NCBI GenBank assembly: GCA_021772055.1
Contig: JAETNR010000022.1
Coordinates: forward strand, 1-64,000
Direction of reading: 5' to 3'
Length of the DNA: 64,000 nucleotides
DNA from: Blautia sp.
GTDB lineage: Bacteria; Bacillota; Clostridia; Lachnospirales; Lachnospiraceae
Of the stretch, positions 1 to 64,000 are shown piece after piece (positions within the stretch are counted from its first letter, which is position 1; every line of letters begins with the position of its first letter). Both the position numbers and the translations under genes were made by a program. Below the pieces are notes generated by a model. The model saw nothing but the letters and a program-made list of their open reading frames with translations, searched no databases and had not been told where the DNA came from.

Positions 1-50
1 GATATCCATCTATGTATGACCAGTATCTGAAAGTATGTGAAAACTTGTGA
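1..50 (+). CDS. group II intron reverse transcriptase/maturase, last 15 residues (partial)
   Basis: Reading from base 3, the window opens with the tail YPSMYDQYLKVCENL followed by a TGA at 48-50. It sits directly in front of an RNA hairpin that looks like group II intron domain V, which is where the intron-encoded protein of bacterial group II introns ends. The protein would be a reverse transcriptase/maturase that helps splicing and retrohoming. Only the extreme C-terminus is visible, so no catalytic motif can be checked; the call rests on position and on the adjoining intron RNA. Confidence 0.5.
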   Translation, partial: YPSMYDQYLKVCENL

Positions 51-111
51 ACCGCCGTGTACCGAACGGTATGCACGGTGGTGTGGAGGGCGGGCTAATT
101 ACCCGCCCATC
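50..111 (+). mobile_element. 3' end of a group II intron (domains V and VI)
   Basis: Bases 51-83 fold into a long hairpin, ACCGCCGUG-UACC closed by a GAAC loop and paired with GGUA-(UG)-CACGGUGGU. The two-base bulge is the hallmark of domain V. It is followed by a domain VI-like hairpin, GGGCGGG-CTAATTA-CCCGCCC at about 88-109, with an unpaired A that could be the branch point. The intron probably ends at about 110-111 with AT. The rest of the element lies outside the window. Confidence 0.7.
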
Positions 112-151
112 CGATTAAATTGTCAAGAATTTGCGCTTTTGTTTCTTCCAT
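111..151 (-). pseudogene. possible N-terminal stub of a gene split by the intron
   Basis: On the minus strand a GAAGGAGAC ribosome site at about 164-172 precedes an ATG at 151. The reading frame runs MEETKAQILDNLIG up to the apparent intron boundary near 111. It reads like the start of a real gene whose first 13-14 codons form the 3' exon of an intron inserted in antisense orientation. The rest of the gene would lie upstream of the window. The protein family is not recognisable from so few residues. Confidence 0.3.
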
Positions 152-216
152 TATGCTTTGCCGTCTCCTTCAGATTAAAAGAAGTCTTTACTGCATTGCA
201 GCATGAAAGCCCTTGA

Positions 217-655
217 TGGGCGGTGAATGCGGTAGAAATGTTCCGCAGTCTCGGCTATGAAAGGCCGAAGGCAGCCGCCATCTGCGCCGTTGAAGTGGAA
301 AACGCCAAAATGCCGGAAACGGTAGATACCAAAATTCTGAAAAAAATGGCGCAGTCAGAAGAAATTGCAGACTGCATTTTGGAAGGCCCCATTTCTATGG
401 ATCTTGCAGTGAGCAGAGAGCAAAAAATACGACAGCCCTGTTGCAGGTGATGCAGATATTCTGATCGTACCGGATACTGACTCCGGAAATCTGATGGTGA
501 AGGCTCTTCTGAAATTTGCCAATGCCAGGATGGCAGGCTGTGTGGTGGGAGCACAGTGCCCGATTGCATTAAATTCCAGGAGTGCGTCTTTTGAAGAAAA
601 ATATTACTCACTGCTTGCATGCTGCTTGATTGTAAACAAGGAAAAAATCGCTTAA
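217..655 (+). pseudogene. ptb: phosphate butyryltransferase, truncated and frameshifted
   Basis: The frame from 217 gives NAVEMFRSLGYERPKAAAI then AVEVENAKMPETVD and ILEGPISMDLAVSRE, the centre of the phosphate acetyl/butyryltransferase family. At an A-run (422-427) the frame changes by one base and continues as SPVAGDADILIVPD, VVGAQCPIALNSR and the stop at 653-655. The N-terminal half is absent: a stop lies at 214-216 and the intron scar is nearby. Active enzymes convert butyryl-CoA and phosphate to butyryl phosphate. Compared with intact relatives, residues next to the A-run are also missing, so more than one lesion has occurred. It is read as a dead gene. Confidence 0.8.
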
Positions 656-1019
656 AAAGGGAGGGGGAATCTCCCTCAGTGTGCACGAAAACGGCAGGAT
701 CATTGATTCAATCGGAGATGATGACGGCTCCTTTTCCCCGGAGCGTGCAGGAGCAACACAGCTGCTGGAAATCCTGAAAATGTGCTATAGCGGAGAATAT
801 TCCTATTCGGAGATTAAGCGGAAATGCTGCGGGCAGGGAGGACTTGCTTATTCCCAAAGGCTTACGGACAGGATTGCCGATTATGTGAAATTTATTGCTC
901 CCATCGTGGTTATGGCAGGTGAGAATGAGATGGAAGCCCTGGCTCTTGGAGGACTGTGCCTTTTAAAGGGAGAAGAGAAAGCGAAGATCTATACTCTGCC
1001 CTCCGGGAAACTTTTGTAA
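654..1019 (+). pseudogene. buk: butyrate kinase remnant with an internal deletion
   Basis: The frame starting at 654, right at the stop of the ptb remnant, reads GGGISLSVHENGRIID, then DGSFSPERAGA, LKMCYSGEYS, and later LAYSQRLTDRIADY and FIAPIVVMAGENEMEALALG. These are successive motifs of butyrate kinase (acetate/propionate kinase superfamily). The N-terminal part before GGGIS is missing. In the middle, GQGG (about 834-843) jumps straight to LAYSQ; intact enzymes have many more residues between the two similar GGL-AY motifs, so a deletion between them is likely. It would have been the partner of ptb in making butyrate with ATP gain. Confidence 0.8.
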
Positions 1020-1099
1020 AATCTTCCATTGAAAAAAGGGACAGCATCTGTTATAGTGGTTATGGTTGTAAAAATACAGTGTATAGAGAGGAAACACCA

Positions 1100-1690
1100 T
1101 TGAGAAAGAAATCCCATATCCTGTTAGCAGGTTATCTGGCTGATCAGTTGATTGACTCTGACAGCCTTCAGTTACATAGAAAAGCCTTTTGCCTGGGAAA
1201 CATCCTTCCGGACTGCAAACCATCCTTTTTGACTACGAGACATGAATTTTTCGGTACTTTCGGAAGTATCCAGGAGAGGATTCGATTCCTGGTACTGAAT
1301 GGTACAGAGGTTTTTAGTGAGAGTGCCCTTTGGAGGAAGATTGGAGAGGTGATGCATTATATTGCAGATTATTTTACCTTCCCTCACAATAAGACTTTTA
1401 CAGGAGGTTTTCGCGACCATAATCAATATGAGAAGGAATTGAAGAACCGTCTGAAACAGTATATTAAGAGCGGCGATGCTTATTTAAATGCAGTTGAGGA
1501 AACGATGATCCGGTTTCAGGATCTCGGGGATCTGATTGCATATGTGCAGACCCGGCATGAATGCTATTTGAAGAGAGAGAGGACGATTTCTGAGGATATT
1601 CAGTATATTTTGTCTGTATGTCTGCAGGTGGTACACGGGATTTTTCAGCTCTGTACGGAATATCATTCTGATAGGGTTTCTCTTGTCTGA
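1100..1690 (+). CDS. zinc-dependent phospholipase C family protein
   Basis: This 196-residue protein resembles the zinc-dependent phospholipase C-like family found in Lachnospiraceae. Recognisable stretches are RKKSHILLAGYLADQL, LHRKAFCLGNILPDC, TTRHEFFGTF, GEVMHYIADYFTFPHN and a later HNQYEKEL. The several conserved His and Asp residues would bind zinc. The start is taken as the TTG at 1100, because GAGAGG lies 8 bases upstream and the family begins at this MRKKSH position; the longer frame from 956 overlaps the butyrate kinase remnant. No signal peptide is seen, so a cytoplasmic location is likely. The substrate is unknown. A terminator follows. Confidence 0.65.
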   Translation: MRKKSHILLAGYLADQLIDSDSLQLHRKAFCLGNILPDCKPSFLTTRHEFFGTFGSIQERIRFLVLNGTEVFSESALWRKIGEVMHYIADYFTFPHNKTFTGGFRDHNQYEKELKNRLKQYIKSGDAYLNAVEETMIRFQDLGDLIAYVQTRHECYLKRERTISEDIQYILSVCLQVVHGIFQLCTEYHSDRVSLV

Positions 1691-1743
1691 AGCGGTAAAG
1701 TCTGTGTTTACAAGTGTGAAAAATAAATGAATTCTATTTGATT

Positions 1744-1775
1744 CCGCCGGAGTTCTGACTCCGGCGGTTGATTTT
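1744..1775 (+). terminator. Rho-independent terminator
   Basis: A perfect 10-bp stem, CCGCCGGAGT / ACTCCGGCGG, with a TCTG loop is followed by TTGATTTT. It ends the phospholipase C-like transcript. Confidence 0.85.
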
Positions 1776-1798
1776 AAAAAAAGATTGTGCTAGAATAA

Positions 1799-1979
1799 AA
1801 CAGGTAATATGTAAGTTGAGATGTAACATCCGGATGCCTGTTACCTTAAGCAGAAGTGTTTTTTTGGCAGGAAACAGGCAGTTATCGGATGATGGAGATA
1901 AGTAATACTGCTGTACTGCATACCTTTATAATGGGGAGTAAAGGGATGCCCAAGGAAAGAAGGGAGCATCTTATTCAAC
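1799..1979 (+). promoter_or_regulatory. structured 5' leader with alternative helices
   Basis: Bases 1823-1828 (GTAACA) can pair with 1839-1844 (TGTTAC). Alternatively 1828-1832 plus 1835-1842 (ATCCG, TGCCTGTT) can pair with 1873-1880 plus 1886-1890 (AACAGGCA, CGGAT). The two folds exclude each other, and a T7 tract lies between them at 1859-1865. This geometry is typical of a regulated leader for the following secreted hydrolase. No known riboswitch consensus was recognised. Confidence 0.35.
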
Positions 1980-1990
1980 ATGAAAAATAA
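1946..1990 (+). CDS. 14-residue upstream ORF overlapping the NlpC/P60 start
   Basis: ATG at 1946 follows GGGGAG (1933-1938) at ideal spacing and encodes MPKERREHLIQHEK. Its TAA at 1988-1990 lies just inside the next gene, whose ATG is at 1980. The next gene's own site, GGGAG at 1962-1966, is 13 bases from its ATG, which is long. Translation of the short ORF could therefore couple or tune initiation of the hydrolase. Whether it is translated is not known. Confidence 0.35.
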   Translation: MPKERREHLIQHEK

Positions 1991-4004
1991 TTATCTGACA
2001 AAATGTCTTTGCATAACTTTAATATCTTCCATGGTTTTAGCCGGCCCGCTGCCTGCTTTTGGTGCAGAAGGTACGGACGCATTTGTGTCAGAGAGCACAT
2101 TTACTGACCAGGTGAACGAGGATCAGAGTTTTTCACAGGAGTCAGGGGGAGATTTTTCCTCCGGACCGGAAGACGGGACGGATCCGGTACAGGGAGGGGA
2201 TACGGCCCCTGCGCCGGGAGCAGAGGCAAGTCCCACACCAGGCGAGGAGATCACGCCCACGCCGGGGGCGGAACCAATGCCCACTCCAGGAGGAGAGGTG
2301 ACGCCTACGCCAGGAGGAGAAATCACACCCACGCCGGGAGCGGAACCAACGCCCACCCCGGGAGGAGGAGTGACGCCTACGCCAGGGGGAGAAGTGACAC
2401 CCACCCCGGGAGGAGAAGTGACACCCACTCCGGGAGGTGAGGTAACACCTACCCCGGGAGGAGAGATCACTCCTACACCGGGAACGGATTTGACCCCCAC
2501 ACCGGAACTTTCACCTGTACCGGTGCCTACAGAAATTTTAATGCCGGAAAAGGTAAAGGATTTGATTGATAAAATCAATTCTCTGGCGCTCACAGAGATC
2601 ACCATCAAGCATGAAGCCAAGATCGTGAAGCTTCGTGAGCTCTATGAGGCATTGACCGATGAAGAAAAAACCATGGTAAGCAATTATCAGCTTCTTGTTG
2701 GCTACGAAACAAAGATCATGGAAATCAAAGCGTCTTTTGACGATAAAGATCCTGCTGCTTTCACAGACGATACAGTCCAGAATGTAAAGATCGGAGAACC
2801 TGTGTATTTCACGAATATGGTTTCCAATATCCATGCAGGAAAGGAATTTTATCTGGATACATTAAAGAAGGAATATAGCCTGACGTTTTCTGATGATTTC
2901 AGTTCTGTGATGGATTCCATAGAGAAGGAGTATAAAAAGAAAAACAAGCTGTCTGACCCAAGCGATGAGAGGGAGGACGGTGTGACAACCTCAGAGGATA
3001 TGTTTCTTGTAAGAAACTGGCAGGATATTATCGCAGTTTACATTTATGAACAAAGCAGGGACGGCAGGAAGTCCTTTATTTTGGATTCTTCCTGCAAAGA
3101 GGATCTGGCGGTAATTTTTGAAGAAATGAATCCGGTTGTCAGGGACAAGCAGAACATTACCCATGCAAGCTACGGCAACCGCCACATCAATTACTACATA
3201 AAGAAAAATAAGATTGCCAAAGAGGACAGGGAGATTCTGAAAAAATATGTTGAGACAGACTGTAAGCTGCTCTGTGCCACAGTAACGGCTTCCAAAGGCT
3301 TTGTACGTCAGAGTGTGGGAGATGAGGTTTCTGAGGAGCGCGTCAATGTAATTGCAGCAGCTTATTCCCTGGTAGGCAAGGTAGGGTATTTCTGGGGAGG
3401 TAAATCCACTGTTTTTGGAGATGACCCGTCCTGGGGAACTGCAGAACGTGTCACTGCAGCAGGCAGCAACAGTACAGGAACGGTCCGCGCTTACGGACTG
3501 GACTGCAGCGGGTTTGTTACCTGGGCAGTTGTGAACGGATATCATGATAAATCAATGCAGGCAGCCGTTGGCGACGGGACTTCGGACCAGTGGATGAAGG
3601 CAGGGGTTGTCAGCGAGCAGAATGCACAGCCCGGTGATCTTGTTTTTCAGCGCGGACCGGAAGCAGGCTCTGATAATCATGTGGGGATCCTTTGCGGTAA
3701 GACGGATGCAGGAGATTGGATTGCAGTGCATTGCTCTTCCGGCAAAAATGGCGTTACGGTAGGAGAAGCCTATGGTGCAAGCTTCCGTTATATTCGTAAG
3801 CCGTCGTTCTATCCTGGGGATGATGAACGTAATGCTTTAGAGCTTCCCGGATTTATTTCGGACGGCGCAGATTCTGTTGCAGGCAATACGCTTCAGGATA
3901 TGATCAAGCAGAACCAGTTTACCTCCAGGGAGAAAAAAGAAGATTCACTGATGGATATCATATCCTCCAACAGCGATGATATGGAAGTTTTTATTGGCGG
4001 ATGA
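1980..4004 (+). CDS. secreted NlpC/P60 peptidoglycan hydrolase with Pro-Thr repeats
   Basis: The 674-residue protein begins with a signal peptide (about residues 1-29, ending PAFGA). Residues about 75-175 are a tandem TPTPGGE/TPTPGAE repeat, a likely extended wall-spanning linker. Residues about 185-450 are of unknown fold with coiled-coil-like stretches. The NlpC/P60 domain occupies about 460-620, with the catalytic triad visible as Cys509 in LDCSGF, His567 in DNHVGI and His584 in AVHCSS. It should cut peptide stems of peptidoglycan outside the cell. The C-terminal 40 residues are Asp/Ser-rich. It is monocistronic, preceded by a structured leader and followed by a shared terminator. Confidence 0.88.
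   Translation: MKNNYLTKCLCITLISSMVLAGPLPAFGAEGTDAFVSESTFTDQVNEDQSFSQESGGDFSSGPEDGTDPVQGGDTAPAPGAEASPTPGEEITPTPGAEPMPTPGGEVTPTPGGEITPTPGAEPTPTPGGGVTPTPGGEVTPTPGGEVTPTPGGEVTPTPGGEITPTPGTDLTPTPELSPVPVPTEILMPEKVKDLIDKINSLALTEITIKHEAKIVKLRELYEALTDEEKTMVSNYQLLVGYETKIMEIKASFDDKDPAAFTDDTVQNVKIGEPVYFTNMVSNIHAGKEFYLDTLKKEYSLTFSDDFSSVMDSIEKEYKKKNKLSDPSDEREDGVTTSEDMFLVRNWQDIIAVYIYEQSRDGRKSFILDSSCKEDLAVIFEEMNPVVRDKQNITHASYGNRHINYYIKKNKIAKEDREILKKYVETDCKLLCATVTASKGFVRQSVGDEVSEERVNVIAAAYSLVGKVGYFWGGKSTVFGDDPSWGTAERVTAAGSNSTGTVRAYGLDCSGFVTWAVVNGYHDKSMQAAVGDGTSDQWMKAGVVSEQNAQPGDLVFQRGPEAGSDNHVGILCGKTDAGDWIAVHCSSGKNGVTVGEAYGASFRYIRKPSFYPGDDERNALELPGFISDGADSVAGNTLQDMIKQNQFTSREKKEDSLMDIISSNSDDMEVFIGG
2196..2500 (+). 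repeat. in-gene tandem repeat coding for TPTPGxE units
   Basis: About ten GC-rich units of roughly 24-27 bases encode the TPTPG(G/A)E(V/I) linker of the hydrolase. Units differ at third positions but keep the frame. Length variation by slippage or recombination would be expected. The strand-opposite frame is also open only because of this periodicity. Confidence 0.8.
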
Positions 4005-4013
4005 TCATAAGAG

Positions 4014-4055
4014 AAAAGCCCATGCTGATTCGGGAGCGAACCGGCATGGGCTTTT
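4014..4055. terminator. bidirectional terminator
   Basis: AAAAGCCCATGC (4014-4025) and GCATGGGCTTTT (4044-4055) are perfect inverted repeats between two convergent genes. T-runs lie on both strands, and the right arm overlaps the stop codon of pduL. Confidence 0.85.
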
Positions 4056-4692
4056 AGCGATGGATACCGGAAAGTACTTCCTCAATCCATTTATCTGTGT
4101 TGTAATTATCATCAAAGAGACGGACAATGACGCCGTAAGGGTCTGCATCACTTGAAAAAGCATTGGCTTCATCTGTGTCTACATGCATGGCCAGGTGAAA
4201 GCTGCGGTTTACGCGGACAACCACGTCTGCGTAGATCAGGGCACGGCCATAGCTTTTTGTCAGTACAAAAACCTCATCATTGTCATGTACCCTAAGAGAC
4301 CAGGCTTCCTCCGGAGTCATATGGATATGACGCTTGGCAACAATGACACCTTTTGAGATTTCAAGTTCCCCAAGGGGACCGGCCAGGGTGCACCCGGGGG
4401 TTCCCTGAATGTCTCCGGACTGGCGGATGATGCCCGGAAGCCCCAGCCTCCTGGTATCTGTAAGGGATACTTCCACCTGGGTCTCCTTACGGAAAGGGCC
4501 AAGGATTGCCATGTTTTCAAACTGCCCGTAAGGACCTTTCACTGTAAGCCTCTCCTTACAGAGATATTGTCCAGGCTGGCTTAGCTCTTTTACATAATGA
4601 AGCTGGGCATCTGCGCCGAATAATTTTTCAAAATCTTCTCTGGAAACGTGAATATGTCTCGCTGAGGTTTCAATAGGAATCTTTACGCTCAT
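4054..4692 (-). CDS. pduL: phosphate propanoyltransferase / phosphotransacylase PduL
   Basis: The 212-residue protein has the two PduL half-domains, each marked by a His-rich metal site: ARHIHVS near residue 10 and KRHIHMT near residue 115. It also has the family motif GPFRKETQVEVSLTD. PduL moves acyl groups between CoA and phosphate; in several acetogens it stands in for Pta in making acetyl phosphate. The ATG at 4692 is preceded by GGAGGTAATT; the longer frame to 4734 lacks such a site. The protein starts directly at the catalytic fold, so there is no N-terminal peptide for targeting to a microcompartment. It is probably a cytosolic housekeeping enzyme. Confidence 0.9.
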   Translation of the reverse strand: MSVKIPIETSARHIHVSREDFEKLFGADAQLHYVKELSQPGQYLCKERLTVKGPYGQFENMAILGPFRKETQVEVSLTDTRRLGLPGIIRQSGDIQGTPGCTLAGPLGELEISKGVIVAKRHIHMTPEEAWSLRVHDNDEVFVLTKSYGRALIYADVVVRVNRSFHLAMHVDTDEANAFSSDADPYGVIVRLFDDNYNTDKWIEEVLSGIHR

Positions 4693-4829
4693 AATTACCT
4701 CCAAGAATGACATATGATGTTGTAGATATGCCATACGATCTTTTTTAGTTTAACTCGGAAACCGGGAAAAGGCAATCATTTTCTTATTAAGCCGGAACGT
4801 ATTTTCATGGTGAGAACAGAGTGAACCAT

Positions 4830-4858
4830 TTGCAAATGAGGAGAGAATCATATATAAT
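4830..4858 (+). promoter_or_regulatory. sigma-A type promoter
   Basis: TTGCAA (4830-4835), a 17-base spacer and TATAAT (4853-4858) lie 75 bases before the transglutaminase-like gene. Confidence 0.7.
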
Positions 4859-4932
4859 GGTCAGATAAGAAATACGGCTGAAATAAGTGATTGCGAAACC
4901 GGATTTGAAATTATGGGCAATAAGGAGAAAGA

Positions 4933-6168
4933 ATGAATAAAAGAAAATATATTGGGGGATTCTGTCTTGTTCTCCTGTTTTGTATTGGCGTGGCTTTTCT
5001 GGTGGCAGGAAGCCATGCAGAAGAGATAGACGTTTCTGCTGTAGGAGTGGGAGAATTTCTTCAGGCTGCCAGAGGGCTTTTTCGAGGAGAACCGAAGGAG
5101 ATTCAGGACCTTCGGGAACAGGAAGTGGCAAAGACGGATGAAGGCCATCAGGAATACTATTTTCAGCTCCTTGGAGAAGAAGAGCAGCGGGGATACAGAG
5201 AAATGCTGAACGGGATCCGTGCCCGGGAGGAAGAATTTTATCTGACGATTTTCCGTGACGAAGAAGTAGACAGAGTTTATCATGCACTTTTAAAGGACCA
5301 TCCGGAACTCTACTGGGTGCATAATCGTAAGCAGGTCTTTAAAACCACTTACGTAGGAAGCGATTATTGCCTTTTTTCACCCGGTTATACTTATACAGAG
5401 GAAGAGATGCAGCAGATCGACCAGGCACTTGAGGAGGCCTGGCGGGAAGTCTCTTCATTGGTTCCGGAGGGGACAAATGTATATGAGACAGTCAAAATCG
5501 TGTATACGTATCTGATCGATTCCGTTGATTATGAGCTGTCTGAGGATGACCAGAGCATTGCTGGTGTTTTCTGGAAAAAACAGGCTGTTTGTGCGGGATA
5601 TGCAGGGGCAGTACAGTATTTGCTGGAAAGGTTCGGGATTCCCTGTATTTATGTGGATGGAAGTGCAGAAGGCAGTACGGAAGGACATGCGTGGAATATT
5701 GTAAATATGGATGGAATGTACTATTATGTGGATGTTACCAATGGAGACCAGCCCCAGTTTCTGGAGGGGGATGCTGTTTCCATGGCGGAACACAAGACAA
5801 CCATTTATGATTATCTTTGTCCTTTTCCGCAGGAATATGAACTAAGCTACACTCCGTCAGCAGAATTTCCTGTACCGGAATGTACTGCTACGGATAAGAA
5901 TTTTTATGTGCTGAATCAGGGATGCTTTGACAGCTATGACTGGCAGGCAATTTATGAGTATTGTCTGATGAGACTGAATTACGGTGCTGCGGTGGTCCGG
6001 TTTAAATTCAGTAATCAGGAGGCCTTTGATGCTGCTTATTCTGACTGGGTGCAGGGAAAAGGGATCCAGGAAGCGGCACGGTATTATATGGATCTGTACG
6101 GCATGAATGAAGTGGAATACCATTACGGTGTTCTTGAAAATCTGAAAACCATCTATTTTATGTTTTAG
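4933..6168 (+). CDS. secreted transglutaminase-like domain protein
   Basis: This 411-residue protein has an N-terminal hydrophobic segment (about residues 7-28) that is a signal peptide or anchor. A transglutaminase-like cysteine-protease fold follows. The catalytic triad is visible as Cys220 in QAVCAGYA, His252 in GHAWNIV and Asp267 in YYVDVT. Such proteins in Clostridia are thought to act on cell-wall or surface proteins; the substrate here is unknown. AAGGAG lies 6 bases before the ATG and a good promoter is upstream. The remaining C-terminal 110 residues have no recognised domain. It is followed closely by a membrane-protein gene that may be in the same transcript. Confidence 0.8.
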   Translation: MNKRKYIGGFCLVLLFCIGVAFLVAGSHAEEIDVSAVGVGEFLQAARGLFRGEPKEIQDLREQEVAKTDEGHQEYYFQLLGEEEQRGYREMLNGIRAREEEFYLTIFRDEEVDRVYHALLKDHPELYWVHNRKQVFKTTYVGSDYCLFSPGYTYTEEEMQQIDQALEEAWREVSSLVPEGTNVYETVKIVYTYLIDSVDYELSEDDQSIAGVFWKKQAVCAGYAGAVQYLLERFGIPCIYVDGSAEGSTEGHAWNIVNMDGMYYYVDVTNGDQPQFLEGDAVSMAEHKTTIYDYLCPFPQEYELSYTPSAEFPVPECTATDKNFYVLNQGCFDSYDWQAIYEYCLMRLNYGAAVVRFKFSNQEAFDAAYSDWVQGKGIQEAARYYMDLYGMNEVEYHYGVLENLKTIYFMF

Positions 6169-6207
6169 CTGGTTTTCAACAGAGAAGGAGTAGATAAGGA
6201 GGAAGCT

Positions 6208-7023
6208 ATGGCAGAAATTACGGAAATACTCACCAGAATCTGGGAGATTGTACAAAGAGTGGGGCAGGCGGAAATGCTTAGCACAGTGATGAAGGGGATT
6301 TTTGGCGTCCTGCTTGTATTTGGAATTTTAAACTGTGTTCTGGGATACCGGCTGCTCAGGTTCTGGGTTATGATTTTTGGATTTGGGGCAGGTGCTTTTG
6401 CAGGACTGTTTCTTGTAAAAAGTATGGATGTGGAGGATAAGACAGTATATCTGGGCGTGATGCTTGGCATCGGAATCGTACTTGGCATTATTTCCTTTTT
6501 GGTCTACAAGCTGGGGGTTTTTATCCTGGGCGCAGGGATTGCATGGACATTGAGCATTTATATCCTGCATCCCACGACCTCTGCTGTTTTCTTTGCATGC
6601 ATCCTCTGCGGTGTCGTGGTAGGCAGCCTTGGGGTGCGGTATGCGAAACAGGTGATTATTGTGGGAACGAGCCTTCTTGGCGGCGTGATTGCGGGATTTG
6701 CCTTTTCCAGGCTTGGAGGAATGGCGGAGGTTCCATATGGGATTGCCTTAAGTGCAGGTTTTATCCTTCTGGGACTGCTGGTTCAGTTCGCAACCAACCG
6801 GTCTGATGAGGAGGATGAGGAAGAGGATCTTCCGGGCATGGAGAAGGAAAAGAAGAAAGAAAAAGTGCAGTATGATGAATACGAAGAGGACTATGATTAT
6901 GAAGAGGAGTATCTGGTGCAGGAGGCTGTGAAGGAAGCAGGACGCACTGGCAGGAAGCGCAGAAAAGGAAATGTGCCGGATGTGGTACTGGATAAATCAG
7001 AGAAAAAAAGTCAGAACAGATAG
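6208..7023 (+). CDS. DUF4203-type multi-pass membrane protein
   Basis: The 271-residue protein has about seven hydrophobic helices between residues 25 and 195, Gly-rich as in the DUF4203/TMEM198-like family. It ends in a strongly charged cytoplasmic tail with runs of Glu/Asp, Lys and Tyr (about 198-271). AAGGAGG precedes the ATG. It lies 39 bases after the transglutaminase-like gene and 14 bases before ybaK, so the three may be cotranscribed. Function is unknown. The acidic-then-basic tail suggests protein or nucleic-acid contacts, but that is only inference. Confidence 0.7.
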   Translation: MAEITEILTRIWEIVQRVGQAEMLSTVMKGIFGVLLVFGILNCVLGYRLLRFWVMIFGFGAGAFAGLFLVKSMDVEDKTVYLGVMLGIGIVLGIISFLVYKLGVFILGAGIAWTLSIYILHPTTSAVFFACILCGVVVGSLGVRYAKQVIIVGTSLLGGVIAGFAFSRLGGMAEVPYGIALSAGFILLGLLVQFATNRSDEEDEEEDLPGMEKEKKKEKVQYDEYEEDYDYEEEYLVQEAVKEAGRTGRKRRKGNVPDVVLDKSEKKSQNR

Positions 7024-7037
7024 GAGCAGAAACAAAG

Positions 7038-7517
7038 ATGGCAAAAGAGGCAAAGACCAATGCAATGCGCCTTTTGGAGAGACAGAAGGTTGCTTATGAG
7101 ACACTGACATACGAATGCGAGGAATTTATTGACGGAATACATAGTGCGGATTTGACAGGCGCACCGTATGAGCAATCCTTTAAAACCCTTGTTATGGAGG
7201 GAAAGAGCGGAGGCTATTATGTGTTCGTTGTTCCCATCGAAAAAGAAGTGGACCGTAAGGCTGCTGCAAAAGCAGTAAATGAAAAGGCAGTGGATATGAT
7301 TCATGTAAAGGATATCTTAAAAATTACAGGTTATGTCAGAGGGGGCTGCAGCCCTGTTGGAATGAAAAAAAATTACCCTACGGTGTTTGACAGTTCTGCA
7401 GGAAATTTCCGGGAAATTTATGTAAGCGGAGGAAGAATCGGGCTTACGCTGAAGGTTCCCTTAGAGGGGCTTTTAAAGGTGACAGGCGGAAAGCTGGCGG
7501 ATATTACAATGAAATGA
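7038..7517 (+). CDS. ybaK: Cys-tRNA(Pro)/Cys-tRNA(Cys) deacylase YbaK
   Basis: The 159-residue protein matches the YbaK/EbsC single-domain editing family in length and motifs: KTNAMRLLERQKV at the start, FKTLVMEG, YYVFVVPIEKEVDRKAAAKA and GYVRGGCSPVGMKK. YbaK hydrolyses Cys wrongly attached to tRNA(Pro) after release by ProRS. The lysine in FKTL corresponds to the conserved catalytic lysine of the family. AGGAG precedes the ATG, and a strong bidirectional terminator follows the stop. Confidence 0.9.
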   Translation: MAKEAKTNAMRLLERQKVAYETLTYECEEFIDGIHSADLTGAPYEQSFKTLVMEGKSGGYYVFVVPIEKEVDRKAAAKAVNEKAVDMIHVKDILKITGYVRGGCSPVGMKKNYPTVFDSSAGNFREIYVSGGRIGLTLKVPLEGLLKVTGGKLADITMK

Positions 7518-7542
7518 TGCAGGGAATGAAGCGCTGAATATA

Positions 7543-7590
7543 AAAAAGGAATAAGGAGCGGAAGCGTTTTCCGTGTCCTTATTCCTTTTT
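7543..7590. terminator. bidirectional terminator
   Basis: AAAAAGGAATAAGGA (7543-7557) pairs perfectly with TCCTTATTCCTTTTT (7576-7590). It lies between the convergent ybaK and ABC-F genes. Confidence 0.9.
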
Positions 7591-7603
7591 CTGATATCAG
7601 GAT

Positions 7604-9244
7604 TTAGTTATCGTCCTGGTCGGACTCGTTCATTGTATAAACGTGGCGTTTCTTAGCCATCTCATCGCTTGCCAGATACTCATCGTAAGTGGTGATCTTA
7701 TCAACCAGAGTTCCGTTTGGAAGGATTTCCATAATACGATTGGCTGTGGTCTGTACAAACTGATGATCATGAGAGGTGAACAATATGACACCCGGGAATT
7801 TGATCAGGCCGTTGTTCAGCGCGGTAATGGACTCCATGTCCAGATGGTTGGTAGGCTCATCCAGAAGCAGGATATTCGCCCCGGAGATCATCATTTTAGA
7901 AAGAAGGCAGCGAACCTTCTCCCCTCCGGAAAGGACCTTTACGCGCTTTATGCCGTCTTCACCCGGAAAAAGCATACGTCCAAGGAAACCGCGGACATAG
8001 GTGGCATCCTTGATCTCTGAATACTGAGTCAGCCAGTCCGTAATGGTCAGGTCATTGTCAAACTCATGTGTACTGTCTTTTGGAAAATAGGCCCGGGAGG
8101 TAGTAACACCCCATTTATAATTTCCTTCGTCCGGCTCCATTTCTCCCATGAGGATCTTAAAGAAAGTAGTGGTCGCCTGTTCGTTGGCTCCTACAAAAGC
8201 AACCTTATCATCATGCCCAAGGGTGAAGGTAAGGTTGTCCAAAACCTTCACGCCGTCAATGGTTTTGGAAAGATTCTCTACCATCAGAACTTCATTGCCG
8301 ATTTCACGGTTAGGACGGAAATCAATGTACGGATATTTACGGCTGGAGGGGCGCATGTCGTCCAACTGGATCTTTTCCAAGGCACGTTTACGGGAGGTTG
8401 CCTGCTTGGATTTGGATGCATTGGCGCTGAAACGGGAAATGAATTCCTGCAGCTCCTTGATTTTTTCTTCCTTCTTTTTATTGGCCTCTTTCATCTGTTT
8501 GATAAGAAGCTGGCTGGATTCAAACCAGAAATCATAGTTTCCTGCATAAAGCTGAATTTTGCCGTAATCAATATCTGCGGTGTGGGTGCAGACTTTATTT
8601 AAGAAGTAACGGTCATGAGAAACGACGATCACTGTATTGTCAAAGTTGATCAAAAATTCCTCAAGCCATTCAATTGCAGGAAGATCCAGATGGTTGGTAG
8701 GCTCGTCAAGAAGCAGGATGTCCGGATTGCCGAAGAGTGCCTGGGCAAGCAAAACCTTGACCTTCTGGCTTCCGGTAAGGTCCGCCATCAGGGTATAGTG
8801 AAATTCTGTTTCAATACCAAGACCATTTAGCAGGGTTGCAGCATCGGATTCTGCTTCCCAGCCGTTCATCTCTGCAAATTCCCCTTCCAGCTCACTGGCA
8901 CGGATACCGTCCTCATCTGTAAAATCTTCCTTTGCATAGATCGCTTCTTTTTCTTTCATTATCTGGTAGAGTCTGGCATTTCCCATAATCACAGCATCCA
9001 GAACCGTGTATGCGTCATATTTAAAATGATCCTGTTGCAGGAAAGAAAGACGCTGCCCCGGAGTAATGACGACATCCCCTTTTGTGGGTTCAAGCTGGCC
9101 GGAAAGAATTTTCAAAAAAGTAGACTTTCCGGCACCATTGGCGCCGATAAGACCATAGCAATTGCCTTCGGTAAATTTAATGTTCACGTCTTCGAATAAG
9201 GCTTTTTTGCCTACACGCAGTGTAATATTATTTGCTGAAATCAT
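7604..9244 (-). CDS. ABC-F family ATPase (YkpA/YbiT-like)
   Basis: The 546-residue protein has two ATP-binding domains joined by a Lys/Glu-rich linker (about 245-300) and no membrane segments, as in ABC-F ribosome-associated factors. The first domain has Walker A GANGAGKST (34-42), signature LTGSQ (156-160, where LSGGQ is canonical) and LLLDEPTNHLD. The second has GANEQATTT at 352-360, so the Walker A lysine is replaced by Thr358 (codon ACC), while its LSGGE signature and LLLDEPTNHLD are intact. Related YkpA/YbiT proteins carry NEIAKTT here. ABC-F proteins remodel the ribosomal peptidyl-transferase region; the substrate and any antibiotic role are not predictable. AGAGG precedes the ATG. Confidence 0.88.
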   Translation of the reverse strand: MISANNITLRVGKKALFEDVNIKFTEGNCYGLIGANGAGKSTFLKILSGQLEPTKGDVVITPGQRLSFLQQDHFKYDAYTVLDAVIMGNARLYQIMKEKEAIYAKEDFTDEDGIRASELEGEFAEMNGWEAESDAATLLNGLGIETEFHYTLMADLTGSQKVKVLLAQALFGNPDILLLDEPTNHLDLPAIEWLEEFLINFDNTVIVVSHDRYFLNKVCTHTADIDYGKIQLYAGNYDFWFESSQLLIKQMKEANKKKEEKIKELQEFISRFSANASKSKQATSRKRALEKIQLDDMRPSSRKYPYIDFRPNREIGNEVLMVENLSKTIDGVKVLDNLTFTLGHDDKVAFVGANEQATTTFFKILMGEMEPDEGNYKWGVTTSRAYFPKDSTHEFDNDLTITDWLTQYSEIKDATYVRGFLGRMLFPGEDGIKRVKVLSGGEKVRCLLSKMMISGANILLLDEPTNHLDMESITALNNGLIKFPGVILFTSHDHQFVQTTANRIMEILPNGTLVDKITTYDEYLASDEMAKKRHVYTMNESDQDDN

Positions 9245-9424
9245 AAGGTACCTCTTTTCCTGGTTTTGCGCAGCAGTGCCTTCAGGATTGCTGCGGTTAT
9301 GGTTTCTTTATTTCCTATTATAATATGCGGCTTTGGTAGCCGATTTCCATTGTACCGTAAATCAGGGATTTTTCAAGAGGTATTTTTGATTTCCTTTGAT
9401 TTTTCAAAGAAAAAGGGGATTTTC

Positions 9425-9453
9425 TTGAAATAAAAACAGGTTCCTGCTATAAT
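9425..9453 (+). promoter_or_regulatory. sigma-A type promoter for aroK
   Basis: TTGAAA (9425-9430), a 17-base spacer and a perfect TATAAT (9448-9453) lie 55 bases before the shikimate kinase ATG. Confidence 0.8.
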
Positions 9454-9508
9454 TTCTGATGTTCCGTGAAGAGTTTTTATTGACAAAAGAGAGAAGGTTT
9501 GAAAAACG

Positions 9509-10042
9509 ATGGACAGAAGTGAATTGAAATTTAATGGAAATATATTTTTAATCGGATTTATGGGATGCGGTAAAAGTACGGTATCCCGCGCTCTGTGCGA
9601 AAAGTACGGGATGGAGCGGATCGAGATGGATGAGCAGATTGAAAGAGAAGAAGGAATGACTATCCCGGAAATTTTTTCAGAAAAAGGAGAAGATTATTTC
9701 AGGGAGATGGAGACAAAACTTTTGAAGGGGGTTTCGGAGAGAGAACATCTGGCAGTTTCCTGTGGGGGAGGAACGGCCATGCGGGAATGCAATGTACTGG
9801 AAATGAAAAAGCACGGGAAGATCGTACTTTTATCTGCCGAACCTGCTACGGTTTATGAAAGGGTGCGCAATTCCCATAACCGTCCCCTTCTGGAGGGGAA
9901 TATGAATGTGGAATATATCCGCTCCCTCATGGAACAGAGAAGAGCAAGGTATGAAGATGCCGCAGACTTTACAGTGGAAACAGAACATAAGACTGCCGGA
10001 GAAATTGCAGATGAAATTATGAAATATATTGTGAAAAGATAA
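9509..10042 (+). CDS. aroK: shikimate kinase
   Basis: The 177-residue protein is of normal length for AroK and carries the P-loop GFMGCGKST (16-24). It also has the shikimate-binding DEQIEREEG, the second-site SCGGGT, and the lid region RPLL. It phosphorylates shikimate at O3 with ATP in aromatic amino-acid synthesis. The gene stands alone, with its own consensus promoter, and no other aro gene is nearby. GAGAAGG is the probable ribosome site. Confidence 0.93.
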   Translation: MDRSELKFNGNIFLIGFMGCGKSTVSRALCEKYGMERIEMDEQIEREEGMTIPEIFSEKGEDYFREMETKLLKGVSEREHLAVSCGGGTAMRECNVLEMKKHGKIVLLSAEPATVYERVRNSHNRPLLEGNMNVEYIRSLMEQRRARYEDAADFTVETEHKTAGEIADEIMKYIVKR

Positions 10043-10413
10043 GACAATTTTAAAATTTTTAAAACAGGAATATCACAGGGGGCTTTTACGGCTCCTTTTT
10101 TATTGTAAATACCTATAATTGGAGAAAAACAATCAAGAATTAGTCTGCAAACATATAGTTTTTGTTATAATTTTTTGACTTTTTTAAAACTTATTTTAAA
10201 GAATTGTTGAATTATTTTAAAAGTGTTGGTATAATTTGCTTAATACAAAATTCTTAATTATAAAAGTATTGGGGAAAGTGCATATCATACCGAGAAGCGC
10301 CCGCTCTAAAATGATGATTATAATGGGATGCCCCCCGGATGGATATGAAATTTGAGAATATGCGTATTATTGGAGAGGATTATTTACAAATAGAAAAAGG
10401 AGAGGGCGTGTAG
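10043..10413 (+). other. AT-rich intergenic region between aroK and the Rrf2 gene
   Basis: The first 60 bases hold an imperfect G-rich hairpin with a following T6 run (about 10077-10102), a weak terminator for aroK. The centre is very AT-rich and contains the Rrf2 promoter. The 180-base transcribed leader before the Rrf2 ATG has no recognised riboswitch fold and no gene was seen in it. Confidence 0.5.
10207..10235 (+). promoter_or_regulatory. sigma-A type promoter for the Rrf2 regulator
   Basis: TTGAAT (10207-10212), a 17-base spacer and TATAAT (10230-10235) lie within an A/T-rich stretch. They give a leader of about 170 bases. Confidence 0.75.
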
Positions 10414-10824
10414 ATGTTTATTACAAGAGAATGCGATTATGCTGTGAGAGTTATCCGGGCTTTGTCTGGAGAGGGGAGAGTGAGTGTCAGCGATATTTGT
10501 GAAAGGGAGTCCATTACTGCTCCCTTTGCTTATAAGATCTTAAAGAAGCTTCATAAGGCAGGGATCGTCCGTGGATATAGGGGGGTGCACGGCGGCTATT
10601 CCCTGAATAAGGAGCTTGAGGAGCTGACTTTAATGGATGTTTATTCTGCGATTGATCCGGAGATGTTTATCATTGAGTGCATGAATCCGGAGTTCCACTG
10701 TATCCGCGACGGGCAGGACGGGGTGCCCTGCAGGGTTCATTGTGAGCTGTTCGAAGTACAGAAGGAATTGTATGAAATGTTAAGGAGGAAGCCGCTGAGT
10801 CAATTGGTGGAAAAAGAAAGTTAG
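10414..10824 (+). CDS. Rrf2-family transcriptional regulator
   Basis: The 136-residue protein has the Rrf2 winged helix-turn-helix: ITRECDYAVRVIRAL at the N-terminus, recognition helix ITAPFAYKILKKLHKAG and wing GVHGGYSL. Four cysteines follow at 89, 96, 106 and 110. This is the region where IscR- and NsrR-type members bind an iron-sulphur cluster, although the spacing is not that of IscR, so cluster binding is an inference. The next gene downstream is the iron-sulphur enzyme PFOR, a plausible target. GGAGAGGG precedes the ATG and a terminator overlaps the stop. Confidence 0.88.
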   Translation: MFITRECDYAVRVIRALSGEGRVSVSDICERESITAPFAYKILKKLHKAGIVRGYRGVHGGYSLNKELEELTLMDVYSAIDPEMFIIECMNPEFHCIRDGQDGVPCRVHCELFEVQKELYEMLRRKPLSQLVEKES

Positions 10825-10853
10825 GGAATCTGCTTAGGCGGGTTCCCTTTTTT
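10824..10853 (+). terminator. Rho-independent terminator
   Basis: GGGAATC (10824-10830) pairs with GGTTCCC (10841-10847, one G-T pair) and is followed by T6. It begins within the Rrf2 stop codon and ends that transcript. Confidence 0.75.
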
Positions 10854-10867
10854 GGGTAGGGGGGACG

Positions 10868-11116
10868 CCGCGTGGAGAGGAAAGTGCGGGAGCGCGGGAA
10901 CCCTTCCGGGCGCGTTGGAACTCCGGGGGCCAAGCCGGACTAGGACTCCGTATTTTTGCTAAAACCGTGGACCGGATTTCTGAACTCGCCTGCGGCTCAG
11001 ACAGCAGAAACCCGGCCCACAACGCAAAAATCCGCAGCCAAAGTCCGGCTAAGCTCCCTCCACATCCAACGTGCCCGGAAGGGTTCCCGCGCTCCCGTAC
11101 TTTCCTCTCCACACGG
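10868..11116. repeat. long palindromic repeat element A
   Basis: Arms of 52 bases (10868-10919 and 11065-11116) are complementary apart from three outer positions, two of them G-T compatible. Pairing continues imperfectly inward, for example the shared AGCCGGACT and ATTTTTGC blocks. The centre (10976-11010) holds a 35-base core rich in GCCTGCGGC that is repeated exactly, inverted, in element B. The element is GC-rich against an AT-rich background. It carries no convincing gene; the short frames on both strands mirror each other because of the symmetry. Confidence 0.85.
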
Positions 11117-11233
11117 CTGGGTGTTGGCTGCGGTGTGCTTTTTGGGGGAAGCTGTTAATAAAAACTAAAAGGAAGTTTTTTTCTTAACTATGCGGATTTC
11201 CGGACAGTCTGTCCGTTCAATTGCCAGTAACCA

Positions 11234-11475
11234 GCCGAAAGGGAAGGGGCGGGGAAGGGAGAGGTGTGGGGTACGGGGGCTTTTGCAGGAGCCTTAGGAG
11301 ATGTTGGTTCGCTGTGCGCTTGCGTTGTTTGGAAAATTTCTGCTGTCTGAGCCGCAGGCGAGTTCAGAAATTTTCCAAACGCCTTTAGCAAGAGTGCAGC
11401 AAACCTACATCTCCTTAGGCTCCGAAACTCCCCCGTACCCCACACCTCTCCCTTCCCCGCCCCTTCCCTTTCGGC
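11234..11475. repeat. long palindromic repeat element B
   Basis: A perfect 46-base inverted repeat (11234-11279 with 11430-11475), purine-rich on the left and pyrimidine-rich on the right, encloses a second near-palindrome. An inner 16-bp stem (11326-11341 with 11365-11380) surrounds the 35-base core at 11337-11371, the exact reverse complement of the core in element A. The element lies between the Rrf2 gene and the PFOR promoter. As RNA it would form a giant hairpin. Confidence 0.88.
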
Positions 11476-11538
11476 GTCCCCATCATTCCCCATCCGCTCT
11501 CCTTGTATGTGATTTGGTACAAAAAAACTGTAATCCGA

Positions 11539-11568
11539 TTGGACAACACTATTTTTTTGTGTTATAAT
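11539..11568 (+). promoter_or_regulatory. promoter for PFOR
   Basis: TTGGAC (11539-11544), an 18-base spacer and TATAAT (11563-11568) lie 73 bases before the PFOR ATG and just downstream of repeat B. Confidence 0.75.
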
Positions 11569-11582
11569 CATAAGCGGAATTT

Positions 11583-11601
11583 TAGACAGATCAGCTGTCT
11601 A
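11583..11601. promoter_or_regulatory. inverted repeat at the PFOR transcription start
   Basis: TAGACAG-ATCAG-CTGTCTA begins 15 bases after the -10 box. It could be a repressor operator or a 5' stabilising hairpin. A related palindrome, CGGACAG-T-CTGTCCG, lies at 11201-11215 between the two long repeats. The regulator is unknown; the upstream Rrf2 protein is one candidate. Confidence 0.4.
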
Positions 11602-11641
11602 GAAATAATTATTTTCATACCTTTAAGGAGGAAAAGAAACT

Positions 11642-14600
11642 ATGGCAAGAAAGATGAAAACCATGGATGGTAATCATGCAGCCGCTCATGCATCTTACGC
11701 TTATTCTGATGTCGCTGCAATTTACCCGATTACCCCTTCATCTGTTATGGCAGAAGCTACAGACGAGTGGGCTACCCAGGGAAGAAAGAACATCTTCGGA
11801 CAGGAAGTACAGGTTACTGAAATGCAGTCTGAGGCAGGTGCAGCAGGTGCTGTTCATGGTTCTCTGGCAGCAGGTGCTTTGACAACCACCTACACTGCAT
11901 CTCAGGGTCTTCTTCTGATGATCCCGAACCTTTACAAAATCGCTGGTGAGCAGCTGCCGGGTGTTATCAACGTATCCGCTCGTGCGCTTGCATCTCACGC
12001 ACTTTCTATCTTTGGTGACCATTCTGACGTTATGGCATGTCGCCAGACAGGATGCGCTATGCTGTGCGAATCTTCCGTACAGGAAGTTATGGACTTAACT
12101 CCGGTTGCACATCTGGCAGCTATCAAGGGCAAAGTACCATTCATCAACTTCTTCGACGGATTCCGTACATCCCACGAAATCCAGAAAATCGAAACATGGG
12201 ATTATGAAGACCTGAAAGACATGGCTGATATGGACGCAATCGCAGAGTTCCGTAACCATGCCCTGAATCCGAACCATCCGTGCCAGAGAGGTTCTGCACA
12301 GAACCCGGATATCTTCTTCCAGGCAAGAGAAGCATGCAACCCGTACTATGATGCTCTTCCGGCAGTTGTACAGGAATACATGGACAAAGTAAATGAGAAG
12401 ATCGGCACAGATTACAAATTGTTCAACTACTATGGTGCAGAAGATGCAGAACATGTCATCGTAGCAATGGGCTCCGTAAACGACACGATTGAAGAGACCA
12501 TCGATTACCTGGTAGCTGCAGGCAAAAAAGTAGGTGTTATCAAAGTCCGTCTGTACAGACCATTCTGTGCACAGGCGCTGATTGATGCAATCCCTGCTTC
12601 TGTAAAACAGATCACTGTTATGGACAGAACCAAAGAGCCGGGCGCACTTGGCGAGCCGCTGTACCTTGACGTAGTAGCTGCTCTGAAAGACAGCCAGTTC
12701 AAAGATGTAAAAGTATTCTCCGGACGTTACGGTTTAGGTTCCAAGGATACAACTCCTGCACAGATCGTAGCAGTATACGAGAACACGGAAAAAGAAAAAT
12801 TCACCATCGGTATCGTGGATGACGTTACCAACCTTTCTCTGGAAACAGGCGCTCCTCTGGTAACAACTCCGGAAGGAACTACAAACTGCAAGTTCTGGGG
12901 CCTTGGTGCTGACGGTACTGTAGGTGCTAACAAGAACTCCATCAAGATCATTGGTGACAACACAGACATGTACGCTCAGGCTTACTTTGACTATGACTCC
13001 AAGAAGTCCGGCGGCGTTACCATGTCCCATTTGCGTTTTGGTAAGAAGCCAATCAAATCCACATACCTGATTCATAAGGCAGACTTCGTTGCTTGCCACA
13101 ACCCGTCCTATGTAAACAAATACAACATGGTACAGGAACTGGTAGACGGAGGTACCTTCCTTCTGAACTGCGCATGGGATATGGAAGGCCTTGAGAAACA
13201 TTTGCCAGGCCAGGTAAAAGCATTCATCGCCAACCATGATATTAAATTCTACACCATTGACGGTGTAAAGATCGGTATTGAAACCGGCATGGGACCAACC
13301 CGTATCAACACTATCCTTCAGTCCGCATTCTTCAAGCTTACCGGCATCATTCCGGAGGAGCAGGCAATCGACCTTATGAAGGCTGCTGCAAAAGCAACTT
13401 ACGGACGTAAAGGCGATGACGTTGTTCAGAAAAACTGGGCAGCTATCGACGAAGGTGCAAAACAGGTTGTTAAGATCGAAGTTCCGGAAAACTGGAAAGA
13501 TGCAGCAGACGAAGGTCTGTTCATGGCTCATGCTGAGACCGGAAGAAAAGACGTTGTTGATTTCGTAAACAACATCCAGGCAAAAGTAAATGCTCAGGAA
13601 GGTAATTCCCTGCCTGTATCCGCATTTAAGGATTATGTAGACGGTACTACACCATCCGGTGCTTCCGCATACGAAAAACGTGGTATTGCTGTGAATATCC
13701 CTGTATGGCAGCCGGAAAACTGTATCCAGTGTAACCGCTGTGCATACGTCTGCCCGCACGCTGTTATCCGTCCTGTAGCTATGACTGCAGAGGAAGTGGC
13801 TGCTGCTCCGGAAGGAATGCAGACTCTGGATCTGACAGGAATGAAAGATTATAAATTCTCCATGACAGTATCCGCTCTTGACTGTACAGGATGCGGTTCC
13901 TGTGCAAATGTCTGCCCGGGCAAGAAAGGTGCCAAAGCTCTTGCTATGGAAAACCTGGAAGCTAACGCAGGCACTCAGAAATATTTCGATTATGCAGTAA
14001 CTCTGCCTGAAAAAGCAGATGTTATCGCAAAATATAAAGAAGCTACTGTAAAAGGAAGCCAGTTCAAACAGCCGCTCCTTGAGTTCTCCGGAGCTTGTGC
14101 AGGCTGTGGTGAAACACCTTATGCAAAACTGATCACTCAGCTTTTTGGTGACAGAATGTATATTGCAAACGCTACAGGATGTTCCTCCATCTGGGGTAAC
14201 TCCTCACCATCCACACCATACACTGTAAACGCTAAGGGACAGGGTCCTGCATGGGCAAACTCTCTGTTCGAAGATAATGCAGAGTTCGGTTATGGTATGC
14301 TCCTTGCACAGAAAGCAATCCGCGATGGTCTGAAAGCAAAAGTGGAAGACGTTGTTGCAAATGGAACAAACGAAGATGTAAAAGCTGCAGGCCAGGAATG
14401 GCTGGATACATTTGCTGTAGGTGCTGCAAATGGCGCTGCTACAGACAAATTGATCGCTGCTCTTGAAGCTTGCGGATGCGATAAAGCAAAAGAAATCCTT
14501 GTACAGAAAGACTTCCTGGCTAAGAAATCCCAGTGGATCTTCGGTGGTGACGGATGGGCATACGATATCGGATTCGGCGGTGTTGACCATGTTCTCGCAA

Positions 14601-15178
14601 GCGGACGTGACATCAACGTTATGGTATTCGATACAGAAGTTTACTCAAATACAGGCGGACAGTCCTCCAAGTCCACACCTACCGGTGCGATCGCTCAGTT
14701 CGCTGCAGGCGGTAAAGAAGTGAAGAAGAAAGATATGGCTTCCATCGCAATGAGCTACGGCTATGTATACGTTGCTCAGATTTCCATGGGTGCTGACTTC
14801 AATCAGACTGTAAAAGCAATCGCAGAAGCGGAAGCATATCCGGGACCATCCCTGATTATCGCTTATGCTCCATGTATCAACCATGGTATTAAGAAAGGTA
14901 TGGCTAAGGCTCAGACTGAGGAAGAACTGGCAGTGAAGTGCGGATACTGGCACAACTTCAGATTCAACCCGGCAGCAGAAGGAAGCAAGTTCACCCTTGA
15001 TTCCAAGGCTCCGAACATGGATGACTACCAGGCATTCCTTGACGGAGAAGTTCGTTACAACTCTCTGAAACGTCAGAATCCGGAAAAGGCAGCCAGACTG
15101 TTCGCAAAGAACGAATCTGAAGCTAAGGCAAGATATGAATATCTGAATAAACTCATCACTCTTTACGGGGAAGAATAA
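11642..15178 (+). CDS. nifJ: pyruvate:ferredoxin (flavodoxin) oxidoreductase
   Basis: This 1178-residue single-chain PFOR has all domains in order. The N-terminal pyruvate-binding part includes YPITPSSVMAEATDEW. A ferredoxin-like insert carries two 4Fe-4S motifs, C694-x2-C697-x2-C700-x3-C704 and C748-x2-C751-x2-C754-x3-C758. The thiamine diphosphate domain has GDGWAYDIGFGG and EVYSNTGGQ, with proximal-cluster cysteines C819 and C822. It interconverts pyruvate and acetyl-CoA plus CO2 with ferredoxin. In an acetogen it supplies electrons and CO2 during sugar use and makes pyruvate during autotrophy. The codon choice is strongly biased, as for an abundant protein. AAGGAGG precedes the ATG and a strong terminator follows. 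Confidence 0.97.
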   Translation: MARKMKTMDGNHAAAHASYAYSDVAAIYPITPSSVMAEATDEWATQGRKNIFGQEVQVTEMQSEAGAAGAVHGSLAAGALTTTYTASQGLLLMIPNLYKIAGEQLPGVINVSARALASHALSIFGDHSDVMACRQTGCAMLCESSVQEVMDLTPVAHLAAIKGKVPFINFFDGFRTSHEIQKIETWDYEDLKDMADMDAIAEFRNHALNPNHPCQRGSAQNPDIFFQAREACNPYYDALPAVVQEYMDKVNEKIGTDYKLFNYYGAEDAEHVIVAMGSVNDTIEETIDYLVAAGKKVGVIKVRLYRPFCAQALIDAIPASVKQITVMDRTKEPGALGEPLYLDVVAALKDSQFKDVKVFSGRYGLGSKDTTPAQIVAVYENTEKEKFTIGIVDDVTNLSLETGAPLVTTPEGTTNCKFWGLGADGTVGANKNSIKIIGDNTDMYAQAYFDYDSKKSGGVTMSHLRFGKKPIKSTYLIHKADFVACHNPSYVNKYNMVQELVDGGTFLLNCAWDMEGLEKHLPGQVKAFIANHDIKFYTIDGVKIGIETGMGPTRINTILQSAFFKLTGIIPEEQAIDLMKAAAKATYGRKGDDVVQKNWAAIDEGAKQVVKIEVPENWKDAADEGLFMAHAETGRKDVVDFVNNIQAKVNAQEGNSLPVSAFKDYVDGTTPSGASAYEKRGIAVNIPVWQPENCIQCNRCAYVCPHAVIRPVAMTAEEVAAAPEGMQTLDLTGMKDYKFSMTVSALDCTGCGSCANVCPGKKGAKALAMENLEANAGTQKYFDYAVTLPEKADVIAKYKEATVKGSQFKQPLLEFSGACAGCGETPYAKLITQLFGDRMYIANATGCSSIWGNSSPSTPYTVNAKGQGPAWANSLFEDNAEFGYGMLLAQKAIRDGLKAKVEDVVANGTNEDVKAAGQEWLDTFAVGAANGAATDKLIAALEACGCDKAKEILVQKDFLAKKSQWIFGGDGWAYDIGFGGVDHVLASGRDINVMVFDTEVYSNTGGQSSKSTPTGAIAQFAAGGKEVKKKDMASIAMSYGYVYVAQISMGADFNQTVKAIAEAEAYPGPSLIIAYAPCINHGIKKGMAKAQTEEELAVKCGYWHNFRFNPAAEGSKFTLDSKAPNMDDYQAFLDGEVRYNSLKRQNPEKAARLFAKNESEAKARYEYLNKLITLYGEE

Positions 15179-15194
15179 TTCAGAATAGATCAAG

Positions 15195-15222
15195 GCCGCG
15201 GTACCTGTGTACCGCGGCTTTT
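15195..15222 (+). terminator. Rho-independent terminator of PFOR
   Basis: GCCGCGGTAC and GTACCGCGGC form a perfect 10-bp stem with a CTGT loop, followed by TTTT. Confidence 0.9.
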
Positions 15223-15274
15223 CATCATAGCCTGATGCAGTTTTGGGAAAGAAGAAAAACAAGAGGAAGTGCAC

Positions 15275-16234
15275 ATGGGGATGTTATCGGTTATTATGCC
15301 TGCTTATAACGAAGAACTTATGATCGGAAAATCCTGCCGCGTATTGGCTGAATTGCTTGAAAATGCAAAGATTCCCTATGAATTGGTTCTGGTGGATGAC
15401 GGATCAGGGGATCACACCTGGGAAGAAATCAAAAATGCAGGCAGAAAAAATTCCCACATTATGGGAGTCCATTTTTCCAGAAATTTCGGAAAAGAATCGG
15501 CTGTATTTGCAGGAATCGCCCAGGCAGGAGGAGACGTGGTCGCTGTTATGGACTGCGATCTGCAGCACCCGCCCGAAACCCTTTTGGAAATGTACAGGCT
15601 TTGGGAAGAGGGCTATGAAGTGATCGAAGGGGTAAAGGAAAGCCGCGGTCAGGAGAGTCTTCTTCATAAAAAAAGTGCAGGATTTTTCTATAAGATCATG
15701 TCCAAAGCCACAGGGGTGGATATGCAGAATGCTTCCGATTTTAAGATGCTGGACAGGAAAGCGGTGGACAGTATTCTTTCTATGCCGGAGCGCAATCTGT
15801 TTTTCCGGGCACTTTCCGGCTGGGTCGGTTTTCGGACTGCTTCTGTAAAATTTGAGGTGCAGGAGCGCCAGGCCGGAGAGTCCAAGTGGTCTGCCTGGTC
15901 GCTGGTAAAATATGCCTTCACCAATATTGTAGCTTTTACAACTATCCCATTACAGTTTGTCACATTGGGAGGCCTGGCGTGTTTTTTGATTTCTCTGATA
16001 TTGACCGTGTATTCTCTGGTGCAGTATTTCAGAGGCCATGCAGTGGAGGGATATACCACCATTTTGATTATGCTGCTGTTTATCGGCAGCGCTGTGATGA
16101 TGAGCCTTGGCGTGATCGGATATTACATTTCCAAGATCTATGAAGAAGTGAAACGCCGTCCGCGATATCTGATTTCCCAGATGATGCGGGGCGGGGAAGA
16201 TGTTTCTGCTGAGGCAAAAAAGGATGGAAATTAA
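15275..16234 (+). CDS. family 2 glycosyltransferase, polyprenyl-phosphate type (GtrB/DPM1-like)
   Basis: The 319-residue protein starts with VIMPAYNEE, followed by LVDDGSGD, the nucleotide-metal motif MDCDLQHPPE and FFRALSGWVGF. Two membrane helices lie near the C-terminus (about 225-255 and 262-290). This arrangement is typical of GtrB-like enzymes that load a sugar onto undecaprenyl phosphate at the inner membrane face. The ATG at 15275 fits the AGAGGAAG site better than the GTG two codons earlier. A GtrA-type flippase-like gene follows 13 bases later, supporting a joint role in decorating surface polysaccharide. The sugar is unknown. Confidence 0.88.
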   Translation: MGMLSVIMPAYNEELMIGKSCRVLAELLENAKIPYELVLVDDGSGDHTWEEIKNAGRKNSHIMGVHFSRNFGKESAVFAGIAQAGGDVVAVMDCDLQHPPETLLEMYRLWEEGYEVIEGVKESRGQESLLHKKSAGFFYKIMSKATGVDMQNASDFKMLDRKAVDSILSMPERNLFFRALSGWVGFRTASVKFEVQERQAGESKWSAWSLVKYAFTNIVAFTTIPLQFVTLGGLACFLISLILTVYSLVQYFRGHAVEGYTTILIMLLFIGSAVMMSLGVIGYYISKIYEEVKRRPRYLISQMMRGGEDVSAEAKKDGN

Positions 16235-16247
16235 GAGGAAGGAACAC

Positions 16248-16673
16248 ATGAAAAAACTGATAAAATCGTTGTATGAAAGCTCTGTGGTACGGTACGTATT
16301 TTTTGGCGGATGTACCACACTATTGAATATGGTCAGCTTTGCTGCTTTGAGAAAGCTTCTGCATGTGGAATTGAATACTGCCAACGTGATTTCCATTATT
16401 CTTTCCATTTTATTTGCGTATGTGGTCAATTCCCTGTATGTATTTCAGGATCGCTGCGGATCCCTGAGGGCGCATATTCAGCCATTCTGCAAATTTATCA
16501 GTGCAAGGATGATTACCATGGTCATTGAGATCGGCGGTGTCTGGCTTTTGGTGCAGGTCCTGGGAATACAGGATCTGATAGGAAAATTCCTGACACAGTT
16601 TGTTGTCATGGCTTTAAATTATATATTCAGTAAATTTTTCGTATTTACTACAGGAAGAAAGCGTGATGGATGA
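16248..16673 (+). CDS. GtrA family membrane protein
   Basis: The 141-residue protein has four hydrophobic helices and GtrA features such as VRYVFFGGCTTLLNMVSF at the start and NYIFSKFFVF at the end. GtrA proteins are thought to flip polyprenyl-linked sugars made by the adjacent GtrB-like enzyme. The ATG at 16248 follows AGAGGAAGG, whereas the longer frame from 16200 overlaps the glycosyltransferase. Its stop TGA overlaps the start of a 46-residue ORF, which leads on to the cobalamin genes. Confidence 0.88.
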   Translation: MKKLIKSLYESSVVRYVFFGGCTTLLNMVSFAALRKLLHVELNTANVISIILSILFAYVVNSLYVFQDRCGSLRAHIQPFCKFISARMITMVIEIGGVWLLVQVLGIQDLIGKFLTQFVVMALNYIFSKFFVFTTGRKRDG

Positions 16674-16810
16674 ATCTATTGCGCTTTATTTCTGATTGTG
16701 ATAAAATTTCTAAAGATTGCCGGCAGTCACGGTATGTCCAGGCATGTTTTGTTCTGGAGGAAATGCTGGAGGATGCTGCGGAAGAATCAGACGGGAGGAT
16801 AAAGAGATGA
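16670..16810 (+). CDS. 46-residue ORF coupled to gtrA and cobT
   Basis: ATG at 16670 overlaps the gtrA stop, and its TGA (16808-16810) overlaps the cobT start as ATGA. The peptide is short and charged: it begins MNLLRFISDCDKISKDC, continues QACFVLEEMLEDAAEE and ends GRIKR. It is helix-prone, has three Cys and no membrane segment. It fills the whole gap between gtrA and cobT, so a spacer without function would be a coincidence. The family is not recognised. GGAAG lies 12 bases upstream, so coupling to gtrA translation is more likely than independent initiation. Confidence 0.5.
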   Translation: MNLLRFISDCDKISKDCRQSRYVQACFVLEEMLEDAAEESDGRIKR

Positions 16811-17859
16811 CATTACAGGAAGCAGTTGCACAAATAAAACCGTTGGATCAAAATGCCATGGAGACAGCGAAAAGACGATGGGACAGTATTGCAAAGCCCC
16901 TGCATTCTTTAGGAAAAATGGAAGATATCATTGTTCAGATCGCGGGAATTACCGGAACCCCCGATATTGATATCCGCAAAAAAGCCCTGGTTGCCATGTG
17001 CGCGGATAATGGCGTTGTGGAGGAGGGGGTTACCCAGACAGGGCAGGAGATTACGGCTCTTGTGGCGAATAATTTCCAGGCGGGAATCAGCACGGTTTGC
17101 ATCATGTGCCAGGAATATGGGGTGGACGTTCATCCCGTGGATGTGGGAATGGTTACGGATACCACAGTCCGCACAGACCTGAAGGTTGCCTATGGGACAA
17201 AAAATATGGCAAAGGAACCTGCCATGACCAGGGAACAGGCAGTCAGCTCCATTGAATCAGGCATTGCCATGGCCGTGGAGCTGAAAGAAAAAGGATATCG
17301 AATGCTTGCAACCGGTGAAATGGGAATCGGAAATACTACCACCAGCAGTGCCGTTGCGTCTGTTCTTCTGAACCAGAGTGTGGAAGCTATGACAGGAAGA
17401 GGGGCAGGGCTTTCCAGCGAAGGACTTGTCCGGAAAATAAATGCCATAAAAAGAGCCATCGAGATCAACAAGCCGGATCCGGCAGATGCAATCGATGTGC
17501 TGGCTAAGGTGGGAGGCTTTGATATTGGAGGAATGGCAGGAGTATTCTTAGGTGGAGCTGCCCTTGGGATGCCGGTTCTGATGGATGGGTTTATTTCCTG
17601 TGTATCTGCACTTGTGGCAGGAAGTATTTGCCCGGGAGCTCTGGATTATATGATTGCCTCTCATGTTTCCAAGGAGCCGGCAGCACATATGATTCTGGAA
17701 CGTCTGGGAAAGGAGGCTGTGCTTCACGCAGACATGTGTCTTGGAGAGGGAACCGGTGCTATCACTCTGGTGCCTTTTCTTGATCTGGGTGCAAAGATTT
17801 ATCATACGGAGAGTACGTTTGAGGACATCCATATGGATCAGTATGAGGAGTTGAAATAA
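16807..17859 (+). CDS. cobT: nicotinate-nucleotide--dimethylbenzimidazole phosphoribosyltransferase
   Basis: CobT activates the lower base of cobalamin by making alpha-ribazole phosphate. The 350-residue length is that of the family. Motifs seen are DNGVVEEGVTQTGQE, GEMGIGNTTTSSA, TGRGAGL and the C-terminal ALDYMIASHVSKEPA with HADMCLGEGTGA. The ATG at 16807 follows GGGAGG by 8 bases; the longer frame from 16717 only reads through the small ORF region. It is the first of the lower-loop assembly genes cobT-cobU-cobS-cobU2-cobC, which should act together on cobinamide made or salvaged elsewhere. Confidence 0.95.
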   Translation: MTLQEAVAQIKPLDQNAMETAKRRWDSIAKPLHSLGKMEDIIVQIAGITGTPDIDIRKKALVAMCADNGVVEEGVTQTGQEITALVANNFQAGISTVCIMCQEYGVDVHPVDVGMVTDTTVRTDLKVAYGTKNMAKEPAMTREQAVSSIESGIAMAVELKEKGYRMLATGEMGIGNTTTSSAVASVLLNQSVEAMTGRGAGLSSEGLVRKINAIKRAIEINKPDPADAIDVLAKVGGFDIGGMAGVFLGGAALGMPVLMDGFISCVSALVAGSICPGALDYMIASHVSKEPAAHMILERLGKEAVLHADMCLGEGTGAITLVPFLDLGAKIYHTESTFEDIHMDQYEELK

Positions 17860-18405
17860 ATGCTTGTGCTGGTTACCGGAGGAAGCGGGAGCGGCAAGTC
17901 TGCATTTGCAGAGAACAGGGTGCTGTCTCTTGGCTTACATCAAAGAATTTACATAGCAACCATGTTTCCCTTTGACGAGGAAAGCCACAAAAGGATTGAT
18001 CGCCACAGAAAGATGCGATCCGGAAAAGGCTTCGAAACGGTGGAATGCTATACAGGACTGAAAAATCAGGAGCTGCCAAAAGATTGTGTAGTCCTTTTGG
18101 AATGTATGTCCAATCTTACAGCCAATGAGATGTTTCAGGAGAATGGGGCAGGGGAGCATACAGTGGAGGAAATCCTGAAGGGAATCCGTCATTTGCAGGA
18201 GACTGCCTCTCATGTAGTCATTGTGACAAATGAGATTTTTTCGGAAGCAGCGTTTTATGAAGGGGAAACCGGGCTTTATCAGAAATATCTGGGAGAACTG
18301 AACCAGAAAATCGGGGCAGCGGCGGACGAGGTTGTGGAAGTCGTTTATGGAATTCCCATTTATCATAAAAAGACAGCAATCAGCAAGGAGGAGCACCTAA
18401 AATGA
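17860..18405 (+). CDS. cobU: adenosylcobinamide kinase / adenosylcobinamide-phosphate guanylyltransferase
   Basis: The 181-residue protein has the P-loop TGGSGSGKSAFAE near the N-terminus and DRHRKMR. It also has LLECMSNLTANEMF and VTNEIFSE, where classical enzymes have VTNEVG. CobU phosphorylates adenosylcobinamide and then attaches GMP to make the substrate of CobS. It starts immediately after the cobT stop, with GAGGAG in the end of cobT as ribosome site, and its TGA overlaps the cobS ATG. A second, shorter CobU-like protein lies two genes downstream. Confidence 0.92.
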   Translation: MLVLVTGGSGSGKSAFAENRVLSLGLHQRIYIATMFPFDEESHKRIDRHRKMRSGKGFETVECYTGLKNQELPKDCVVLLECMSNLTANEMFQENGAGEHTVEEILKGIRHLQETASHVVIVTNEIFSEAAFYEGETGLYQKYLGELNQKIGAAADEVVEVVYGIPIYHKKTAISKEEHLK

Positions 18406-19181
18406 AAAGTCTATGGAACAGCTTTAAAATCGCATTTTCCATGTTTTCTAAGATTCCTATGCCCCAGGCAGAGTGGACGAAGGATAATATGAAATATATG
18501 TTTTGCTTCTTTCCGTTTATTGGAGCCGTGATTGCAGGAATCACCCTTCTGGCTGCGCATGCAGGCAGGCGTTTCGGGTTTGACCGGAATTTTGTAGCAG
18601 TGATCCTGGTCCTGATTCCGGTTCTGGTCACAGGAGGTATCCATGTGGACGGACTTTTGGATACGGCGGATGCCATGAGTTCCTGGCAGGAGAGAAAGAG
18701 GCGTCTGGAGATTCTGAAGGATTCCAATGCAGGCGCATTTGCAGTCATTACGGCCTGTGTATATTTTCTGGTCTGGTATGGAGCATACAGCCAGATGGAA
18801 GACCACTTTCTGGCAATCTGCGTAATGTGTGCCGGTTTTATGGTGTCCCGGTGTCTTTCTGCACTGGGGGTCATTCTGATTCCAAAAGCAAAAGAGGACG
18901 GGACTGTGGCAGAATTTTCCAAAAAAGCGGAGGATAAGACAGTAAGAAATGTTTTGATCGTCTATTTGATTCTGCTTTTGGCACTGATGGTGTGGATCCA
19001 TCCGGTTCTGGGAATTTCTGCATTTGCCTGCGGAATTTTGGTATTTTTGTATTACCGCAGCATGGCCATGGAATATTTCGGCGGAACGACCGGGGATCTG
19101 GCCGGCTTTTTCCTGTGTACCTGTGAGGCAGGGATGGCACTGGTTCTTGCAGTTTTATCGAACTTTATAGGAGTATCATAA
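18402..19181 (+). CDS. cobS: adenosylcobinamide-GDP ribazoletransferase (cobalamin synthase)
   Basis: The 259-residue integral membrane protein has about six helices. Its conserved segment GGIHVDGLLDTADAM carries the Asp residues thought to bind metal and substrate, and MVSRCLSALG and GGTTGDLAGFF are also typical. It joins adenosylcobinamide-GDP to alpha-ribazole (phosphate), the last step of cobalamin assembly. It overlaps cobU by ATGA. Confidence 0.94.
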   Translation: MKSLWNSFKIAFSMFSKIPMPQAEWTKDNMKYMFCFFPFIGAVIAGITLLAAHAGRRFGFDRNFVAVILVLIPVLVTGGIHVDGLLDTADAMSSWQERKRRLEILKDSNAGAFAVITACVYFLVWYGAYSQMEDHFLAICVMCAGFMVSRCLSALGVILIPKAKEDGTVAEFSKKAEDKTVRNVLIVYLILLLALMVWIHPVLGISAFACGILVFLYYRSMAMEYFGGTTGDLAGFFLCTCEAGMALVLAVLSNFIGVS

Positions 19182-19182
19182 A

Positions 19183-19563
19183 ATGGAAATGATCATCGGA
19201 GGGGCTTTTCAGGGGAAAAGTACCTATGCAGAACAAAACTATCCCGGAGTCCAATGGGTATCCGGGGAAAAGATCAATAAAGAGGAGCTTTTTCAAGCGG
19301 AAGGGGTTCTGGGCTTTCATCAATATATCAGAAGAGAAATGCAGGCAGGAAACGAGGTAAAAGAGCTTGTCGGGGAACTGATCCAAAAGAACCCGGGAGT
19401 CATTCTGGTTTCTGATGAGGTGGGCTGCGGTGTGGTTCCCATAGATGCTTTTGACAGGGCATATAGGGAAGCAGTGGGCCGTGTGTGCACGGAACTTGCT
19501 GCTTACAGCAGCCGCGTGATACGTGTGGTGTGCGGAATCGGGACGGTGATAAAAGATGCTTAA
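19183..19563 (+). CDS. short CobU-like nucleotide-binding protein
   Basis: This 126-residue protein keeps the CobU P-loop (GGAFQGKSTYA) and the late motif VSDEVGCGVVPIDAFDRAYREAVGR, which matches the VTNEVGxGIVP block of CobU better than the upstream copy does. It lacks about 55 residues in the middle and the C-terminal ICGLP-type end. The two proteins may split kinase and guanylyltransferase duties or form a hetero-oligomer. It is embedded in the operon: one base after cobS, with its stop overlapping cobC by 8 bases. Assignment to the CobU superfamily is secure; the exact activity is not. Confidence 0.75.
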   Translation: MEMIIGGAFQGKSTYAEQNYPGVQWVSGEKINKEELFQAEGVLGFHQYIRREMQAGNEVKELVGELIQKNPGVILVSDEVGCGVVPIDAFDRAYREAVGRVCTELAAYSSRVIRVVCGIGTVIKDA

Positions 19564-20155
19564 GATTTGGCTGCTCCGCCATGGAATGACGGAGGGAAAC
19601 CGCCACGGACGGTATATTGGCATAACAGATGAGCCTCTTTGCCCGGAAGGAAGGACTTTCCTGCAGAAAATGTCCTATCCTCTTCCGGAAAAAGTCTATG
19701 TAAGTCCTTTGATGCGATGCAGGGAGACTGCGGAACTTCTGTTTCCGGGAGTTTTTCCGGAGGTTATCCGGGAGCTTCGGGAATGTGATTTCGGGGATTT
19801 TGAAAATAGAAATTATCAGGAATTGTCTCAGAATGAAGATTATCAGGCATGGATTGACAGCAACGGACTTCTTCCCTTTCCGGGAGGGGAAAGCAGAGAA
19901 GGATTTTTGGAACGCTCCTTAAGAGGCTTTGAGACTGCGGTTACAGACTGCATCCGTGGGAATCTTTCCTTTGCTGCAATGGTCATCCACGGGGGAACGA
20001 TCATGAATATTATGGAACAATATGCAGTTCCCAAGCGTTCTTTTTATGAGTGGCATGTAAAAAACGGCGGAGGCTATCTGGTAGAGCTGGATCCTTGGAA
20101 ATGGCAGGCGGGTGTGAAAGAACTTCGCCTGTGCGGCGAAGCGTGTTTGAAATAG
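19556..20155 (+). CDS. cobC: histidine phosphatase family protein, probable alpha-ribazole phosphatase
   Basis: The 199-residue protein has the phosphohistidine motif LLRHGMTEGN at residues about 6-15, SPLMRCRETAELL, ELRECDFGDFENR and the second His in MVIHGGTIMN. CobC removes the 5'-phosphate of alpha-ribazole phosphate or cobalamin phosphate. The family has many substrates, so the CobC call depends on its place at the end of the cob operon. It overlaps the preceding gene. Confidence 0.85.
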   Translation: MLKIWLLRHGMTEGNRHGRYIGITDEPLCPEGRTFLQKMSYPLPEKVYVSPLMRCRETAELLFPGVFPEVIRELRECDFGDFENRNYQELSQNEDYQAWIDSNGLLPFPGGESREGFLERSLRGFETAVTDCIRGNLSFAAMVIHGGTIMNIMEQYAVPKRSFYEWHVKNGGGYLVELDPWKWQAGVKELRLCGEACLK

Positions 20156-20206
20156 CGTAATAGGGAGAGAATGTTCCGGGAAGAATACAAAGACGGAGGG
20201 ATGAAA

Positions 20207-20986
20207 ATGAATCAGAACTGGCAAAGAATCGATTTAAAAATGAGAGCGAAAGAGGCTTTTCGAAAGAATTACTGGGCGGCAGTGATCGTGTCACTGGTCG
20301 TAATCCTGGTAACATCCGGCGGCGGGGCAGGGAATGGGAGAAGAGCATATACTACCGTGCAGGATTCTTATGATGGAATCATCCATGGAGATTATTTTGA
20401 CCATGACTTAAACTCGAAAACAGAAGAATTTCTGGATTCTCTGGACGCACCTGCAGCCTGGGGACTTGGACTTCTGATCTCTGCATTTACGCTGATTGCA
20501 GGAATCGTGATCGTGGCGTTCAAAACTTTTATCGGAAATGTTCTGGAGGTTGGAGGACGGAAGTTTTATATCGAAAATCTGTATTCAAAGCCAAAGGCAG
20601 GCAGACTTGCCTATGGATTTACTTCCGGGTATTATACGAATGTGGTAAAGGTGATGTTTTTGCGTGGTCTGTTCATTTTCCTCTGGGGGCTGCTTTTTGT
20701 GATTCCCGGTATCATCAAAGCTTATGAATACTATATGGTTCCCTATCTCCTGGCAGAATATCCGGACATGACCTGGAAGGAGGCAGCTTCCCGCAGCCGC
20801 GATATGATGTATGGAAACAAAATGGATACCTTTATTCTGGAACTGTCCTTTATTCCCTGGCATATTTTATCCGGGATTACAGGAGGCATTGTAGGACTTT
20901 TTTATGTAAATCCCTATATTGACGCCACAAAGGCAGAACTTTATGATGTTCTGGCTGTGACACAGAGCGGCGCACAGAACTGGTGA
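20207..20986 (+). CDS. DUF975 family membrane protein
   Basis: The 259-residue protein starts MNQNWQRIDLKMRAKEAF, a typical DUF975 opening, followed by a membrane helix near 20-40. Two or three more helices follow, with the family signature FVIPGIIKAYEYYMVPYLLAE and ASRSRDMMYGNK. The start at 20207 follows GGAGGG by 6 bases. Function is unknown; relatives are multi-pass proteins in many Clostridia. It lies 50 bases after cobC and may be read from the same transcript. Confidence 0.75.
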   Translation: MNQNWQRIDLKMRAKEAFRKNYWAAVIVSLVVILVTSGGGAGNGRRAYTTVQDSYDGIIHGDYFDHDLNSKTEEFLDSLDAPAAWGLGLLISAFTLIAGIVIVAFKTFIGNVLEVGGRKFYIENLYSKPKAGRLAYGFTSGYYTNVVKVMFLRGLFIFLWGLLFVIPGIIKAYEYYMVPYLLAEYPDMTWKEAASRSRDMMYGNKMDTFILELSFIPWHILSGITGGIVGLFYVNPYIDATKAELYDVLAVTQSGAQNW

Positions 20987-21091
20987 ATTCCTGAAAGGAC
21001 AGGATAATTCTGAGGAGCCATAAAAAATAAGAGGAATAGAAGCGCCCTTCAGTGCATATAATGGGAGAAGCAATTTGGAAAGGATTGGATT

Positions 21092-21877
21092 ATGGATAAA
21101 TATGCCATTGCACAGGGAATCCTGATTCCATTTCTGGGAACTTCTCTCGGGGCTGCCTGTGTGCTGTTTTTAAAGCGTGTTTTAAGTCCGTTATTGGAAA
21201 AAGCAATGAACGGTTTTGCTGCGGGAGTGATGGTGGCGGCTTCTGTCTGGAGCCTTCTACTTCCATCCATTGAGCAGTCAGAGCCAATGGGAAAATGGGC
21301 GTTTGTGCCTGCTGCGGCAGGCTTTGCAGGCGGGATCGCATTCCTGTTGGTATTAGATCATGTCATTCCCCATCTGAATGCAAACAGTAAGAGGGAGGAA
21401 GGCCCCAAAAGCAAAATGAAACGAACGACCATGCTGGTGCTTGCAGTCACACTTCACAATATTCCGGAGGGGATGGCTGTGGGCGCTGTTTATGCAGGAC
21501 TTTTGGCAGGAAATCAGAAGATTACGCTGATGGGAGCCATGGCTCTTTCCATTGGCATTGCGATTCAGAATTTTCCTGAGGGAGCAATTATTTCCCTGCC
21601 CCTTCGAGCAGAGGGGATGAAAAAGGGAAGAGCATTTTTGTGCGGAGTGCTTTCAGGAACAGTGGAGCCTGTGGGGGCTTTGCTTACTATATGGGCTGCC
21701 GGTATGATCGTTCCGGTGCTTCCTTATCTTCTGAGCTTTGCAGCAGGAGCTATGATGTATGTGGTTGTGGATGAACTGATTCCGGAAATGGGGCAGGAGC
21801 AGAGAATCAACACAGGTACGATTCTGTTTGCTGCGGGATTTTTGATTATGATGGTGCTGGATGTGGCATTGGGGTAA
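21092..21877 (+). CDS. ZIP family divalent metal transporter
   Basis: The 261-residue protein has about eight membrane helices and the ZIP signatures HNIPEGMAVG (helix 4 metal site) and QNFPEGAI (helix 5). A short hydrophilic loop containing His and Lys lies between helices 3 and 4. ZIP proteins import zinc, and sometimes iron, manganese or nickel, into the cytoplasm. GAAAGG precedes the ATG. cysK follows 19 bases after the stop, suggesting one transcript. Confidence 0.88.
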   Translation: MDKYAIAQGILIPFLGTSLGAACVLFLKRVLSPLLEKAMNGFAAGVMVAASVWSLLLPSIEQSEPMGKWAFVPAAAGFAGGIAFLLVLDHVIPHLNANSKREEGPKSKMKRTTMLVLAVTLHNIPEGMAVGAVYAGLLAGNQKITLMGAMALSIGIAIQNFPEGAIISLPLRAEGMKKGRAFLCGVLSGTVEPVGALLTIWAAGMIVPVLPYLLSFAAGAMMYVVVDELIPEMGQEQRINTGTILFAAGFLIMMVLDVALG

Positions 21878-21896
21878 TAAAAAGGAGGAAATCAAA

Positions 21897-22826
21897 ATGG
21901 CAAATATCTATAAAGGAGCCATGGAGCTTATCGGAAATACTCCCCTGATGGAGATTACCAATATTGAAAAAGAACTGGGACTTGGCGCTTCTGTGCTGGT
22001 GAAACTGGAATATCTGAATCCTGCCGGAAGTGTGAAGGACAGAGTTGCCAGATTCATGATCGAGGATGCGGAAAAGAAGGGGCTTTTAAAAGAAGGCTCC
22101 GTGATCATTGAGCCAACGTCCGGAAATACCGGCATCGGGCTGGCATCTATTGCAGCATCCAAAGGATACCGCATGATTTTGACTATGCCGGATACCATGA
22201 GTGTGGAGAGAAGGAATATTCTGAAGGCTTATGGTGCAGAGATCGTTCTCACGGAGGGTGCAAAGGGAATGCAGGGAGCCATTGACAAGGCAGAAGAGCT
22301 TGCAGCGGAAATCCCGGGAGGATTTATTCCCGGGCAGTTTGTAAACCCGGCAAATCCGGAGGCTCATAGACGTACCACCGGACCGGAAATCTGGAAAGAC
22401 ACCGATGGAAACGTGGATATTTTTATTGCAGGTGTGGGAACAGGCGGAACCCTTACCGGTACAGGGGAATATCTGAAATCCAGGAATCCGGATATTAAGA
22501 TCGTGGCTTTGGAGCCGAAAGACTCTCCTGTGCTTTCCGAAGGAAAGAGTGGTCCTCATAAAATTCAGGGAATTGGAGCAAACTTTGTACCCGAAGTATT
22601 AAATACGGAAATTTATGATGAAATTTTCCTGGCAGAAAGTGAGGATGCCTTTGCTGCAGCAAAGCTCCTGGCAAAAAAAGAAGGGGTTCTGGTAGGAATT
22701 TCTTCCGGAGCTGTTCTTCATGCAGCCATTATTTATGCGAAAAAGCCAGAAAACAAAGGAAAGACTATTGTGGCCCTCCTTCCGGACAGCGGTGACCGCT
22801 ATTATTCAACGCCGTTATTTCTATAA
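21897..22826 (+). CDS. cysK: cysteine synthase A (O-acetylserine sulfhydrylase)
   Basis: The 309-residue PLP enzyme has the cofactor lysine at K47 in NPAGSVKDR, the substrate loop EPTSGNTGIGLA and the phosphate-binding GVGTGGTLTGTG. It also has GIGANFVPEVL and ends with DSGDRYYSTPLF, all standard for CysK. It makes cysteine from O-acetylserine and sulphide. The ATG at 21897 follows AAGGAGG; the frame open from 21861 overlaps the ZIP gene. A GC-rich hairpin follows the stop. Confidence 0.95.
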   Translation: MANIYKGAMELIGNTPLMEITNIEKELGLGASVLVKLEYLNPAGSVKDRVARFMIEDAEKKGLLKEGSVIIEPTSGNTGIGLASIAASKGYRMILTMPDTMSVERRNILKAYGAEIVLTEGAKGMQGAIDKAEELAAEIPGGFIPGQFVNPANPEAHRRTTGPEIWKDTDGNVDIFIAGVGTGGTLTGTGEYLKSRNPDIKIVALEPKDSPVLSEGKSGPHKIQGIGANFVPEVLNTEIYDEIFLAESEDAFAAAKLLAKKEGVLVGISSGAVLHAAIIYAKKPENKGKTIVALLPDSGDRYYSTPLFL

Positions 22827-22849
22827 TTGAATTTTGGGGATTTTTTTTA

Positions 22850-22896
22850 TGGCCGGGCGGATGCTTCCCTATGAGGAAGGTCTGCCCGGCCAGTTT
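22850..22896 (+). terminator. hairpin after cysK, probable terminator
   Basis: TGGCCGGGC(GGA) pairs with (TCT)GCCCGGCCA, extended inside by CTTCC/GGAAG, then AGTTTTGC. The stem is strong and the T-run short. Confidence 0.65.
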
Positions 22897-22940
22897 TGCT
22901 CATGAAATGTCGAAATTTGTCAAAATTTATGGAGTATTCA

Positions 22941-22969
22941 TTGCAGGAGGGAGGGTACCCTGTTATAAT
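22941..22969 (+). promoter_or_regulatory. sigma-A type promoter
   Basis: TTGCAG (22941-22946), a 17-base spacer and TATAAT (22964-22969) precede the PF06541-type membrane protein gene. Confidence 0.65.
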
Positions 22970-23047
22970 CATTTTATATCTGGTTTCATGCATGCCGGAA
23001 TGAAAGTGCCCGGACTTGATGGAATGTGACATAAAAGGAGAAGGAAA

Positions 23048-24343
23048 ATGGGATATAGCGGATATGAAATCCTGTGGCTGTTTTTTGTATATTCATTCTT
23101 TGGATGGATTCTGGAAACCGTGTCGGCGGCTGTAAAGCGGAAACGTTTTGTAAACAGAGGCCTGGTGAATGCACCGCTTTGTGTAATCTATGGAATCGGT
23201 GCCGGGCTCATTACGGTGTTCTTTCAGGAACTGTCCGGTTTCTGGCTGTTTGCCTGCTCTGTGATTGTAACAACACTTCTGGAATGGACGGCGGGGCATT
23301 TGATTGAACGGCTATATCACGAGCGGTGGTGGGATTATTCCGGAAACCGGTATCATCTGGATGGTTATATTTGTGTCCGGGCTTCTGCTTTATGGGGGGG
23401 ACTGGCTCTGGTGATGATGTATTGGGGTAATCCTTTTCTGGTAAGAATTTTTGGATTGATCCCGGAGCTTCCCCGGATGATTGTTCTTTTGAGCCTTTTG
23501 ATCGTGCTTGGATTGGATGCTGCGGCTACGCTGATCATTATGCAGGGCCGCAGTAAGCGGATGGAGCAGTGGGAAGCGGTAGATCAGTGGCTGACAGGAG
23601 TCAGTTCCCGGCTTGGAAGAGAAATTTATACCCGTGTGGATGCCCGTATTCAAAAGGCATATTCTGTGGAACGTCTTCCGAAGGAGAGGGAAAAGGTTCC
23701 TGATGTATTTGCTTACGGATGCAGTCCGGATAAGATCGTATGGCTTTTTGTGATCGGAGCATTTTTAGGAGATCTGATTGAAACCGTTTTCTGCAGATTT
23801 TCCATGGGCAGATGGATGAGCAGAAGCAGTGTGGTCTGGGGTCCCTTCAGTATTGTCTGGGGGCTTGCTATCGCAGCGGCGACATTGCTTTTGTACAGGT
23901 ATAGGGATCGTTCCAGCTTCTTTCTTTTTACAGTAGGGACTTGTCTTGGCGGCGTTTATGAATATCTTTGCAGTGTATTCACGGAGCTGATTTTTGGGAA
24001 GATCTTTTGGGATTACAGCCATTTTCCTTTTAATCTTGGAGGACGTGTCAATCTTTTGTTCTGCTTTTTCTGGGGAATTGCGGCGGTTGTGTGGATGAAG
24101 CTTCTGTATCCCCGGGCGTCCTGCCTGATTGAAAAAATGCCTGTAAAAGCCGGAAAGGCTATTACTTGGATCCTGATTATTTTTATGTGCTTAAATATGC
24201 TGGTGTCCTGTATGGCTTTGGTGCGAAGTGAACAGAGGGAGAAAGGCGTTGAACCCAAAAGCGGGTGGCAGAAAATAATGGATGAGCGTTTTGACGATGA
24301 AACCCTGGATAAGATTTATCCAAATGCCAAAACGCCCAAATAG
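23048..24343 (+). CDS. membrane protein with two ABC-permease-like (PF06541) halves
   Basis: The 431-residue protein repeats a related block twice. LWLFFVYSFFGWILETV with FVNRGLVNAPLCVIYGIGA lies at about 9-55, and IVWLFVIGAFLGDLIETV with MSRSSVVWGPFSIVWGLA at about 229-285. Each is followed by three or four membrane helices and a WWDYSG/FWDYSHFP segment. This looks like an internal duplication of the 'putative ABC transporter permease' family, which is common in Lachnospiraceae. No ATPase partner is nearby and transport has not been shown. The hydrophilic centre (about 170-220) is a possible coiled coil. AAAAGGAG precedes the ATG. Confidence 0.7.
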   Translation: MGYSGYEILWLFFVYSFFGWILETVSAAVKRKRFVNRGLVNAPLCVIYGIGAGLITVFFQELSGFWLFACSVIVTTLLEWTAGHLIERLYHERWWDYSGNRYHLDGYICVRASALWGGLALVMMYWGNPFLVRIFGLIPELPRMIVLLSLLIVLGLDAAATLIIMQGRSKRMEQWEAVDQWLTGVSSRLGREIYTRVDARIQKAYSVERLPKEREKVPDVFAYGCSPDKIVWLFVIGAFLGDLIETVFCRFSMGRWMSRSSVVWGPFSIVWGLAIAAATLLLYRYRDRSSFFLFTVGTCLGGVYEYLCSVFTELIFGKIFWDYSHFPFNLGGRVNLLFCFFWGIAAVVWMKLLYPRASCLIEKMPVKAGKAITWILIIFMCLNMLVSCMALVRSEQREKGVEPKSGWQKIMDERFDDETLDKIYPNAKTPK

Positions 24344-24349
24344 AGATCA

Positions 24350-25729
24350 TTATTTAAGGAAAAGATGAATCAGCCGGTCATTGATCTTTTTGTACGGCTG
24401 ATAGCGCATAGGCAGATCAAGCCATAATTTTTTATCCACAATGCTTTTGGAGTGGGAAAAGGTCTGAAAGCCTTCTTTGCCGTGATAGCTTCCCATGCCG
24501 CTTTCGCCGAATCCGCCGAAGCCCATTTCCGTGGTAGCCAGGTGGATGATGGTATCATTGACGCATCCGCCTCCAAAGCCGCAGCGGGAAGTAACTTTGC
24601 GGGCATTTTCCTTATCTCTTGTAAAAAGGTACAAAGCAAGGGGATGGGCCATGGAATTGATCTTTTGGATGGCCTCGTCCAGACTCTGGTAAGTGAGGAT
24701 CGGAAGTACAGGCCCGAAAATCTCCTGCTGCATCACTTTGTCCTCAAATGTAACCGAATCCATGATGGTGGGTTCGATCTTCAGAGAATCTGGGCTGCTG
24801 TTCCCGCCGAGCACTACTTTTGCGGGATCGATCAGGCCGAGGATCCGGTCAAAGTGTTTTTGATTAATGATCTTTCCGTAGTCCTGACTGGCAAGAGGCA
24901 AACTGCCGTATTGCTTTTCTACCTGTTTTTTCAGTTCTGCGAGGAGAGCGTCCTTTATGGTAATGTCGCAGAAAATATAATCCGGGGCAACACATGTCTG
25001 GCCGCAATTTAAATATTTGCCGAAGACGATTCGTTTAGCTGCAAGGCGGAGGTCTGCAGTTTTGTCTACAATGCAGGGGCTTTTGCCTCCAAGCTCCAGC
25101 GTGACGGGAGTGAGGCCGGCAGAGGCTTTTTTCATGACTTCCCGTCCCACAGCCTGGCTTCCGGTAAAGAAGATATAGTCAAAATGTTCCTCAAGAAGGC
25201 AGGTGTTTTCGGCTCTTCCCCCGGTAACCACAGCAACATATTCCGGAGGAAAGCATTCCTGGATAATATGGGCAACAATCTCACTGGTATAAGGAGAATA
25301 GGCACTGGGCTTCAGGACTACGGTATTTCCTGCTGCCAGGGCGTCCACCAGGGGCTCCATTGTCAGAAGGAAGGGATAGTTCCAGGGACTCATGACTAGG
25401 ACAACACCGTAGGGGGAGGGCTTTTTATAGCTTCTGGAGTGAAACTGGGCAAGGGGCGTGAGAACCGTTTTTTCTTTGGAAAAGGCCTTTGCATGGCGGA
25501 GCATATAAGTGATCTCATTTAGAACAAGGCCTGTTTCGCACATATAGCTTTCAAAAGAGCTTTTGCCAAGGTCTGTCTGAATGGCGCGGCTGATATCCTC
25601 CTGGTGAACCTGTATACAGGTTTTCAGCCTGCGCAGGGCATCCAGCCTGTGAGAAATATCAAGGGTTGCACCTGTGTAAAAATAAGCTCTCTGGCGTGAG
25701 ATGATCTCTTGGATTTCTGTTTTATTCAT
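24350..25729 (-). CDS. aldehyde dehydrogenase, NAD(P)-dependent
   Basis: The 459-residue protein belongs to the short, YwdH/ALDH3-like branch of aldehyde dehydrogenases. It shows SPWNYPFLL, FTGSQAVGREV (cofactor loop), TLELGGKSP with the general-base Glu, NCGQTCVAPDY with the catalytic Cys, and EIFGPVLPI. It oxidises aldehydes to acids; the substrate is not predictable. Its start overlaps the end of the upstream iron alcohol dehydrogenase by 8 bases, so the two form an operon that could turn alcohols into acids or the reverse. It lacks the CoA-acylating signature, so it is not an AdhE-type enzyme. Confidence 0.9.
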   Translation of the reverse strand: MNKTEIQEIISRQRAYFYTGATLDISHRLDALRRLKTCIQVHQEDISRAIQTDLGKSSFESYMCETGLVLNEITYMLRHAKAFSKEKTVLTPLAQFHSRSYKKPSPYGVVLVMSPWNYPFLLTMEPLVDALAAGNTVVLKPSAYSPYTSEIVAHIIQECFPPEYVAVVTGGRAENTCLLEEHFDYIFFTGSQAVGREVMKKASAGLTPVTLELGGKSPCIVDKTADLRLAAKRIVFGKYLNCGQTCVAPDYIFCDITIKDALLAELKKQVEKQYGSLPLASQDYGKIINQKHFDRILGLIDPAKVVLGGNSSPDSLKIEPTIMDSVTFEDKVMQQEIFGPVLPILTYQSLDEAIQKINSMAHPLALYLFTRDKENARKVTSRCGFGGGCVNDTIIHLATTEMGFGGFGESGMGSYHGKEGFQTFSHSKSIVDKKLWLDLPMRYQPYKKINDRLIHLFLK

Positions 25730-26936
25730 AGTCGCTATCCTCCATAAGGTCTCTGTAAAACTGTTCCAGTTCCTGTGCGTCCATCAGGACCGGCACAGGG
25801 TAAAGGGGATTTGCCTCTTTATCCGCATAATGGGAAAGCTTGGGAATGTCCTGCTCTTTCATCTCTTTTACGGTATCTCCGATTCCAAAGCGTTTTTTCA
25901 TCTCTTTAATGGCCAGGATAAACTCTGCGGCTGCCGCTTCATAAGGCGTATCTGCTGAGGCCACACCGGCCTCCACTGCCAGGCGGTACAGCTTTTTATG
26001 AATGGAAGGACCGTAGGCTTCCAGTACATGCGGAAGGAGAATGGCATTGGCAAGTCCATGGGGTACATTATACTCCCCGCCAAGAGAATGGGCAACTGCA
26101 TGTACATAGCCTACATAAGATTTTGTAAAAGCGCAGCCTGCATAAAAAGAGGCTTTCAGCATATTTTTCCGTGCTTCCACGTTGCTTCCGTCTGTATAGG
26201 CAGTATCCAGATTTTCAAAGATGAGCTTTACTGCGCGCAGGGCATCCCGCCTGGTATCCGGCATGGTAGAATTTCCGATATACGCCTCCACCGCATGGGT
26301 AAGGGCATCCATTCCTGTGGTGGCTGTGATAGAGGGCGGAAGGCTTAAGGTAACCTTGGGGTCCAGTACAGCATATCTGGGAATCAGAGGAAAATCGTTG
26401 ATGGCGTATTTGTGTCTTGTTTCTGCATCGGTAATGACAGCCGCCAGGGTGGTTTCGCTTCCCGTTCCTGCAGTGGTGGGAATGGCGATGAGCAGCGGAA
26501 GTTTCTTATGTACCTTTAAAATTCCTTTCATTTTGGATAAGGGCTGATGAGGTTTTGCGATTCGGGCGCCCACGGCTTTGGCACAGTCCATGCTGGAGCC
26601 TCCGCCGAAACCAATGATGGCATCGCAGTAATTGGAACGGTACATTTCCACACCATCTGCTACATTGGCAGTGGTGGGATTGGCTACGGTTTCATCATAA
26701 AGAAAATAGGGAAGGCCATGCCGGGTCAGGGCTTTTTCAAGGCGCTTCGTGAGGCCGTGGGAACGGATTCCTGCATCCGTGATAATCAGAGGCCGCTGGC
26801 AATGGTGTTTTTCCAGAACGTCCGGGATGTCCTTTACGCTGGATAGGATTTTCGGCTTTCTGTAGGGCAGAAAGGGAAGGGCAATTTTGAACAGGGTCTG
26901 AAAGGAACGGCAATATGCTTTTCTTAATTTGTTCAT
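25722..26936 (-). CDS. iron-containing alcohol dehydrogenase
   Basis: The 404-residue protein has the NAD-binding FGGGSSMDCAKAVG and the metal-binding set spread over DALTHAVEAYIG and HAVAHSLGGEYNVPHGLANAILLPHVLE, typical of group III alcohol dehydrogenases. It reversibly reduces aldehydes with NAD(P)H. The ATG at 26936 has GGAGATTTT upstream; the longer frame to 26990 does not. The first 60 residues (RKAYCRSFQTLFK onward) are longer than in the classical enzymes. It is the first gene of a pair with an aldehyde dehydrogenase and is divergent from alkD. Confidence 0.9.
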   Translation of the reverse strand: MNKLRKAYCRSFQTLFKIALPFLPYRKPKILSSVKDIPDVLEKHHCQRPLIITDAGIRSHGLTKRLEKALTRHGLPYFLYDETVANPTTANVADGVEMYRSNYCDAIIGFGGGSSMDCAKAVGARIAKPHQPLSKMKGILKVHKKLPLLIAIPTTAGTGSETTLAAVITDAETRHKYAINDFPLIPRYAVLDPKVTLSLPPSITATTGMDALTHAVEAYIGNSTMPDTRRDALRAVKLIFENLDTAYTDGSNVEARKNMLKASFYAGCAFTKSYVGYVHAVAHSLGGEYNVPHGLANAILLPHVLEAYGPSIHKKLYRLAVEAGVASADTPYEAAAAEFILAIKEMKKRFGIGDTVKEMKEQDIPKLSHYADKEANPLYPVPVLMDAQELEQFYRDLMEDSDYE

Positions 26937-26959
26937 AATAAAATCTCCTGAATGATTCG

Positions 26960-26986
26960 TTAAAATAAAGTACCATTCTATTTTAA
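26960..26986 (-). promoter_or_regulatory. inverted repeat upstream of the alcohol dehydrogenase operon
   Basis: TTAAAATA (26960-26967) and TATTTTAA (26979-26986) are perfect inverted repeats 11 bases apart, 24-50 bases before the ATG. They lie just downstream of a minus-strand TTGATT/TAAAAT promoter-like pair. They may be a regulator site. It is not a Rex-type TTGTGA site. Confidence 0.4.
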
Positions 26987-27024
26987 TCAATTTATTTTGA
27001 AAATCAAGATATTTTTTGCAGAGT

Positions 27025-27053
27025 TTGACATGATTTCCGCAAAAAGTTATAAT
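27025..27053 (+). promoter_or_regulatory. perfect consensus promoter for alkD
   Basis: TTGACA (27025-27030), exactly 17 bases, TATAAT (27048-27053). It lies 31 bases before the alkD ATG. Confidence 0.9.
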
Positions 27054-27084
27054 TACAGGAAAGAAAAGAAGAGAGAGGTGTAAA

Positions 27085-27774
27085 ATGGAACAGATCGTAA
27101 AAGAACTTTTTGAATTGCAGGATAAAGAATATCAGGCTTTTCACACAAAGCTGATTCCCAATATTCCGCCGGAGCGGATCATCGGCGTGCGCACTCCGGT
27201 ACTTCGGAAATATGCAAAAGAAGTAGGAAAGCGTAAAGAGGCAAAAGTATTTCTTTCGGAGCTTCCCCATTATTATTATGAGGAAAATAATCTTCATGGA
27301 TTCCTTTTGTCAATCCTTTATAAAGAACCGGAAGAGCTTCTGGATAGGCTGGATGAGTTTCTTCCCTATGTGGATAACTGGGCGACCTGTGACACCATGT
27401 CTCCCAAGGCTTTTAAAAAGAACCTCCCTCTTGTTTATGAAAGAGTGAAGAGATGGCTGAAAAGTGAGCACATTTATGCAGTAAGATTCGGGATCGTGAC
27501 GCTGCTGGGTTATTTTCTGGATGAAGCCTTTGAACCGGAAATGCTGCAGCTTGTGGCTGAGGTAAAGTCAGAGGATTATTACGTTAAAATGGCAGCAGCC
27601 TGGTATTTCAGCATGGCACTGGTGAAGCAGTATGATGCGGCGATTCCTTATATCCGGGAGAAAAAGCTGGCCCCCTGGACGCATAACAAAGCAATCCAGA
27701 AGGCCATTGAAAGCTACCGTATTCCAAAAGAAACCAAGGATTATCTCCGAAGCCTGAAGATAAAAACCAGGTAA
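27085..27774 (+). CDS. DNA alkylation repair protein, AlkD-like
   Basis: The 229-residue protein is an all-helical HEAT-repeat protein of the AlkC/AlkD family. It has IIGVRTPVLRKYAKEV near residue 32, YVDNWATCDTMSPKAF around 95-110, VRFGIVTLLGYFL and YYVKMAAAWYFSMAL. The WATCD region contains the Trp/Asp residues that in AlkD catalyse removal of alkylated bases. AGAGAGGTG precedes the ATG, and a perfect promoter lies 31 bases upstream. Proteins of this family may also act on other substrates, so the repair role is inferred. Confidence 0.85.
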   Translation: MEQIVKELFELQDKEYQAFHTKLIPNIPPERIIGVRTPVLRKYAKEVGKRKEAKVFLSELPHYYYEENNLHGFLLSILYKEPEELLDRLDEFLPYVDNWATCDTMSPKAFKKNLPLVYERVKRWLKSEHIYAVRFGIVTLLGYFLDEAFEPEMLQLVAEVKSEDYYVKMAAAWYFSMALVKQYDAAIPYIREKKLAPWTHNKAIQKAIESYRIPKETKDYLRSLKIKTR

Positions 27775-27792
27775 TTTCAGGGAGAATCATTA

Positions 27793-28080
27793 TTAAAACT
27801 GATGTTTTGCAGCATCTTCTTCCACCAGGCGTACGGTTTCGCCGGAGGGGTTGGAGATGACTGCGGCTGCGATTACTTCACAGGGTGGATTTTCGCGGAT
27901 ACTGTCAACTGCGGCTGTTACGGCGGCAACATCACCGCTTAAAAATACAGTAGCATGTCCGCCGCATTTGGTATTCCATGTACGGAAAGAAACTTCGGAG
28001 GCCTTCAGCATCTGATCCACAACCAGGATGGCATTGCTGCTTCCAAGAACCTCTACTAATCCAAAAGCTCCATATGTCAT
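27793..28080 (-). CDS. bacterial microcompartment shell protein (single BMC domain)
   Basis: The 95-residue protein is one BMC domain: AFGLVEVLGSSNAILVVDQML, the pore-loop region WNTKCGGHATVFLSGDVAAV and the terminal strand CEVIAAAVISNP. Hexamers of such proteins tile the facets of polyhedral shells around aldehyde- or CO2-using enzymes. It lies 15 bases after a second BMC gene and the two form an operon. No other shell gene (pentamer or trimer) or encapsulated signature enzyme is in the window. The KCGG pore differs from the GGG or GSG of typical shells. Confidence 0.88.
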   Translation of the reverse strand: MTYGAFGLVEVLGSSNAILVVDQMLKASEVSFRTWNTKCGGHATVFLSGDVAAVTAAVDSIRENPPCEVIAAAVISNPSGETVRLVEEDAAKHQF

Positions 28081-28095
28081 AATTTTATCCTCACT

Positions 28096-28395
28096 TTATT
28101 TGTTGATGGTCATATTCAGCGCAACTTCCGTATCAGCGGTAGGAGATGCGATCACTGTGTGATGTACGATCTTTGCCAGTGGTTTGGCCGTCTCAAGGGC
28201 AACCTCCATGGCAGCATTCACATCGGATACAGACCCTCTCATTTTGACACAGGCACCGCTTTTCAGACGATTTCGCTCTACACTCTGGATTTTTACATTT
28301 GCTGCCTTGGAAGCAGCATCAAGGGCTACAAAGCATGCCACCAGGTTATCCAGCTCAAACACACCTACTGCCATGCCGTCATATTTCTCTGCCAT
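28096..28395 (-). CDS. bacterial microcompartment shell protein (BMC domain), first of a pair
   Basis: The 99-residue protein has a BMC fold: AVGVFELDNLVACFVALDAASKAANVKIQSVER, the strand GACVKMRGSVSDVNAAMEVA and HHTVIASPTADTE. The start at 28395 follows GGGAGGTATT; the longer frame to 28458 has no site. The pore segment RLKSGAC is unusual. Its order with the second BMC gene suggests a mixed hexamer or two facet types. The closest possible cargo genes in the window are the alcohol/aldehyde dehydrogenases 1-4 kb away, which lie in separate transcripts. Confidence 0.82.
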   Translation of the reverse strand: MAEKYDGMAVGVFELDNLVACFVALDAASKAANVKIQSVERNRLKSGACVKMRGSVSDVNAAMEVALETAKPLAKIVHHTVIASPTADTEVALNMTINK

Positions 28396-28548
28396 AATAC
28401 CTCCCGATATTCCATGAATCATGTTTATTGTGGTTTCGTAACTGTTCAGTATCTTCAAAGTTACCTGCTGAATCGTTACATGGTTTCTAAATGATGATTA
28501 TCTTTAGTATACCTGCTTCAGCTGAAAATTACAAGCTCTAAACACCTT

Positions 28549-29793
28549 TTATGACAATTTATGGATAAACAGCCCGCTGCGGAGCTTGGGTTCAAACCAG
28601 GTGGATTTTGGGGGCATCAGTTTGCCTTCGTCTGCAATTTTCATCAGATCCTCCATGGAGGTGGGATACATGGCAAAAGCGACGCCTTTTGTTTTATCTG
28701 CCATTTCTGCCAGTTCGCTTAATTTATGATTTCCTCCCACAAAGCGGATCCTCTGGTCTGTTCGTGGATCCTGAATGCCTAGAACAACGGAAAGGACCTT
28801 TCTCTGAAGGATGGATACATCCAGCTGTCCGACCACATCTTCTTTTTCAAAAACATCCTCCCAGGCTTTTAAGTGGTACCATTCCCCTCCGACATACATT
28901 CCCATACAGTGCTTCTCCACAGGTTTACAGGGAAAGCCCGGCATAAGCATCAGTTCAAAATTGAATTTCAGGCTTCCTAAAAATGCTTTTTCATCCAGGC
29001 CGTTTAAGTCCCGGACAACCCGATTGTAGGGAAGAATCGTCAGTTCATCATAAGGGAACACTACAGAGAGAAAATAGTTAAATTCTTCGTCTCCCGTGTA
29101 ATCAGGGTGTTCTGTTCTTCTCTTCAGTCCAACTTTTACTGCGGATGCAGCGCGATGATGGCCGTCTGCTATGTAAATTGAGGAAATCTTTTCGAACTCC
29201 TGACGAATGAGCCGGTTTTCCTCCACATTGTCAATGACCCATACGCGATGCCTGATCTCATCCTCTGCGACAAAATCATAAACGGCATCGTGCTCCTCTT
29301 TCCATTGCTTTACAAGGGAGAAAAGCTCCGGAGTATATCTGCATGCCAGATAAATGGGACCCGTGTTGGCATCACACACATCCACATGGCGGATCCGATC
29401 CTGCTCCTTATCCTCCCTGGTAAGCTCATGTTTTTTAACGATTCCGTTCATATAATCCTCAATGGAACTGCAGCCTACGATCCCGGTCTGTGTTTTTCCT
29501 TTTCTGGTCAGCTCGTAAAGATAATAGCAGGGAGCAGCTTCCTGAATAAGAATGCCCTTTTCCTCCATGCCTTTCAGATTTTCACGTGCCTTTTCGTAAA
29601 CCTTTGCATCATATAGATCCGTATCCGGGCTTAAATCCATCTCTGCACGGTCCACATGCAGAAAGGAATCCGGATTCTTTTCTCCAATTGCACGTGCCTC
29701 TTCCCGGTCTACCACATCATAGGGGAGCGCTGCCACCTTCTCTGCCATCTTCGGCGTTGGCCTCAATGCGCGAAATGCCTGAAATACTGCCAT
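28549..29793 (-). CDS. DUF1015 family protein
   Basis: The 414-residue protein matches DUF1015, with FRALRPTPKMAEKVAALPYDVV at the start, then KKHELTREDKEQDRIRH and the conserved IADGHHRAASA block near residue 215. SVVFPYDELTILPYNRVV follows. The domain is distantly related to ParB/Srx-like kinases; some relatives are serine kinases, but the activity here is not known. AGAGGAG precedes the ATG. It is divergent from rnhA, with a 144-base gap that carries the rnhA promoter. Confidence 0.82.
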   Translation of the reverse strand: MAVFQAFRALRPTPKMAEKVAALPYDVVDREEARAIGEKNPDSFLHVDRAEMDLSPDTDLYDAKVYEKARENLKGMEEKGILIQEAAPCYYLYELTRKGKTQTGIVGCSSIEDYMNGIVKKHELTREDKEQDRIRHVDVCDANTGPIYLACRYTPELFSLVKQWKEEHDAVYDFVAEDEIRHRVWVIDNVEENRLIRQEFEKISSIYIADGHHRAASAVKVGLKRRTEHPDYTGDEEFNYFLSVVFPYDELTILPYNRVVRDLNGLDEKAFLGSLKFNFELMLMPGFPCKPVEKHCMGMYVGGEWYHLKAWEDVFEKEDVVGQLDVSILQRKVLSVVLGIQDPRTDQRIRFVGGNHKLSELAEMADKTKGVAFAMYPTSMEDLMKIADEGKLMPPKSTWFEPKLRSGLFIHKLS

Positions 29794-29871
29794 AATAAAC
29801 TCCTCTCATCCATTTTTCCAATGGAATTTTATTTCCGAAATTGTTTCTATTTTAGCACATCCGGGAGATCC

Positions 29872-29900
29872 TTGCAAATCCTCCCGACATTTTGTATAAT
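29872..29900 (+). promoter_or_regulatory. sigma-A type promoter for RNase HI
   Basis: TTGCAA (29872-29877), a 17-base spacer and TATAAT (29895-29900), 38 bases before the ATG. Confidence 0.75.
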
Positions 29901-29937
29901 AAAAAAGACATTTTCACTGGGTGGGGAAGGAGTTTCC

Positions 29938-30573
29938 ATGGCAAAAAAGAAGGTTTATGCTGTAAAAAAAGGCAGACAAATTGGTTTGTTTTATTCCTGG
30001 GATGAGTGCAGCCGCTCGGTAAGCGGATATCCGGGAGCAGAGTACAAAGGATTCGCAACGGAAGAGGAAGCAAGTGCATATTTAGGAGTGAAAACACAGG
30101 AAACAGAAGCAAAGGATGTCAGGGAATCTGATGAGGATCGGGTTATTGCTTATGTAGACGGCAGCTATGATCAAAAGATAGGAAAATATTCTTTTGGGTG
30201 CATTCTTCTGACTCCGGGAGGAGAAATAATTAAGGAATCAGGAAATGGAGATAATCCGGATTCACTGGCAATCCGGAATGTTGCAGGAGAAATGCTTGGT
30301 GCAATGTATGCTGCGCAGTGGGCGATCAGGAATGGGTATAAAGCATTGGAACTGCGCTATGATTATGCGGGAATTGAAAAATGGGCGCTGGGAGAATGGA
30401 AGACGAACAATGCGCTGACGCAAAAATATGCAGAATATATGAAGAGCAGGCAGAAATTTCTCCGGATCACCTATCAAAAAGTAAAAGCGCATTCCGGTGA
30501 TCATTACAATGAAGAAGCGGATAAACTGGCGAAAGAAGCACTGACAAACGGAGCCGGGATTCCGAAAATTTAA
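29938..30573 (+). CDS. rnhA: ribonuclease HI with N-terminal hybrid-binding domain
   Basis: The 211-residue protein combines a hybrid-binding (viroplasmin-like) domain at residues 1-50 (KKKVYAVKKGRQIGLFYSWDEC and YKGFATEEEASAYLG) with an RNase H domain from about residue 65. The acidic catalytic residues are in YVDGSYD, VAGEMLGAMYAA, ELRYDYAGIEKW and HYNEEADKLA. It removes RNA from RNA-DNA hybrids. The ATG at 29938 follows GGAAGGAG; the longer open frame from 29656 runs into the divergent DUF1015 gene and is not used. Confidence 0.93.
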   Translation: MAKKKVYAVKKGRQIGLFYSWDECSRSVSGYPGAEYKGFATEEEASAYLGVKTQETEAKDVRESDEDRVIAYVDGSYDQKIGKYSFGCILLTPGGEIIKESGNGDNPDSLAIRNVAGEMLGAMYAAQWAIRNGYKALELRYDYAGIEKWALGEWKTNNALTQKYAEYMKSRQKFLRITYQKVKAHSGDHYNEEADKLAKEALTNGAGIPKI

Positions 30574-30592
30574 AAAAGTATGCTGACATGAA

Positions 30593-30626
30593 AAAAGCAC
30601 TATCTCTGATGAGCGATAGTGCTTTT
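30593..30626. terminator. bidirectional terminator
   Basis: AAAAGCACTATC (30593-30604) pairs with GATAGTGCTTTT (30615-30626), between the convergent rnhA and the next gene. Confidence 0.88.
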
Positions 30627-30655
30627 GCCTTTATGTATTCATTTTTTATGTGAAT

Positions 30656-31180
30656 TTACATAAGTTCCACAATACGCCCTTTTTCCTGGTCATAGCGGCA
30701 GTATTTCCCTTTTTCGGAAATAAAGGGCTGGTAGGTATTATTCTTCACATCCTTTACATAGACAATGCCTGTAGCAATCATCTGAACCAGGGAGAAGCGT
30801 TCGCTTAAGCTGGATATCCACTCATAGGTTTTATTTTTGGAGGAATCGGCCATGATCAGATTATAGCCGTCCTCACAGGCTTCCAGTGAGAAATAAATCT
30901 TTTCCGCTTTTTTCGGACTTGAAAATACCTGGCTGACGATATAGGAAGAGAAATTCTTCTCTACAAAATCGTGAAATGTGTCTGTCGTGTAGGTGATGCC
31001 GGAGACCTCGTCCGTAATCTTGTCTCCGCGGTCAAGGCGAGTCTTAATGATTCGAAGTACCTCTACTGACCAGTTAATAAAAGAAATACTGCTGTATTCC
31101 ATACATTCCAGCAATGTGCTGATCAATTTTTTTGACAGGATACCGGACTGGACTGCTTCGTTATATAATTCCTGATTCAT
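30656..31180 (-). CDS. uncharacterised 174-residue protein
   Basis: No family is recognised. The protein is soluble-looking and mixed alpha/beta, with helices in the first 60 residues (MNQELYNEAVQSGILSKKL and SISFINWSVEVLRIIKTRL) and a beta-rich second half (EKIYFSLEACEDGYNLIMAD). There is no signal peptide or metal motif; it has only two Cys, one in LLECME. GGAAGAG lies upstream of the ATG. Normal codon use and terminators on its 3' side support a real gene. It stands alone, so context gives no role. Confidence 0.6.
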   Translation of the reverse strand: MNQELYNEAVQSGILSKKLISTLLECMEYSSISFINWSVEVLRIIKTRLDRGDKITDEVSGITYTTDTFHDFVEKNFSSYIVSQVFSSPKKAEKIYFSLEACEDGYNLIMADSSKNKTYEWISSLSERFSLVQMIATGIVYVKDVKNNTYQPFISEKGKYCRYDQEKGRIVELM

Positions 31181-31365
31181 AATATTCTCTTCCTTTCGTG
31201 TAATCTCCCTGCAGAATCATATCTGCTCTTTCTGTAATTATAATTCCGGAAAATGGTAATTGCAAGCAAAAGGTTTGGGAAAAGTGTAAAAGAGAAATTA
31301 TGGAATTGAAAAAAGGTGCGGGATATTGTATTCTGGTAAAAAGAAGATAGAAAAGGGTGATAGTG

Positions 31366-31572
31366 ATGAATGACAATGGAGAAATCATAGAGGAATTTTT
31401 ATCAGGTTTTTGCAGAACCTTAAACGGAACACAATCCGTATGCTGTGAGTATTCCGAAGAAAACGGAGAAAGAATACTGGAATTTATGGACTGCGCCCAT
31501 GCATCTTGTCTTCACAGGGGAGCCTGTGAAATATACAAAGAAGCCGTAAGAATGGGAAGAGAGCGGGAATAA
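31366..31572 (+). CDS. small cysteine-rich protein (68 residues)
   Basis: The ATG at 31366 follows AAGGGTGA and the protein is acidic, with six Cys: one in GFCRT, two in SVCCEYS, and three in the block MDCAHASCLHRGACEIY. The last three, with two His, form a possible metal site (C-x4-C-x4-C). It has no membrane segment. It precedes the SPFH/zinc-ribbon module by 65 bases and may share its transcript. No family is recognised. Confidence 0.5.
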   Translation: MNDNGEIIEEFLSGFCRTLNGTQSVCCEYSEENGERILEFMDCAHASCLHRGACEIYKEAVRMGRERE

Positions 31573-31637
31573 GCGTCTGCGGTACCAATCGTAACAATAG
31601 AATTGTCTTGAAAACAAAGAAAAGGAGTAATTGATTT

Positions 31638-32912
31638 ATGGGATTGATGAAAGCATTGGTAAAATCAGTAAAAGGCACCTTATCGGATCAATGGAAGGAA
31701 TTTTTTTATTGCGATTCCATGCCAGCAGACGTTTTAATGACCAGAGCGCATAAAAAGGTTCAGGGAAGGGGCGGAAACCGGGGCAATGATAATGTGATTA
31801 CAAATGAATCCGTGATCGCGGTCAGCGACGGGCAGTGCATGCTGATCGTGGATCAGGGAAAAGTCGTGGATTTTTGTGCAGAACCCGGGGAATATATTTA
31901 TGATGTGTCCACAGAACCGTCCCTGTTCTGCGGAAATCTGGATGACGGAATCGCTGCTGTGTTTGAAAATATCGGAAAACGATTTGCATTTGGAGGCGAA
32001 GCGGCGAAGGACCAGAGGGTTTATTATATCAACACCAAAGAACTGGCAGGAAATAAATACGGGACGCCAAGCCCCGTACCTTTCCGCGTGCTGGATGCCA
32101 AAATTGGACTGGATATTGATATTTCCATTCGCTGTTTCGGAGAATACAGCTACAGGATCTCCAATCCCATATTGTTTTATACCAATGTCTGCGGCAATGT
32201 GAAGCAGGAATTTACCAGGGAGGAACTGGACGGGCAGTTAAAGAGCGAGCTGATGACAGCGCTTCAGCCTGCTTTTGCCAGAATCTCGGAAATGGGCATC
32301 CGTTACAGCGCTCTTCCCGGCCATACGGCAGAACTTGCAAAAGTGCTGAACCAGGTGCTTTCCGAAAAATGGAGAAGCCTCAGAGGAATTGAAATCGTTT
32401 CTCTGGGAGTTTCCAGCGTAAAAGCATCTGAAGAAGATGAAAATATGATCAAAGAATTGCAGAAGAGCGCCGTTTTACGTGATCCCGGGATGGCGGCTGC
32501 CCATATGGTTGGTGCCCAGGCTTCGGCCATGCAATCTGCTGCAGCCAACAAAAATGCGGGATCCATGATGGCGTTTGCAGGAATGAATATGGCAGCAAAT
32601 GCAGGAGGGGTGAATGTGCAGGATCTTTTTGCAGCCAGTCAGGCACAGCAGGCGCAAGGGCAACGGTTCCCTTCCCAAAAGGGAACCTGGACCTGCAAAT
32701 GCGGTACGGTAAATCAGGGAAAATTCTGCCTGGAATGCGGAAAGCCGAAGCCCGCAGAAGGGGAATGGATCTGCTCCTGCGGAACTGTCAATACAGGGAA
32801 ATTCTGCAGCGAATGCGGAAGCCCAAGGCCCCAGGGAGAATGGATCTGCTCCTGCGGTACTGTGAATACCGGAAAATTCTGCAGCGAGTGCGGAAAACCC
32901 CGCCAGTCATGA
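31638..32912 (+). CDS. SPFH-domain protein with three C-terminal zinc ribbons (YdjI-like)
   Basis: The 424-residue protein has an SPFH/band-7-like core, seen as ESVIAVSDGQCMLIVDQGKV, then GEYIYDV and the long helical block ELAKVLNQVLSEKWRSLRGIEI. A Met/Ala-rich stretch (about 280-335) follows. Three nearly identical zinc ribbons end it (W-x-C-x-C-G-T-V-N...F-C-x-E-C-G, about 350-424). In Bacillus subtilis YdjI is encoded in the ydjFGHI operon with the phage-shock protein YdjF and localises it at the membrane. Here the two following genes resemble YdjG and YdjH, but no PspA/YdjF-type gene is in the window. GGAGTAATTG precedes the ATG. Confidence 0.85.
   Translation: MGLMKALVKSVKGTLSDQWKEFFYCDSMPADVLMTRAHKKVQGRGGNRGNDNVITNESVIAVSDGQCMLIVDQGKVVDFCAEPGEYIYDVSTEPSLFCGNLDDGIAAVFENIGKRFAFGGEAAKDQRVYYINTKELAGNKYGTPSPVPFRVLDAKIGLDIDISIRCFGEYSYRISNPILFYTNVCGNVKQEFTREELDGQLKSELMTALQPAFARISEMGIRYSALPGHTAELAKVLNQVLSEKWRSLRGIEIVSLGVSSVKASEEDENMIKELQKSAVLRDPGMAAAHMVGAQASAMQSAAANKNAGSMMAFAGMNMAANAGGVNVQDLFAASQAQQAQGQRFPSQKGTWTCKCGTVNQGKFCLECGKPKPAEGEWICSCGTVNTGKFCSECGSPRPQGEWICSCGTVNTGKFCSECGKPRQS
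32686..32909 (+). repeat. in-gene triplication of a zinc-ribbon unit
   Basis: Three tandem units of about 66-78 bases each encode W(T/I)C(K/S)CGTVN(Q/T)GKFC(L/S)ECG. Units two and three are the most alike, so the last duplication is the youngest. Confidence 0.8.
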
Positions 32913-32948
32913 TGACAGACCGGATAGTACGAAATGAGGTGACACATA

Positions 32949-34049
32949 GTGAGTGTTGTAAATTACCAATGTCCTAATTGTTCTGCAGGGCTTAGTTTTG
33001 ACAGTAAAACGCAGAAGATGGTGTGTGAGTTTTGCGACAGTTCCTTTACCGTAGAAGAACTGGAAAAGATAAAGGAACAGGAACTTCGGGAAGCTGCGGA
33101 AGAGAAAAGCGGGCACTGGGAGGGATTTTCACCTGAACAGTGGCAGGAGGGGGATATGGCAGGAATGAAAGTATGGAACTGCCCTTCCTGCGGAGCAGAG
33201 CTCATTGCAGAGGAAACCACGGGAGCTATGAAATGCCCCTACTGTGATAATCCCATGGTCATGCCGGAACAATTTGACGGATTGTACCGCCCGGATTTTG
33301 TGATCCCCTTTAAAAAGTCCAAAAAAGATGCACTGGAAACCCTGAAGAAGCATTATCTGAACAAACCTCTTCTTCCCAGGGTGTTTAAAGAGGAAAATCA
33401 CTTGGAGGAAGTCAAGGGGATGTATGTACCTTTCTGGCTGTATGATTTAAAGGCTTCCGGCAGATTTACCTATGAAGGAATCCATACCAGAATTTATGAG
33501 GACAGCAAATATCGTTATACGGAAAACAGCATCTTCCATATCACCCGAAAGGGAAGCATGGAATTTCAAAAGATTCCTGTGGACGGTTCCGAAAAAATAG
33601 ACGATACCATGATGGAATCCATAGAACCCTTTGCTTATGAGGAAATGGAGCCATTTCAGCTTTCTTATTTGTCAGGCTATGCGGCGGATAAATATGATAT
33701 GGAGCCGGATGAACTGACGGACCGGGTACATACCAGAGTGAAGAGCAGTATGCAGGAAATGTTTTTGGAGACTGTAAAAGGTTATGATGAAGTAAGAACG
33801 AAACAGGCAGATATGCGGATTTCAGAAAAGGGGGACGTGAAGTATGGCTTGTTCCCTGTATGGTTTTTGAATACCAGGTGGAACGGGCAGCAGTATACTT
33901 TTCTTATGAACGGCCAGACAGGGCGCATGACCGGGGATCTGCCTGTAGGCAGGGATCTTCTTGTGCAGTACTGGCTGAAACGCCACATCCCACTGACACT
34001 TATTCTGACTGCAGGCGCTGTGATTTTACGGCTTCTGGGGGTGATGTAG
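32949..34049 (+). CDS. membrane protein with two zinc ribbons (YdjG-like)
   Basis: The 366-residue protein begins with a zinc ribbon (NYQCPNCSAGL...MVCEFCDSSF, residues 5-32) and a second one (WNCPSCGAEL...MKCPYCDNPM, about 76-104). A region with YVPFWLYDLKASGRFTYEG follows, and a C-terminal membrane helix ends it (about 345-364). GAGGTGA is 5 bases before the GTG at 32949. It lies in the SPFH-zinc-ribbon-TPM module and probably forms a membrane complex with its neighbours, as proposed for YdjG/YdjH in Bacillus. The TPM gene begins two bases after its stop. Confidence 0.8.
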   Translation: MSVVNYQCPNCSAGLSFDSKTQKMVCEFCDSSFTVEELEKIKEQELREAAEEKSGHWEGFSPEQWQEGDMAGMKVWNCPSCGAELIAEETTGAMKCPYCDNPMVMPEQFDGLYRPDFVIPFKKSKKDALETLKKHYLNKPLLPRVFKEENHLEEVKGMYVPFWLYDLKASGRFTYEGIHTRIYEDSKYRYTENSIFHITRKGSMEFQKIPVDGSEKIDDTMMESIEPFAYEEMEPFQLSYLSGYAADKYDMEPDELTDRVHTRVKSSMQEMFLETVKGYDEVRTKQADMRISEKGDVKYGLFPVWFLNTRWNGQQYTFLMNGQTGRMTGDLPVGRDLLVQYWLKRHIPLTLILTAGAVILRLLGVM

Positions 34050-34050
34050 T

Positions 34051-34866
34051 ATGACGAGGATAAAACGATACTTTTGCGCAGCAGTTTTTCTCATGGCTTT
34101 TCTGCCTGTCAATATTTCTGCAGCATCCGGTGCAGGAACTGACCGGGTATATGACGATTATCATGTTCTCAGTGAGGAAGAAGAGGCTGCGCTTAATCAG
34201 GAGCTGGAAGAAATCTATGATACCTGTGGATTTGAGGCTGTAATTCTTACCTCAGAGGATGTGCAGGAAGAGGAACGGATGTATGCTGCGAAGTTTATGC
34301 AGGAGCATGAGATTGGTTATGGAGAAAACAAGGACGGCATGTGTTTGTTTCACCAGCCGGGGAAAAGGAATATAGCCATTGTTTTCCGGGGAGAAGCCCA
34401 GGAGGCTTTTGATACCGGAATCCAGGATATTCTGCTGGATGACTGTACGGAATATTTAAAAGAGGATGACCCATACGGAGCTTATCAGGTGGTTTTAAAG
34501 GATTTAAAGGGAGGACTTTTGAGGTGGTCCTCCGGAAAATCCGTAAGACCCATGGATGTGGGCGGCGGGATCATTGGTTTTGCACTGGCAGCATTTTTTA
34601 TTTCCCTGACAGTCTCGGCAGTTCCGGTATTTTTCATGGTCATGTACCAGAAGGGAAAGATGAAGACCATCCGGCAGAAGCCTGATGCAGACGATTATAT
34701 TGAGAAAGACAGTATTTCTCTTGATGTGGAACGGGATATTTATGTGAGGACTGTGACAACCCGTACCCAGCTGCCGAAAGATGATGACCACTATTCCTCC
34801 GGCGGTTCCTCCGGCAGCTTTACCAGCGGGGGAGAAAGCTTCTCGGGTTCCAGCAGAAGCTATTAA
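34051..34866 (+). CDS. TPM-domain membrane protein (YdjH/YgcG-like)
   Basis: The 271-residue protein has a signal peptide (about 1-25, AASGAG end) and a TPM domain (VYDDYHVLSEEEEAALNQELEEI to about residue 150). A membrane helix lies near 170-197. The cytoplasmic tail ends in a Ser/Gly-rich stretch (SSGGSSGSFTSGGESF). TPM domains occur in extracytoplasmic proteins of membrane-quality-control systems. The tail with an Arg-Ser-Tyr end is usual for the family. It is the last gene of the SPFH module. Confidence 0.82.
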   Translation: MTRIKRYFCAAVFLMAFLPVNISAASGAGTDRVYDDYHVLSEEEEAALNQELEEIYDTCGFEAVILTSEDVQEEERMYAAKFMQEHEIGYGENKDGMCLFHQPGKRNIAIVFRGEAQEAFDTGIQDILLDDCTEYLKEDDPYGAYQVVLKDLKGGLLRWSSGKSVRPMDVGGGIIGFALAAFFISLTVSAVPVFFMVMYQKGKMKTIRQKPDADDYIEKDSISLDVERDIYVRTVTTRTQLPKDDDHYSSGGSSGSFTSGGESFSGSSRSY

Positions 34867-34904
34867 GAAAATGCAGCTATTCCTGAGGAATCGTGAAAAA
34901 AGGC

Positions 34905-34934
34905 TTGCACAACATGGTATAAATAAGGTATTAT
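34905..34934 (+). promoter_or_regulatory. promoter for the SH3b lipoprotein
   Basis: TTGCAC (34905-34910), an 18-base spacer and TATTAT (34929-34934), 80 bases before the lipoprotein ATG. Confidence 0.6.
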
Positions 34935-35014
34935 GATAGGTAAAGTGAGCTTTGCCACGAAAGGAATGAATTTTGCTTGAAAGACAGCGATGTGTTTTCA
35001 AAGGAGGAAATATC

Positions 35015-35461
35015 ATGAAGAAATACGGACTGCTGATTTTACTGCTGGGAATGATGCTGTGCATTCCGGGATGCGGATTTGACGATGGGGGAGAGGACAT
35101 TACCGTTACCATTATTAAGGCTACCCCGACTCCGGAACCCACGCCGACTCCGGAAGTTACCCCAACACCGGAAGTAACGCCAACACCGGAACCGGTGATC
35201 GAGCAGACAGCCAGCGGTGTTAATATTACAAAACAGGACGGCACCTATTATGCAACAGCAGATCTGAACCTGCGTACAGACTGCAGCGCTGAAGCAGAGT
35301 TTATCACATCCGTTCCGTCAGGAACTGCCCTGACCAGTACGGGAGTCAGTGATAACGGATGGATTCAGGTCAATTATAATGGAACCGTCTGCTATGCGAG
35401 CGGTGATTATGTATCCCAGACAGACCCGGCTGCAGCAGCGGCACAGCCTGCAGAACAATAA
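35015..35461 (+). CDS. lipoprotein with Pro-Thr linker and bacterial SH3 domain
   Basis: The 148-residue protein has a lipoprotein signal ending in CIPGC (Cys at about residue 20) and a TPTPEPTPTPEV linker (about 38-60). The SH3b domain (ADLNLRTDCSAEAEFI to VCYASGDYV, about 80-135) often binds peptidoglycan. The Ala/Gln-rich tail is short. The ATG at 35015 follows AAAGGAGG. The TPTPE linker resembles the TPTPG linker of the NlpC/P60 hydrolase at 1980. A strong terminator follows. Confidence 0.82.
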   Translation: MKKYGLLILLLGMMLCIPGCGFDDGGEDITVTIIKATPTPEPTPTPEVTPTPEVTPTPEPVIEQTASGVNITKQDGTYYATADLNLRTDCSAEAEFITSVPSGTALTSTGVSDNGWIQVNYNGTVCYASGDYVSQTDPAAAAAQPAEQ

Positions 35462-35470
35462 AACAGCAAC

Positions 35471-35502
35471 AAAAAACTGAGGCCAGATGCCTCAGTTTTT
35501 TT
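35471..35502 (+). terminator. Rho-independent terminator
   Basis: AAAAAACTGAGGC (35471-35483) pairs with GCCTCAGTTTTTTT (35489-35502). Confidence 0.92.
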
Positions 35503-35569
35503 GCTATCATGCTGTATGTGCAATGAACCCGGAGAATAAAGAGAGAATGGAAATTGAGGAATACAAATA

Positions 35570-35830
35570 TGAATATAGCAGATAAAAATATAGATGGCGG
35601 AAAAGCATTTGACTGGGGTAAAACTTCCGCAGATTATGCAAGGTTCCGTGATATTTATCCACAGGAATTTTACGATAAAATTATAAAACGTGGATTATGT
35701 ATAAAAGGTCAGAGTGTTCTTGATGTTGGAACAGGAACCGGAGCATACAAAATTACTTGCCGAAATTGCTCCTGCGGAGTTTCATGTTTCACACTATGGT
35801 GCCATTGCTGAATTGAAAGTGAAGAAATGA
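35570..35830 (+). pseudogene. class I SAM methyltransferase with a large internal deletion
   Basis: ATG at 35570 opens GGKAFDWGKTSADYARFRDIYP and GQSVLDVGTGTG, the N-terminus and SAM-binding motif I of a class I methyltransferase. Immediately after motif I the frame is lost. A different frame then reads LLAEIAPAEFHVSHYGAIAELKVKK to the TGA at 35828-35830, which is the usual C-terminal end of this same family. The 150 or so residues between are missing. It is therefore one gene collapsed by deletion, not two. Confidence 0.78.
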
Positions 35831-35960
35831 TAATACGAAAATTGAAGATGAATTACAGGTCAATTCAATATGATAGGGTGCATCTGCCACGGATTTATGG
35901 TATCCTATGGTAAAACACAGCGATAAAAATATGATTTTCAAGAAAGGGAAGGTATTAATT

Positions 35961-36440
35961 ATGAGCAAAGTATTAGTAGCATATTTTAGTGCCAGCGGAG
36001 TAACAGCAAAACTGGCGAAGCGTCTTGCAGAGGCAATCGAAGCAGATCTGCATGAGATTCAGCCGGAGGTTCCGTACACAAATGCTGATCTGGACTGGAT
36101 GGATAGCAAGAGCCGCAGCAGTGTGGAAATGAATGATAAGTCATTCCGGCCTGTCGTTGCAAATAAAGTGGAGAATATGGAGCAGTATTCCGTGATTTTC
36201 ACAGCTTTCCCTATCTGGTGGTACGTTGCCCCGACGATTGTGAACACGTTTCTGGAGCAATATGATTTGTCCGGAAAGACGATTATTCCTCTGGCAACTT
36301 CGGGCAGCAGCGGTATGGGAAACACAAACAGGGAACTGGCGGTTTCCTGCCCGGGAGCAGAACTAAAGGAAGGAAAGCGATTCCCTGCGGACGCAAGTGC
36401 GGAAGAACTGAAAGCATGGGCAGAGGAATTTGGAATTTAA
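35961..36440 (+). CDS. flavodoxin
   Basis: The 159-residue protein has the flavodoxin FMN-phosphate loop variant AYFSASGVTAKLAKRLAEA at residues 7-25, the Trp/Pro loop FPIWWYVAPTIVNTFLE and the second loop ATSGSSGMGNTNREL. It belongs to the NAD(P)H-oxidoreductase-linked short flavodoxins seen in Firmicutes. It may carry electrons in place of ferredoxin or act as a quinone/nitro reductase. The ATG at 35961 follows AGGGAAGG; the longer frame from 35907 lacks a site. It lies between two pseudogenes in the accessory region. Confidence 0.88.
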   Translation: MSKVLVAYFSASGVTAKLAKRLAEAIEADLHEIQPEVPYTNADLDWMDSKSRSSVEMNDKSFRPVVANKVENMEQYSVIFTAFPIWWYVAPTIVNTFLEQYDLSGKTIIPLATSGSSGMGNTNRELAVSCPGAELKEGKRFPADASAEELKAWAEEFGI

Positions 36441-36484
36441 GATATATAGGACAGGTGTGGAAGAATATATATTTCCGGTGCATG

Positions 36485-36841
36485 GTTTCCTTTATTTATG
36501 ATGTGGGCGCTTATCTGGAAACGCTGGATATGGTGGAAAAGATGGAGGGTGCTGTATTTGTTCCCGCCCATGCAGAGGCGTCTGCCGATATAAAGGAACT
36601 TGTCCGCTACAACAGAGATAAGGTACATGAGGTGGCGGACAGGATTTTATCCATCTGCGGGGAGCCGATATGCTTTGAGCGTATTTTACAGGAATTGTTT
36701 CATGATTATGGGCTTGCCATGAATTTTGAACAGTATGTACTGGTAGGCAGCACCGTGCGCTCCTACCTTTCATGGCTGAAAGATAACGGGAAGATAGCGG
36801 TTGAATTCCAGGATAATATGCTGCTCTGGCAGAGGGCATAG
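36485..36841 (+). pseudogene. C-terminal fragment of an MBL-fold metallo-hydrolase
   Basis: The frame reads FIYDVGAYLETLDMVEKMEGAVFVPAHAEASADIKELVRYNRDKV and a winged-helix-like tail (CFERILQELFHDYG, STVRSYLSWLKDNGKIAVEF). These are the last third of metallo-beta-lactamase-fold hydrolases. The N-terminal HxHxDH metal site is absent, and no start or ribosome site fits. The open frame runs upstream from 36416 only by chance over the flavodoxin end. The parent gene has probably lost its front by deletion. Confidence 0.7.
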
Positions 36842-37119
36842 AGGGGTGGAAGATATCTGCCCCCTGGAACTGCATTTCCGAGATTCTTCCGAAACAGCAT
36901 AAAATCAGGAATTGTCAAATTAATCCCGGCAGGGTATAATATTACTGAAAGATTTTGCGATAACTTGCTTTCAAACTCAAAAATATGGGAAGTGATTCTG
37001 ACATCACTTGACTAGTATGTCTTATTGGAAGTATGGCTGTGGTTGTTGGAGCTACGATATACTTATTGGTTCGACCAGCCGTGCAAAAAAAACTAATTGA
37101 TTTAAAGGAGGGGCTGTTT
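36842..37119 (+). other. intergenic region before the DUF3791/DUF3990 unit
   Basis: It includes an inverted repeat, AAGTGA-N8-TCACTT (about 36990-37009), followed by a TTGACT that could be a -35 box. A short hydrophobic frame, MAVVVGATIYLLVRPAV, begins at 37033 and continues in frame into the DUF3791 gene, but it has no good ribosome site. No other gene was seen. Confidence 0.4.
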
Positions 37120-37359
37120 ATGATGCCGGGCGAGAAAATCAAAAACTCCCGTGAACTGGAATTTGTCGTGTTTTGTATTGAGAATGTTGCCGCAAAGCTC
37201 GGCGTGGATGCAGAGCGTGTTTATCAGGCATTTACCGAAAAAAGTGATATCTTGAACGGCTACATTGTGCCGGAGTATGAAGTGCTGCACACTCAGAGCC
37301 GGGAATATATCGTAAATGACCTCCTTACAGTGATGAAAGAAAGGGGTGTGGAAGTATGA
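37120..37359 (+). CDS. DUF3791 family protein (first copy)
   Basis: The 79-residue protein carries the DUF3791 pattern: LEFVVFCIENVAAKLGVDAERVYQAFTEK, then LNGYIVPEYEVLHTQSREYIVNDLLTVMKERG. It is small, helical and soluble. AAAGGAGGG lies 6-7 bases before the ATG at 37120, and the stop overlaps the DUF3990 start as ATGA. DUF3791 proteins are repeatedly found beside DUF3990, so a partner or antitoxin role is plausible but not shown. Confidence 0.8.
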   Translation: MMPGEKIKNSRELEFVVFCIENVAAKLGVDAERVYQAFTEKSDILNGYIVPEYEVLHTQSREYIVNDLLTVMKERGVEV

Positions 37360-37826
37360 TTCTCTATCATGGTTCCTATCTGGAAATCGCAGAAACGGAC
37401 TTGACTCATTCCCGCCCCAATGTGGATTTTGGGCGTGGTTTCTATGTTACGCCGCTGTATGAGCAGGCGGCGAAGTGGTGTGGCAAGTTCAAACGTCGTG
37501 GCAAGGATGGAATTATCTCCCGGTATGAATTTGGCGAAAACCGGGAAGTGGAATTGAAAACGCTGAAATTTGATTCCTATTCCGAGGAATGGCTGGATTT
37601 TATCCTGAACTGCCGCAGTGGGAAAGACGCAACCGACTATGACCTTGTGGTTGGCGGCGTTGCCAACGATAAGGTGTTTAACACCGTGGAACTGTTTTTT
37701 GACGGATTGATTGACAAGAGCGAAGCCATCAACCGTCTGCGTTATGAGAAGCCGAATCTGCAAATCTGTTTCCGCACAGAGAAAGCACTAGGGCTTCTGT
37801 GCTTTGAAGGGAGTGAACAGGTATGA
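37356..37826 (+). CDS. DUF3990 family protein, possible ADP-ribosyltransferase-like toxin
   Basis: The 156-residue protein has the DUF3990 pattern: ILYHGSYLEI at the N-terminus, NVDFGRGFYVTPLYEQAAKWC, YDLVVGGVANDKVF and the end LQICFRTEKALGLLCFEGSEQV. The His of YHGS, the Tyr of GFYVT and the aromatic AxKW segment resemble the NAD-pocket order of ADP-ribosyltransferase folds. That relation is from family knowledge and not proved here. It is sandwiched by ATGA overlaps between two small DUF3791-like genes. This suggests balanced co-translation, as in toxin-antitoxin sets. Confidence 0.78.
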   Translation: MILYHGSYLEIAETDLTHSRPNVDFGRGFYVTPLYEQAAKWCGKFKRRGKDGIISRYEFGENREVELKTLKFDSYSEEWLDFILNCRSGKDATDYDLVVGGVANDKVFNTVELFFDGLIDKSEAINRLRYEKPNLQICFRTEKALGLLCFEGSEQV

Positions 37827-38035
37827 ACGCAAATCCGATTTTGCTTCAAAAAAAATATAGCCGCGTGATCGAGTGCTTTGCCAAACGGCAGGGGATCTCG
37901 TTGGATGCGGCATTGGACTTCTTCTACCGTTCTGAAGTCTATCCGTTGATTCGGGACGGTGTATCTGATATACACTGTATGAGCGATGCATACCTGGCAG
38001 AAGAACTGGAGCAGGAATACAGCCAGAAAGAATAG
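37823..38035 (+). CDS. DUF3791-like small protein (second copy)
   Basis: The 70-residue protein reads LLQKKYSRVIECFAKRQGISLDAALDFFYRS, then DIHCMSDAYLAEELEQEYSQKE, a pattern related to DUF3791. It is acidic at the C-terminus. Its ATG overlaps the DUF3990 stop (ATGA). Its sequence is clearly different from the first copy, so the two are not a recent duplication and may have separate roles (antitoxin and accessory, for example). Confidence 0.7.
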   Translation: MNANPILLQKKYSRVIECFAKRQGISLDAALDFFYRSEVYPLIRDGVSDIHCMSDAYLAEELEQEYSQKE

Positions 38036-38176
38036 CGCCAGTGTCGTATCATCTTCTGGTACGGCCTGCTGTAACTTGCTTCATTTTGCCCTGTTTCGGG
38101 AAATCTGTGACAGTTGTCCAGGGAGCATAAAATGCGTTTTGGATTTCTCGCATTTGATTTTAAGAATTCTTTGTAA

Positions 38177-38314
38177 CTGTTCTTGGCTTCAAAGGCTCTC
38201 ACATTATCTTACGGTTTCATGTACCAATATTCTGAGAAAAGAACAGACCTGCGCAACGGAGAAACTTATGAACTGGAAGTTTACAAAAAATATATAAAAG
38301 GAACGAGAAAATAA
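38177..38314 (+). pseudogene. possible GNAT acetyltransferase C-terminal remnant
   Basis: An open stretch after a stop at 38174 reads ASKALTLSYGFMYQYSEK, RTDLRNGETYELEVYKK and ends KGTRK. This resembles the last strand-helix-strand of GNAT acetyltransferases (a GF motif followed by a basic tail). No start, N-terminus or acetyl-CoA loop is present. The gap 38036-38176 before it shows no gene. Confidence 0.3.
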
Positions 38315-38328
38315 AAACTGGAGGGAGC

Positions 38329-38946
38329 ATGAAAACAGTATTTTTACATGGCCTGGGGCAAACGGCAAGTGATTGGAATGAGACGATCAGGCTGGCACAC
38401 TGTCCGGAGGCCGATTGCCCGGAGCTTTTTTTATTTGCAGAAAATGATATGACTTACACACAAATTCTAAAGGGGTTTGAAAAACGCTATGCCCGTGAAA
38501 CAGAACCGTTTCGTATATGCGGTCTTTCTCTTGGTGCGATACTGGCACTGGATTACGCAATTCGACATAGAGATAAAGTTTCATCCTTAATTTTGATCGG
38601 CGTACAGTATAAGGTTCCGAGCCTGCTTATAGATTTCCAAAATGTTCTGTTTCGATTTATGCCGAACAAGGCGTTTGAAAGTATGGGGCTGTCAAAAAGA
38701 GATGTTATAAAATTAACACATTCTATGCGTTCATTGGATTTTAGTGAAAAATTAGATGAGATTGAATGTCCTGTACTTATTGTATGCGGTGAAAAGGATA
38801 CTGCAAATCTAAAAGCAGCTCATGGTATGAAGGCTGCATTGCCGCAGGCAGAATTACACATAATTCCCGGTGTGGGACATGAAGTAAATAGGTGTGCCCC
38901 TGAAGCCATTGCAGTTATACTGAATAGGCAGTTGATACAAGTTTAA
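38329..38946 (+). CDS. alpha/beta hydrolase
   Basis: The 205-residue protein starts TVFLHGLGQTASDWN (oxyanion His-Gly) and has the nucleophile elbow ICGLSLGAILALDYA with Ser near residue 67. The acid is in CGEKDTAN and the catalytic His in GVGHEVN. The fold is complete, so the enzyme may be active, but the substrate is unknown. GGAGGGAGC precedes the ATG. It is the last intact gene of the accessory stretch before luxS. Confidence 0.85.
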   Translation: MKTVFLHGLGQTASDWNETIRLAHCPEADCPELFLFAENDMTYTQILKGFEKRYARETEPFRICGLSLGAILALDYAIRHRDKVSSLILIGVQYKVPSLLIDFQNVLFRFMPNKAFESMGLSKRDVIKLTHSMRSLDFSEKLDEIECPVLIVCGEKDTANLKAAHGMKAALPQAELHIIPGVGHEVNRCAPEAIAVILNRQLIQV

Positions 38947-39010
38947 CGATTCCTGTTCAAAAAATGAAAGATCCGATTGTGAAATAGTATCAACTTGATT
39001 ACGCAATATA

Positions 39011-39043
39011 GTGTGAGAGGACGGCGGCTAATCACCGCCTCCT
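39011..39043 (+). mobile_element. group II intron domain VI-like scar
   Basis: GTGTGAGAGGACGGCGGCTAATCACCGCC has the layout seen after domain V in the intron at the start of the window: GTGTG-GAGGG-hairpin-CTAATTA. The GGCGGCTAATCACCGCC hairpin contains a possible branch-point A. No domain V precedes it, so it is a leftover 3' end or a chance look-alike. It lies 12 bases beyond the luxS stop, where such introns often insert. Confidence 0.45.
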
Positions 39044-39054
39044 GCTCGATTTGC

Positions 39055-39534
39055 TTATTCAGGGTAAACCAGTCTGTCCGGAGAAATATGATAGAGCACC
39101 TCTTCCAGATATTTTTTTGCCAGATAGTTTGCCATGGGAAGGTTCATATCCAGATAGTTGCCGCAGTCTTTGGCAGAAGCCCCCGGAACCGGGCCGCGGA
39201 AATCCCGGATAAATTCAAAGGTTTCGATCATAAGGTGAACAATGTCTTCTGACTGGTAATCCCCGATCAAAAGCAGATAATTGCCTGTCCGGCAGCCCAT
39301 GGGACCCCAGTAGAGGGTTTTGGAACCATATACCGGATGATTGCGCAGAAAGGTGGCAGCCAGATGCTCTATTACGTGAAGCTCCGCTGTATTCATAACA
39401 GGCTCCTCATTGGGGGAGGTCATACGGATATCAAAAGTGGTAATGACGGTGTCCCCCACAGGATCTTTCCGGGAAACATAGATTCCCGGCTGCAGTTTTA
39501 AATGGTCAATGGTGAAACTTGTGATCTTTTCCAT
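39055..39534 (-). CDS. luxS: S-ribosylhomocysteine lyase
   Basis: The 159-residue protein has the metal site H53-x3-H57 (HVIEH) with Cys124 in AKDCGNY, and the catalytic Cys81 in GCRTG. The length is standard. LuxS splits S-ribosylhomocysteine to homocysteine and the autoinducer-2 precursor, recycling methyl-donor waste. No pfs gene is adjacent. The gene is divergent from trpS, with a 157-base gap. Confidence 0.96.
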   Translation of the reverse strand: MEKITSFTIDHLKLQPGIYVSRKDPVGDTVITTFDIRMTSPNEEPVMNTAELHVIEHLAATFLRNHPVYGSKTLYWGPMGCRTGNYLLLIGDYQSEDIVHLMIETFEFIRDFRGPVPGASAKDCGNYLDMNLPMANYLAKKYLEEVLYHISPDRLVYPE

Positions 39535-39605
39535 AAAACATGTCTCGCTCTCTTTTTTTATTTCTACCGTCTATTTTAACAGAGGTTTCCGAAGGATGCA
39601 AGTAA

Positions 39606-39634
39606 TTGACTTTCCGATCTCCTGGTGATAAACT
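39606..39634 (+). promoter_or_regulatory. promoter for trpS
   Basis: TTGACT (39606-39611), a 17-base spacer and TAAACT (39629-39634) lie 58 bases before the trpS ATG. The leader is too short for a T-box. Confidence 0.5.
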
Positions 39635-39691
39635 ACATGGTAGAAAAAAGGAATACAAAAAGAGTATGACAGATATTTGGAGGAAAGCAGC

Positions 39692-40696
39692 ATGATTGAC
39701 GGAAAAAAAGTTTTATTCAGCGGAATGCAGGCAACAGGAAATCTGACACTTGGCAATTACCTGGGTGCCCTGAAGAACTGGCTGACTTTAAGTGAGGAAT
39801 ATGAGTGTTTTTATAGTGTGGTGGATATGCATTCCATCACCATCCGGCAGGATCCGGCAGAACTTCGCAAGCGTGCAAGGAATCTTCTGACCCTGTATAT
39901 CGCAGCGGGCCTTGACCCGAAGAAAAACTGCATTTATTATCAGTCCCATGTGTCAGGACATGCAGAGCTGGCATGGATTCTGAACTGCTATACTTACATG
40001 GGCGAGCTGAACCGTATGACCCAGTTTAAGGACAAGTCTGCAAAGCATGCAGACAACATCAATGCAGGACTGTTTACCTATCCGGTTCTGATGGCTGCGG
40101 ATATTCTTTTATACCAGGCAGATGTGGTACCGGTAGGCATTGACCAGATGCAGCATCTGGAGCTTACCAGAAATATAGCAGAGCGTTTTAATAATATTTA
40201 CGGTGACGTTTTTACAGTTCCAGAAGCATATATCGGCAAAGTAGGTGCCAAGATCATGAGCCTTCAGGATCCCACGAAGAAGATGTCGAAATCTGATGAA
40301 AATCCCAACGGAAGCATTTACCTTATGGATGATCCGGATACGATCATGCGCAAATGCAAGCGTGCAGTAACTGATTCCGAAGCCTGCATCCGCTACAGCG
40401 ATGAGCAGCCGGGAATCAAGAACCTCATTGACATTTACAGTGCATGTACAGGGAAAACCCCGGAGGAGACGGTGCAGGAATTTGAAGGCAAGGGCTATGG
40501 AGAATTAAAGCCTGCAGTAGGGGAAGCGGTAATCAGTGTCCTGAAGCCTCTTCAGGAGGAGTTTGTACGGCTTACCAAGGACAAAGCCTATATTGATTCC
40601 ATTATCAAGGAAAATGCAGAGAAAGCCAACTATTATGCATCCAAGACCCTGCGCAAAGTGCAGCGCAAGGTAGGTTTTCCGGACAGAATCCGCTGA
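39692..40696 (+). CDS. trpS: tryptophanyl-tRNA synthetase
   Basis: The 334-residue class I synthetase has TGNLTLGNYLGA (HIGH-equivalent) near the N-terminus, DQMQHLELTR and KKMSKSDENP (KMSKS loop) near residue 195. It charges tRNA(Trp). The ATG at 39692 follows TGGAGG; the frame open from 39677 has no better site. The C-terminal helical domain ends KTLRKVQRKVGF, as usual. Confidence 0.96.
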   Translation: MIDGKKVLFSGMQATGNLTLGNYLGALKNWLTLSEEYECFYSVVDMHSITIRQDPAELRKRARNLLTLYIAAGLDPKKNCIYYQSHVSGHAELAWILNCYTYMGELNRMTQFKDKSAKHADNINAGLFTYPVLMAADILLYQADVVPVGIDQMQHLELTRNIAERFNNIYGDVFTVPEAYIGKVGAKIMSLQDPTKKMSKSDENPNGSIYLMDDPDTIMRKCKRAVTDSEACIRYSDEQPGIKNLIDIYSACTGKTPEETVQEFEGKGYGELKPAVGEAVISVLKPLQEEFVRLTKDKAYIDSIIKENAEKANYYASKTLRKVQRKVGFPDRIR

Positions 40697-40724
40697 TTCA
40701 TTTCTGAACTTTCTGTGAAATGAA

Positions 40725-40752
40725 TTGTATTTTTCCGCAGTCTCTGTATAAT
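40725..40752 (+). promoter_or_regulatory. promoter for the cyclophilin lipoprotein
   Basis: TTGTAT (40725-40730), a 16-base spacer and TATAAT (40747-40752), 72 bases before the ATG. Confidence 0.6.
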
Positions 40753-40823
40753 AAATGGACAGGTAGCTATGAAATTACAAAATAGCTGCAGGAACGGAAA
40801 TCTAAAAAATGGAGGAAAAGATC

Positions 40824-41627
40824 ATGAAACATAAAATAATGGCAATGTTTCTGGCATCTGTTTTGACAGCGGGAATCCTGACCGGCTGCGGAGATGACTC
40901 TTCAAAAACAAATACAACGGAAAAGACTTCTTCCGAAAGCAATGAAGCAGACAATGCAGTGTCTTCGGATGCAGTAGATGAAGAAGAAGCGGTTGCTGCC
41001 GGATTTACAGACGGAGAAGAAGACAGCGGTGAAGCACCGGAAGAGACTGCCGGGGAGGATGAAGAAATCCTTGGAGAGGAAGACAATTCCGGGACAGATA
41101 CCACCGTTTTGGATACGGATACAGAGCTTTCCGGAAAGCATCATGCAGAAATCGTGATCAAGGATTACGGCCAGATTGACGTGGAGCTGGATGCAGACGC
41201 AGCACCTCTCACAGTTACGAATTTTGTGAAGCTGGTACAGGAAGGCTTTTATGACGGACTGACCTTCCACCGCATTATGGACGGCTTTATGATGCAGGGC
41301 GGTGATCCGCTGGGGAATGGAACCGGAGGTTCTGAAGAAACCGTGAAAGGGGAATTTTCAGAAAACGGTGTGAAGAATGACCTTTCTCATACCAGGGGCG
41401 CGATCTCCATGGCACGTTCCAGTGCAATGGACAGCGCAAGCTCCCAGTTCTTTATCGTACAGTCTGACAGCACATTCCTGGATGGAAAGTATGCGGCATT
41501 TGGCTATGTAACCGAAGGAATGGATATTGTAGATAAGATCTGCAAGGATGCCAGTCCTACGGACGATAACGGAACGATCCCTGCCAGTAATCAGCCTGTG
41601 ATTGAGAGCATTACAATTGTAGATTAA
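40824..41627 (+). CDS. peptidyl-prolyl isomerase lipoprotein (cyclophilin type)
   Basis: The 267-residue protein has a lipoprotein signal with the acylated Cys22 in LTGC. A long acidic Asp/Glu/Ser linker (about 25-105) and a cyclophilin domain (about 108-267) follow. The domain has FHRIMDGFMMQGGDP, ISMARS, SQFFIVQ and the closing AFGYVTEGMDIVD. It would help fold secreted proteins on the outer membrane face. GGAGG lies 8 bases before the ATG at 40824. The acidic linker is typical of Lachnospiraceae homologues. Confidence 0.93.
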   Translation: MKHKIMAMFLASVLTAGILTGCGDDSSKTNTTEKTSSESNEADNAVSSDAVDEEEAVAAGFTDGEEDSGEAPEETAGEDEEILGEEDNSGTDTTVLDTDTELSGKHHAEIVIKDYGQIDVELDADAAPLTVTNFVKLVQEGFYDGLTFHRIMDGFMMQGGDPLGNGTGGSEETVKGEFSENGVKNDLSHTRGAISMARSSAMDSASSQFFIVQSDSTFLDGKYAAFGYVTEGMDIVDKICKDASPTDDNGTIPASNQPVIESITIVD

Positions 41628-41632
41628 GAGCG

Positions 41633-41660
41633 AAGAATCCTGCATGGCAGGATTCTTTCT
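41633..41660 (+). terminator. Rho-independent terminator
   Basis: AAGAATCCTGC (41633-41643) and GCAGGATTCTT (41647-41657) form an 11-bp stem with a 3-base loop, then TCTTATC. Confidence 0.8.
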
Positions 41661-41696
41661 TATCATAAGAAAACAGGGAAGAAAAGAGAACATAGG

Positions 41697-42452
41697 ATGC
41701 AAAGTATCAAAGAAATCAAGCAGGAAATCGCAGAGGCAGGCATGGAAGAATATGCTGCCCTTTATGAAAAGTACAGCACAGATGAGAGAAGCGGCGTGCA
41801 AAAACTGCTGGAACAATGCAGAAAAAAAGAGCAGGCATTCCTGGCAGAGCAGAAACGTACGGAAGAAATGAAAAAATATGAGCACCAGTATGAGCATCTT
41901 GGCTATCTGTGCGGAATCGACGAGGTGGGGCGGGGGCCTTTGGCAGGTCCTGTGGTTGCCTGTGCAGTCATTCTTCCAAAAGACTGTGACATTTTGTATC
42001 TGAACGATTCCAAACAGCTTACTGCCAAAATGCGGGAGAAACTCTATGAGATTATTCTGGAAAAGGCTGTTTCGGTAGGAATCGGTGCGGTCAGCCCGGG
42101 AAGAATTGATGAGATCAATATTCTGCAGGCAACTTATGAAGCCATGCGGGAGGCAATCAGTAAGCTGAAGGTTGTGCCTCAGCTTCTTTTGAATGATGCG
42201 GTGACGATTCCGGAAGTGATCATTCCCCAGGTGCCCATCATCAAAGGGGATGCCAAAAGCGTTTCCATTGCGGCTGCAAGCATTGTGGCAAAGGTGACCA
42301 GGGACCGAATGATGGAGGAGTATGATAAGCTCATGCCTGAGTACGGCTTTGCCTCCAATAAGGGATATGGTTCCGCTTCCCATATAGAAGCTATCAAAAA
42401 ATACGGTCCAAGTCCTATCCACAGGGCAACCTTTATCAAAAATTTCATCTAA
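41697..42452 (+). CDS. rnhB: ribonuclease HII
   Basis: The 251-residue protein has a helical N-terminal extension (residues 1-68) and the RNase HII core CGIDEVGRGPLAGPVVACAVI, with catalytic Asp75 and Glu76. It also has NDSKQLTAKMREKL, the SIAAASIVAKVTRDR loop and the ending SNKGYGSASHIEAIKKYGPSPIHR. It removes single ribonucleotides from DNA. With rnhA at 29938 the organism has both types. The next gene, yraN, lies 44 bases on. Confidence 0.95.
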   Translation: MQSIKEIKQEIAEAGMEEYAALYEKYSTDERSGVQKLLEQCRKKEQAFLAEQKRTEEMKKYEHQYEHLGYLCGIDEVGRGPLAGPVVACAVILPKDCDILYLNDSKQLTAKMREKLYEIILEKAVSVGIGAVSPGRIDEINILQATYEAMREAISKLKVVPQLLLNDAVTIPEVIIPQVPIIKGDAKSVSIAAASIVAKVTRDRMMEEYDKLMPEYGFASNKGYGSASHIEAIKKYGPSPIHRATFIKNFI

Positions 42453-42496
42453 ATACAAAAGAAGCCTACATAGAATAAAAAGAGTGAAAGTATCGG

Positions 42497-42850
42497 ATGA
42501 ATAAACGAGCTGTTGGGCACTGTTATGAAGAGAAGGCTGCTGAATATCTGAAAGCCCGGGGTGTACAGATCCTGGAACAGAATTTCCGGTGTAAAACAGG
42601 AGAAGTGGATCTGATCGGAAAAGAGGGAGCCTATCTGGTATTTATTGAAGTAAAGTACCGTCTGAGCAAACGAAACGGCTACGCAGCAGAAGCTGTGAAT
42701 CATAAAAAACAGCAGATCATCAGCCGTGTGGCAAATTTTTATCTGCTCAGGCATTTTCAAAGCCAGGAGATTCCCTGCAGGTTTGATGTGATAGCCTTTG
42801 ACGGGGAAGAAATCCGCTGGTATCGAAATGCATTTGAATACTGCCCGTAA
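42497..42850 (+). CDS. yraN: YraN family endonuclease-like protein
   Basis: The 117-residue protein starts RAVGHCYEEKAAEYLKARG and shows the nuclease-fold block KTGEVDLIGKEGAYLVFIEVKYR (Asp and E-x-K), as in YraN/UPF0102. It usually follows rnhB in Clostridia, as here. The role is not firmly known; a Holliday-junction or restriction-like nuclease fold is suggested by the motif. Confidence 0.9.
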   Translation: MNKRAVGHCYEEKAAEYLKARGVQILEQNFRCKTGEVDLIGKEGAYLVFIEVKYRLSKRNGYAAEAVNHKKQQIISRVANFYLLRHFQSQEIPCRFDVIAFDGEEIRWYRNAFEYCP

Positions 42851-42895
42851 AACGGCCGGGGAACCGGAAAACCACCAGTGATTCAGGAGGAATCT

Positions 42896-43747
42896 ATGAA
42901 TATAAAATGGCATGAGGAACATCAGGAAAAAATGATGGTTCAGGAAAAAATGGGGGTAACTTATCTTACGTATCCTCGGTTTAACCGTATGAAGGAATAT
43001 GTCCACTGCTTTTCCACCCGACTGGGAGGAGTCAGTGAGGGAATTTATCAGTCCATGAATTTAAGCTTCACAAGGGGAGACAAAGAAGAAGCGGTGATGG
43101 AGAATTACAGGCGTCTGGGGGCTGCCCTTGGCTTTGCCCCGGAGGATATCGTAACCTCCAATCAGACCCACACCACCAATGTCCGTGTGGTAACGGATGC
43201 AGACAGGGGATGCGGGGTGACAAAACCAAGGAAGTTTGAAGACGTAGATGGGATGGTGACCAATATTCCTGGAATCGTCCTTGCTACTTTTTATGCAGAC
43301 TGCGTTCCTCTTTATTTCATTGATCCGGTTCATAAAGCCATTGGTCTTTCCCATTCCGGGTGGAGAGGGACTGCAGAACGAATGGGAAGATCCACTGTAG
43401 AAAAAATGAAACAGGAATACGGAAGTGACCCTTCCATGATTTATGCGGCAATCGGACCGTCTATCTGTCAGGATTGCTATGAGGTCAGCGAGGATGTGAT
43501 CCTGGAATTTCAGAAAGCCTTTGCTAAAGAACACTGGTCCTCCCTGTATTACAAAAAGCCTGACGGCAAATACCAGCTGGATCTGTGGAGGGCAAATAAG
43601 ATCGTCCTGTTGGAAACCGGTATTCTGGAGTCTCATATTTCCATGCCAAATCTCTGCACCTGCTGCAATCCGGACTTCCTTTTTTCCCACAGAGCTTCCC
43701 ACGGCAAAAGGGGAAACCTGGGCGCATTTCTTGGAATCCGTTCCTGA
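42896..43747 (+). CDS. pgeF: peptidoglycan editing factor PgeF (YfiH/purine nucleoside phosphorylase-like)
   Basis: The 283-residue protein has the YfiH/DUF152 signature: CFSTRLGGVSEG, SNQTHTTNV, ATFYADCVPLYF, GLSHSGWRGTAERM and a metal-binding CTCCNPDFLFSHRASHGKRG. Relatives act on nucleosides and prevent wrong amino acids in peptidoglycan. The ATG at 42896 follows AGGAGG; the longer frame from 42878 has no site. It shares an apparent transcript with rnhB and yraN and ends at a strong terminator. Confidence 0.92.
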   Translation: MNIKWHEEHQEKMMVQEKMGVTYLTYPRFNRMKEYVHCFSTRLGGVSEGIYQSMNLSFTRGDKEEAVMENYRRLGAALGFAPEDIVTSNQTHTTNVRVVTDADRGCGVTKPRKFEDVDGMVTNIPGIVLATFYADCVPLYFIDPVHKAIGLSHSGWRGTAERMGRSTVEKMKQEYGSDPSMIYAAIGPSICQDCYEVSEDVILEFQKAFAKEHWSSLYYKKPDGKYQLDLWRANKIVLLETGILESHISMPNLCTCCNPDFLFSHRASHGKRGNLGAFLGIRS

Positions 43748-43764
43748 TAAGACATTTTATCATA

Positions 43765-43798
43765 AAAAAACTCCTGAAAGTCAAGTCAGGAGTTTTTT
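43765..43798. terminator. bidirectional terminator
   Basis: AAAAAACTCCTGA (43765-43777) pairs with TCAGGAGTTTTTT (43786-43798), between convergent pgeF and prs. Confidence 0.92.
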
Positions 43799-43802
43799 GC
43801 GA

Positions 43803-44975
43803 TTATTTATTGTTTACCTTTTTGATCAATTCGTAGATCTTATCATTGCTGGAACGAACCTTCTCAACAGAAACATCGTGATTGATGATATCAATAATGC
43901 TTGCCAGGTATTTGCTCATATTCGCCTCAATGTAGTAAGGCTTGGTGAGCAGGGCTGGAAGGCGGTAGTTCAGGTTAGTGGTAATCACCCTGTCCAGCCA
44001 GCCTTTTTCATAATATTCATCAAACTTCTTCAGGCCGTCCGTAAACAGGCCGTAAGTGGTACAGATAAATACACGGTTGGCTTTACGCTCTTTAATCTGT
44101 TTCGCCACATCCAGCATACTTTCTCCTGAGGAAATCATGTCGTCAATGATTACAACATCCTTTCCTTCTACGGAATCCCCCAGAAACTCATGGGCTACGA
44201 TGGGGTTCTTGCCGTTGACGATGGTAGAATAATCGCGGCGCTTATAGAACATACCCATATCCACACCAAGAATATTGGAGAAATAGACAGCTCTGGACAT
44301 CGCGCCCTCATCCGGGCTGATGATCATCAGATGGTCATTGTCCATCTTGAAATTGGGAACATTTTTTACTAAAGCTTTCAAAAATTGATAAGTAGGGAAA
44401 AAGTTGTCAAACCCGTTCAGCGGAATGGAGTTTTGTACGCGGGGGTCATGGGCATCAAATGTAATAAAATTGGAAACCCCCATATCACTTAATTCTTTCA
44501 GTGCCAGTGCACAGTCTAAGGATTCTCTTTTGGAACGTCTGTGCTGGCGGCCTTCATAAAGGAAGGGCATGATGACATTGATTCTGTGGGCTTTGCCTGT
44601 AGCAGCGGATATGATTCTCTTTAAATCCTGATAATGGTTGTCCGGAGACATATGGTTTTCGTGGCCGCATACAGTATAAGTCTGGCTATAGTTGGTTACA
44701 TCTACCATAATATAAAGATCTGTTCCGCGGACAGATTCTTTGATATATCCCTTGCCTTCGCCGGTTCCGAAACGGACGCATTCACATTCCACCAGGAAAG
44801 ATTCCTCACTGTATCCCTGGGGGATGATGCTGAGCTGCTTTCTGGCTACCAGCTCTCTGCGGAATTTTACCAGCTTTTTATCCACCTCGAGGGCAAGATC
44901 CTGACAGCCTGCAAGAGCAGCGATGCGAATGGGTGCAACCGGAAGGGATTTCTCAAGTAACTCTATATTCGGCAT
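43803..44975 (-). CDS. prs: ribose-phosphate pyrophosphokinase, long variant
   Basis: The 390-residue protein makes PRPP from ribose 5-phosphate and ATP. It is the longer Clostridial type: AALAGCQDLALEVDKKL, then NHYQDLKRIISAA, LMIISPDEGAMSRAV and the PRPP loop VVIIDDMISSGESM. The start at 44975 follows AGGAGG; the longer frame to 45059 has no site. Compared with standard 315-residue enzymes it carries extra segments around EECVRFGTGEGKGYIKES. It lies alone. Confidence 0.9.
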   Translation of the reverse strand: MPNIELLEKSLPVAPIRIAALAGCQDLALEVDKKLVKFRRELVARKQLSIIPQGYSEESFLVECECVRFGTGEGKGYIKESVRGTDLYIMVDVTNYSQTYTVCGHENHMSPDNHYQDLKRIISAATGKAHRINVIMPFLYEGRQHRRSKRESLDCALALKELSDMGVSNFITFDAHDPRVQNSIPLNGFDNFFPTYQFLKALVKNVPNFKMDNDHLMIISPDEGAMSRAVYFSNILGVDMGMFYKRRDYSTIVNGKNPIVAHEFLGDSVEGKDVVIIDDMISSGESMLDVAKQIKERKANRVFICTTYGLFTDGLKKFDEYYEKGWLDRVITTNLNYRLPALLTKPYYIEANMSKYLASIIDIINHDVSVEKVRSSNDKIYELIKKVNNK

Positions 44976-45150
44976 AATATTCCTCCTAAGTAAACAAGTT
45001 TTATTTGAAAATAGAATCGTATCTATTACATTTATAACATTTGCCCTAAATCTCGTCAAGGAATTTATTGCTTTTTACACGCAAAGTTGTTATTATAAAT
45101 GAAGCAAAAACTCATGGGGCGGCCGCCCCTGTTTGATTATGGAGTAAAAA

Positions 45151-46533
45151 ATGAAAGAAAAAAAGCATGTGATCTCCAGGGTACTTCCCGGCAGTATTGG
45201 GGAGGAACTGGAGCTGGAGGCGGGAGATATCCTGCTTAGCGTCAATGAAAAAGAAATAGAGGATGTGTTTGATTACCGCTACCTGATGAACGAGGAATAC
45301 GTGGTGCTCCTGGTGGAGAAGAAAGACGGCGAGGTCTGGGAACTGGAAGTGGAAAAGGAATATGAAGAAGACTTAGGCGTCGAGTTTGAGAATGGATTGA
45401 TGGATGATTACCGTACCTGCTCCAATCACTGCCTGTTCTGTTTCATAGACCAGATGCCCCCCGGAATGCGAAAGACCCTTTATTTTAAAGATGACGATTC
45501 CCGCCTGTCCTTCCTGCAGGGAAACTATGTGACACTGACCAATATGAGTGACCATGATATTGACAGGATCATTCATTACCATCTGGAGCCCATCAATATT
45601 TCTTTTCAGACCATGAACCCGGAACTTCGGTGCAGGATGCTGCATAACCGTTTTGCGGGGGATGCCCTTTCCAAGGTGGACCGGCTTTATGAGGCAGGCA
45701 TCACCATGAACGGTCAGATCGTGCTCTGCAAAGGAATCAACGACGGGGAAGAGCTTGCGTACAGCCTTTCGAAGCTTTCCACCTATGCCCCTCTTTTGGA
45801 AAGTGTATCCGTTGTTCCTGTGGGCTTGACAAAATATCGTGAAGGGTTGTATCCTTTACAGGCATTTACCAGGGAGGATGCCAGGAAGGTGATTCGCCAG
45901 ATCGAACTCTGGCAGGAGAAAATGAAGAAACTGCATGGCATTCATTTTGTCCATGCATCAGATGAATGGTATATTCTGGCAGGATGGGAGCTTCCGGAGG
46001 AGGATACTTACGACGGATATCTTCAGCTTGAAAACGGCGTGGGGATGCTGCGGCTTTTGGAAACGGAAGTGAAGGAGGCTCTTCGGGAGCGTACAGGCGA
46101 TGGCCGAAAGGGGCATGTAACCCTTGCCACCGGAAAGCTTGCAGGACCTTACCTTACAAAGTATGCCGAAGAAATCAGCCGGAAATTTCCCCATGTGCAG
46201 ATTGATGTCAGGATCATTGCCAATCATTTTTTCGGAGAAATGATCACGGTATCAGGACTGATCACAGGAAGAGATCTGATAGAACAGCTTTCCCGTACGG
46301 AGCTTGGAGAACGGGTTCTTCTTCCCTGTAATATGCTGCGGGACGGAGAGAATGTATTTCTGGATGATGTAAGTATCCCGGAACTTTCCAAAGCCCTTGG
46401 CAGAGAAATTGTCATTGTAGACGAAAGCGGGGCAGATCTGGTTTCCGCCATTCTTGACCCGCAGGAACATAAACCATTGAAAAGGAGACAAATATATGAG
46501 CAAACCGGTAGTTGCCATTGTGGGCAGGCCTAA
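45151..46533 (+). CDS. DUF512 radical-SAM-like protein with PDZ domain
   Basis: The 460-residue protein opens with a PDZ-like domain ([25 protein letters not shown]). A radical-SAM-type cluster motif [14 protein letters not shown] lies at about residue 90, and the DUF512 domain follows (about 250-440, [19 protein letters not shown] and [21 protein letters not shown]). Family members are widespread in Firmicutes; the reaction is unknown. The stop is 38 bases inside der, so the two genes overlap and are probably cotranslated, hinting at a role in ribosome assembly. The C-terminal GSCHCGQA may be metal-binding. Confidence 0.85.
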
Positions 46534-47827
46534 TGTGGGCAAATCCACTTTGTTTAACGCTCTGGCAGGAGAGATGATCTCCATTGTAAAGGATACGCCG
46601 GGTGTGACCAGAGACAGGATCTACGCAGATGTCACATGGCTGGATAAATCTTTTACCCTGATTGATACAGGCGGTATTGAGCCGGAAAGCAGGGATATCA
46701 TCCTCTCCCAGATGAGAGAGCAGGCACAGATTGCCATTGATACGGCGGATGTGATCATTTTTATTACAGATGTACATCAGGGACTTGTGGATGCGGATTC
46801 CAAAGTTGCGGACATGCTCCGCAGGAGCGGAAAGCCGGTGGTCCTGGTGGTAAATAAAGTGGACAGTGTCCAGAAATTTATGATGGATGTCTATGAATTT
46901 TATAATCTGGGTATCGGAGAGCCCATTCCCATTTCTGCGGCAAACCGCATGGGAATCGGAGATATGCTGGATGAGGTAGTGAAAGAATTTCCGGAGAATG
47001 CAGAAACGGATGAGGAGGATGACATTCCTAAGATCGCAGTGGTGGGCAAGCCGAATGTAGGAAAATCTTCCCTGGTAAACAAGCTTCTGGGCGAAGACAG
47101 GGTGATCGTATCGGATATTGCAGGAACCACAAGAGATGCTATTGATACAAAGGTGAAGTGGCAGGGACGGGACTACGTATTCATCGATACCGCAGGTCTT
47201 CGGCGGAAAGGAAAAGTGAAGGAGGAAATCGAACGCTATAGCGTCATTCGTACCGTAACCGCAGTGGAGCGGGCAAACGTGGTGGTGATCATGATCGATG
47301 CCACAGAGGGCGTGACAGAACAGGATGCCAAGATCGCCGGAATTGCCCACGAACGTGGCAAGGGCGTGATCATTGCAGTGAATAAGTGGGATGCCATTGA
47401 GAAGGACGATAAGACCATTTATAAGCACACCAACCGTATCCGTGAGGTGCTTGCCTATATGCCTTATGCAGAATTGGTGTTTATTTCTGCAAAAACAGGC
47501 CTTCGCATCAACCGGCTTTTTGAGACGATCGATGCGGTGATTGAAAACCAGACCCTGCGTATTCAGACGGGTGTTTTAAATGAGATTCTTTCCGAAGCGG
47601 TTGCCATGCAGCAGCCTCCTTCCGACAGGGGCAGACGCCTGAAAATTTACTATATGACTCAGGTTTCGGTACGCCCGCCCACATTTGTGATTTTTGTAAA
47701 TGACAAAGAACTGATGCATTTTTCTTATACCAGATATATTGAGAATAAAATCCGTGATGCCTTTGGCTTTGGCGGAACTTCACTGAAATTTATCATTCGT
47801 GAGCGCGGAGGAAAGGATGAGGTATAA
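46496..47827 (+). CDS. der: ribosome biogenesis GTPase Der (EngA)
   Basis: The 443-residue protein has two GTPase domains in tandem: GRPNVGKST with DTPGVTRDR and DTGG at the N-terminus, and GKPNVGKSS with TAGLRR and NKWD in the middle. A C-terminal KH-like domain ends in [13 protein letters not shown]. It helps assemble the 50S subunit. It starts inside the DUF512 gene (ATG at 46496 with AAGGAGA 7 bases before) and overlaps plsY by one base. Confidence 0.97.
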
Positions 47828-48480
47828 TGGAACGGCTTGTTTGTTTGGCAATCGGGTATGTGTGCGGACTTTTTCAGACTTCCTATATTATCGGAAAAAT
47901 GTATAAGACAGATATCCGGCAGCACGGAAGCGGAAATGCAGGTACGACCAATGCCCTTCGCACGTTCGGAAAAAAGGCGGGTGCAATCACTCTTCTTGGT
48001 GATCTTTTGAAGTGCATGATTGCCATCTGGATCGTAAAGGCGCTGTTTCGAAATAATTATGGAGATATCCTCCCTCTGCTTAGTCTGTATGCTGCAGCCG
48101 GATGTATTCTGGGACATAATTTCCCGTTTTATCTGAATTTTCGGGGAGGCAAAGGGGTTGCGGCATCTGTAGGGCTGATTCTTGCGTTTGATTTCAGAAT
48201 TTTTCTTATCTGCGCGGTGATTTTTTTCGGGCTGTTTTTTGCCACCCATTTTGTATCGCTGTGTTCTCTTTGTTCGTATGGAGCTGCATTGGTGATCATG
48301 GTGATTTTCGGGGAACTGGGCCGCTATGGCATGGACAGGCCTCATACTCTGGAAATGTACGGAGTAATGGCTGCCCTGACGATCCTGGCATTTTACCGCC
48401 ACAGAGCCAACATTACACGGCTTTTAAACGGAACAGAAAATAAGATTTTCCTCGGAAGCAAATCCGGGAAGAAAGATTAA
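47827..48480 (+). CDS. plsY: glycerol-3-phosphate acyltransferase PlsY
   Basis: The 217-residue membrane protein has five helices and the three PlsY motifs: GSGNAGTTNALRTFG, GHNFPFYLNFRGGKGVA and the late YRHRANITRLL. It transfers acyl from acyl phosphate to glycerol 3-phosphate in phospholipid synthesis. It begins on the last base of der (TAATG) and is followed by gpsA, the enzyme that makes its substrate. Confidence 0.96.
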   Translation: MERLVCLAIGYVCGLFQTSYIIGKMYKTDIRQHGSGNAGTTNALRTFGKKAGAITLLGDLLKCMIAIWIVKALFRNNYGDILPLLSLYAAAGCILGHNFPFYLNFRGGKGVAASVGLILAFDFRIFLICAVIFFGLFFATHFVSLCSLCSYGAALVIMVIFGELGRYGMDRPHTLEMYGVMAALTILAFYRHRANITRLLNGTENKIFLGSKSGKKD

Positions 48481-48491
48481 GAGGTATGGAT

Positions 48492-49502
48492 ATGGCAAAA
48501 ATCAGTGTGCTTGGAGCAGGAAGCTGGGGAACCGCATTGGCTCTTCTTCTTCATAACAATGGACATGAGGTACTTTTGTGGTCTACACTTTCGGATGAAG
48601 TAAAAATGCTGAATGAAAAGCGGGAGCATGAATCCAAGCTTCCGGGAGTAAAGCTTCCGGAAGAAATCCTCATTACCGCAGATCTGAATGCTGCTTTGAA
48701 AGAGCCGGATGTGGTAGTGCTTGCAGTACCGTCGCCTTTTACAAGAAGTACGGCGCACAGGATGGCGCCTCTTGTGCATGACGGGCAGAAGATCGTCAAT
48801 GTGGCAAAGGGAATTGAAGAGAAGACGCTGATGACTTTAAGCGAAATCATTGAAGAGGAAATTCCCAATGGGGATGTCTGCGTGCTTTCAGGACCAAGCC
48901 ATGCGGAGGAGGTTGGACGGGGTCTTCCCACTACCTGCGTGATCAGCGCAAAAACAAGAGAGAGCGCGGAATATCTGCAGGGACTTTTTATGAGTCCTTT
49001 GTTCCGTGTATACATCACACCGGATATGCTTGGGGTGGAGCTTGGCGCTTCCCTGAAAAATGTAATCGCCCTGGCTGCCGGAACAGCGGATGGCCTTGGA
49101 TATGGAGATAATACCAAAGCTGCTTTGATCACCAGAGGGATTGCCGAGATTGCCCGTTTGGGAATTAAGATGGGCGCCAAGGCGGAAACATTCTGCGGCC
49201 TGTCCGGAATCGGCGATCTGATCGTTACCTGTGCAAGTGTGCACAGCCGCAACCGCAAGGCAGGGTATCTGATTGGAAAAGGCTATACCATGCAGGAAGC
49301 GATGGATGAAGTAAAGATGGTGGTAGAGGGCGTTTATTCCGCAAAGGCTGCAAAGGGACTTGCGGAAAAATACCAGGTGGAGATGCCGATCATTGAAGAG
49401 GTGAACAAGGTGCTTTTTGAAGGAAAATCTGCTTCTGAGGCAGTGATTGATCTGATGCTGCGGGATAAGAAACTGGAAACGCCGCAGCTGCCCTGGGAAT
49501 AG
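48492..49502 (+). CDS. gpsA: glycerol-3-phosphate dehydrogenase [NAD(P)+]
   Basis: The 336-residue protein has the dinucleotide loop VLGAGSWGTALA, the VPSPFTRST loop, LSGPSHAEEV, the catalytic-site block GASLKNVIALAAGTADGLGYGDNTKAALITRG and VHSRNRKAGYLIG. It reduces dihydroxyacetone phosphate for lipid head-groups, feeding PlsY next door. The ATG at 48492 is taken because AAGAGGT lies 6 bases upstream; the ATG at 48486 would be too close. Confidence 0.95.
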   Translation: MAKISVLGAGSWGTALALLLHNNGHEVLLWSTLSDEVKMLNEKREHESKLPGVKLPEEILITADLNAALKEPDVVVLAVPSPFTRSTAHRMAPLVHDGQKIVNVAKGIEEKTLMTLSEIIEEEIPNGDVCVLSGPSHAEEVGRGLPTTCVISAKTRESAEYLQGLFMSPLFRVYITPDMLGVELGASLKNVIALAAGTADGLGYGDNTKAALITRGIAEIARLGIKMGAKAETFCGLSGIGDLIVTCASVHSRNRKAGYLIGKGYTMQEAMDEVKMVVEGVYSAKAAKGLAEKYQVEMPIIEEVNKVLFEGKSASEAVIDLMLRDKKLETPQLPWE

Positions 49503-49540
49503 ATTGAGACGGCAGCAGTTTTGGAAAAAAGCAATAGAAA

Positions 49541-49585
49541 AAGCCGTGCAGCGCAGAAATGCTTCTGTGCTTCGCGGCTTGCTTT
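49541..49585 (+). terminator. hairpin after gpsA, probable terminator
   Basis: AAGCCG pairs with CGGCTT around a second stem AGCGCAGAA/TTCTGTGCT, followed by GCTTTA. It ends the DUF512-der-plsY-gpsA run. Confidence 0.6.
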
Positions 49586-49617
49586 ATGCCTTGCGGATCA
49601 ACAGGGGCAACGGAAAT

Positions 49618-50451
49618 TCAGAATTTTATATCCCGCAGGTCTTCCGGAATGCTGGCGCTTCGGTAATTCTGGTTCATGGTATCCAGGATTGCCATATCCT
49701 CCTCTTCAATAGAGAAATCAAAGATGCGGCTGTTGCTTAAAATCCTGTCGGGATTGACAGATTTCGGGATAACGGAGATTCCCTTCTGTACAGCCCAGCG
49801 AAGTCCGATCTGAGCTGGAGTCCGGGCATATTTCGTCGCAAGGACACAGGTAATATCGTGATCCAGATAGGCACCTCTGGCAAGAGGCGCATAAGCCTGT
49901 ACATGGATGCCGTTGGACTGGCAGTAATCAATCAGTTCTTTGTTATAAAAAAGAGGATGGCATTCAATCTGATTGACTGCAGGTACAATGCCGGAGACTG
50001 TTTTCAGCTCTTCCAGGTGTCGGATCTCAAAATTACTGACGCCGATGGAACGGGCACGGCCGGAATCCAGAATTCCCTCCAGTTCCTTCCAGGTGCTGAG
50101 ATAACAGCCTGGCACAGGCCAGTGAATGAGATACAGATCCACATAATCTAAGCGGAGACGTTCCAGACTTCGCTCAAAAGCCCCCCGGACATCTCCCAGA
50201 CGCTGGGCTGTGTTCCAGATCTTGGCAGTAATAAAAAGATCCTTACGGGGAACTCCGCAGGCGGCAATGCCTTTTCCTACACTTTCTTCATTTTTGTAAA
50301 CAGACGCCGTATCGATCAGGCGGTAGCCTGCCTGGACAGCAGCGGCAATTGCTGATTCTGCTTCACCGGTTCCTGTTGCTTTATAGGTTCCAAGCCCAAG
50401 GAGGGGCATTTCTTTGTCTGTATTTAAGTAAATAGAATTTTTCAAGGTCAT
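49618..50451 (-). CDS. aldo/keto reductase
   Basis: The 277-residue protein has the AKR signatures GYRLIDTASVYKNEESVGKG, LDYVDLYLIHWP, the substrate/cofactor block IGVSNFEIRHLEEL, VNQIECHPLF and GISVIPKSVNPDRI. The tetrad Asp, Tyr, Lys and His is all visible. It reduces small aldehydes or ketones with NADPH; the physiological substrate is unknown. The ATG at 50451 follows GGGAGG; the longer frame to 50493 has no site. Confidence 0.94.
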   Translation of the reverse strand: MTLKNSIYLNTDKEMPLLGLGTYKATGTGEAESAIAAAVQAGYRLIDTASVYKNEESVGKGIAACGVPRKDLFITAKIWNTAQRLGDVRGAFERSLERLRLDYVDLYLIHWPVPGCYLSTWKELEGILDSGRARSIGVSNFEIRHLEELKTVSGIVPAVNQIECHPLFYNKELIDYCQSNGIHVQAYAPLARGAYLDHDITCVLATKYARTPAQIGLRWAVQKGISVIPKSVNPDRILSNSRIFDFSIEEEDMAILDTMNQNYRSASIPEDLRDIKF

Positions 50452-50833
50452 TCCTCCCAGATAATCATATATCGCATTACCACAGTATACCATAGAATTA
50501 TGAAGGAAGAAACATCAATTCTATTACAAATTTAATACAGTTCGTATTATGGTTATATTTCCTCTCTCTCCCTCCTGTGAAAATAGCAACTGCATTGTTA
50601 AAAAACAGACGAACAGATTGACGCTTTACCATATTAATGGAAAAAAAGACAAATATTATCAATGAACGGCAAAAATATTGGTGCTTTTTTAGGATAATTT
50701 ACGATTATAACCTTGATAATCATTTTGGAAAGATGTATAATGATATAAATTGATAAAATATTGTCATGTCAAAAATTACCTGATATTGTGATTTGAATGG
50801 AAATGATATAATTGAGAAAGAGAGGATAGTCCC
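50452..50833 (+). other. AT-rich intergenic region before the CO dehydrogenase cluster
   Basis: It holds the promoter listed next and two related 9-10 base motifs, ATATTGTCA (50758-50766) and ATATTGTGA (50784-50792), downstream of that promoter, possibly operators. An imperfect palindrome AATAC-AGTTC-GTATT lies at about 50533-50547. No gene was seen. Confidence 0.45.
50713..50741 (+). promoter_or_regulatory. promoter of the nickel-handling / acs cluster
   Basis: TTGATA (50713-50718), a 17-base spacer and TATAAT (50736-50741). A second TATAAT at 50807-50812 has no good -35 box. The GATAATCATTTT sequence overlapping the -35 box resembles a half Fur box. Confidence 0.7.
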
Positions 50834-51238
50834 ATGCACCTGATTAAAGACGAAAACGGAAACCTTGTTCAGCATGGACATGAACATACACACGAACATA
50901 CCCATGAAGATGGAGTGACCCACAGCCACGCACATACACATCATCCCGGAGAGGAAGATGTTCACAGCCATGCCCACGGAGATCACGGCTGCGGCAGCCA
51001 TACGCACTGCGGTTCCTGTGAAGGGGGAGACTGTAAGAATGAAACAGTTGCTCTCCTTACCTATATGCTTCAGCATAATGAGCATCACGCGCAGGAACTG
51101 GATCAGATGGCAGAGAATCTGGAGAAGCTGGGAATGAGTGCTGCAGCGAAGACCATTAAAGAAGGCGTTGCAGATTTCCAGAAGGGCAACATGCGTCTTG
51201 GACTTGCCCTTACTCTGGTTAAGGAAGAATTGAAGTAG
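50834..51238 (+). CDS. histidine-rich metal-binding protein, CooJ-like by context
   Basis: The 134-residue protein has 18 histidines in its first 58 residues, mostly as H-x-H, and four Cys in CGS/CGSCEGGDC-like segments (about 53-67). A helical C-terminal domain of about 65 residues follows, with YMLQHNEHHAQELDQM. It precedes CooT and CooC, both nickel-insertion factors of CO dehydrogenase. A role in storing or donating nickel, like the unrelated His-rich CooJ of Rhodospirillum, is therefore inferred. GAGAGG precedes the ATG. The start codon overlaps no other gene, and cooT lies 12 bases downstream. Confidence 0.7.
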   Translation: MHLIKDENGNLVQHGHEHTHEHTHEDGVTHSHAHTHHPGEEDVHSHAHGDHGCGSHTHCGSCEGGDCKNETVALLTYMLQHNEHHAQELDQMAENLEKLGMSAAAKTIKEGVADFQKGNMRLGLALTLVKEELK

Positions 51239-51250
51239 GAGGCGAGTGCA

Positions 51251-51433
51251 ATGTGTTTGGCAACAGTTTATAAGGAAAGTGATAATTCCGTTATTTTTAA
51301 AAACGTAAGCCGGATTGATGTGGACGGAGAACATATCGTGCTCCGGGATATCATGGGCGATGAGAGAGTCGTGGAAGGCAGAATCCTGATGGTGGATCTG
51401 GCCAACAGTGTTGTGAAGCTCTGCTGCGATTAA
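51251..51433 (+). CDS. cooT: CooT family nickel-binding protein
   Basis: The 60-residue protein starts MCLATVYKESDN and has DVDGEHIVLRDIMGDERVVEGRI and VKLCCD, the CooT pattern. CooT dimers bind nickel through the N-terminal Cys2 and assist maturation of CO dehydrogenase. GGAGGCGAG lies before the ATG. Its position between the His-rich protein and cooC supports the role. Length and Cys2 agree with the family. Confidence 0.88.
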   Translation: MCLATVYKESDNSVIFKNVSRIDVDGEHIVLRDIMGDERVVEGRILMVDLANSVVKLCCD

Positions 51434-51477
51434 TTTAAAAGGCAGAAGCTTAAGCAGATTTAGGAGGTTTCCATTTT

Positions 51478-52248
51478 ATGGCACATGTAATTGCAGTCGC
51501 CGGTAAAGGCGGCGTAGGCAAAACAACATTATGCGGAATGCTTATCCAGTATCTTTGCGAGCAGGGCAAGGGCCCGGTTCTTGCAGTGGATGCGGATGCC
51601 AATTCCAATCTGAATGAAGTTCTCGGCGTTGAGGTGGATACGACTCTCGGCGATGTACGGGAAGAAGTGGCACGTGCGGAGATGGCGAAGGATAATCCCA
51701 TTCCGGCAGGAATGAGCAAGGCTGACTATGCGGAATTCCGTTTTGAGGATGCCCTCGTGGAAGATAAAGATTTTGATCTTCTTGTAATGGGCAGAACCCA
51801 GGGAAAAGGCTGCTACTGTTTTGTAAACGGCCTTCTTCAGGCACAGCTTGCCAAGTATCAGAATAATTATCCCTATTTTGTTGTGGACAATGAAGCGGGG
51901 ATGGAGCATATCAGCAGAGGTGTGCTTCCTACTATGCAGACTGCAATTCTGGTAAGTGACTGTTCCAGAAGAGGAGTCCAGGCAGTAGGCAGGATCGCAC
52001 GTCTGATCGAGGAGTGCGATATGCATCCTTCCAAAGTAGGATTGATCATTAACCGTGCGCCCAAGGGCGAACTGAATGAAGGAATCCGGGAAGAGATCAA
52101 GAATCAGGGTCTGGATCTTCTGGGCGTTGTTCCTCAGGATGAAAGTGTTTATGAATACGACTGCGAGGGACGCCCGACGGTATCCCTTCCGGAGGATAAT
52201 CCTGTAAAACAGGCACTTCGCGCAATTGTAGACAAACTGGAACTATAA
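51478..52248 (+). CDS. cooC: CO dehydrogenase maturation ATPase, first copy
   Basis: The 256-residue MinD-type ATPase has the deviant Walker A GKGGVGKTT at residues about 9-17, and a CxC motif (GCYCFVN, about 119-125) that in CooC binds nickel at the dimer interface. Asp residues are in LAVDADANSNLNEVLG. It uses ATP to put nickel into the C-cluster. It is the fourth gene of a likely operon, AGGAGG being 8 bases before the ATG. A second, diverged CooC lies after acsA. Confidence 0.93.
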   Translation: MAHVIAVAGKGGVGKTTLCGMLIQYLCEQGKGPVLAVDADANSNLNEVLGVEVDTTLGDVREEVARAEMAKDNPIPAGMSKADYAEFRFEDALVEDKDFDLLVMGRTQGKGCYCFVNGLLQAQLAKYQNNYPYFVVDNEAGMEHISRGVLPTMQTAILVSDCSRRGVQAVGRIARLIEECDMHPSKVGLIINRAPKGELNEGIREEIKNQGLDLLGVVPQDESVYEYDCEGRPTVSLPEDNPVKQALRAIVDKLEL

Positions 52249-52252
52249 AGAA

Positions 52253-52286
52253 CCACCCCTTGCCTCAGAAAATGCGGCAGGGGATG
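52253..52286 (+). terminator. imperfect hairpin after cooC
   Basis: CCACCCCT-TGCC (52253-52264) pairs with GGCAGGGGATG (52276-52286). There is no T-run, so it may pause or process RNA rather than terminate. Confidence 0.45.
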
Positions 52287-52344
52287 TTTGTGCGTTACTG
52301 TACTTGTTTTTTCGCAGTAAATCATTATTTTTTTACACGGTAAT

Positions 52345-52380
52345 AACCCATGGGAGGGGATGGGTTCCTCCCTTTGGGTT
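52345..52380 (+). promoter_or_regulatory. two-state hairpin in the acsA leader
   Basis: AACCCA (52345-52350) can pair with TGGGTT (52375-52380), extended by GGGAGG/CCTCCC. Alternatively AACCCAT pairs with the nearer ATGGGTT at 52360-52366. No poly-T follows; the acsA AUG is 67 bases on. A TTACTG-N14-CAGTAA inverted repeat lies upstream at 52295-52320. The hairpin could protect the message or regulate initiation. Confidence 0.4.
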
Positions 52381-52447
52381 AATATAAAAATCTTTAAGAA
52401 AGACAAAAGTACATCGTTTTTCATGTACAATTAAAAGGAGGTCTATA

Positions 52448-54340
52448 ATGAGTGAATTCAAATTAACTACAGTGGAAGAATTTGAAGCTGCCACTAATCG
52501 ACTGTTAGAGACTGGTGCCAAGGTTGGCGCAGATTCCTGGCAGATGCGTGTTAAAAATCAAACTCCACACTGTAAATTCGGTGAATCCGGTATGTGCTGC
52601 CGTATCTGCTCCATGGGACCGTGCCGTATTACCCCCAAGGCACCGAGAGGTATCTGTGGATGTGACGTACATGGTATTGTAGGAAGAAACTTCCTTCGTT
52701 TTACTTCCGGAGGTTCTGCAACTCACTCCGATCACGGCCGTGAAATTGCACATACACTGTACGAAGCATCTGCTGACGGCAACTACAAAGTAAAAGATCC
52801 TGAAAAACTTCTTCGTCTGGCTGCTGAGTTCGGCGTTGAAACAGAGGGAAGAGATATTTATGACATCGCTCATGAAGTAGCAGAAACAGGTCTGATGGAA
52901 TATGGTAAGCCATTCGGAACATTGGTGTTCCCGAAACGTGCACCACAGCATACACAGGAGATCTGGGAGAGAGAAGAAATTCTTCCGCGTGCCATCGACC
53001 GTGAGGTTTCCTGCTCCATGCATATGACCCATATGGGAAACTCCTCCAAACCGGAGGCGCTGATCCGTCAGGCACTTCGTTCCGGCCTTTCCGACGGATG
53101 GGGCGGTTCTATGATGGGTACCGAATTTTCAGATGTCCTTTTCGGAACACCGAAGGAAATTGATACAGAAGCAAACCTTGGCGTAATGGTAGAGGAAAAC
53201 GTAAACATCGTTGTTCACGGACATGATCCGTCACTTTCCGAAATGATCTGTGAATATGCAGACAGCAAGGAAATGATCGATTATGCAAAATCCATGGGTG
53301 CACAGGGAATTACTGTATCCGGTGTATGCTGTACCTCCAACGAAGTTGCAATGCGCCGCGGTATTCCTATGGCTGGTAACTTTCTGCAGCAGGAGAACGT
53401 GGTTCTTACCGGTGCCTGCGAAGCAATCGTTGTAGACGTTCAGTGTATTTTCCCGGCATTAGGACCTCTGTCCAGATGCTTCCATACGAAATTTATCACA
53501 ACTTCTCCCATTGCCCAGATGCCTGACTCTGATTTCATCAGATTCAACTCTAAGACTGCAGGAGAAAATGCAAAACTGATCGTAAAGACAGCAATTGAAA
53601 ACTTCAAGAACAGAAATAAAGACCTGGTATATATTCCGCAGATGAAACAGAAAGCTACCGTAGGCTTCTCTGTAGAGCAGATCGAGAAGAAACTGGATAC
53701 TGTAACAAACAGCCACGTTGACGTAACAGGCACTATGATGCCCCTTATTGACTGTGTAAAATCCGGTGTTCTCCGCGGTGCTGTAGCAATGGTTGGATGC
53801 AACAACCCGAAGGTTCGTCCTGACGCAGCTCATATCGAACTGATGAAGAAGCTCATTGCCAACGATATCATCCTGGTAGTTTCCGGATGTTCTGCACAGG
53901 CAGCAGCAAAGGCCGGCCTTATGGACAAGAGAGCAAAGGAATTCTGCGGCGCAGGTCTGAAACGTGTCTGCGAGCTTGTTGACATTCCTCCTGTATTACA
54001 TATGGGCTCCTGTGTAGATATCAGCCGTATGATGGTTCTGGCTGCAAGAATCGCAAAGGATTCCGGATGGAATATCTCCCAGATTCCGCTGGTAGGATGT
54101 GCTCCTGAGTGGATGTCCGAAAAAGCGGTATCTATTGGTAACTATGTAGTAGCGACCGGTATTGATACTTACCTTGGCGTTGAACCGTATGCATATGGTT
54201 CTTCTGAGGTTGACGGCCTTCTGAAGGGCGGCATCAGAGACTGGGTTGAGGCTGCTTACACTGTAGAACATGATATCGACAAATTAGGCGATATGATGAT
54301 CGAAAGAATCGAAGAAAAGAGAACTGCATTAGGTATCTGA
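52448..54340 (+). CDS. acsA: anaerobic carbon monoxide dehydrogenase catalytic subunit
   Basis: The 630-residue protein is the Ni-Fe-S CO dehydrogenase. The N-terminal cluster ligands are visible: C42 and C50 (shared D-cluster), C51, C54 and C59 with C70/C72 in RGICGCD (B-cluster). C-cluster ligands fall in VHGHDP (His), GVCCTSN, HTKFITTSP and the C-terminal block VGCNNPKV and VVSGCSAQAAAKAG. It reduces CO2 to CO with ferredoxin electrons and passes CO to acetyl-CoA synthase. AAAAGGAGG precedes the ATG. Codon use is highly biased. It is flanked by two cooC genes and followed by acsB. Confidence 0.97.
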   Translation: MSEFKLTTVEEFEAATNRLLETGAKVGADSWQMRVKNQTPHCKFGESGMCCRICSMGPCRITPKAPRGICGCDVHGIVGRNFLRFTSGGSATHSDHGREIAHTLYEASADGNYKVKDPEKLLRLAAEFGVETEGRDIYDIAHEVAETGLMEYGKPFGTLVFPKRAPQHTQEIWEREEILPRAIDREVSCSMHMTHMGNSSKPEALIRQALRSGLSDGWGGSMMGTEFSDVLFGTPKEIDTEANLGVMVEENVNIVVHGHDPSLSEMICEYADSKEMIDYAKSMGAQGITVSGVCCTSNEVAMRRGIPMAGNFLQQENVVLTGACEAIVVDVQCIFPALGPLSRCFHTKFITTSPIAQMPDSDFIRFNSKTAGENAKLIVKTAIENFKNRNKDLVYIPQMKQKATVGFSVEQIEKKLDTVTNSHVDVTGTMMPLIDCVKSGVLRGAVAMVGCNNPKVRPDAAHIELMKKLIANDIILVVSGCSAQAAAKAGLMDKRAKEFCGAGLKRVCELVDIPPVLHMGSCVDISRMMVLAARIAKDSGWNISQIPLVGCAPEWMSEKAVSIGNYVVATGIDTYLGVEPYAYGSSEVDGLLKGGIRDWVEAAYTVEHDIDKLGDMMIERIEEKRTALGI

Positions 54341-54385
54341 TCCGACGGAGACCAATGTATTTCTGATAGAAAGGCGCGATAACTT

Positions 54386-55150
54386 ATGAAAATTGCAGTA
54401 ACCGGCAAGGGCGGCGTAGGAAAGACAACATTTGCGGCAACACTTGCCAGATTATACGCAGACGAAGGCAAGCATGTCCTGGCGGCAGATGTGGATCCGG
54501 ATGCAAATCTGGGGCTTGCACTTGGATTTGACGAGGAAACCCTGGACTCGATCGTTCCCATTTCCAAAATGAGGAAACTGGTAGAAGAAAGAACCGGAGC
54601 CAACAGCCAGAACCAGTTTTATACACTGAATCCCAAAGTGGATGATATTCCGGATAAATTCGGAAAGGTCTGCAACGGAGTAAAGCTTCTGGTGCTTGGC
54701 ACTGTGGAGACCGGAGGTGGAGGATGTGTGTGTCCTGAGCATGTGATGCTGAAGCGTATCATCAACAATCTGGTTATTCACAGAGATGATGTCGTCATCC
54801 TTGATATGGAAGCCGGACTGGAACATCTGGGAAGAGGCACTACAGAAAGCATGGACGCTTTTGTGGTCGTCATCGAACCGGGGGCAAGAAGCGTTCAGAC
54901 CTATAAAAATGTAAAGCGTCTTGCAAAAGACCTTGGGGTGGCTCAGGTAATGGTAGTAGCCAATAAGGTGCGCAATGAAGAGGATGAGGAATTTGTGAAA
55001 AGCAGAATTCCGGAAGAAGACCTTCTTGGTATGATTCATTATAATACCGAGGTTATCGACGCTGACCGTCAGGGGAAATCTCCTTATGATTTCAGCCGGA
55101 CAGTTACCAAAGAAATAATCAAAATCAAAGAGAAAATTGATCAGAGATAA
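54386..55150 (+). CDS. cooC: CO dehydrogenase/acetyl-CoA synthase maturation ATPase, second copy
   Basis: The 254-residue MinD-like ATPase has GKGGVGKTT at the N-terminus, VDPDANLGLALG and the nickel motif GGCVCPEHV (about 112-120) that CooC-type proteins need. It differs clearly from the first CooC (51478). One copy may serve acsA and this one the A-cluster of AcsB, which it directly precedes; such a split is known for AcsF/CooC in acetogens. The next gene starts 24 bases after its stop. Confidence 0.93.
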   Translation: MKIAVTGKGGVGKTTFAATLARLYADEGKHVLAADVDPDANLGLALGFDEETLDSIVPISKMRKLVEERTGANSQNQFYTLNPKVDDIPDKFGKVCNGVKLLVLGTVETGGGGCVCPEHVMLKRIINNLVIHRDDVVILDMEAGLEHLGRGTTESMDAFVVVIEPGARSVQTYKNVKRLAKDLGVAQVMVVANKVRNEEDEEFVKSRIPEEDLLGMIHYNTEVIDADRQGKSPYDFSRTVTKEIIKIKEKIDQR

Positions 55151-55174
55151 GATCTGAAAATAGGAGGTATGACA

Positions 55175-57304
55175 GTGCTTTTATTTGATATCGTATTTAA
55201 CGGAAATGATACCATGTATGCAGAAGCAGTGGAAGCCGTTGATGCAGCCATCGCTGAGTACGGCGAAGACATGGCTGTAGGTTTTCCTGAAACAGCTTAT
55301 TCCCTTCCTTGCTTTTATGCAGAGACCGGAAATAAAATTACAACTTTAAAAGAAGCGAAAGAAGCCCTTACATATATTAAATCTCAGATGACCCGTGAGA
55401 GACGTCTGGATTCCGGATTCAAATCCGGTGTAGCAACCGCTCTGGCAGCAGAGCTGATCGAAGCTATGAAATATGTGGGAGGCAAGACACCGTATGAGGC
55501 TCCTTACCTTGGACATATGACAGATGCCCAGATCCGTGAGCTTGGTGTGCCGCTTGTAACAGGCGACATTCCTGGTATTGCAGTTATCATCAATGCAGCG
55601 CCTACTGTAGAAGAAGCATGTGCGCTGGTTAAGAGCTACCAGTCCCAGGGTAATTTCGTATGTCTGGTGGGGGGAATCATTGAGCAGTTGAAAGAAGCAA
55701 ATTATAAGACTGGCTTTAATGTACGTGTATTCCCTATCGGTGAGAATATTTCTTCCGTTTGCCATGCCGTATCTGCAGCCTGCAGAACAGCTATGATCTT
55801 CGGTAATATCACACCCGGTGATAAGGCAGCTCTTCAGGAGTACACCTTCAACAGATTCCGTGCATTTGTAAATGCATTTGCACCTCTGGATGAGAAGACC
55901 GTTGCCTGCGGTGCCGGTGCGATCTACTATGGTTTCCCGGTAGTTACCAATGATATGGACTACACGCCAAGCGTACCGAAGAGCCTGATCAAACAGCCGA
56001 AGGTAGAAGAGTTTAATGCTACTTCCCTTGAGGCTCGTGACATTAAGATCAAGATCACAAACGTTGATATTCCTGTAGCATTTGCATCTGCATTTGAAGG
56101 TGAGATCATCCGCCGTAAAGATATGCAGGTTGAGTTTGATGGTTCCCGTGTAGACTGTGCAGAGCTTGTACAGACCTGTGAGCCTTCTGAAGTAGAAGAC
56201 CACAAGATCACCGTAATCGGACCGGAAGCTGACGAAATGCCTTTGGGAAGCAAGAACAGCATCGTTTACCTGGTGAAAGTTGCAGGCAAGAACATGCAGC
56301 CTGACTTTGAATCCGTTATTGAACGTAAATTCCATAACTACATTAACTGTATTGAAGGTGTATATCATACAGGCCAGCGTGATATGCAGCGTATCCGTAT
56401 CAGTATTGATGCATTCAATGCGGGATTCCGCATCAAACATATCGGTGAAGTTCTTTATACACAGGTTAAGAACGAATTTGACGCTGTTGTTGATAAATGT
56501 GAAGTTGTTATTTACACAGATCCTGCAGAATGTACAAGAATGCGCCATGAAGTTGCGATTCCGATCTTCAACAAACGTGACGAGCGTCTTGACAATCTGA
56601 CAGATGAATCTGTAGACGTATACTACAGCTGTATCCTTTGCCAGGCATTCTCCCCGTCTCACGTATGTGTGGTTACCCCTGAGAGACTTGGACTTTGCGG
56701 TGCCGTTTCATGGCTGGATGCAAAAGCAACCAACGAGCTTGATCCTGCAGGCCCATGTCAGGTGATCACCAAAGAAAGAGTGATCGATGAGAATCTTGGC
56801 GCTTACGAAGATGTTGATGAAGCCGTACAGAAATACTCTCAGGGTGCTCTGGAGCATGTTACTCTGTACTCCATCATGCAGGATCCTATGACCTCCTGCG
56901 GATGCTTCGAGTGTATCTGCGGTATCGAGCCATTCTCCAACGGTGTTGTAATCGCAAACCGTGAATATGCAGGTATGACTCCTCTTGGAATGACCTTCTC
57001 CGAAATGGCATCCATGACAGGCGGCGGTGTTCAGACACCAGGCTTTATGGGACATGGAAAACATTTTATCGCTTCCAAGAAATTCATGAAGGCAGAGGGC
57101 GGTATTGAGCGTATCGTTTGGATGCCGAAAGAACTGAAAGAATTCGTTGCAGAAAGATTGAATAAGACTGCAAAAGAGCTGTACGGAGTTGACAATTTCA
57201 CTGATATGATCGGTGATGAGACTGTTGCCGAAGATCCGGAGACACTGGTAGCATTCTTAACAGAGAAGAACCATCCGGCACTTGCACTGGAGCCGATGAT
57301 GTAA
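55175..57304 (+). CDS. acsB: acetyl-CoA synthase catalytic subunit, copy 1
   Basis: The 709-residue protein makes acetyl-CoA from CO, CoA and the methyl group of the corrinoid protein. The A-cluster cysteines are all present: C486, C489, C498 and C508 (C-x2-C-x8-C-x9-C) for the 4Fe-4S part, with C575 and C577 in TSCGCFE for the nickels. The spacing matches Moorella AcsB, whose numbering is 20 higher. The GTG at 55175 lies 7 bases after AGGAGG; the ATG at 55169 would touch the site. The N-terminal 300 residues, which form the CO tunnel and CODH contact, are only moderately like those of the second copy, while the rest is nearly identical. A stem-loop follows. Confidence 0.95.
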   Translation: MLLFDIVFNGNDTMYAEAVEAVDAAIAEYGEDMAVGFPETAYSLPCFYAETGNKITTLKEAKEALTYIKSQMTRERRLDSGFKSGVATALAAELIEAMKYVGGKTPYEAPYLGHMTDAQIRELGVPLVTGDIPGIAVIINAAPTVEEACALVKSYQSQGNFVCLVGGIIEQLKEANYKTGFNVRVFPIGENISSVCHAVSAACRTAMIFGNITPGDKAALQEYTFNRFRAFVNAFAPLDEKTVACGAGAIYYGFPVVTNDMDYTPSVPKSLIKQPKVEEFNATSLEARDIKIKITNVDIPVAFASAFEGEIIRRKDMQVEFDGSRVDCAELVQTCEPSEVEDHKITVIGPEADEMPLGSKNSIVYLVKVAGKNMQPDFESVIERKFHNYINCIEGVYHTGQRDMQRIRISIDAFNAGFRIKHIGEVLYTQVKNEFDAVVDKCEVVIYTDPAECTRMRHEVAIPIFNKRDERLDNLTDESVDVYYSCILCQAFSPSHVCVVTPERLGLCGAVSWLDAKATNELDPAGPCQVITKERVIDENLGAYEDVDEAVQKYSQGALEHVTLYSIMQDPMTSCGCFECICGIEPFSNGVVIANREYAGMTPLGMTFSEMASMTGGGVQTPGFMGHGKHFIASKKFMKAEGGIERIVWMPKELKEFVAERLNKTAKELYGVDNFTDMIGDETVAEDPETLVAFLTEKNHPALALEPMM

Positions 57305-57325
57305 TTTTCTGCTGCCGGATATGCG

Positions 57326-57352
57326 AAAGAAGGTTCTATGAACCTTCTTTTG
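57326..57352 (+). terminator. stem-loop between the two acsB genes
   Basis: AAAGAAGGTTC (57326-57336) and GAACCTTCTTT (57340-57350) make an 11-bp stem with a 3-base loop followed by TT. An outer GCTGCC/GGCAGC pairing (57311-57316 with 57352-57357) extends it. It may terminate some transcripts so that copy 2 is made at lower level, or stabilise the upstream message. Confidence 0.6.
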
Positions 57353-57407
57353 GCAGCCCGGTAATAACTTTGTGAATATTTGTTTTAAAAAGATGGAGAT
57401 GTGCAGC

Positions 57408-59534
57408 ATGTTAATTAACAGAATTTTTAGCGGAAATGATGCAGTATTCGGTTTGACCGAACAGGCTGTGGACGGGGCCGTTTCACAGTATGGTGCAGAT
57501 AAGGCAGTTGGGTTTCCCCACACTGCATATTGCCTGCCTTGCTACTATTCTGTAACAGGTGTAAAGGTAAAAACACTTGGGGATATGAAAGAAGCCCTTG
57601 GTGTGATCAAAACATTGATGATAAGGGAGCATGCACTGGATGATGCGTTAATGTCCGGTGTGGCAACCGCTTTGTGCGCGGAATTTATAGAAGCGCTGAA
57701 ATATTTGGACGGAGCACAGCCGTATGAGGAACCATGTTATGGCCATCTGGCTGACTCCATTATCCGTGAGCTTGGTGTACCGCTTGTTACAGGCGATATT
57801 CCGGGCGTTGCTGTTATTCTGGGATCGGCTCCCACCCCGCAGGAAGGTGTGGACCTCATTAAGAGCTATCAGGCACAGGGAATTCTTGTGACTCTGGTAG
57901 GCGGTATTATTGATCAGGCCTCAGAACTTGGCTTAAAGATGGGCTATCAGGTACGTATCGTGCCGCTGGGCAGAGACGTGACTTCGGTCATCCATGTAGT
58001 ATCCGTGGCGCTTCGTGCAGCTTTGATCTTTGGCAATGTAACTCCCGGAGATGCAGCAAGTCTGATCACCTATACATCTGAGAGGGTTCCGGCATTTGTT
58101 AATGCCTTTAAGCCCATTGATGACGTGATCCTGGCAGCCGGAGCCGGAGCAATTAAGCTTGGTTTTCCGGTGATTTCCAATGAGAATGAAAATATTGCGG
58201 AAGTACCTGGAGCGTTGATCGCCTGTCCTGATGTGGCAGACTTTAATAAAGTTTCCCTGGAAGCACGGAATATTAAGATCAAAATTACCAATATTGATAT
58301 TCCAGTGGCGTTCGCATCTGCATTTGAGGGTGAGATTATCCGCCGTAAAGACATGCAGGTTGAGTTTGACGGTTCCCGTGTGGATTGTGCGGAGCTTGTT
58401 CATACAAGACCTATGGATGAGGTGGAGGATCATAAGATCACTGTGATCGGACCGGATGTGGATACCTTTGAAGCCGGAAGCAAACACAGTCTTGCATATG
58501 TGGTAGAAGTAGCAGGAAAGAAGATGCAGCCGGATTTCGAACCGGTTATCGAACGTAAATTCCACAACTATATTAACTGTATTGAAGGTGTATACCATAC
58601 AGGTCAGAGGGATATGTTCCGTATCCGTATCGGCAGGGAGGCATTTCAGGCAGGTTTCCGTGTGAAACATTTTGGAGAAGTTCTGTATGCGCAGGTGAAA
58701 AATGAATTTGAAGCCGTTGTGGACAAGTGTCAGGTGACGATTTACACAGATCCTGCGGAATGTACAAGAATTCGTCATGAAGTGGCAATCCCTACCTTCG
58801 AAAAACGTGATGCACGTCTGGAAACATTGACAGATGAATCTGTTGATGTATATTACAGCTGCATTCTCTGCCAGGCATTTTCCCCATCCCACGTGTGCGT
58901 GGTAACGCCGGAAAGACTTGGCCTTTGCGGAGCAGTATCCTGGCTGGATGCAAAAGCAACCAATGAGCTGGATCCTGCAGGCCCATGTCAGGTGATCACC
59001 AAGGAGCGTGTGATCAATGAAGAGCTTGGCTCCTATGAAGATGTAGATGAAGCCGTTCAGAAATATTCTCAAGGGGCTCTTAAGCATGTTACCCTGTATT
59101 CCATTATGCAGGATCCCATGACCTCCTGCGGCTGCTTTGAGTGTATCTGCGGTATTGAGCCGTTTTCCAATGGTGTTGTGATCGCCAACCGCGAGTATGC
59201 GGGCATGACTCCCCTTGGGATGACCTTCCCGGAAATGGCATCCATGACCGGAGGCGGTGTACAGACTCCGGGCTTTATGGGACATGGGAAACATTTCATT
59301 GGATCCAAAAAGTTCATGAAGGCAGAAGGCGGTATCGAACGTATTGTATGGATGCCGAAGGAACTGAAGGAGACTGTGGCAGAGCGTCTGAACAAGACAG
59401 CGAAGGAGCTTTACGGAATCGACAATTTCACGGATATGATTGGTGACGAAACCGTTGCTACGGATCCGGAAACTCTGGTGGCATTTTTGACAGAACATGC
59501 ACATCCTGCCTTGTCAATGGAACCAATGATGTAG
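57408..59534 (+). CDS. acsB: acetyl-CoA synthase catalytic subunit, copy 2
   Basis: This second AcsB has 708 residues, with A-cluster cysteines C485, C488, C497, C507, C574 and C576 in the same spacing as copy 1. From about residue 290 onward, including the stretch from GSRVDCAELV to the C-terminal EPMM, it is nearly the same protein as copy 1. Residues 1-280 are only about half identical (for instance LINRIFSGNDAVFG here against LLFDIVFNGNDTMYA). The start at 57408 follows GGAGATG. Both copies look active. The difference points to different partners of the N-terminal domain or to different substrates in gas flow. Confidence 0.93.
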   Translation: MLINRIFSGNDAVFGLTEQAVDGAVSQYGADKAVGFPHTAYCLPCYYSVTGVKVKTLGDMKEALGVIKTLMIREHALDDALMSGVATALCAEFIEALKYLDGAQPYEEPCYGHLADSIIRELGVPLVTGDIPGVAVILGSAPTPQEGVDLIKSYQAQGILVTLVGGIIDQASELGLKMGYQVRIVPLGRDVTSVIHVVSVALRAALIFGNVTPGDAASLITYTSERVPAFVNAFKPIDDVILAAGAGAIKLGFPVISNENENIAEVPGALIACPDVADFNKVSLEARNIKIKITNIDIPVAFASAFEGEIIRRKDMQVEFDGSRVDCAELVHTRPMDEVEDHKITVIGPDVDTFEAGSKHSLAYVVEVAGKKMQPDFEPVIERKFHNYINCIEGVYHTGQRDMFRIRIGREAFQAGFRVKHFGEVLYAQVKNEFEAVVDKCQVTIYTDPAECTRIRHEVAIPTFEKRDARLETLTDESVDVYYSCILCQAFSPSHVCVVTPERLGLCGAVSWLDAKATNELDPAGPCQVITKERVINEELGSYEDVDEAVQKYSQGALKHVTLYSIMQDPMTSCGCFECICGIEPFSNGVVIANREYAGMTPLGMTFPEMASMTGGGVQTPGFMGHGKHFIGSKKFMKAEGGIERIVWMPKELKETVAERLNKTAKELYGIDNFTDMIGDETVATDPETLVAFLTEHAHPALSMEPMM

Positions 59535-59540
59535 TATAAT
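59511..59540 (+). promoter_or_regulatory. possible internal promoter before acsD
   Basis: TTGTCA (59511-59516) within the end of acsB copy 2, an 18-base spacer, and TATAAT (59535-59540) just after its stop. It would let acsD, acsC and acsE be made independently of the acsB stem-loop. Confidence 0.5.
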
Positions 59541-59587
59541 ATATATGAATATGCAATATTAAATTTTTAAGAGGAGGCTAATTAGCA

Positions 59588-60529
59588 ATGCCGTTTAATC
59601 AGAAACCACAAAAGTTTAATGCAAAGATTAACACAGTCACCATCGGCAGCGGAGATAAGACAGTTGCTTTGGGAGGAAACAGTACATTTCCTTTCTACAC
59701 ATTCGATGCTCCCACCGAGAACACCGCTAAAGTAGGTGTTGAAATTTCCGATATGGGTCTGGAAGGTGCATCAGAAGGAATTAAGGCATACTATGAAGGC
59801 GCTTCTACCATGGCTGAGATCGCAAAAAAAGCTGCAGCTATGGAAGGTGCTGATTTTGTTGCACTTGTTCTGGAAGGCGGAGACCCGAACGGTGAGAACA
59901 AGTCTGTAGACGAGCTGATCGCAGTTGTAAAAGAAGTTGCAGATGCAGTTGACTGCCCGTTAGTAGTAGAAGGCTGCAAGAATGTAGAAAAAGATGCGGA
60001 ACTTCTTCCGAAGGTAGCAGAAGTGCTCCAGGGAAGAAACGTTCTGATCCTTTCCGAAAAAGAAGAAAACTACAAGGCAATCGGTGCTTCCGCAGGTCTT
60101 GCATACAACCAGATCGTTGGTGCGGAATCTGCAGTAGATATCAACCTTGCAAAACAGTTAAACGTTGTTACCACTCAGTTAGGTGTAAATGCACAGAAGA
60201 TCGTTATGAATATCGGAAGTGCATGTGCAGGATACGGATATGAATATGTTGTATCTACCATGGACCGTATCAAAGGCGCAGCATTGGGACAGAACGACAA
60301 TATGCTGCAGATGCCTATCATTACTCCAGTAGCTTCCGAGACATGGGGCGTAAAAGAAGCATCCGCTTCTGAAGCAGATATGCCGGAATGGGGACCGCAG
60401 GACGAGCGCGGAATCGACATGGAAATCATGACCGCAGCAGCTGACCTGGCAGCAGGTTCTGATGCAGTCATTCTGAGACATCCTCAGTCTGTTGCAACCA
60501 TTTCTAAAATGATCAAAGCACTTGCGTAA
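59588..60529 (+). CDS. acsD: corrinoid/iron-sulphur protein small subunit
   Basis: The 313-residue TIM-barrel protein is the small subunit of the corrinoid iron-sulphur protein. Typical stretches are TVALGGNSTFPFYTFD, VALVLEGGDPNGENKS and the C-terminal WGPQDERGIDMEIMTAAADLAAGSDAVILRHP. With AcsC it carries the methyl group on cobalt from the methyltransferase to acetyl-CoA synthase. GAGGAGG precedes the ATG and acsC follows 22 bases after the stop. Confidence 0.95.
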   Translation: MPFNQKPQKFNAKINTVTIGSGDKTVALGGNSTFPFYTFDAPTENTAKVGVEISDMGLEGASEGIKAYYEGASTMAEIAKKAAAMEGADFVALVLEGGDPNGENKSVDELIAVVKEVADAVDCPLVVEGCKNVEKDAELLPKVAEVLQGRNVLILSEKEENYKAIGASAGLAYNQIVGAESAVDINLAKQLNVVTTQLGVNAQKIVMNIGSACAGYGYEYVVSTMDRIKGAALGQNDNMLQMPIITPVASETWGVKEASASEADMPEWGPQDERGIDMEIMTAAADLAAGSDAVILRHPQSVATISKMIKALA

Positions 60530-60551
60530 TTGAATAGGAGGAAGAAAAGAT

Positions 60552-61898
60552 ATGGCACTGAATGGTATTCAGATCTTTAAATTAACACCAAAGAAAAACT
60601 GTAAGGAATGTGGATGCCCGACATGTATGGCTTTCTCCATGAAAGTTGCACAGGGCGCTATGAAAATTGAGCAGTGTCCGCATATGTCTGATGAAGCAAT
60701 CGCATCTCTGTCAGAGGCAACCGCTCCGCCAATGAAAACCATCAAGATCGGTACAGGCGAAGGCGAATATACTCTTGGCGGTGAGACTGTACTTTTCAGA
60801 CATGAGAAGACATTCGTAAGCAAAACAAGATATGCAGTATCTCTCTGCACATGCATGGATGATGCAGCAGTAGAAGCTAAACTTGCAGAAATCCCGAAGG
60901 TAGACTATGAACGTATCGGTGAAAGAATGTATGCAGAGCTCGTATATGTAAACTGCTGTGAGGATGCAGATGCTGCAAAATATACCGCATTGGTTGAAAA
61001 AGCAGCAGGTCTTGGCAGAACTCTGATTCTTGGCTGTGCAGATCCTGAGATCGCAAAAGCAGCTCTTGCAGTATGCAAAGACAGCAAACCGGTATTAAAT
61101 GGAGCAAATGCTTCCAACTACGAAGCTATGAACGCAGTTGCAGCAGAAGCAGGCGTTGTACTTGGCGTATCCGGCAAAGACATCAACGAACTGTATGATA
61201 CTGTAGCAGCTCTGGAAAAACTTGGAAACAAGAACCTTGTTCTTGACGTAACAGGCGCTGACCTGAAAGAGACTTTTGCAAATGCAGTTCTTGTCCGCCG
61301 TGCAGCATTGAAAGATCAGGACAGAACTTTTGGATATCCGTCCATCGTAAACACTGTAAAGATCGCAGGCGGCGACGTACATATGCAGGCAGCTCTTGCT
61401 TCCCTGTTTACCATGAAATACGGTTCCATCATTGTTATGGAGCAGATGACTTATGCAGAAGCACTTCCTCTGTATGGACTTCGTCAGAACGTATTTACAG
61501 ACCCGCAGAAGCCAATGAAAGTAGAACCCGGCATCTACCAGCTGAACGGTGCAGACGAGAATTCTCTGGTTGTTACAACCGTAGACTTTGCTCTGACCTA
61601 CTTCGTAGTTTCCGGCGAGCTGGAGCGTTCCGGTGTTCCGCTTAATCTTGTTATCAATGATGCAGGCGGATTATCCGTACTGACATCCTGGGCTGCAGGC
61701 AAGTTCTCCGGCAACAGCATCTCCAAATTTATCATCGAGAATGTTGAACCGAAGGTAAAATGCAGAAAGCTTCTGATTCCTGGTAAAGTTGCTGTTCTCA
61801 AGGGCGACCTGGAAGCAAAACTTCCTGGATGGGAGATCATCGTTGGACCGAGAGAAGCTGTACAGCTTGTAAAATTCTTAAAGGATATGCAGGCATAA
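60552..61898 (+). CDS. acsC: corrinoid/iron-sulphur protein large subunit
   Basis: The 448-residue protein has the N-terminal 4Fe-4S motif C17-x2-C20-x4-C25-x16-C42 (KNCKECGCPTC then EQCPHM). This cluster keeps cobalt reduced. A TIM barrel and a C-terminal corrinoid-binding domain (NDAGGLSVLTSWAAGKFSG and KVAVLKGDLE) follow. It accepts methyl from AcsE and gives it to AcsB. The corrinoid explains why the cob operon is important in this organism. AGGAGG precedes the ATG. Confidence 0.96.
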   Translation: MALNGIQIFKLTPKKNCKECGCPTCMAFSMKVAQGAMKIEQCPHMSDEAIASLSEATAPPMKTIKIGTGEGEYTLGGETVLFRHEKTFVSKTRYAVSLCTCMDDAAVEAKLAEIPKVDYERIGERMYAELVYVNCCEDADAAKYTALVEKAAGLGRTLILGCADPEIAKAALAVCKDSKPVLNGANASNYEAMNAVAAEAGVVLGVSGKDINELYDTVAALEKLGNKNLVLDVTGADLKETFANAVLVRRAALKDQDRTFGYPSIVNTVKIAGGDVHMQAALASLFTMKYGSIIVMEQMTYAEALPLYGLRQNVFTDPQKPMKVEPGIYQLNGADENSLVVTTVDFALTYFVVSGELERSGVPLNLVINDAGGLSVLTSWAAGKFSGNSISKFIIENVEPKVKCRKLLIPGKVAVLKGDLEAKLPGWEIIVGPREAVQLVKFLKDMQA

Positions 61899-61914
61899 TA
61901 AAACAAACATATAA

Positions 61915-61958
61915 CCGCGGCCGGCCGGGAATTGCATGAGATTTGTGCAGGCCGGCGG
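61915..61958 (+). promoter_or_regulatory. GC-rich hairpin between acsC and acsE
   Basis: CCGCGGCCGGCC (61915-61926) pairs with GGCCGGCGG (61950-61958), with an inner TGCA/TGCA. There is no poly-T, so it is more likely an RNA processing or stability element than a terminator. Confidence 0.5.
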
Positions 61959-62000
61959 TGTCAAAGCGTACAATCTTAACAAATAAAGGAGAAGACGAGT

Positions 62001-62786
62001 ATGGCAAAATTTGTAACAATCGGGGAAAGACTTTCCACCACAGCACCGGCGGTAAACAAAGCATTTACCGAAAGAGATCCTGAGCCGATCTTAAAAAGAG
62101 CAAAACAGCAGCTGGATGCAGGCGCTACATATCTTGATGTAAATATCGGACCTGCAGAAAATGACGGCGAAGATTTAATGAAATGGGCTGTTCAGCTTCT
62201 TCAGAGCGAATTTGACAATGTTCCGCTTGCTCTGGATACCACCAACATGAAAGCAATCGAAGCCGGTATTTCCGTATACAACAGAGCTAAAGGAAAACCA
62301 ATCGTAAATTCCGCAGATGCAGGAGACAGAATTGCAAACATCGATCTTGCAGCAGCAAATGATGCTATTGTTATCGCTCTTTGTTCTTCCGGTATGGTTG
62401 CTGCAGACAATGATGAGCGTATGATGCATTGCCAGAATATGCTTGAAAGAGGTATGATGCTTGGCATGGAACCGACAGATCTGTGGTTTGACCCGTTATT
62501 CCTGGTTGTAAAGGGAATGCAGGACAAACAGATGGAAGTTCTGGAAGCAATCAAAATGTTCTCAGAGATGGGACTGAATTCCACAGGCGGTCTGTCCAAC
62601 AACAGTAATGGTATGCCGAAACACATCCGTCCGATCATGGATTCCGCTCTTGTAGCAATGTGTATGATGCAGGGTCTTACTTCTGCGATTGTAAACCCGA
62701 ATGACCTTCGTCTGATGGAAACAATCAAATCCTGTGATATCTTTAAGAATAATACTCTGTACGCTGATTCCTATCTGGAAATCTAA
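62001..62786 (+). CDS. acsE: methyltetrahydrofolate:corrinoid/iron-sulphur protein methyltransferase
   Basis: The 261-residue pterin-binding TIM barrel has TIGERLSTTAPAVNKAF and GATYLDVNIGPAENDGEDLM near the N-terminus, where pteridine-binding Asp and Asn lie. PLALDTTNMKAIEAG, GLSNNSNGMP and NPNDLRLMET follow. It moves the methyl from CH3-tetrahydrofolate to the cobalt of AcsC/AcsD, linking the methyl and carbonyl branches. AAGGAGAAG precedes the ATG. A terminator-like hairpin separates it from acsV. Confidence 0.95.
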   Translation: MAKFVTIGERLSTTAPAVNKAFTERDPEPILKRAKQQLDAGATYLDVNIGPAENDGEDLMKWAVQLLQSEFDNVPLALDTTNMKAIEAGISVYNRAKGKPIVNSADAGDRIANIDLAAANDAIVIALCSSGMVAADNDERMMHCQNMLERGMMLGMEPTDLWFDPLFLVVKGMQDKQMEVLEAIKMFSEMGLNSTGGLSNNSNGMPKHIRPIMDSALVAMCMMQGLTSAIVNPNDLRLMETIKSCDIFKNNTLYADSYLEI

Positions 62787-62801
62787 GAGTACAAAATGGG
62801 A

Positions 62802-62830
62802 GGCTGGAGGCTTCGTCCTTCAGCCTTTTT
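62802..62830 (+). terminator. terminator between acsE and acsV
   Basis: GGCTGGAGG (62802-62810) pairs with CCTTCAGCC (62817-62825), followed by TTTTTGC. It can end or attenuate the acs transcript before acsV. Confidence 0.75.
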
Positions 62831-62889
62831 GCAAATAAGAAGCTTTTGCTTTTTCTATTTGATAAGGCTGTGAGAAAGGTGGTTGCCGG

Positions 62890-64000
62890 ATGTTTAAGGT
62901 AACATTTGCATTCGAAGATGGCAGTGTGGTAGAGACATATGCCAATGCGGGGGATAATCTATTGGAAATTGCGCGGGAGGCCAATGTAGCCATTGATGCT
63001 CCCTGTTCCGGAAACGCTTCCTGCGGAAAATGCCGGGTGCAGTTAAAAAGCGGAGAATTAGATTCCAAAAAAACACTTCATATTGCGGAGGAAGAGTACA
63101 ACAGCGGATGGAGACTGGCTTGCGTGAGCACGGTTTGTGCAGATGTAACGGTACTGGTGCCGGATATTGCTTCTGCCTATAAGAGCAGAATGAAGGTTGC
63201 GGATTTAAGCTCTAAAGAGGAAATTGCCATTTTTGAAAAAGCCAAGAGAGAGATTGAATTTACCGGCATTATGCTGAGCAATAGTCTGGATGTGGTGGAG
63301 GTTACCATGAATCCGCCCAGTCTGGATGATACAATGCCGGATAATGAACGTCTGACAAGGGCGCTCCGTAAATTTTTGAATATTAAACGTGTAAGGATTC
63401 CTTATGCAGTATTGAAGAAACTGCCGGATGTCCTTCGCGACAACAATTACCAGGTAAAATGTATCCTGCGGACAACACCCAACGATATGTTTGTCTATGA
63501 CATTTATGGCATGGAAGACAACGTTGTGACATGCGGTCTTGCAGTGGATATCGGAACAACAACTGTATCGGCCGTGATCATTAATATGGAGAACGGCGAA
63601 ATTCTGGCAAAGGGTTCTGCAGGAAACGGGCAGATCCGTTATGGCGCGGATGTAATTAACCGTATCATTGAACAGCAGAAGCCGGGCGGCAAAAAGAAAC
63701 TTCAGGATGCTGTGATCAGGGAGACAATTAATCCCATGATCCGCGAAATGTGCAGAAGCGCCGGAATTTCCAAAAATCAGATATACAGGATGTGCGTAGC
63801 ATCCAATACAACGATGAATCATCTGTTTGCAGGAATCAATGCAGATCCGCTGCGTATGGAACCATATATTCCTGCATTCTTTAAAACAAATTCCCTGTTT
63901 GCTTCCGATGTGGGAATTGATATTAACCAGGATGCCCATATTATTGTGGCACCGAATATAGGGAGCTATGTAGGCGGTGATATTACTGCCGGGACACTTG
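62890..64000 (+). CDS. acsV: reductive activator of the corrinoid protein (AcsV/RACo-like), truncated by the window end
   Basis: The 370 residues visible combine an N-terminal plant-type 2Fe-2S domain (APCSGNASCGKCRVQ, fourth Cys in LACVSTVC, residues 1-95) with an ATP-binding ASKHA domain. The latter begins near residue 216 (LAVDIGTTTVSAV) and has GNGQIRYGADVINRI and, at the edge, GSYVGGDITAG. Such proteins use ATP to reactivate oxidised Co(II) in the corrinoid protein. The gene continues beyond the window. AAGGTGG lies before the ATG at 62890. No stop occurs to 64000. Confidence 0.92.
   Translation, partial: MFKVTFAFEDGSVVETYANAGDNLLEIAREANVAIDAPCSGNASCGKCRVQLKSGELDSKKTLHIAEEEYNSGWRLACVSTVCADVTVLVPDIASAYKSRMKVADLSSKEEIAIFEKAKREIEFTGIMLSNSLDVVEVTMNPPSLDDTMPDNERLTRALRKFLNIKRVRIPYAVLKKLPDVLRDNNYQVKCILRTTPNDMFVYDIYGMEDNVVTCGLAVDIGTTTVSAVIINMENGEILAKGSAGNGQIRYGADVINRIIEQQKPGGKKKLQDAVIRETINPMIREMCRSAGISKNQIYRMCVASNTTMNHLFAGINADPLRMEPYIPAFFKTNSLFASDVGIDINQDAHIIVAPNIGSYVGGDITAGTL

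Follow-up and report, generated by a model that had tools for sequence, protein, structure and literature searches.

The closest described systems are bacterial complexes of acetyl-CoA synthase (ACS) with CO dehydrogenase (CODH). The ACS of Carboxydothermus hydrogenoformans has reportedly been solved alone (1ru3), a precedent for a functional monomeric ACS, and we take this structure and that of the protein with CODH (7zkj) to be one gene product in two states. According to the available portion of PMC12289521, the N-terminal domain (residues 2-315) stays on CODH in 7zkj, and the Clostridium autoethanogenum complex belongs to the second class of bacterial CODH-ACS complexes. A second acsB with similar gene order was published for gut Lachnospiraceae in 2014, and the ACS copies of TWA4 are 63% identical; the accessible parts of this earlier work do not mention a domain-wise split, conversion or CODH pairing.

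The window analysed here is a 64,000-nucleotide stretch of Blautia sp. DNA with two acsB genes, for both of which the C. autoethanogenum CODH/ACS (PDB 6ytt, 6yua) was the best solved match (888 and 937 bits), homologous over the full length. Both copies are closer to 6ytt than to wild-type class-1 full-length chains (614-654 bits) and share their gate sequence with the C. autoethanogenum protein. The accessible text of PMC12289521 mentions no second ACS, whereas the window combines two N-domain types with one CODH; likewise, C. hydrogenoformans has one protein in two states, whereas the window has two paralogues with different N-domains. The relevant features are:

51478..52248, + strand, first cooC-type nickel-insertion ATPase gene (ORF, named by context)
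52448..54340, + strand, acsA, Ni-CO dehydrogenase (TIGR01702, 592 bits, cut-off 478)
54386..55150, + strand, second cooC-type ATPase gene (cooC2), between acsA and acsB1 (ORF, named by context)
55169..57304, + strand, acsB1, CODH-side acetyl-CoA synthase, 711 aa (NF040764, 1022 bits, cut-off 800)
55169..56068, + strand, acsB1 N-terminal domain, residues 1-300, B1 type, co-varying with AcsA
56069..57301, + strand, acsB1 catalytic core, residues 301-711, most likely homogenised by lineage (Pfam CdhC and ACS_CODH_B_C; trees)
57313..57363, + strand, predicted intergenic RNA hairpin in the acsB1/acsB2 gap, not terminator-like (folding energies)
57399..59534, + strand, acsB2, second acetyl-CoA synthase, 711 aa from ATG (NF040764, 1058 bits (1057.6), cut-off 800)
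57399..58298, + strand, acsB2 N-terminal domain, residues 1-300, B2 type, without AcsA co-variation
58299..59531, + strand, acsB2 catalytic core, residues 301-711, most likely homogenised by lineage (trees, Pfam)
59588..60529, + strand, acsD, corrinoid iron-sulfur protein (CoFeSP) subunit (NF040759, 500 bits, cut-off 430)
60552..61898, + strand, acsC, CoFeSP subunit (NF003195, 529 bits, cut-off 306)
62001..62786, + strand, acsE, methyltransferase (NF040758, 470 bits, cut-off 370)
62890..63999, + strand, acsV, corrinoid activation protein, truncated where the window stops (NF040756, 500 bits)

As originally predicted, the acsB genes form a full-length tandem pair, in frame and head to tail, with both products above the NCBIfam cut-off for bacterial ACS equivalogs. 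Also as predicted, both retain the A-cluster cysteines (C488, C491, C500, C510, C577 and C579), which are invariant in 93 alignment rows (where C577 and C579 are labelled one lower). The CO alcove and tunnel gate residues G126, V127, V130, F211 and F494, listed from the available text of PMC11321310 and PMC12289521 and placed by alignment to solved ACS, are present in 19/19 B1, 19/19 B2, 46/46 S and 9/9 outgroup rows. Pfam analysis of the acsB1 core placed CdhC at residues 301-454 and ACS_CODH_B_C at residues 467-711. The longest acsB2 ORF opens at a GTG (57372) upstream of the ATG at 57399. Profile matches of the first cooC-type ORF were to MinD/ParA-type ATPases only, with none over the cut-off, and all family matches of the second were under the cut-off. 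The truncated acsV product matches positions 1-365 of 632 in NF040756 and hence falls under the whole-protein cut-off of 800.

An assembly artefact was rejected as the origin of the pair: of 60 genomes, our own included, 43 gave a match (a weak, partial one in a single case), and by our count 15 genomes besides our own have two matches on one contig, spaced 2.15-2.47 kb; G001 and G037 among these 15 are single-contig assemblies. A second CODH partnering AcsB2 was also rejected, as acsA is the only CODH over the cut-off in this genome and the other two matches score 28.8 and 22.7 bits against a cut-off of 478. By our count, eight of the 15 further genomes with a tandem pair likewise have a single CODH.

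The two proteins had been described as about half identical in their N-terminal parts and nearly the same thereafter, despite many synonymous differences. Identity is 54% over residues 1-285, and silent divergence has reached saturation in the N and C parts alike (NG86 dS 2.2 and 1.6, fourfold-site identity 0.38 and 0.52, respectively), with a longest identical nucleotide run of 32 nt. Near-identity holds for residues 476-711 (94%) but not for residues 286-475 (81%; 88% over 286-711), and the description "nearly the same protein" strictly fits only the last third. The contrast between the parts is larger than a plain domain rate difference: the median dN(N)/dN(C) is 4.31 (2.43-10.64) in 18 within-genome pairs versus 1.35 (0.78-3.49) in 142 same-type comparisons across genera. 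An AlphaFold2 model of AcsB2 built on 24 rows was of poor quality, with a mean pLDDT of 63 and values mostly below 50 at residues 477-690; residues 293-317 are low-confidence in it too, which may fit a linker there but is no proof of one.

A silent-site run test found no recent conversion tract in the window pair (p 0.30), and the last conversion event between these two genes is most likely too old to see. Saturated dS and no recent tract are what an old duplication without conversion would leave, with the catalytic half merely slower under purifying selection. We regard this as highly improbable, since it is refuted across relatives, where C-part trees follow lineage and clades by type are rejected. 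The relatives comprised the best 80 matches of the scan (76 loci; L156-L159, from the same genomes as L041, L073, L044 and L042, were excluded from counts), and the trees and AU tests used 47 of 102 rows, with "Blautia" denoting the clade, some members of which carry broader names in their records. Residues 1-300 cluster by gene type across genera and residues 301 onward by lineage. In the N-part tree, the downstream copies form one clade (99.7), as do the B1 copies (100), and a Blautia clade is rejected (AU, dlnL 379). In the C-part tree, Blautia is one clade (99.8), and clades of downstream copies (AU, dlnL 143.5, p 7.5e-5) and of B1 copies (AU, dlnL 273, p 1.5e-5) are rejected. All ten alignment windows up to residue 300 sort by type, and the later windows sort by lineage (12/14) or are mixed (2/14); the switch point coincides with the start of the archaeal-type CdhC core. 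Using our own thresholds for type-fixed sites, with 93 rows grouped and 9 of 102 left ungrouped, 285 N columns contain 9 B2-specific, 16 B1-specific and 3 three-way sites, and 426 C columns contain no B1-, B2- or S-specific site. Both this count and the dN ratios given above argue against purifying selection alone.

Conversion tracts in relatives point the same way. In silent-site run tests of 21 pairs, tracts were detected in L045 (residues 478-620, p 0.0005) and L034 (residues 454-572, p 0.0025), followed by L103 (p 0.046), where p values are uncorrected for the 21 tests. In a distant class-1 family, two loci with 76% CODH identity share a 1,043-nt tract, letter for letter, within the catalytic part; AcsA and the N-domain retain their locus type in 3/3 genomes of this family, and same-genome cores are 97-99.5% alike. 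Assembly error may underlie the 1,043-nt tract, but the two sister genomes also have identical runs there, albeit shorter ones. Across relatives, paralogues thus group by genome and contain tracts with raised silent identity, the pattern of a gene-converted pair. Judged from these alignments, the catalytic core (residues 301-711) has most likely been homogenised repeatedly between same-genome copies, with gene conversion behind it. The suggestion of conversion in the original prediction therefore stands for residues 301-711 across relatives, in the opposite trees and the tracts, but not as a recent tract in the window pair. The original prediction gave conversion and docking specialisation as alternatives; the two seem to apply together, each to its own part of the protein. 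Bacterial tufA and tufB are duplicated genes in concerted evolution, likewise homogenised by conversion; in the acsB pair this involves one structural module only, while the other keeps its type.

The absence or inactivity of one copy in sibling strains had been named as an outcome that would count against two distinct synthases. B2 is indeed missing from several relatives (e.g. L085, L087 and L088) and is thus accessory, but none of the 93 rows contains a copy without A-cluster or alcove residues. Blautia B2 N-domains are 86-95% identical to that of the window, and 88-89% identical where the CODH is of the S type (L035, L036 and L057).

The original proposal that the two synthases dock to different partners gains indirect support: AcsA co-varies with the first-copy N-domain but not with its second-copy counterpart, with exceptions among relatives. 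Partial Mantel correlations were calculated for loci with acsA, cooC2, acsD, acsC, acsE and a first acsB (49 loci, minus the distant L100 and L103). Given a species proxy (acsD alone for the n=16 and n=12 runs), AcsA correlates with the first-copy N-domain at 0.70 (n=47), 0.83 and 0.82 in tandem sets (n=14 and n=16) and 0.96 in Blautia tandem loci (n=12), versus -0.15, -0.32 and 0.10 for the second-copy N-domain. Leave-one-out values are 0.71 to 0.93 and -0.33 to -0.04, respectively. The N-type matches the CODH type in 48/49 loci, a count that includes the six reference rows, and an independent-pairs test gave three concordant pairs on starred branches (p 0.25). Among the exceptions, L082 combines an N-domain of the S type with a CODH in the B1 state at 10/10 diagnostic sites, and L041 is a tie. 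In addition, the same-genome loci L053/L055, L062/L059 and L051/L094 have S-type N-domains that are 96.5, 97.5 and 99.3% identical, against a mere 82-84% for their CODHs, so the same N-domain can be found alongside two diverged CODHs. Once such modules are added, AcsA and N correlate at 0.50 (n=65) instead of 0.57 (n=59) when the C half is controlled for, and AcsA and C given N at 0.39 in the enlarged set.

The same direction was seen in seven genomes whose second ACS belongs to another lineage, with AcsA correlating at 0.97 with the first N-domain (exact p 0.002) and 0.32 with the second (p 0.086), which correlates with AcsC at 0.82; these values are without species control, and L105 (a near twin of L103) and L144 were left out. 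AcsA also tracks the core of the first copy in this set (0.95), so the effect is not N-specific. This would suit a purely mechanical history, in which similar cores keep recombining, N-domains are too diverged to do so, and acsA is co-inherited with the adjacent N-domain with no partner specialisation. The cores are indeed conserved and are where the conversion tracts lie, and acsA adjoins the acsB N part in the class-1 family. For cooC2, the control between acsA and acsB1, AU tests gave p 0.51 and 0.073, on a row set where the B1 clade for the first-copy core is also unrejected (p 0.32). We nevertheless consider such a history unlikely, given the sharp switch at a domain boundary, the conservation of N-domains within types and the behaviour of cooC2, which lies between acsA and acsB in Blautia yet carries little type signal. 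Its Fst-like value is 0.12, compared with 0.56 for acsA and 0.62-0.80 for the N part, in an author-chosen set of 12 B1 and 16 S Blautia-clade loci without L035, a near twin of L036; the acsB2 comparison used nine loci with B1 CODH and four with S CODH (L035, L036, L057 and L038, whose CODH, L101, sits elsewhere in that genome on a separate contig). Simple inheritance of an acsA-cooC-acsB block may therefore be disfavoured, the AU tests being equivocal.

It is also conceivable, if rather unlikely, that AcsB1 and AcsB2 share the single CODH as docking partner, in mixed complexes or for gene dosage, with AcsB2 using a patch common to all CODH types; its N-domain then need not track AcsA. The genome does hold two ACS genes and a single CODH, the B2 N-domain is canonical with intact gate and alcove residues, and one N-domain type occurs with the diverged CODHs described above. 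The C. autoethanogenum N-domain also resembles B2 more than B1 (326 versus 292 bits), and an undegraded domain nearer to a solved one means that AcsB2 could well be able to dock. Against this, the first-copy N-domain shifts with CODH while that of B2 in Blautia stays within the 86-95% range, and the other second-ACS lineage, that of the seven genomes, behaves similarly.

The acsB1-acsB2 gap folds at -33.5 kcal/mol (z -4.6), its best 60 nt reaching -27.9 (z -6.9), and a terminator scan did not list the hairpin. Hairpins with z < -2 were predicted after the first acsB in 18/19 scored pairs, only one of the 18 having a T-rich tail, after 39/40 single acsB genes and after 6/17 B2 genes; L103 and L105, with other genes between the copies, and gaps below 20 nt were skipped. 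The predicted hairpin splits the unit, grouping acsB2 with the corrinoid-protein genes, and could have a role in setting expression. In Clostridium operons with selective RNA processing and stabilisation, intergenic stem-loops set subunit ratios (available text of PMC4423207 and PMC8219983); those cases were shown by experiment, whereas the acsB1/acsB2 hairpin is a predicted fold. The terms Wood-Ljungdahl, acetyl-CoA, CODH and acs are all absent from the text of PMC8219983.

The reading that we prefer, at a probability of roughly one half, is that bacterial AcsB consists of two modules with separate histories. The core, which carries the A-cluster and the CoFeSP and CoA chemistry, would be copied again and again between same-genome copies, and the N-domain, CODH-anchored and containing the CO tunnel in solved complexes, escapes homogenisation and persists as distinct types. 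The first-copy N-domain, adjoining acsA, tends to be inherited and altered jointly with CODH, which is why AcsB1 is probably the CODH-docked synthase. The second-copy N-domain varies independently of CODH despite the single CODH of this genome; this, with its CoFeSP-side position past the hairpin, suggests that AcsB2 is not tailored to this CODH. Most simply, AcsB2 would be a CODH-independent ACS that takes its methyl group from CoFeSP and, probably, free CO from solution. In the tandem set, the B2 N-domain correlates with cooC2 (0.52) as well as acsD (0.66) given the C halves, so a CoFeSP link is not specific.

Modular evolution of this kind suggests that conversion keeps an ancient carbon-fixing catalyst uniform while the CO-receiving domain is tailored to its own CODH, and surveys that use the conserved acsB core as a marker cannot separate the types. 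More tentatively, many gut and other Clostridia may possess two ACS classes that share a repeatedly copied core, one CODH-fitted with a fast-changing docking domain, the other CoFeSP-side, conserved, uncoupled and using CO from solution, a split that would have arisen at least twice. The CO in solution might come from the host, neighbours or leakage, and the two origins would be represented by the Blautia B2 type and by the type found in L100, L103 and L160-L162.

The Wood-Ljungdahl operon of the window lies on the + strand in the order cooC, acsA, cooC, acsB1, acsB2, acsD, acsC, acsE, acsV, where both cooC genes were named from gene context. It contains two acetyl-CoA synthase (ACS) genes:

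55169-57304, + strand: acsB1, above the bacterial ACS equivalog cut-off
57399-59534, + strand: acsB2, above the bacterial ACS equivalog cut-off

The A-cluster cysteines are intact in both products, and both carry the residues that the accessible parts of PMC11321310 and PMC12289521 assign to the CO alcove and the gate. Identity between AcsB1 and AcsB2 rises from 54% (residues 1-285) through 81% (286-475) to 94% (476-711), and dS is saturated over the whole length. Operons of this gene order with an extra acsB are already known: the accessible part of PMC4275979 (2014) describes them in TWA4, B. hydrogenotrophica and R. obeum. Copies of acsB have also been counted in 43 acetogen species (PMC10103890, the accessible part of which holds no domain analysis). 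The Acetobacterium 'acsB1' is the ACS gene of its cluster, with no acsB2 beside it in the accessible parts of PMC3315566 and PMC6925170. A search of open-access literature found no report of the domain split described below or of its link to CO dehydrogenase (CODH, AcsA). The source genome, a draft of 192 contigs with 5.6% contamination, encodes one CODH above the family cut-off in this assembly. No formate dehydrogenase exceeded the TIGR01591 cut-off in these 192 contigs, as in the Blautia described in the accessible part of PMC11338639; partial, weaker matches lie at 11796-13082 of contig C63, within a 1,171-codon open frame.

A scan of named genome contigs yielded at least 76 related loci, mostly from Blautia and other Lachnospiraceae, whose gene order was assigned by BLAST with the genes of the window. 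Among the matches listed, a second acsB was present in 21 of the 75 loci with a complete first acsB (window counted), and no tandem matches beyond the known ones were found among 200 genera of the family, each represented by one genome. The N-domains of the Lachnospiraceae loci listed fall into three types: B1, which occupies the upstream slot in the window; B2, which occurs only downstream; and S, which is found in single genes and in the upstream slot of loci L035, L036 and L057. The upstream partner of B2 is of B1 or S type, and some loci have B1 or S genes without B2. Minimal acsA-acsB modules without adjoining cooC and acsD were also seen (L055, L068, L094, L106 and L147, also L059 and L082); the L094 module (Blautia parvula) is immediately preceded by ORFs named by eye as a LysR-type regulator and a hydrogenase-like iron-sulfur protein.

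Trees of the N part and the C part were in strong conflict (102 rows, 47 of which were used for AU tests). The N part grouped the downstream copies (99.7) and the B1 copies (100) and rejected a Blautia clade. The C part supported the Blautia clade (99.8), and for it a grouping of the downstream copies (p 7.5e-5) was rejected, as was one of the B1 copies (p 1.5e-5). All ten sliding windows up to residue 300 grouped by type, while 12 of the 14 past it grouped by lineage and two were mixed. Residue 301 is the first of the CdhC domain. In C. hydrogenoformans ACS, the N-domain anchored on CODH spans residues 2-315 (PMC12289521, accessible part), and its end aligns with about window residue 297. By thresholds of our own choosing, the 285 N columns contained nine B2-specific, 16 B1-specific and three three-way fixed differences, and the 426 C columns contained no type-specific ones. 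Slower evolution of the core fails on its own to account for this pattern, because the median N/C dN ratio was 4.31 in 18 within-genome pairs versus 1.35 in 142 same-type cross-genus comparisons, although the two ranges overlap.

In the AcsA tree, the position of most genomes corresponds to the N-type of their first AcsB; L040, L041, L073 and L082 are exceptions or intermediates. N-type matched CODH type in 48/49 loci (six of them reference rows, several margins narrow), and each trait required six changes on the acsDCE tree. When B1 and S genomes of Blautia were compared along the operon, the Fst-like contrast was 0.56 for AcsA. Over residues 1-280 of the first AcsB it was 0.62-0.80, a value high by construction since the types are defined there. 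It was 0.12 for cooC2, about 0-0.3 past residue 320, 0.14-0.19 for acsD, acsC and acsE, and 0.15 for the whole of acsB2 (9 versus 4 loci), where one C-part window reached 0.63. In AU tests, the Blautia clade was rejected by AcsA and the N part and supported by the first AcsB core and AcsD, with cooC2 neither for nor against it; a B1 clade of the first-copy core was not rejected (p 0.32) in the row set with AcsA, cooC2 and AcsD. Partial Mantel correlations of AcsA were 0.70 to 0.96 with the first N-domain versus -0.32 to 0.10 with the second, a contrast stable to removal of single loci, with p-values that allow only partly for shared ancestry. An independent-pairs test on the tree gave three concordant pairs (starred branches) out of three, too small a number for significance (p 0.25).

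This pairing of AcsA with the N-domain is a tendency and not a strict rule. In three same-genome locus pairs, the S-type N-domains of the minimal module and the main locus share 96.5-99.3% identity, although the CODHs share only 82-84%. Of 10 B1/S-diagnostic sites, 7-8 are in the S state in these CODHs. L082 combines an S-type N-domain with a CODH in the B1 state at 10/10 sites. Once minimal modules were added, AcsA correlated with N at 0.50 instead of 0.57 when the C half was controlled for, and with C at 0.39 when N was controlled for.

A different second ACS occurs after acsE (L142, L143, L103, L160 and L161), after acsC (L162) or directly after the first copy (L100). Across these seven genomes, which include the close relatives L142 and L143 and were compared without species control, AcsA correlated with the first N-domain at r 0.97 (exact p 0.002) versus 0.32 (p 0.086) with the second, and at 0.95 with the first copy's core; AcsC correlated at 0.82 with the second N-domain versus 0.52 with the first. 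The second ACS of L100, L103 and L160-L162 is a separate type in which N-domains are more conserved (78-85% mutually identical) than cores (70-78%), the reverse of first copies.

A run test on silent sites detected conversion tracts at p < 0.01 in two of 21 pairs, both across the A-cluster region (L045, residues 478-620, p 0.0005; L034, residues 454-572, p 0.0025), and no recent tract in the window pair (p 0.30). Three genomes of a distant family, whose ACS is of class 1 (best match 1ru3), each have a full operon and an acsA-acsB pair on separate contigs. Within a locus type, AcsA is 95-98% and the N part 94-96% identical, versus 76-77% and 81-85% between loci, AcsA being compared there within each genome; cores are 95-99.5% identical regardless of type. 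Same-genome cores are closer than same-type orthologues in two of these genomes but not in the third. At L145/L146, the two loci of one genome of this family, a 1,043-nt core stretch is identical between the two acsB genes, and the acsA genes share 72.5% DNA identity. No report of ACS gene conversion was found among open-access titles and the opening parts of abstracts, nor any of concerted evolution of ACS in the open-access literature.

According to the accessible part of PMC12289521, CODH and the N-domains of ACS are the only parts resolved in the flexible state, the tunnel is opened by a gate helix located in the N-domain, and ACS can use CO from solution with sub-micromolar affinity. The main competing reading of the twin genes is that both AcsB copies dock on CODH. 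A core shared by conversion and a single CODH-fitted N-domain fit a division of labour, in which AcsB1 would receive CO channelled from CODH and AcsB2 would take it from solution.

Predicted hairpins were scored in gaps of at least 20 nt against 30 shuffles each (strong, z < -2). A strong hairpin lies 3' of the CODH-side acsB in 18/19 scored pairs (17 below -15 kcal/mol), so that AcsB2 falls on the CoFeSP (acsD, acsC) side of this joint, and after the single-copy acsB in 39/40 loci. Strong hairpins were found after acsB2 in 6/17 cases, in the acsA-cooC gap in 9/59, the cooC-acsB gap in 3/24 and the acsD-acsC gap in 1/54, hairpin-poor gaps also being shorter. The hairpins are constant in position and variable in sequence. 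Because just 1/18 pair hairpins has a T-rich tail, these predicted structures resemble terminators less than they do stabilisers or processing sites, such as those described for Clostridium operons (PMC4423207 and PMC8219983, accessible parts), and we infer that they may affect expression. A second recurrent predicted hairpin, strong in 40/54 acsC-acsE gaps, lies where the CoFeSP genes adjoin the methyltransferase gene.
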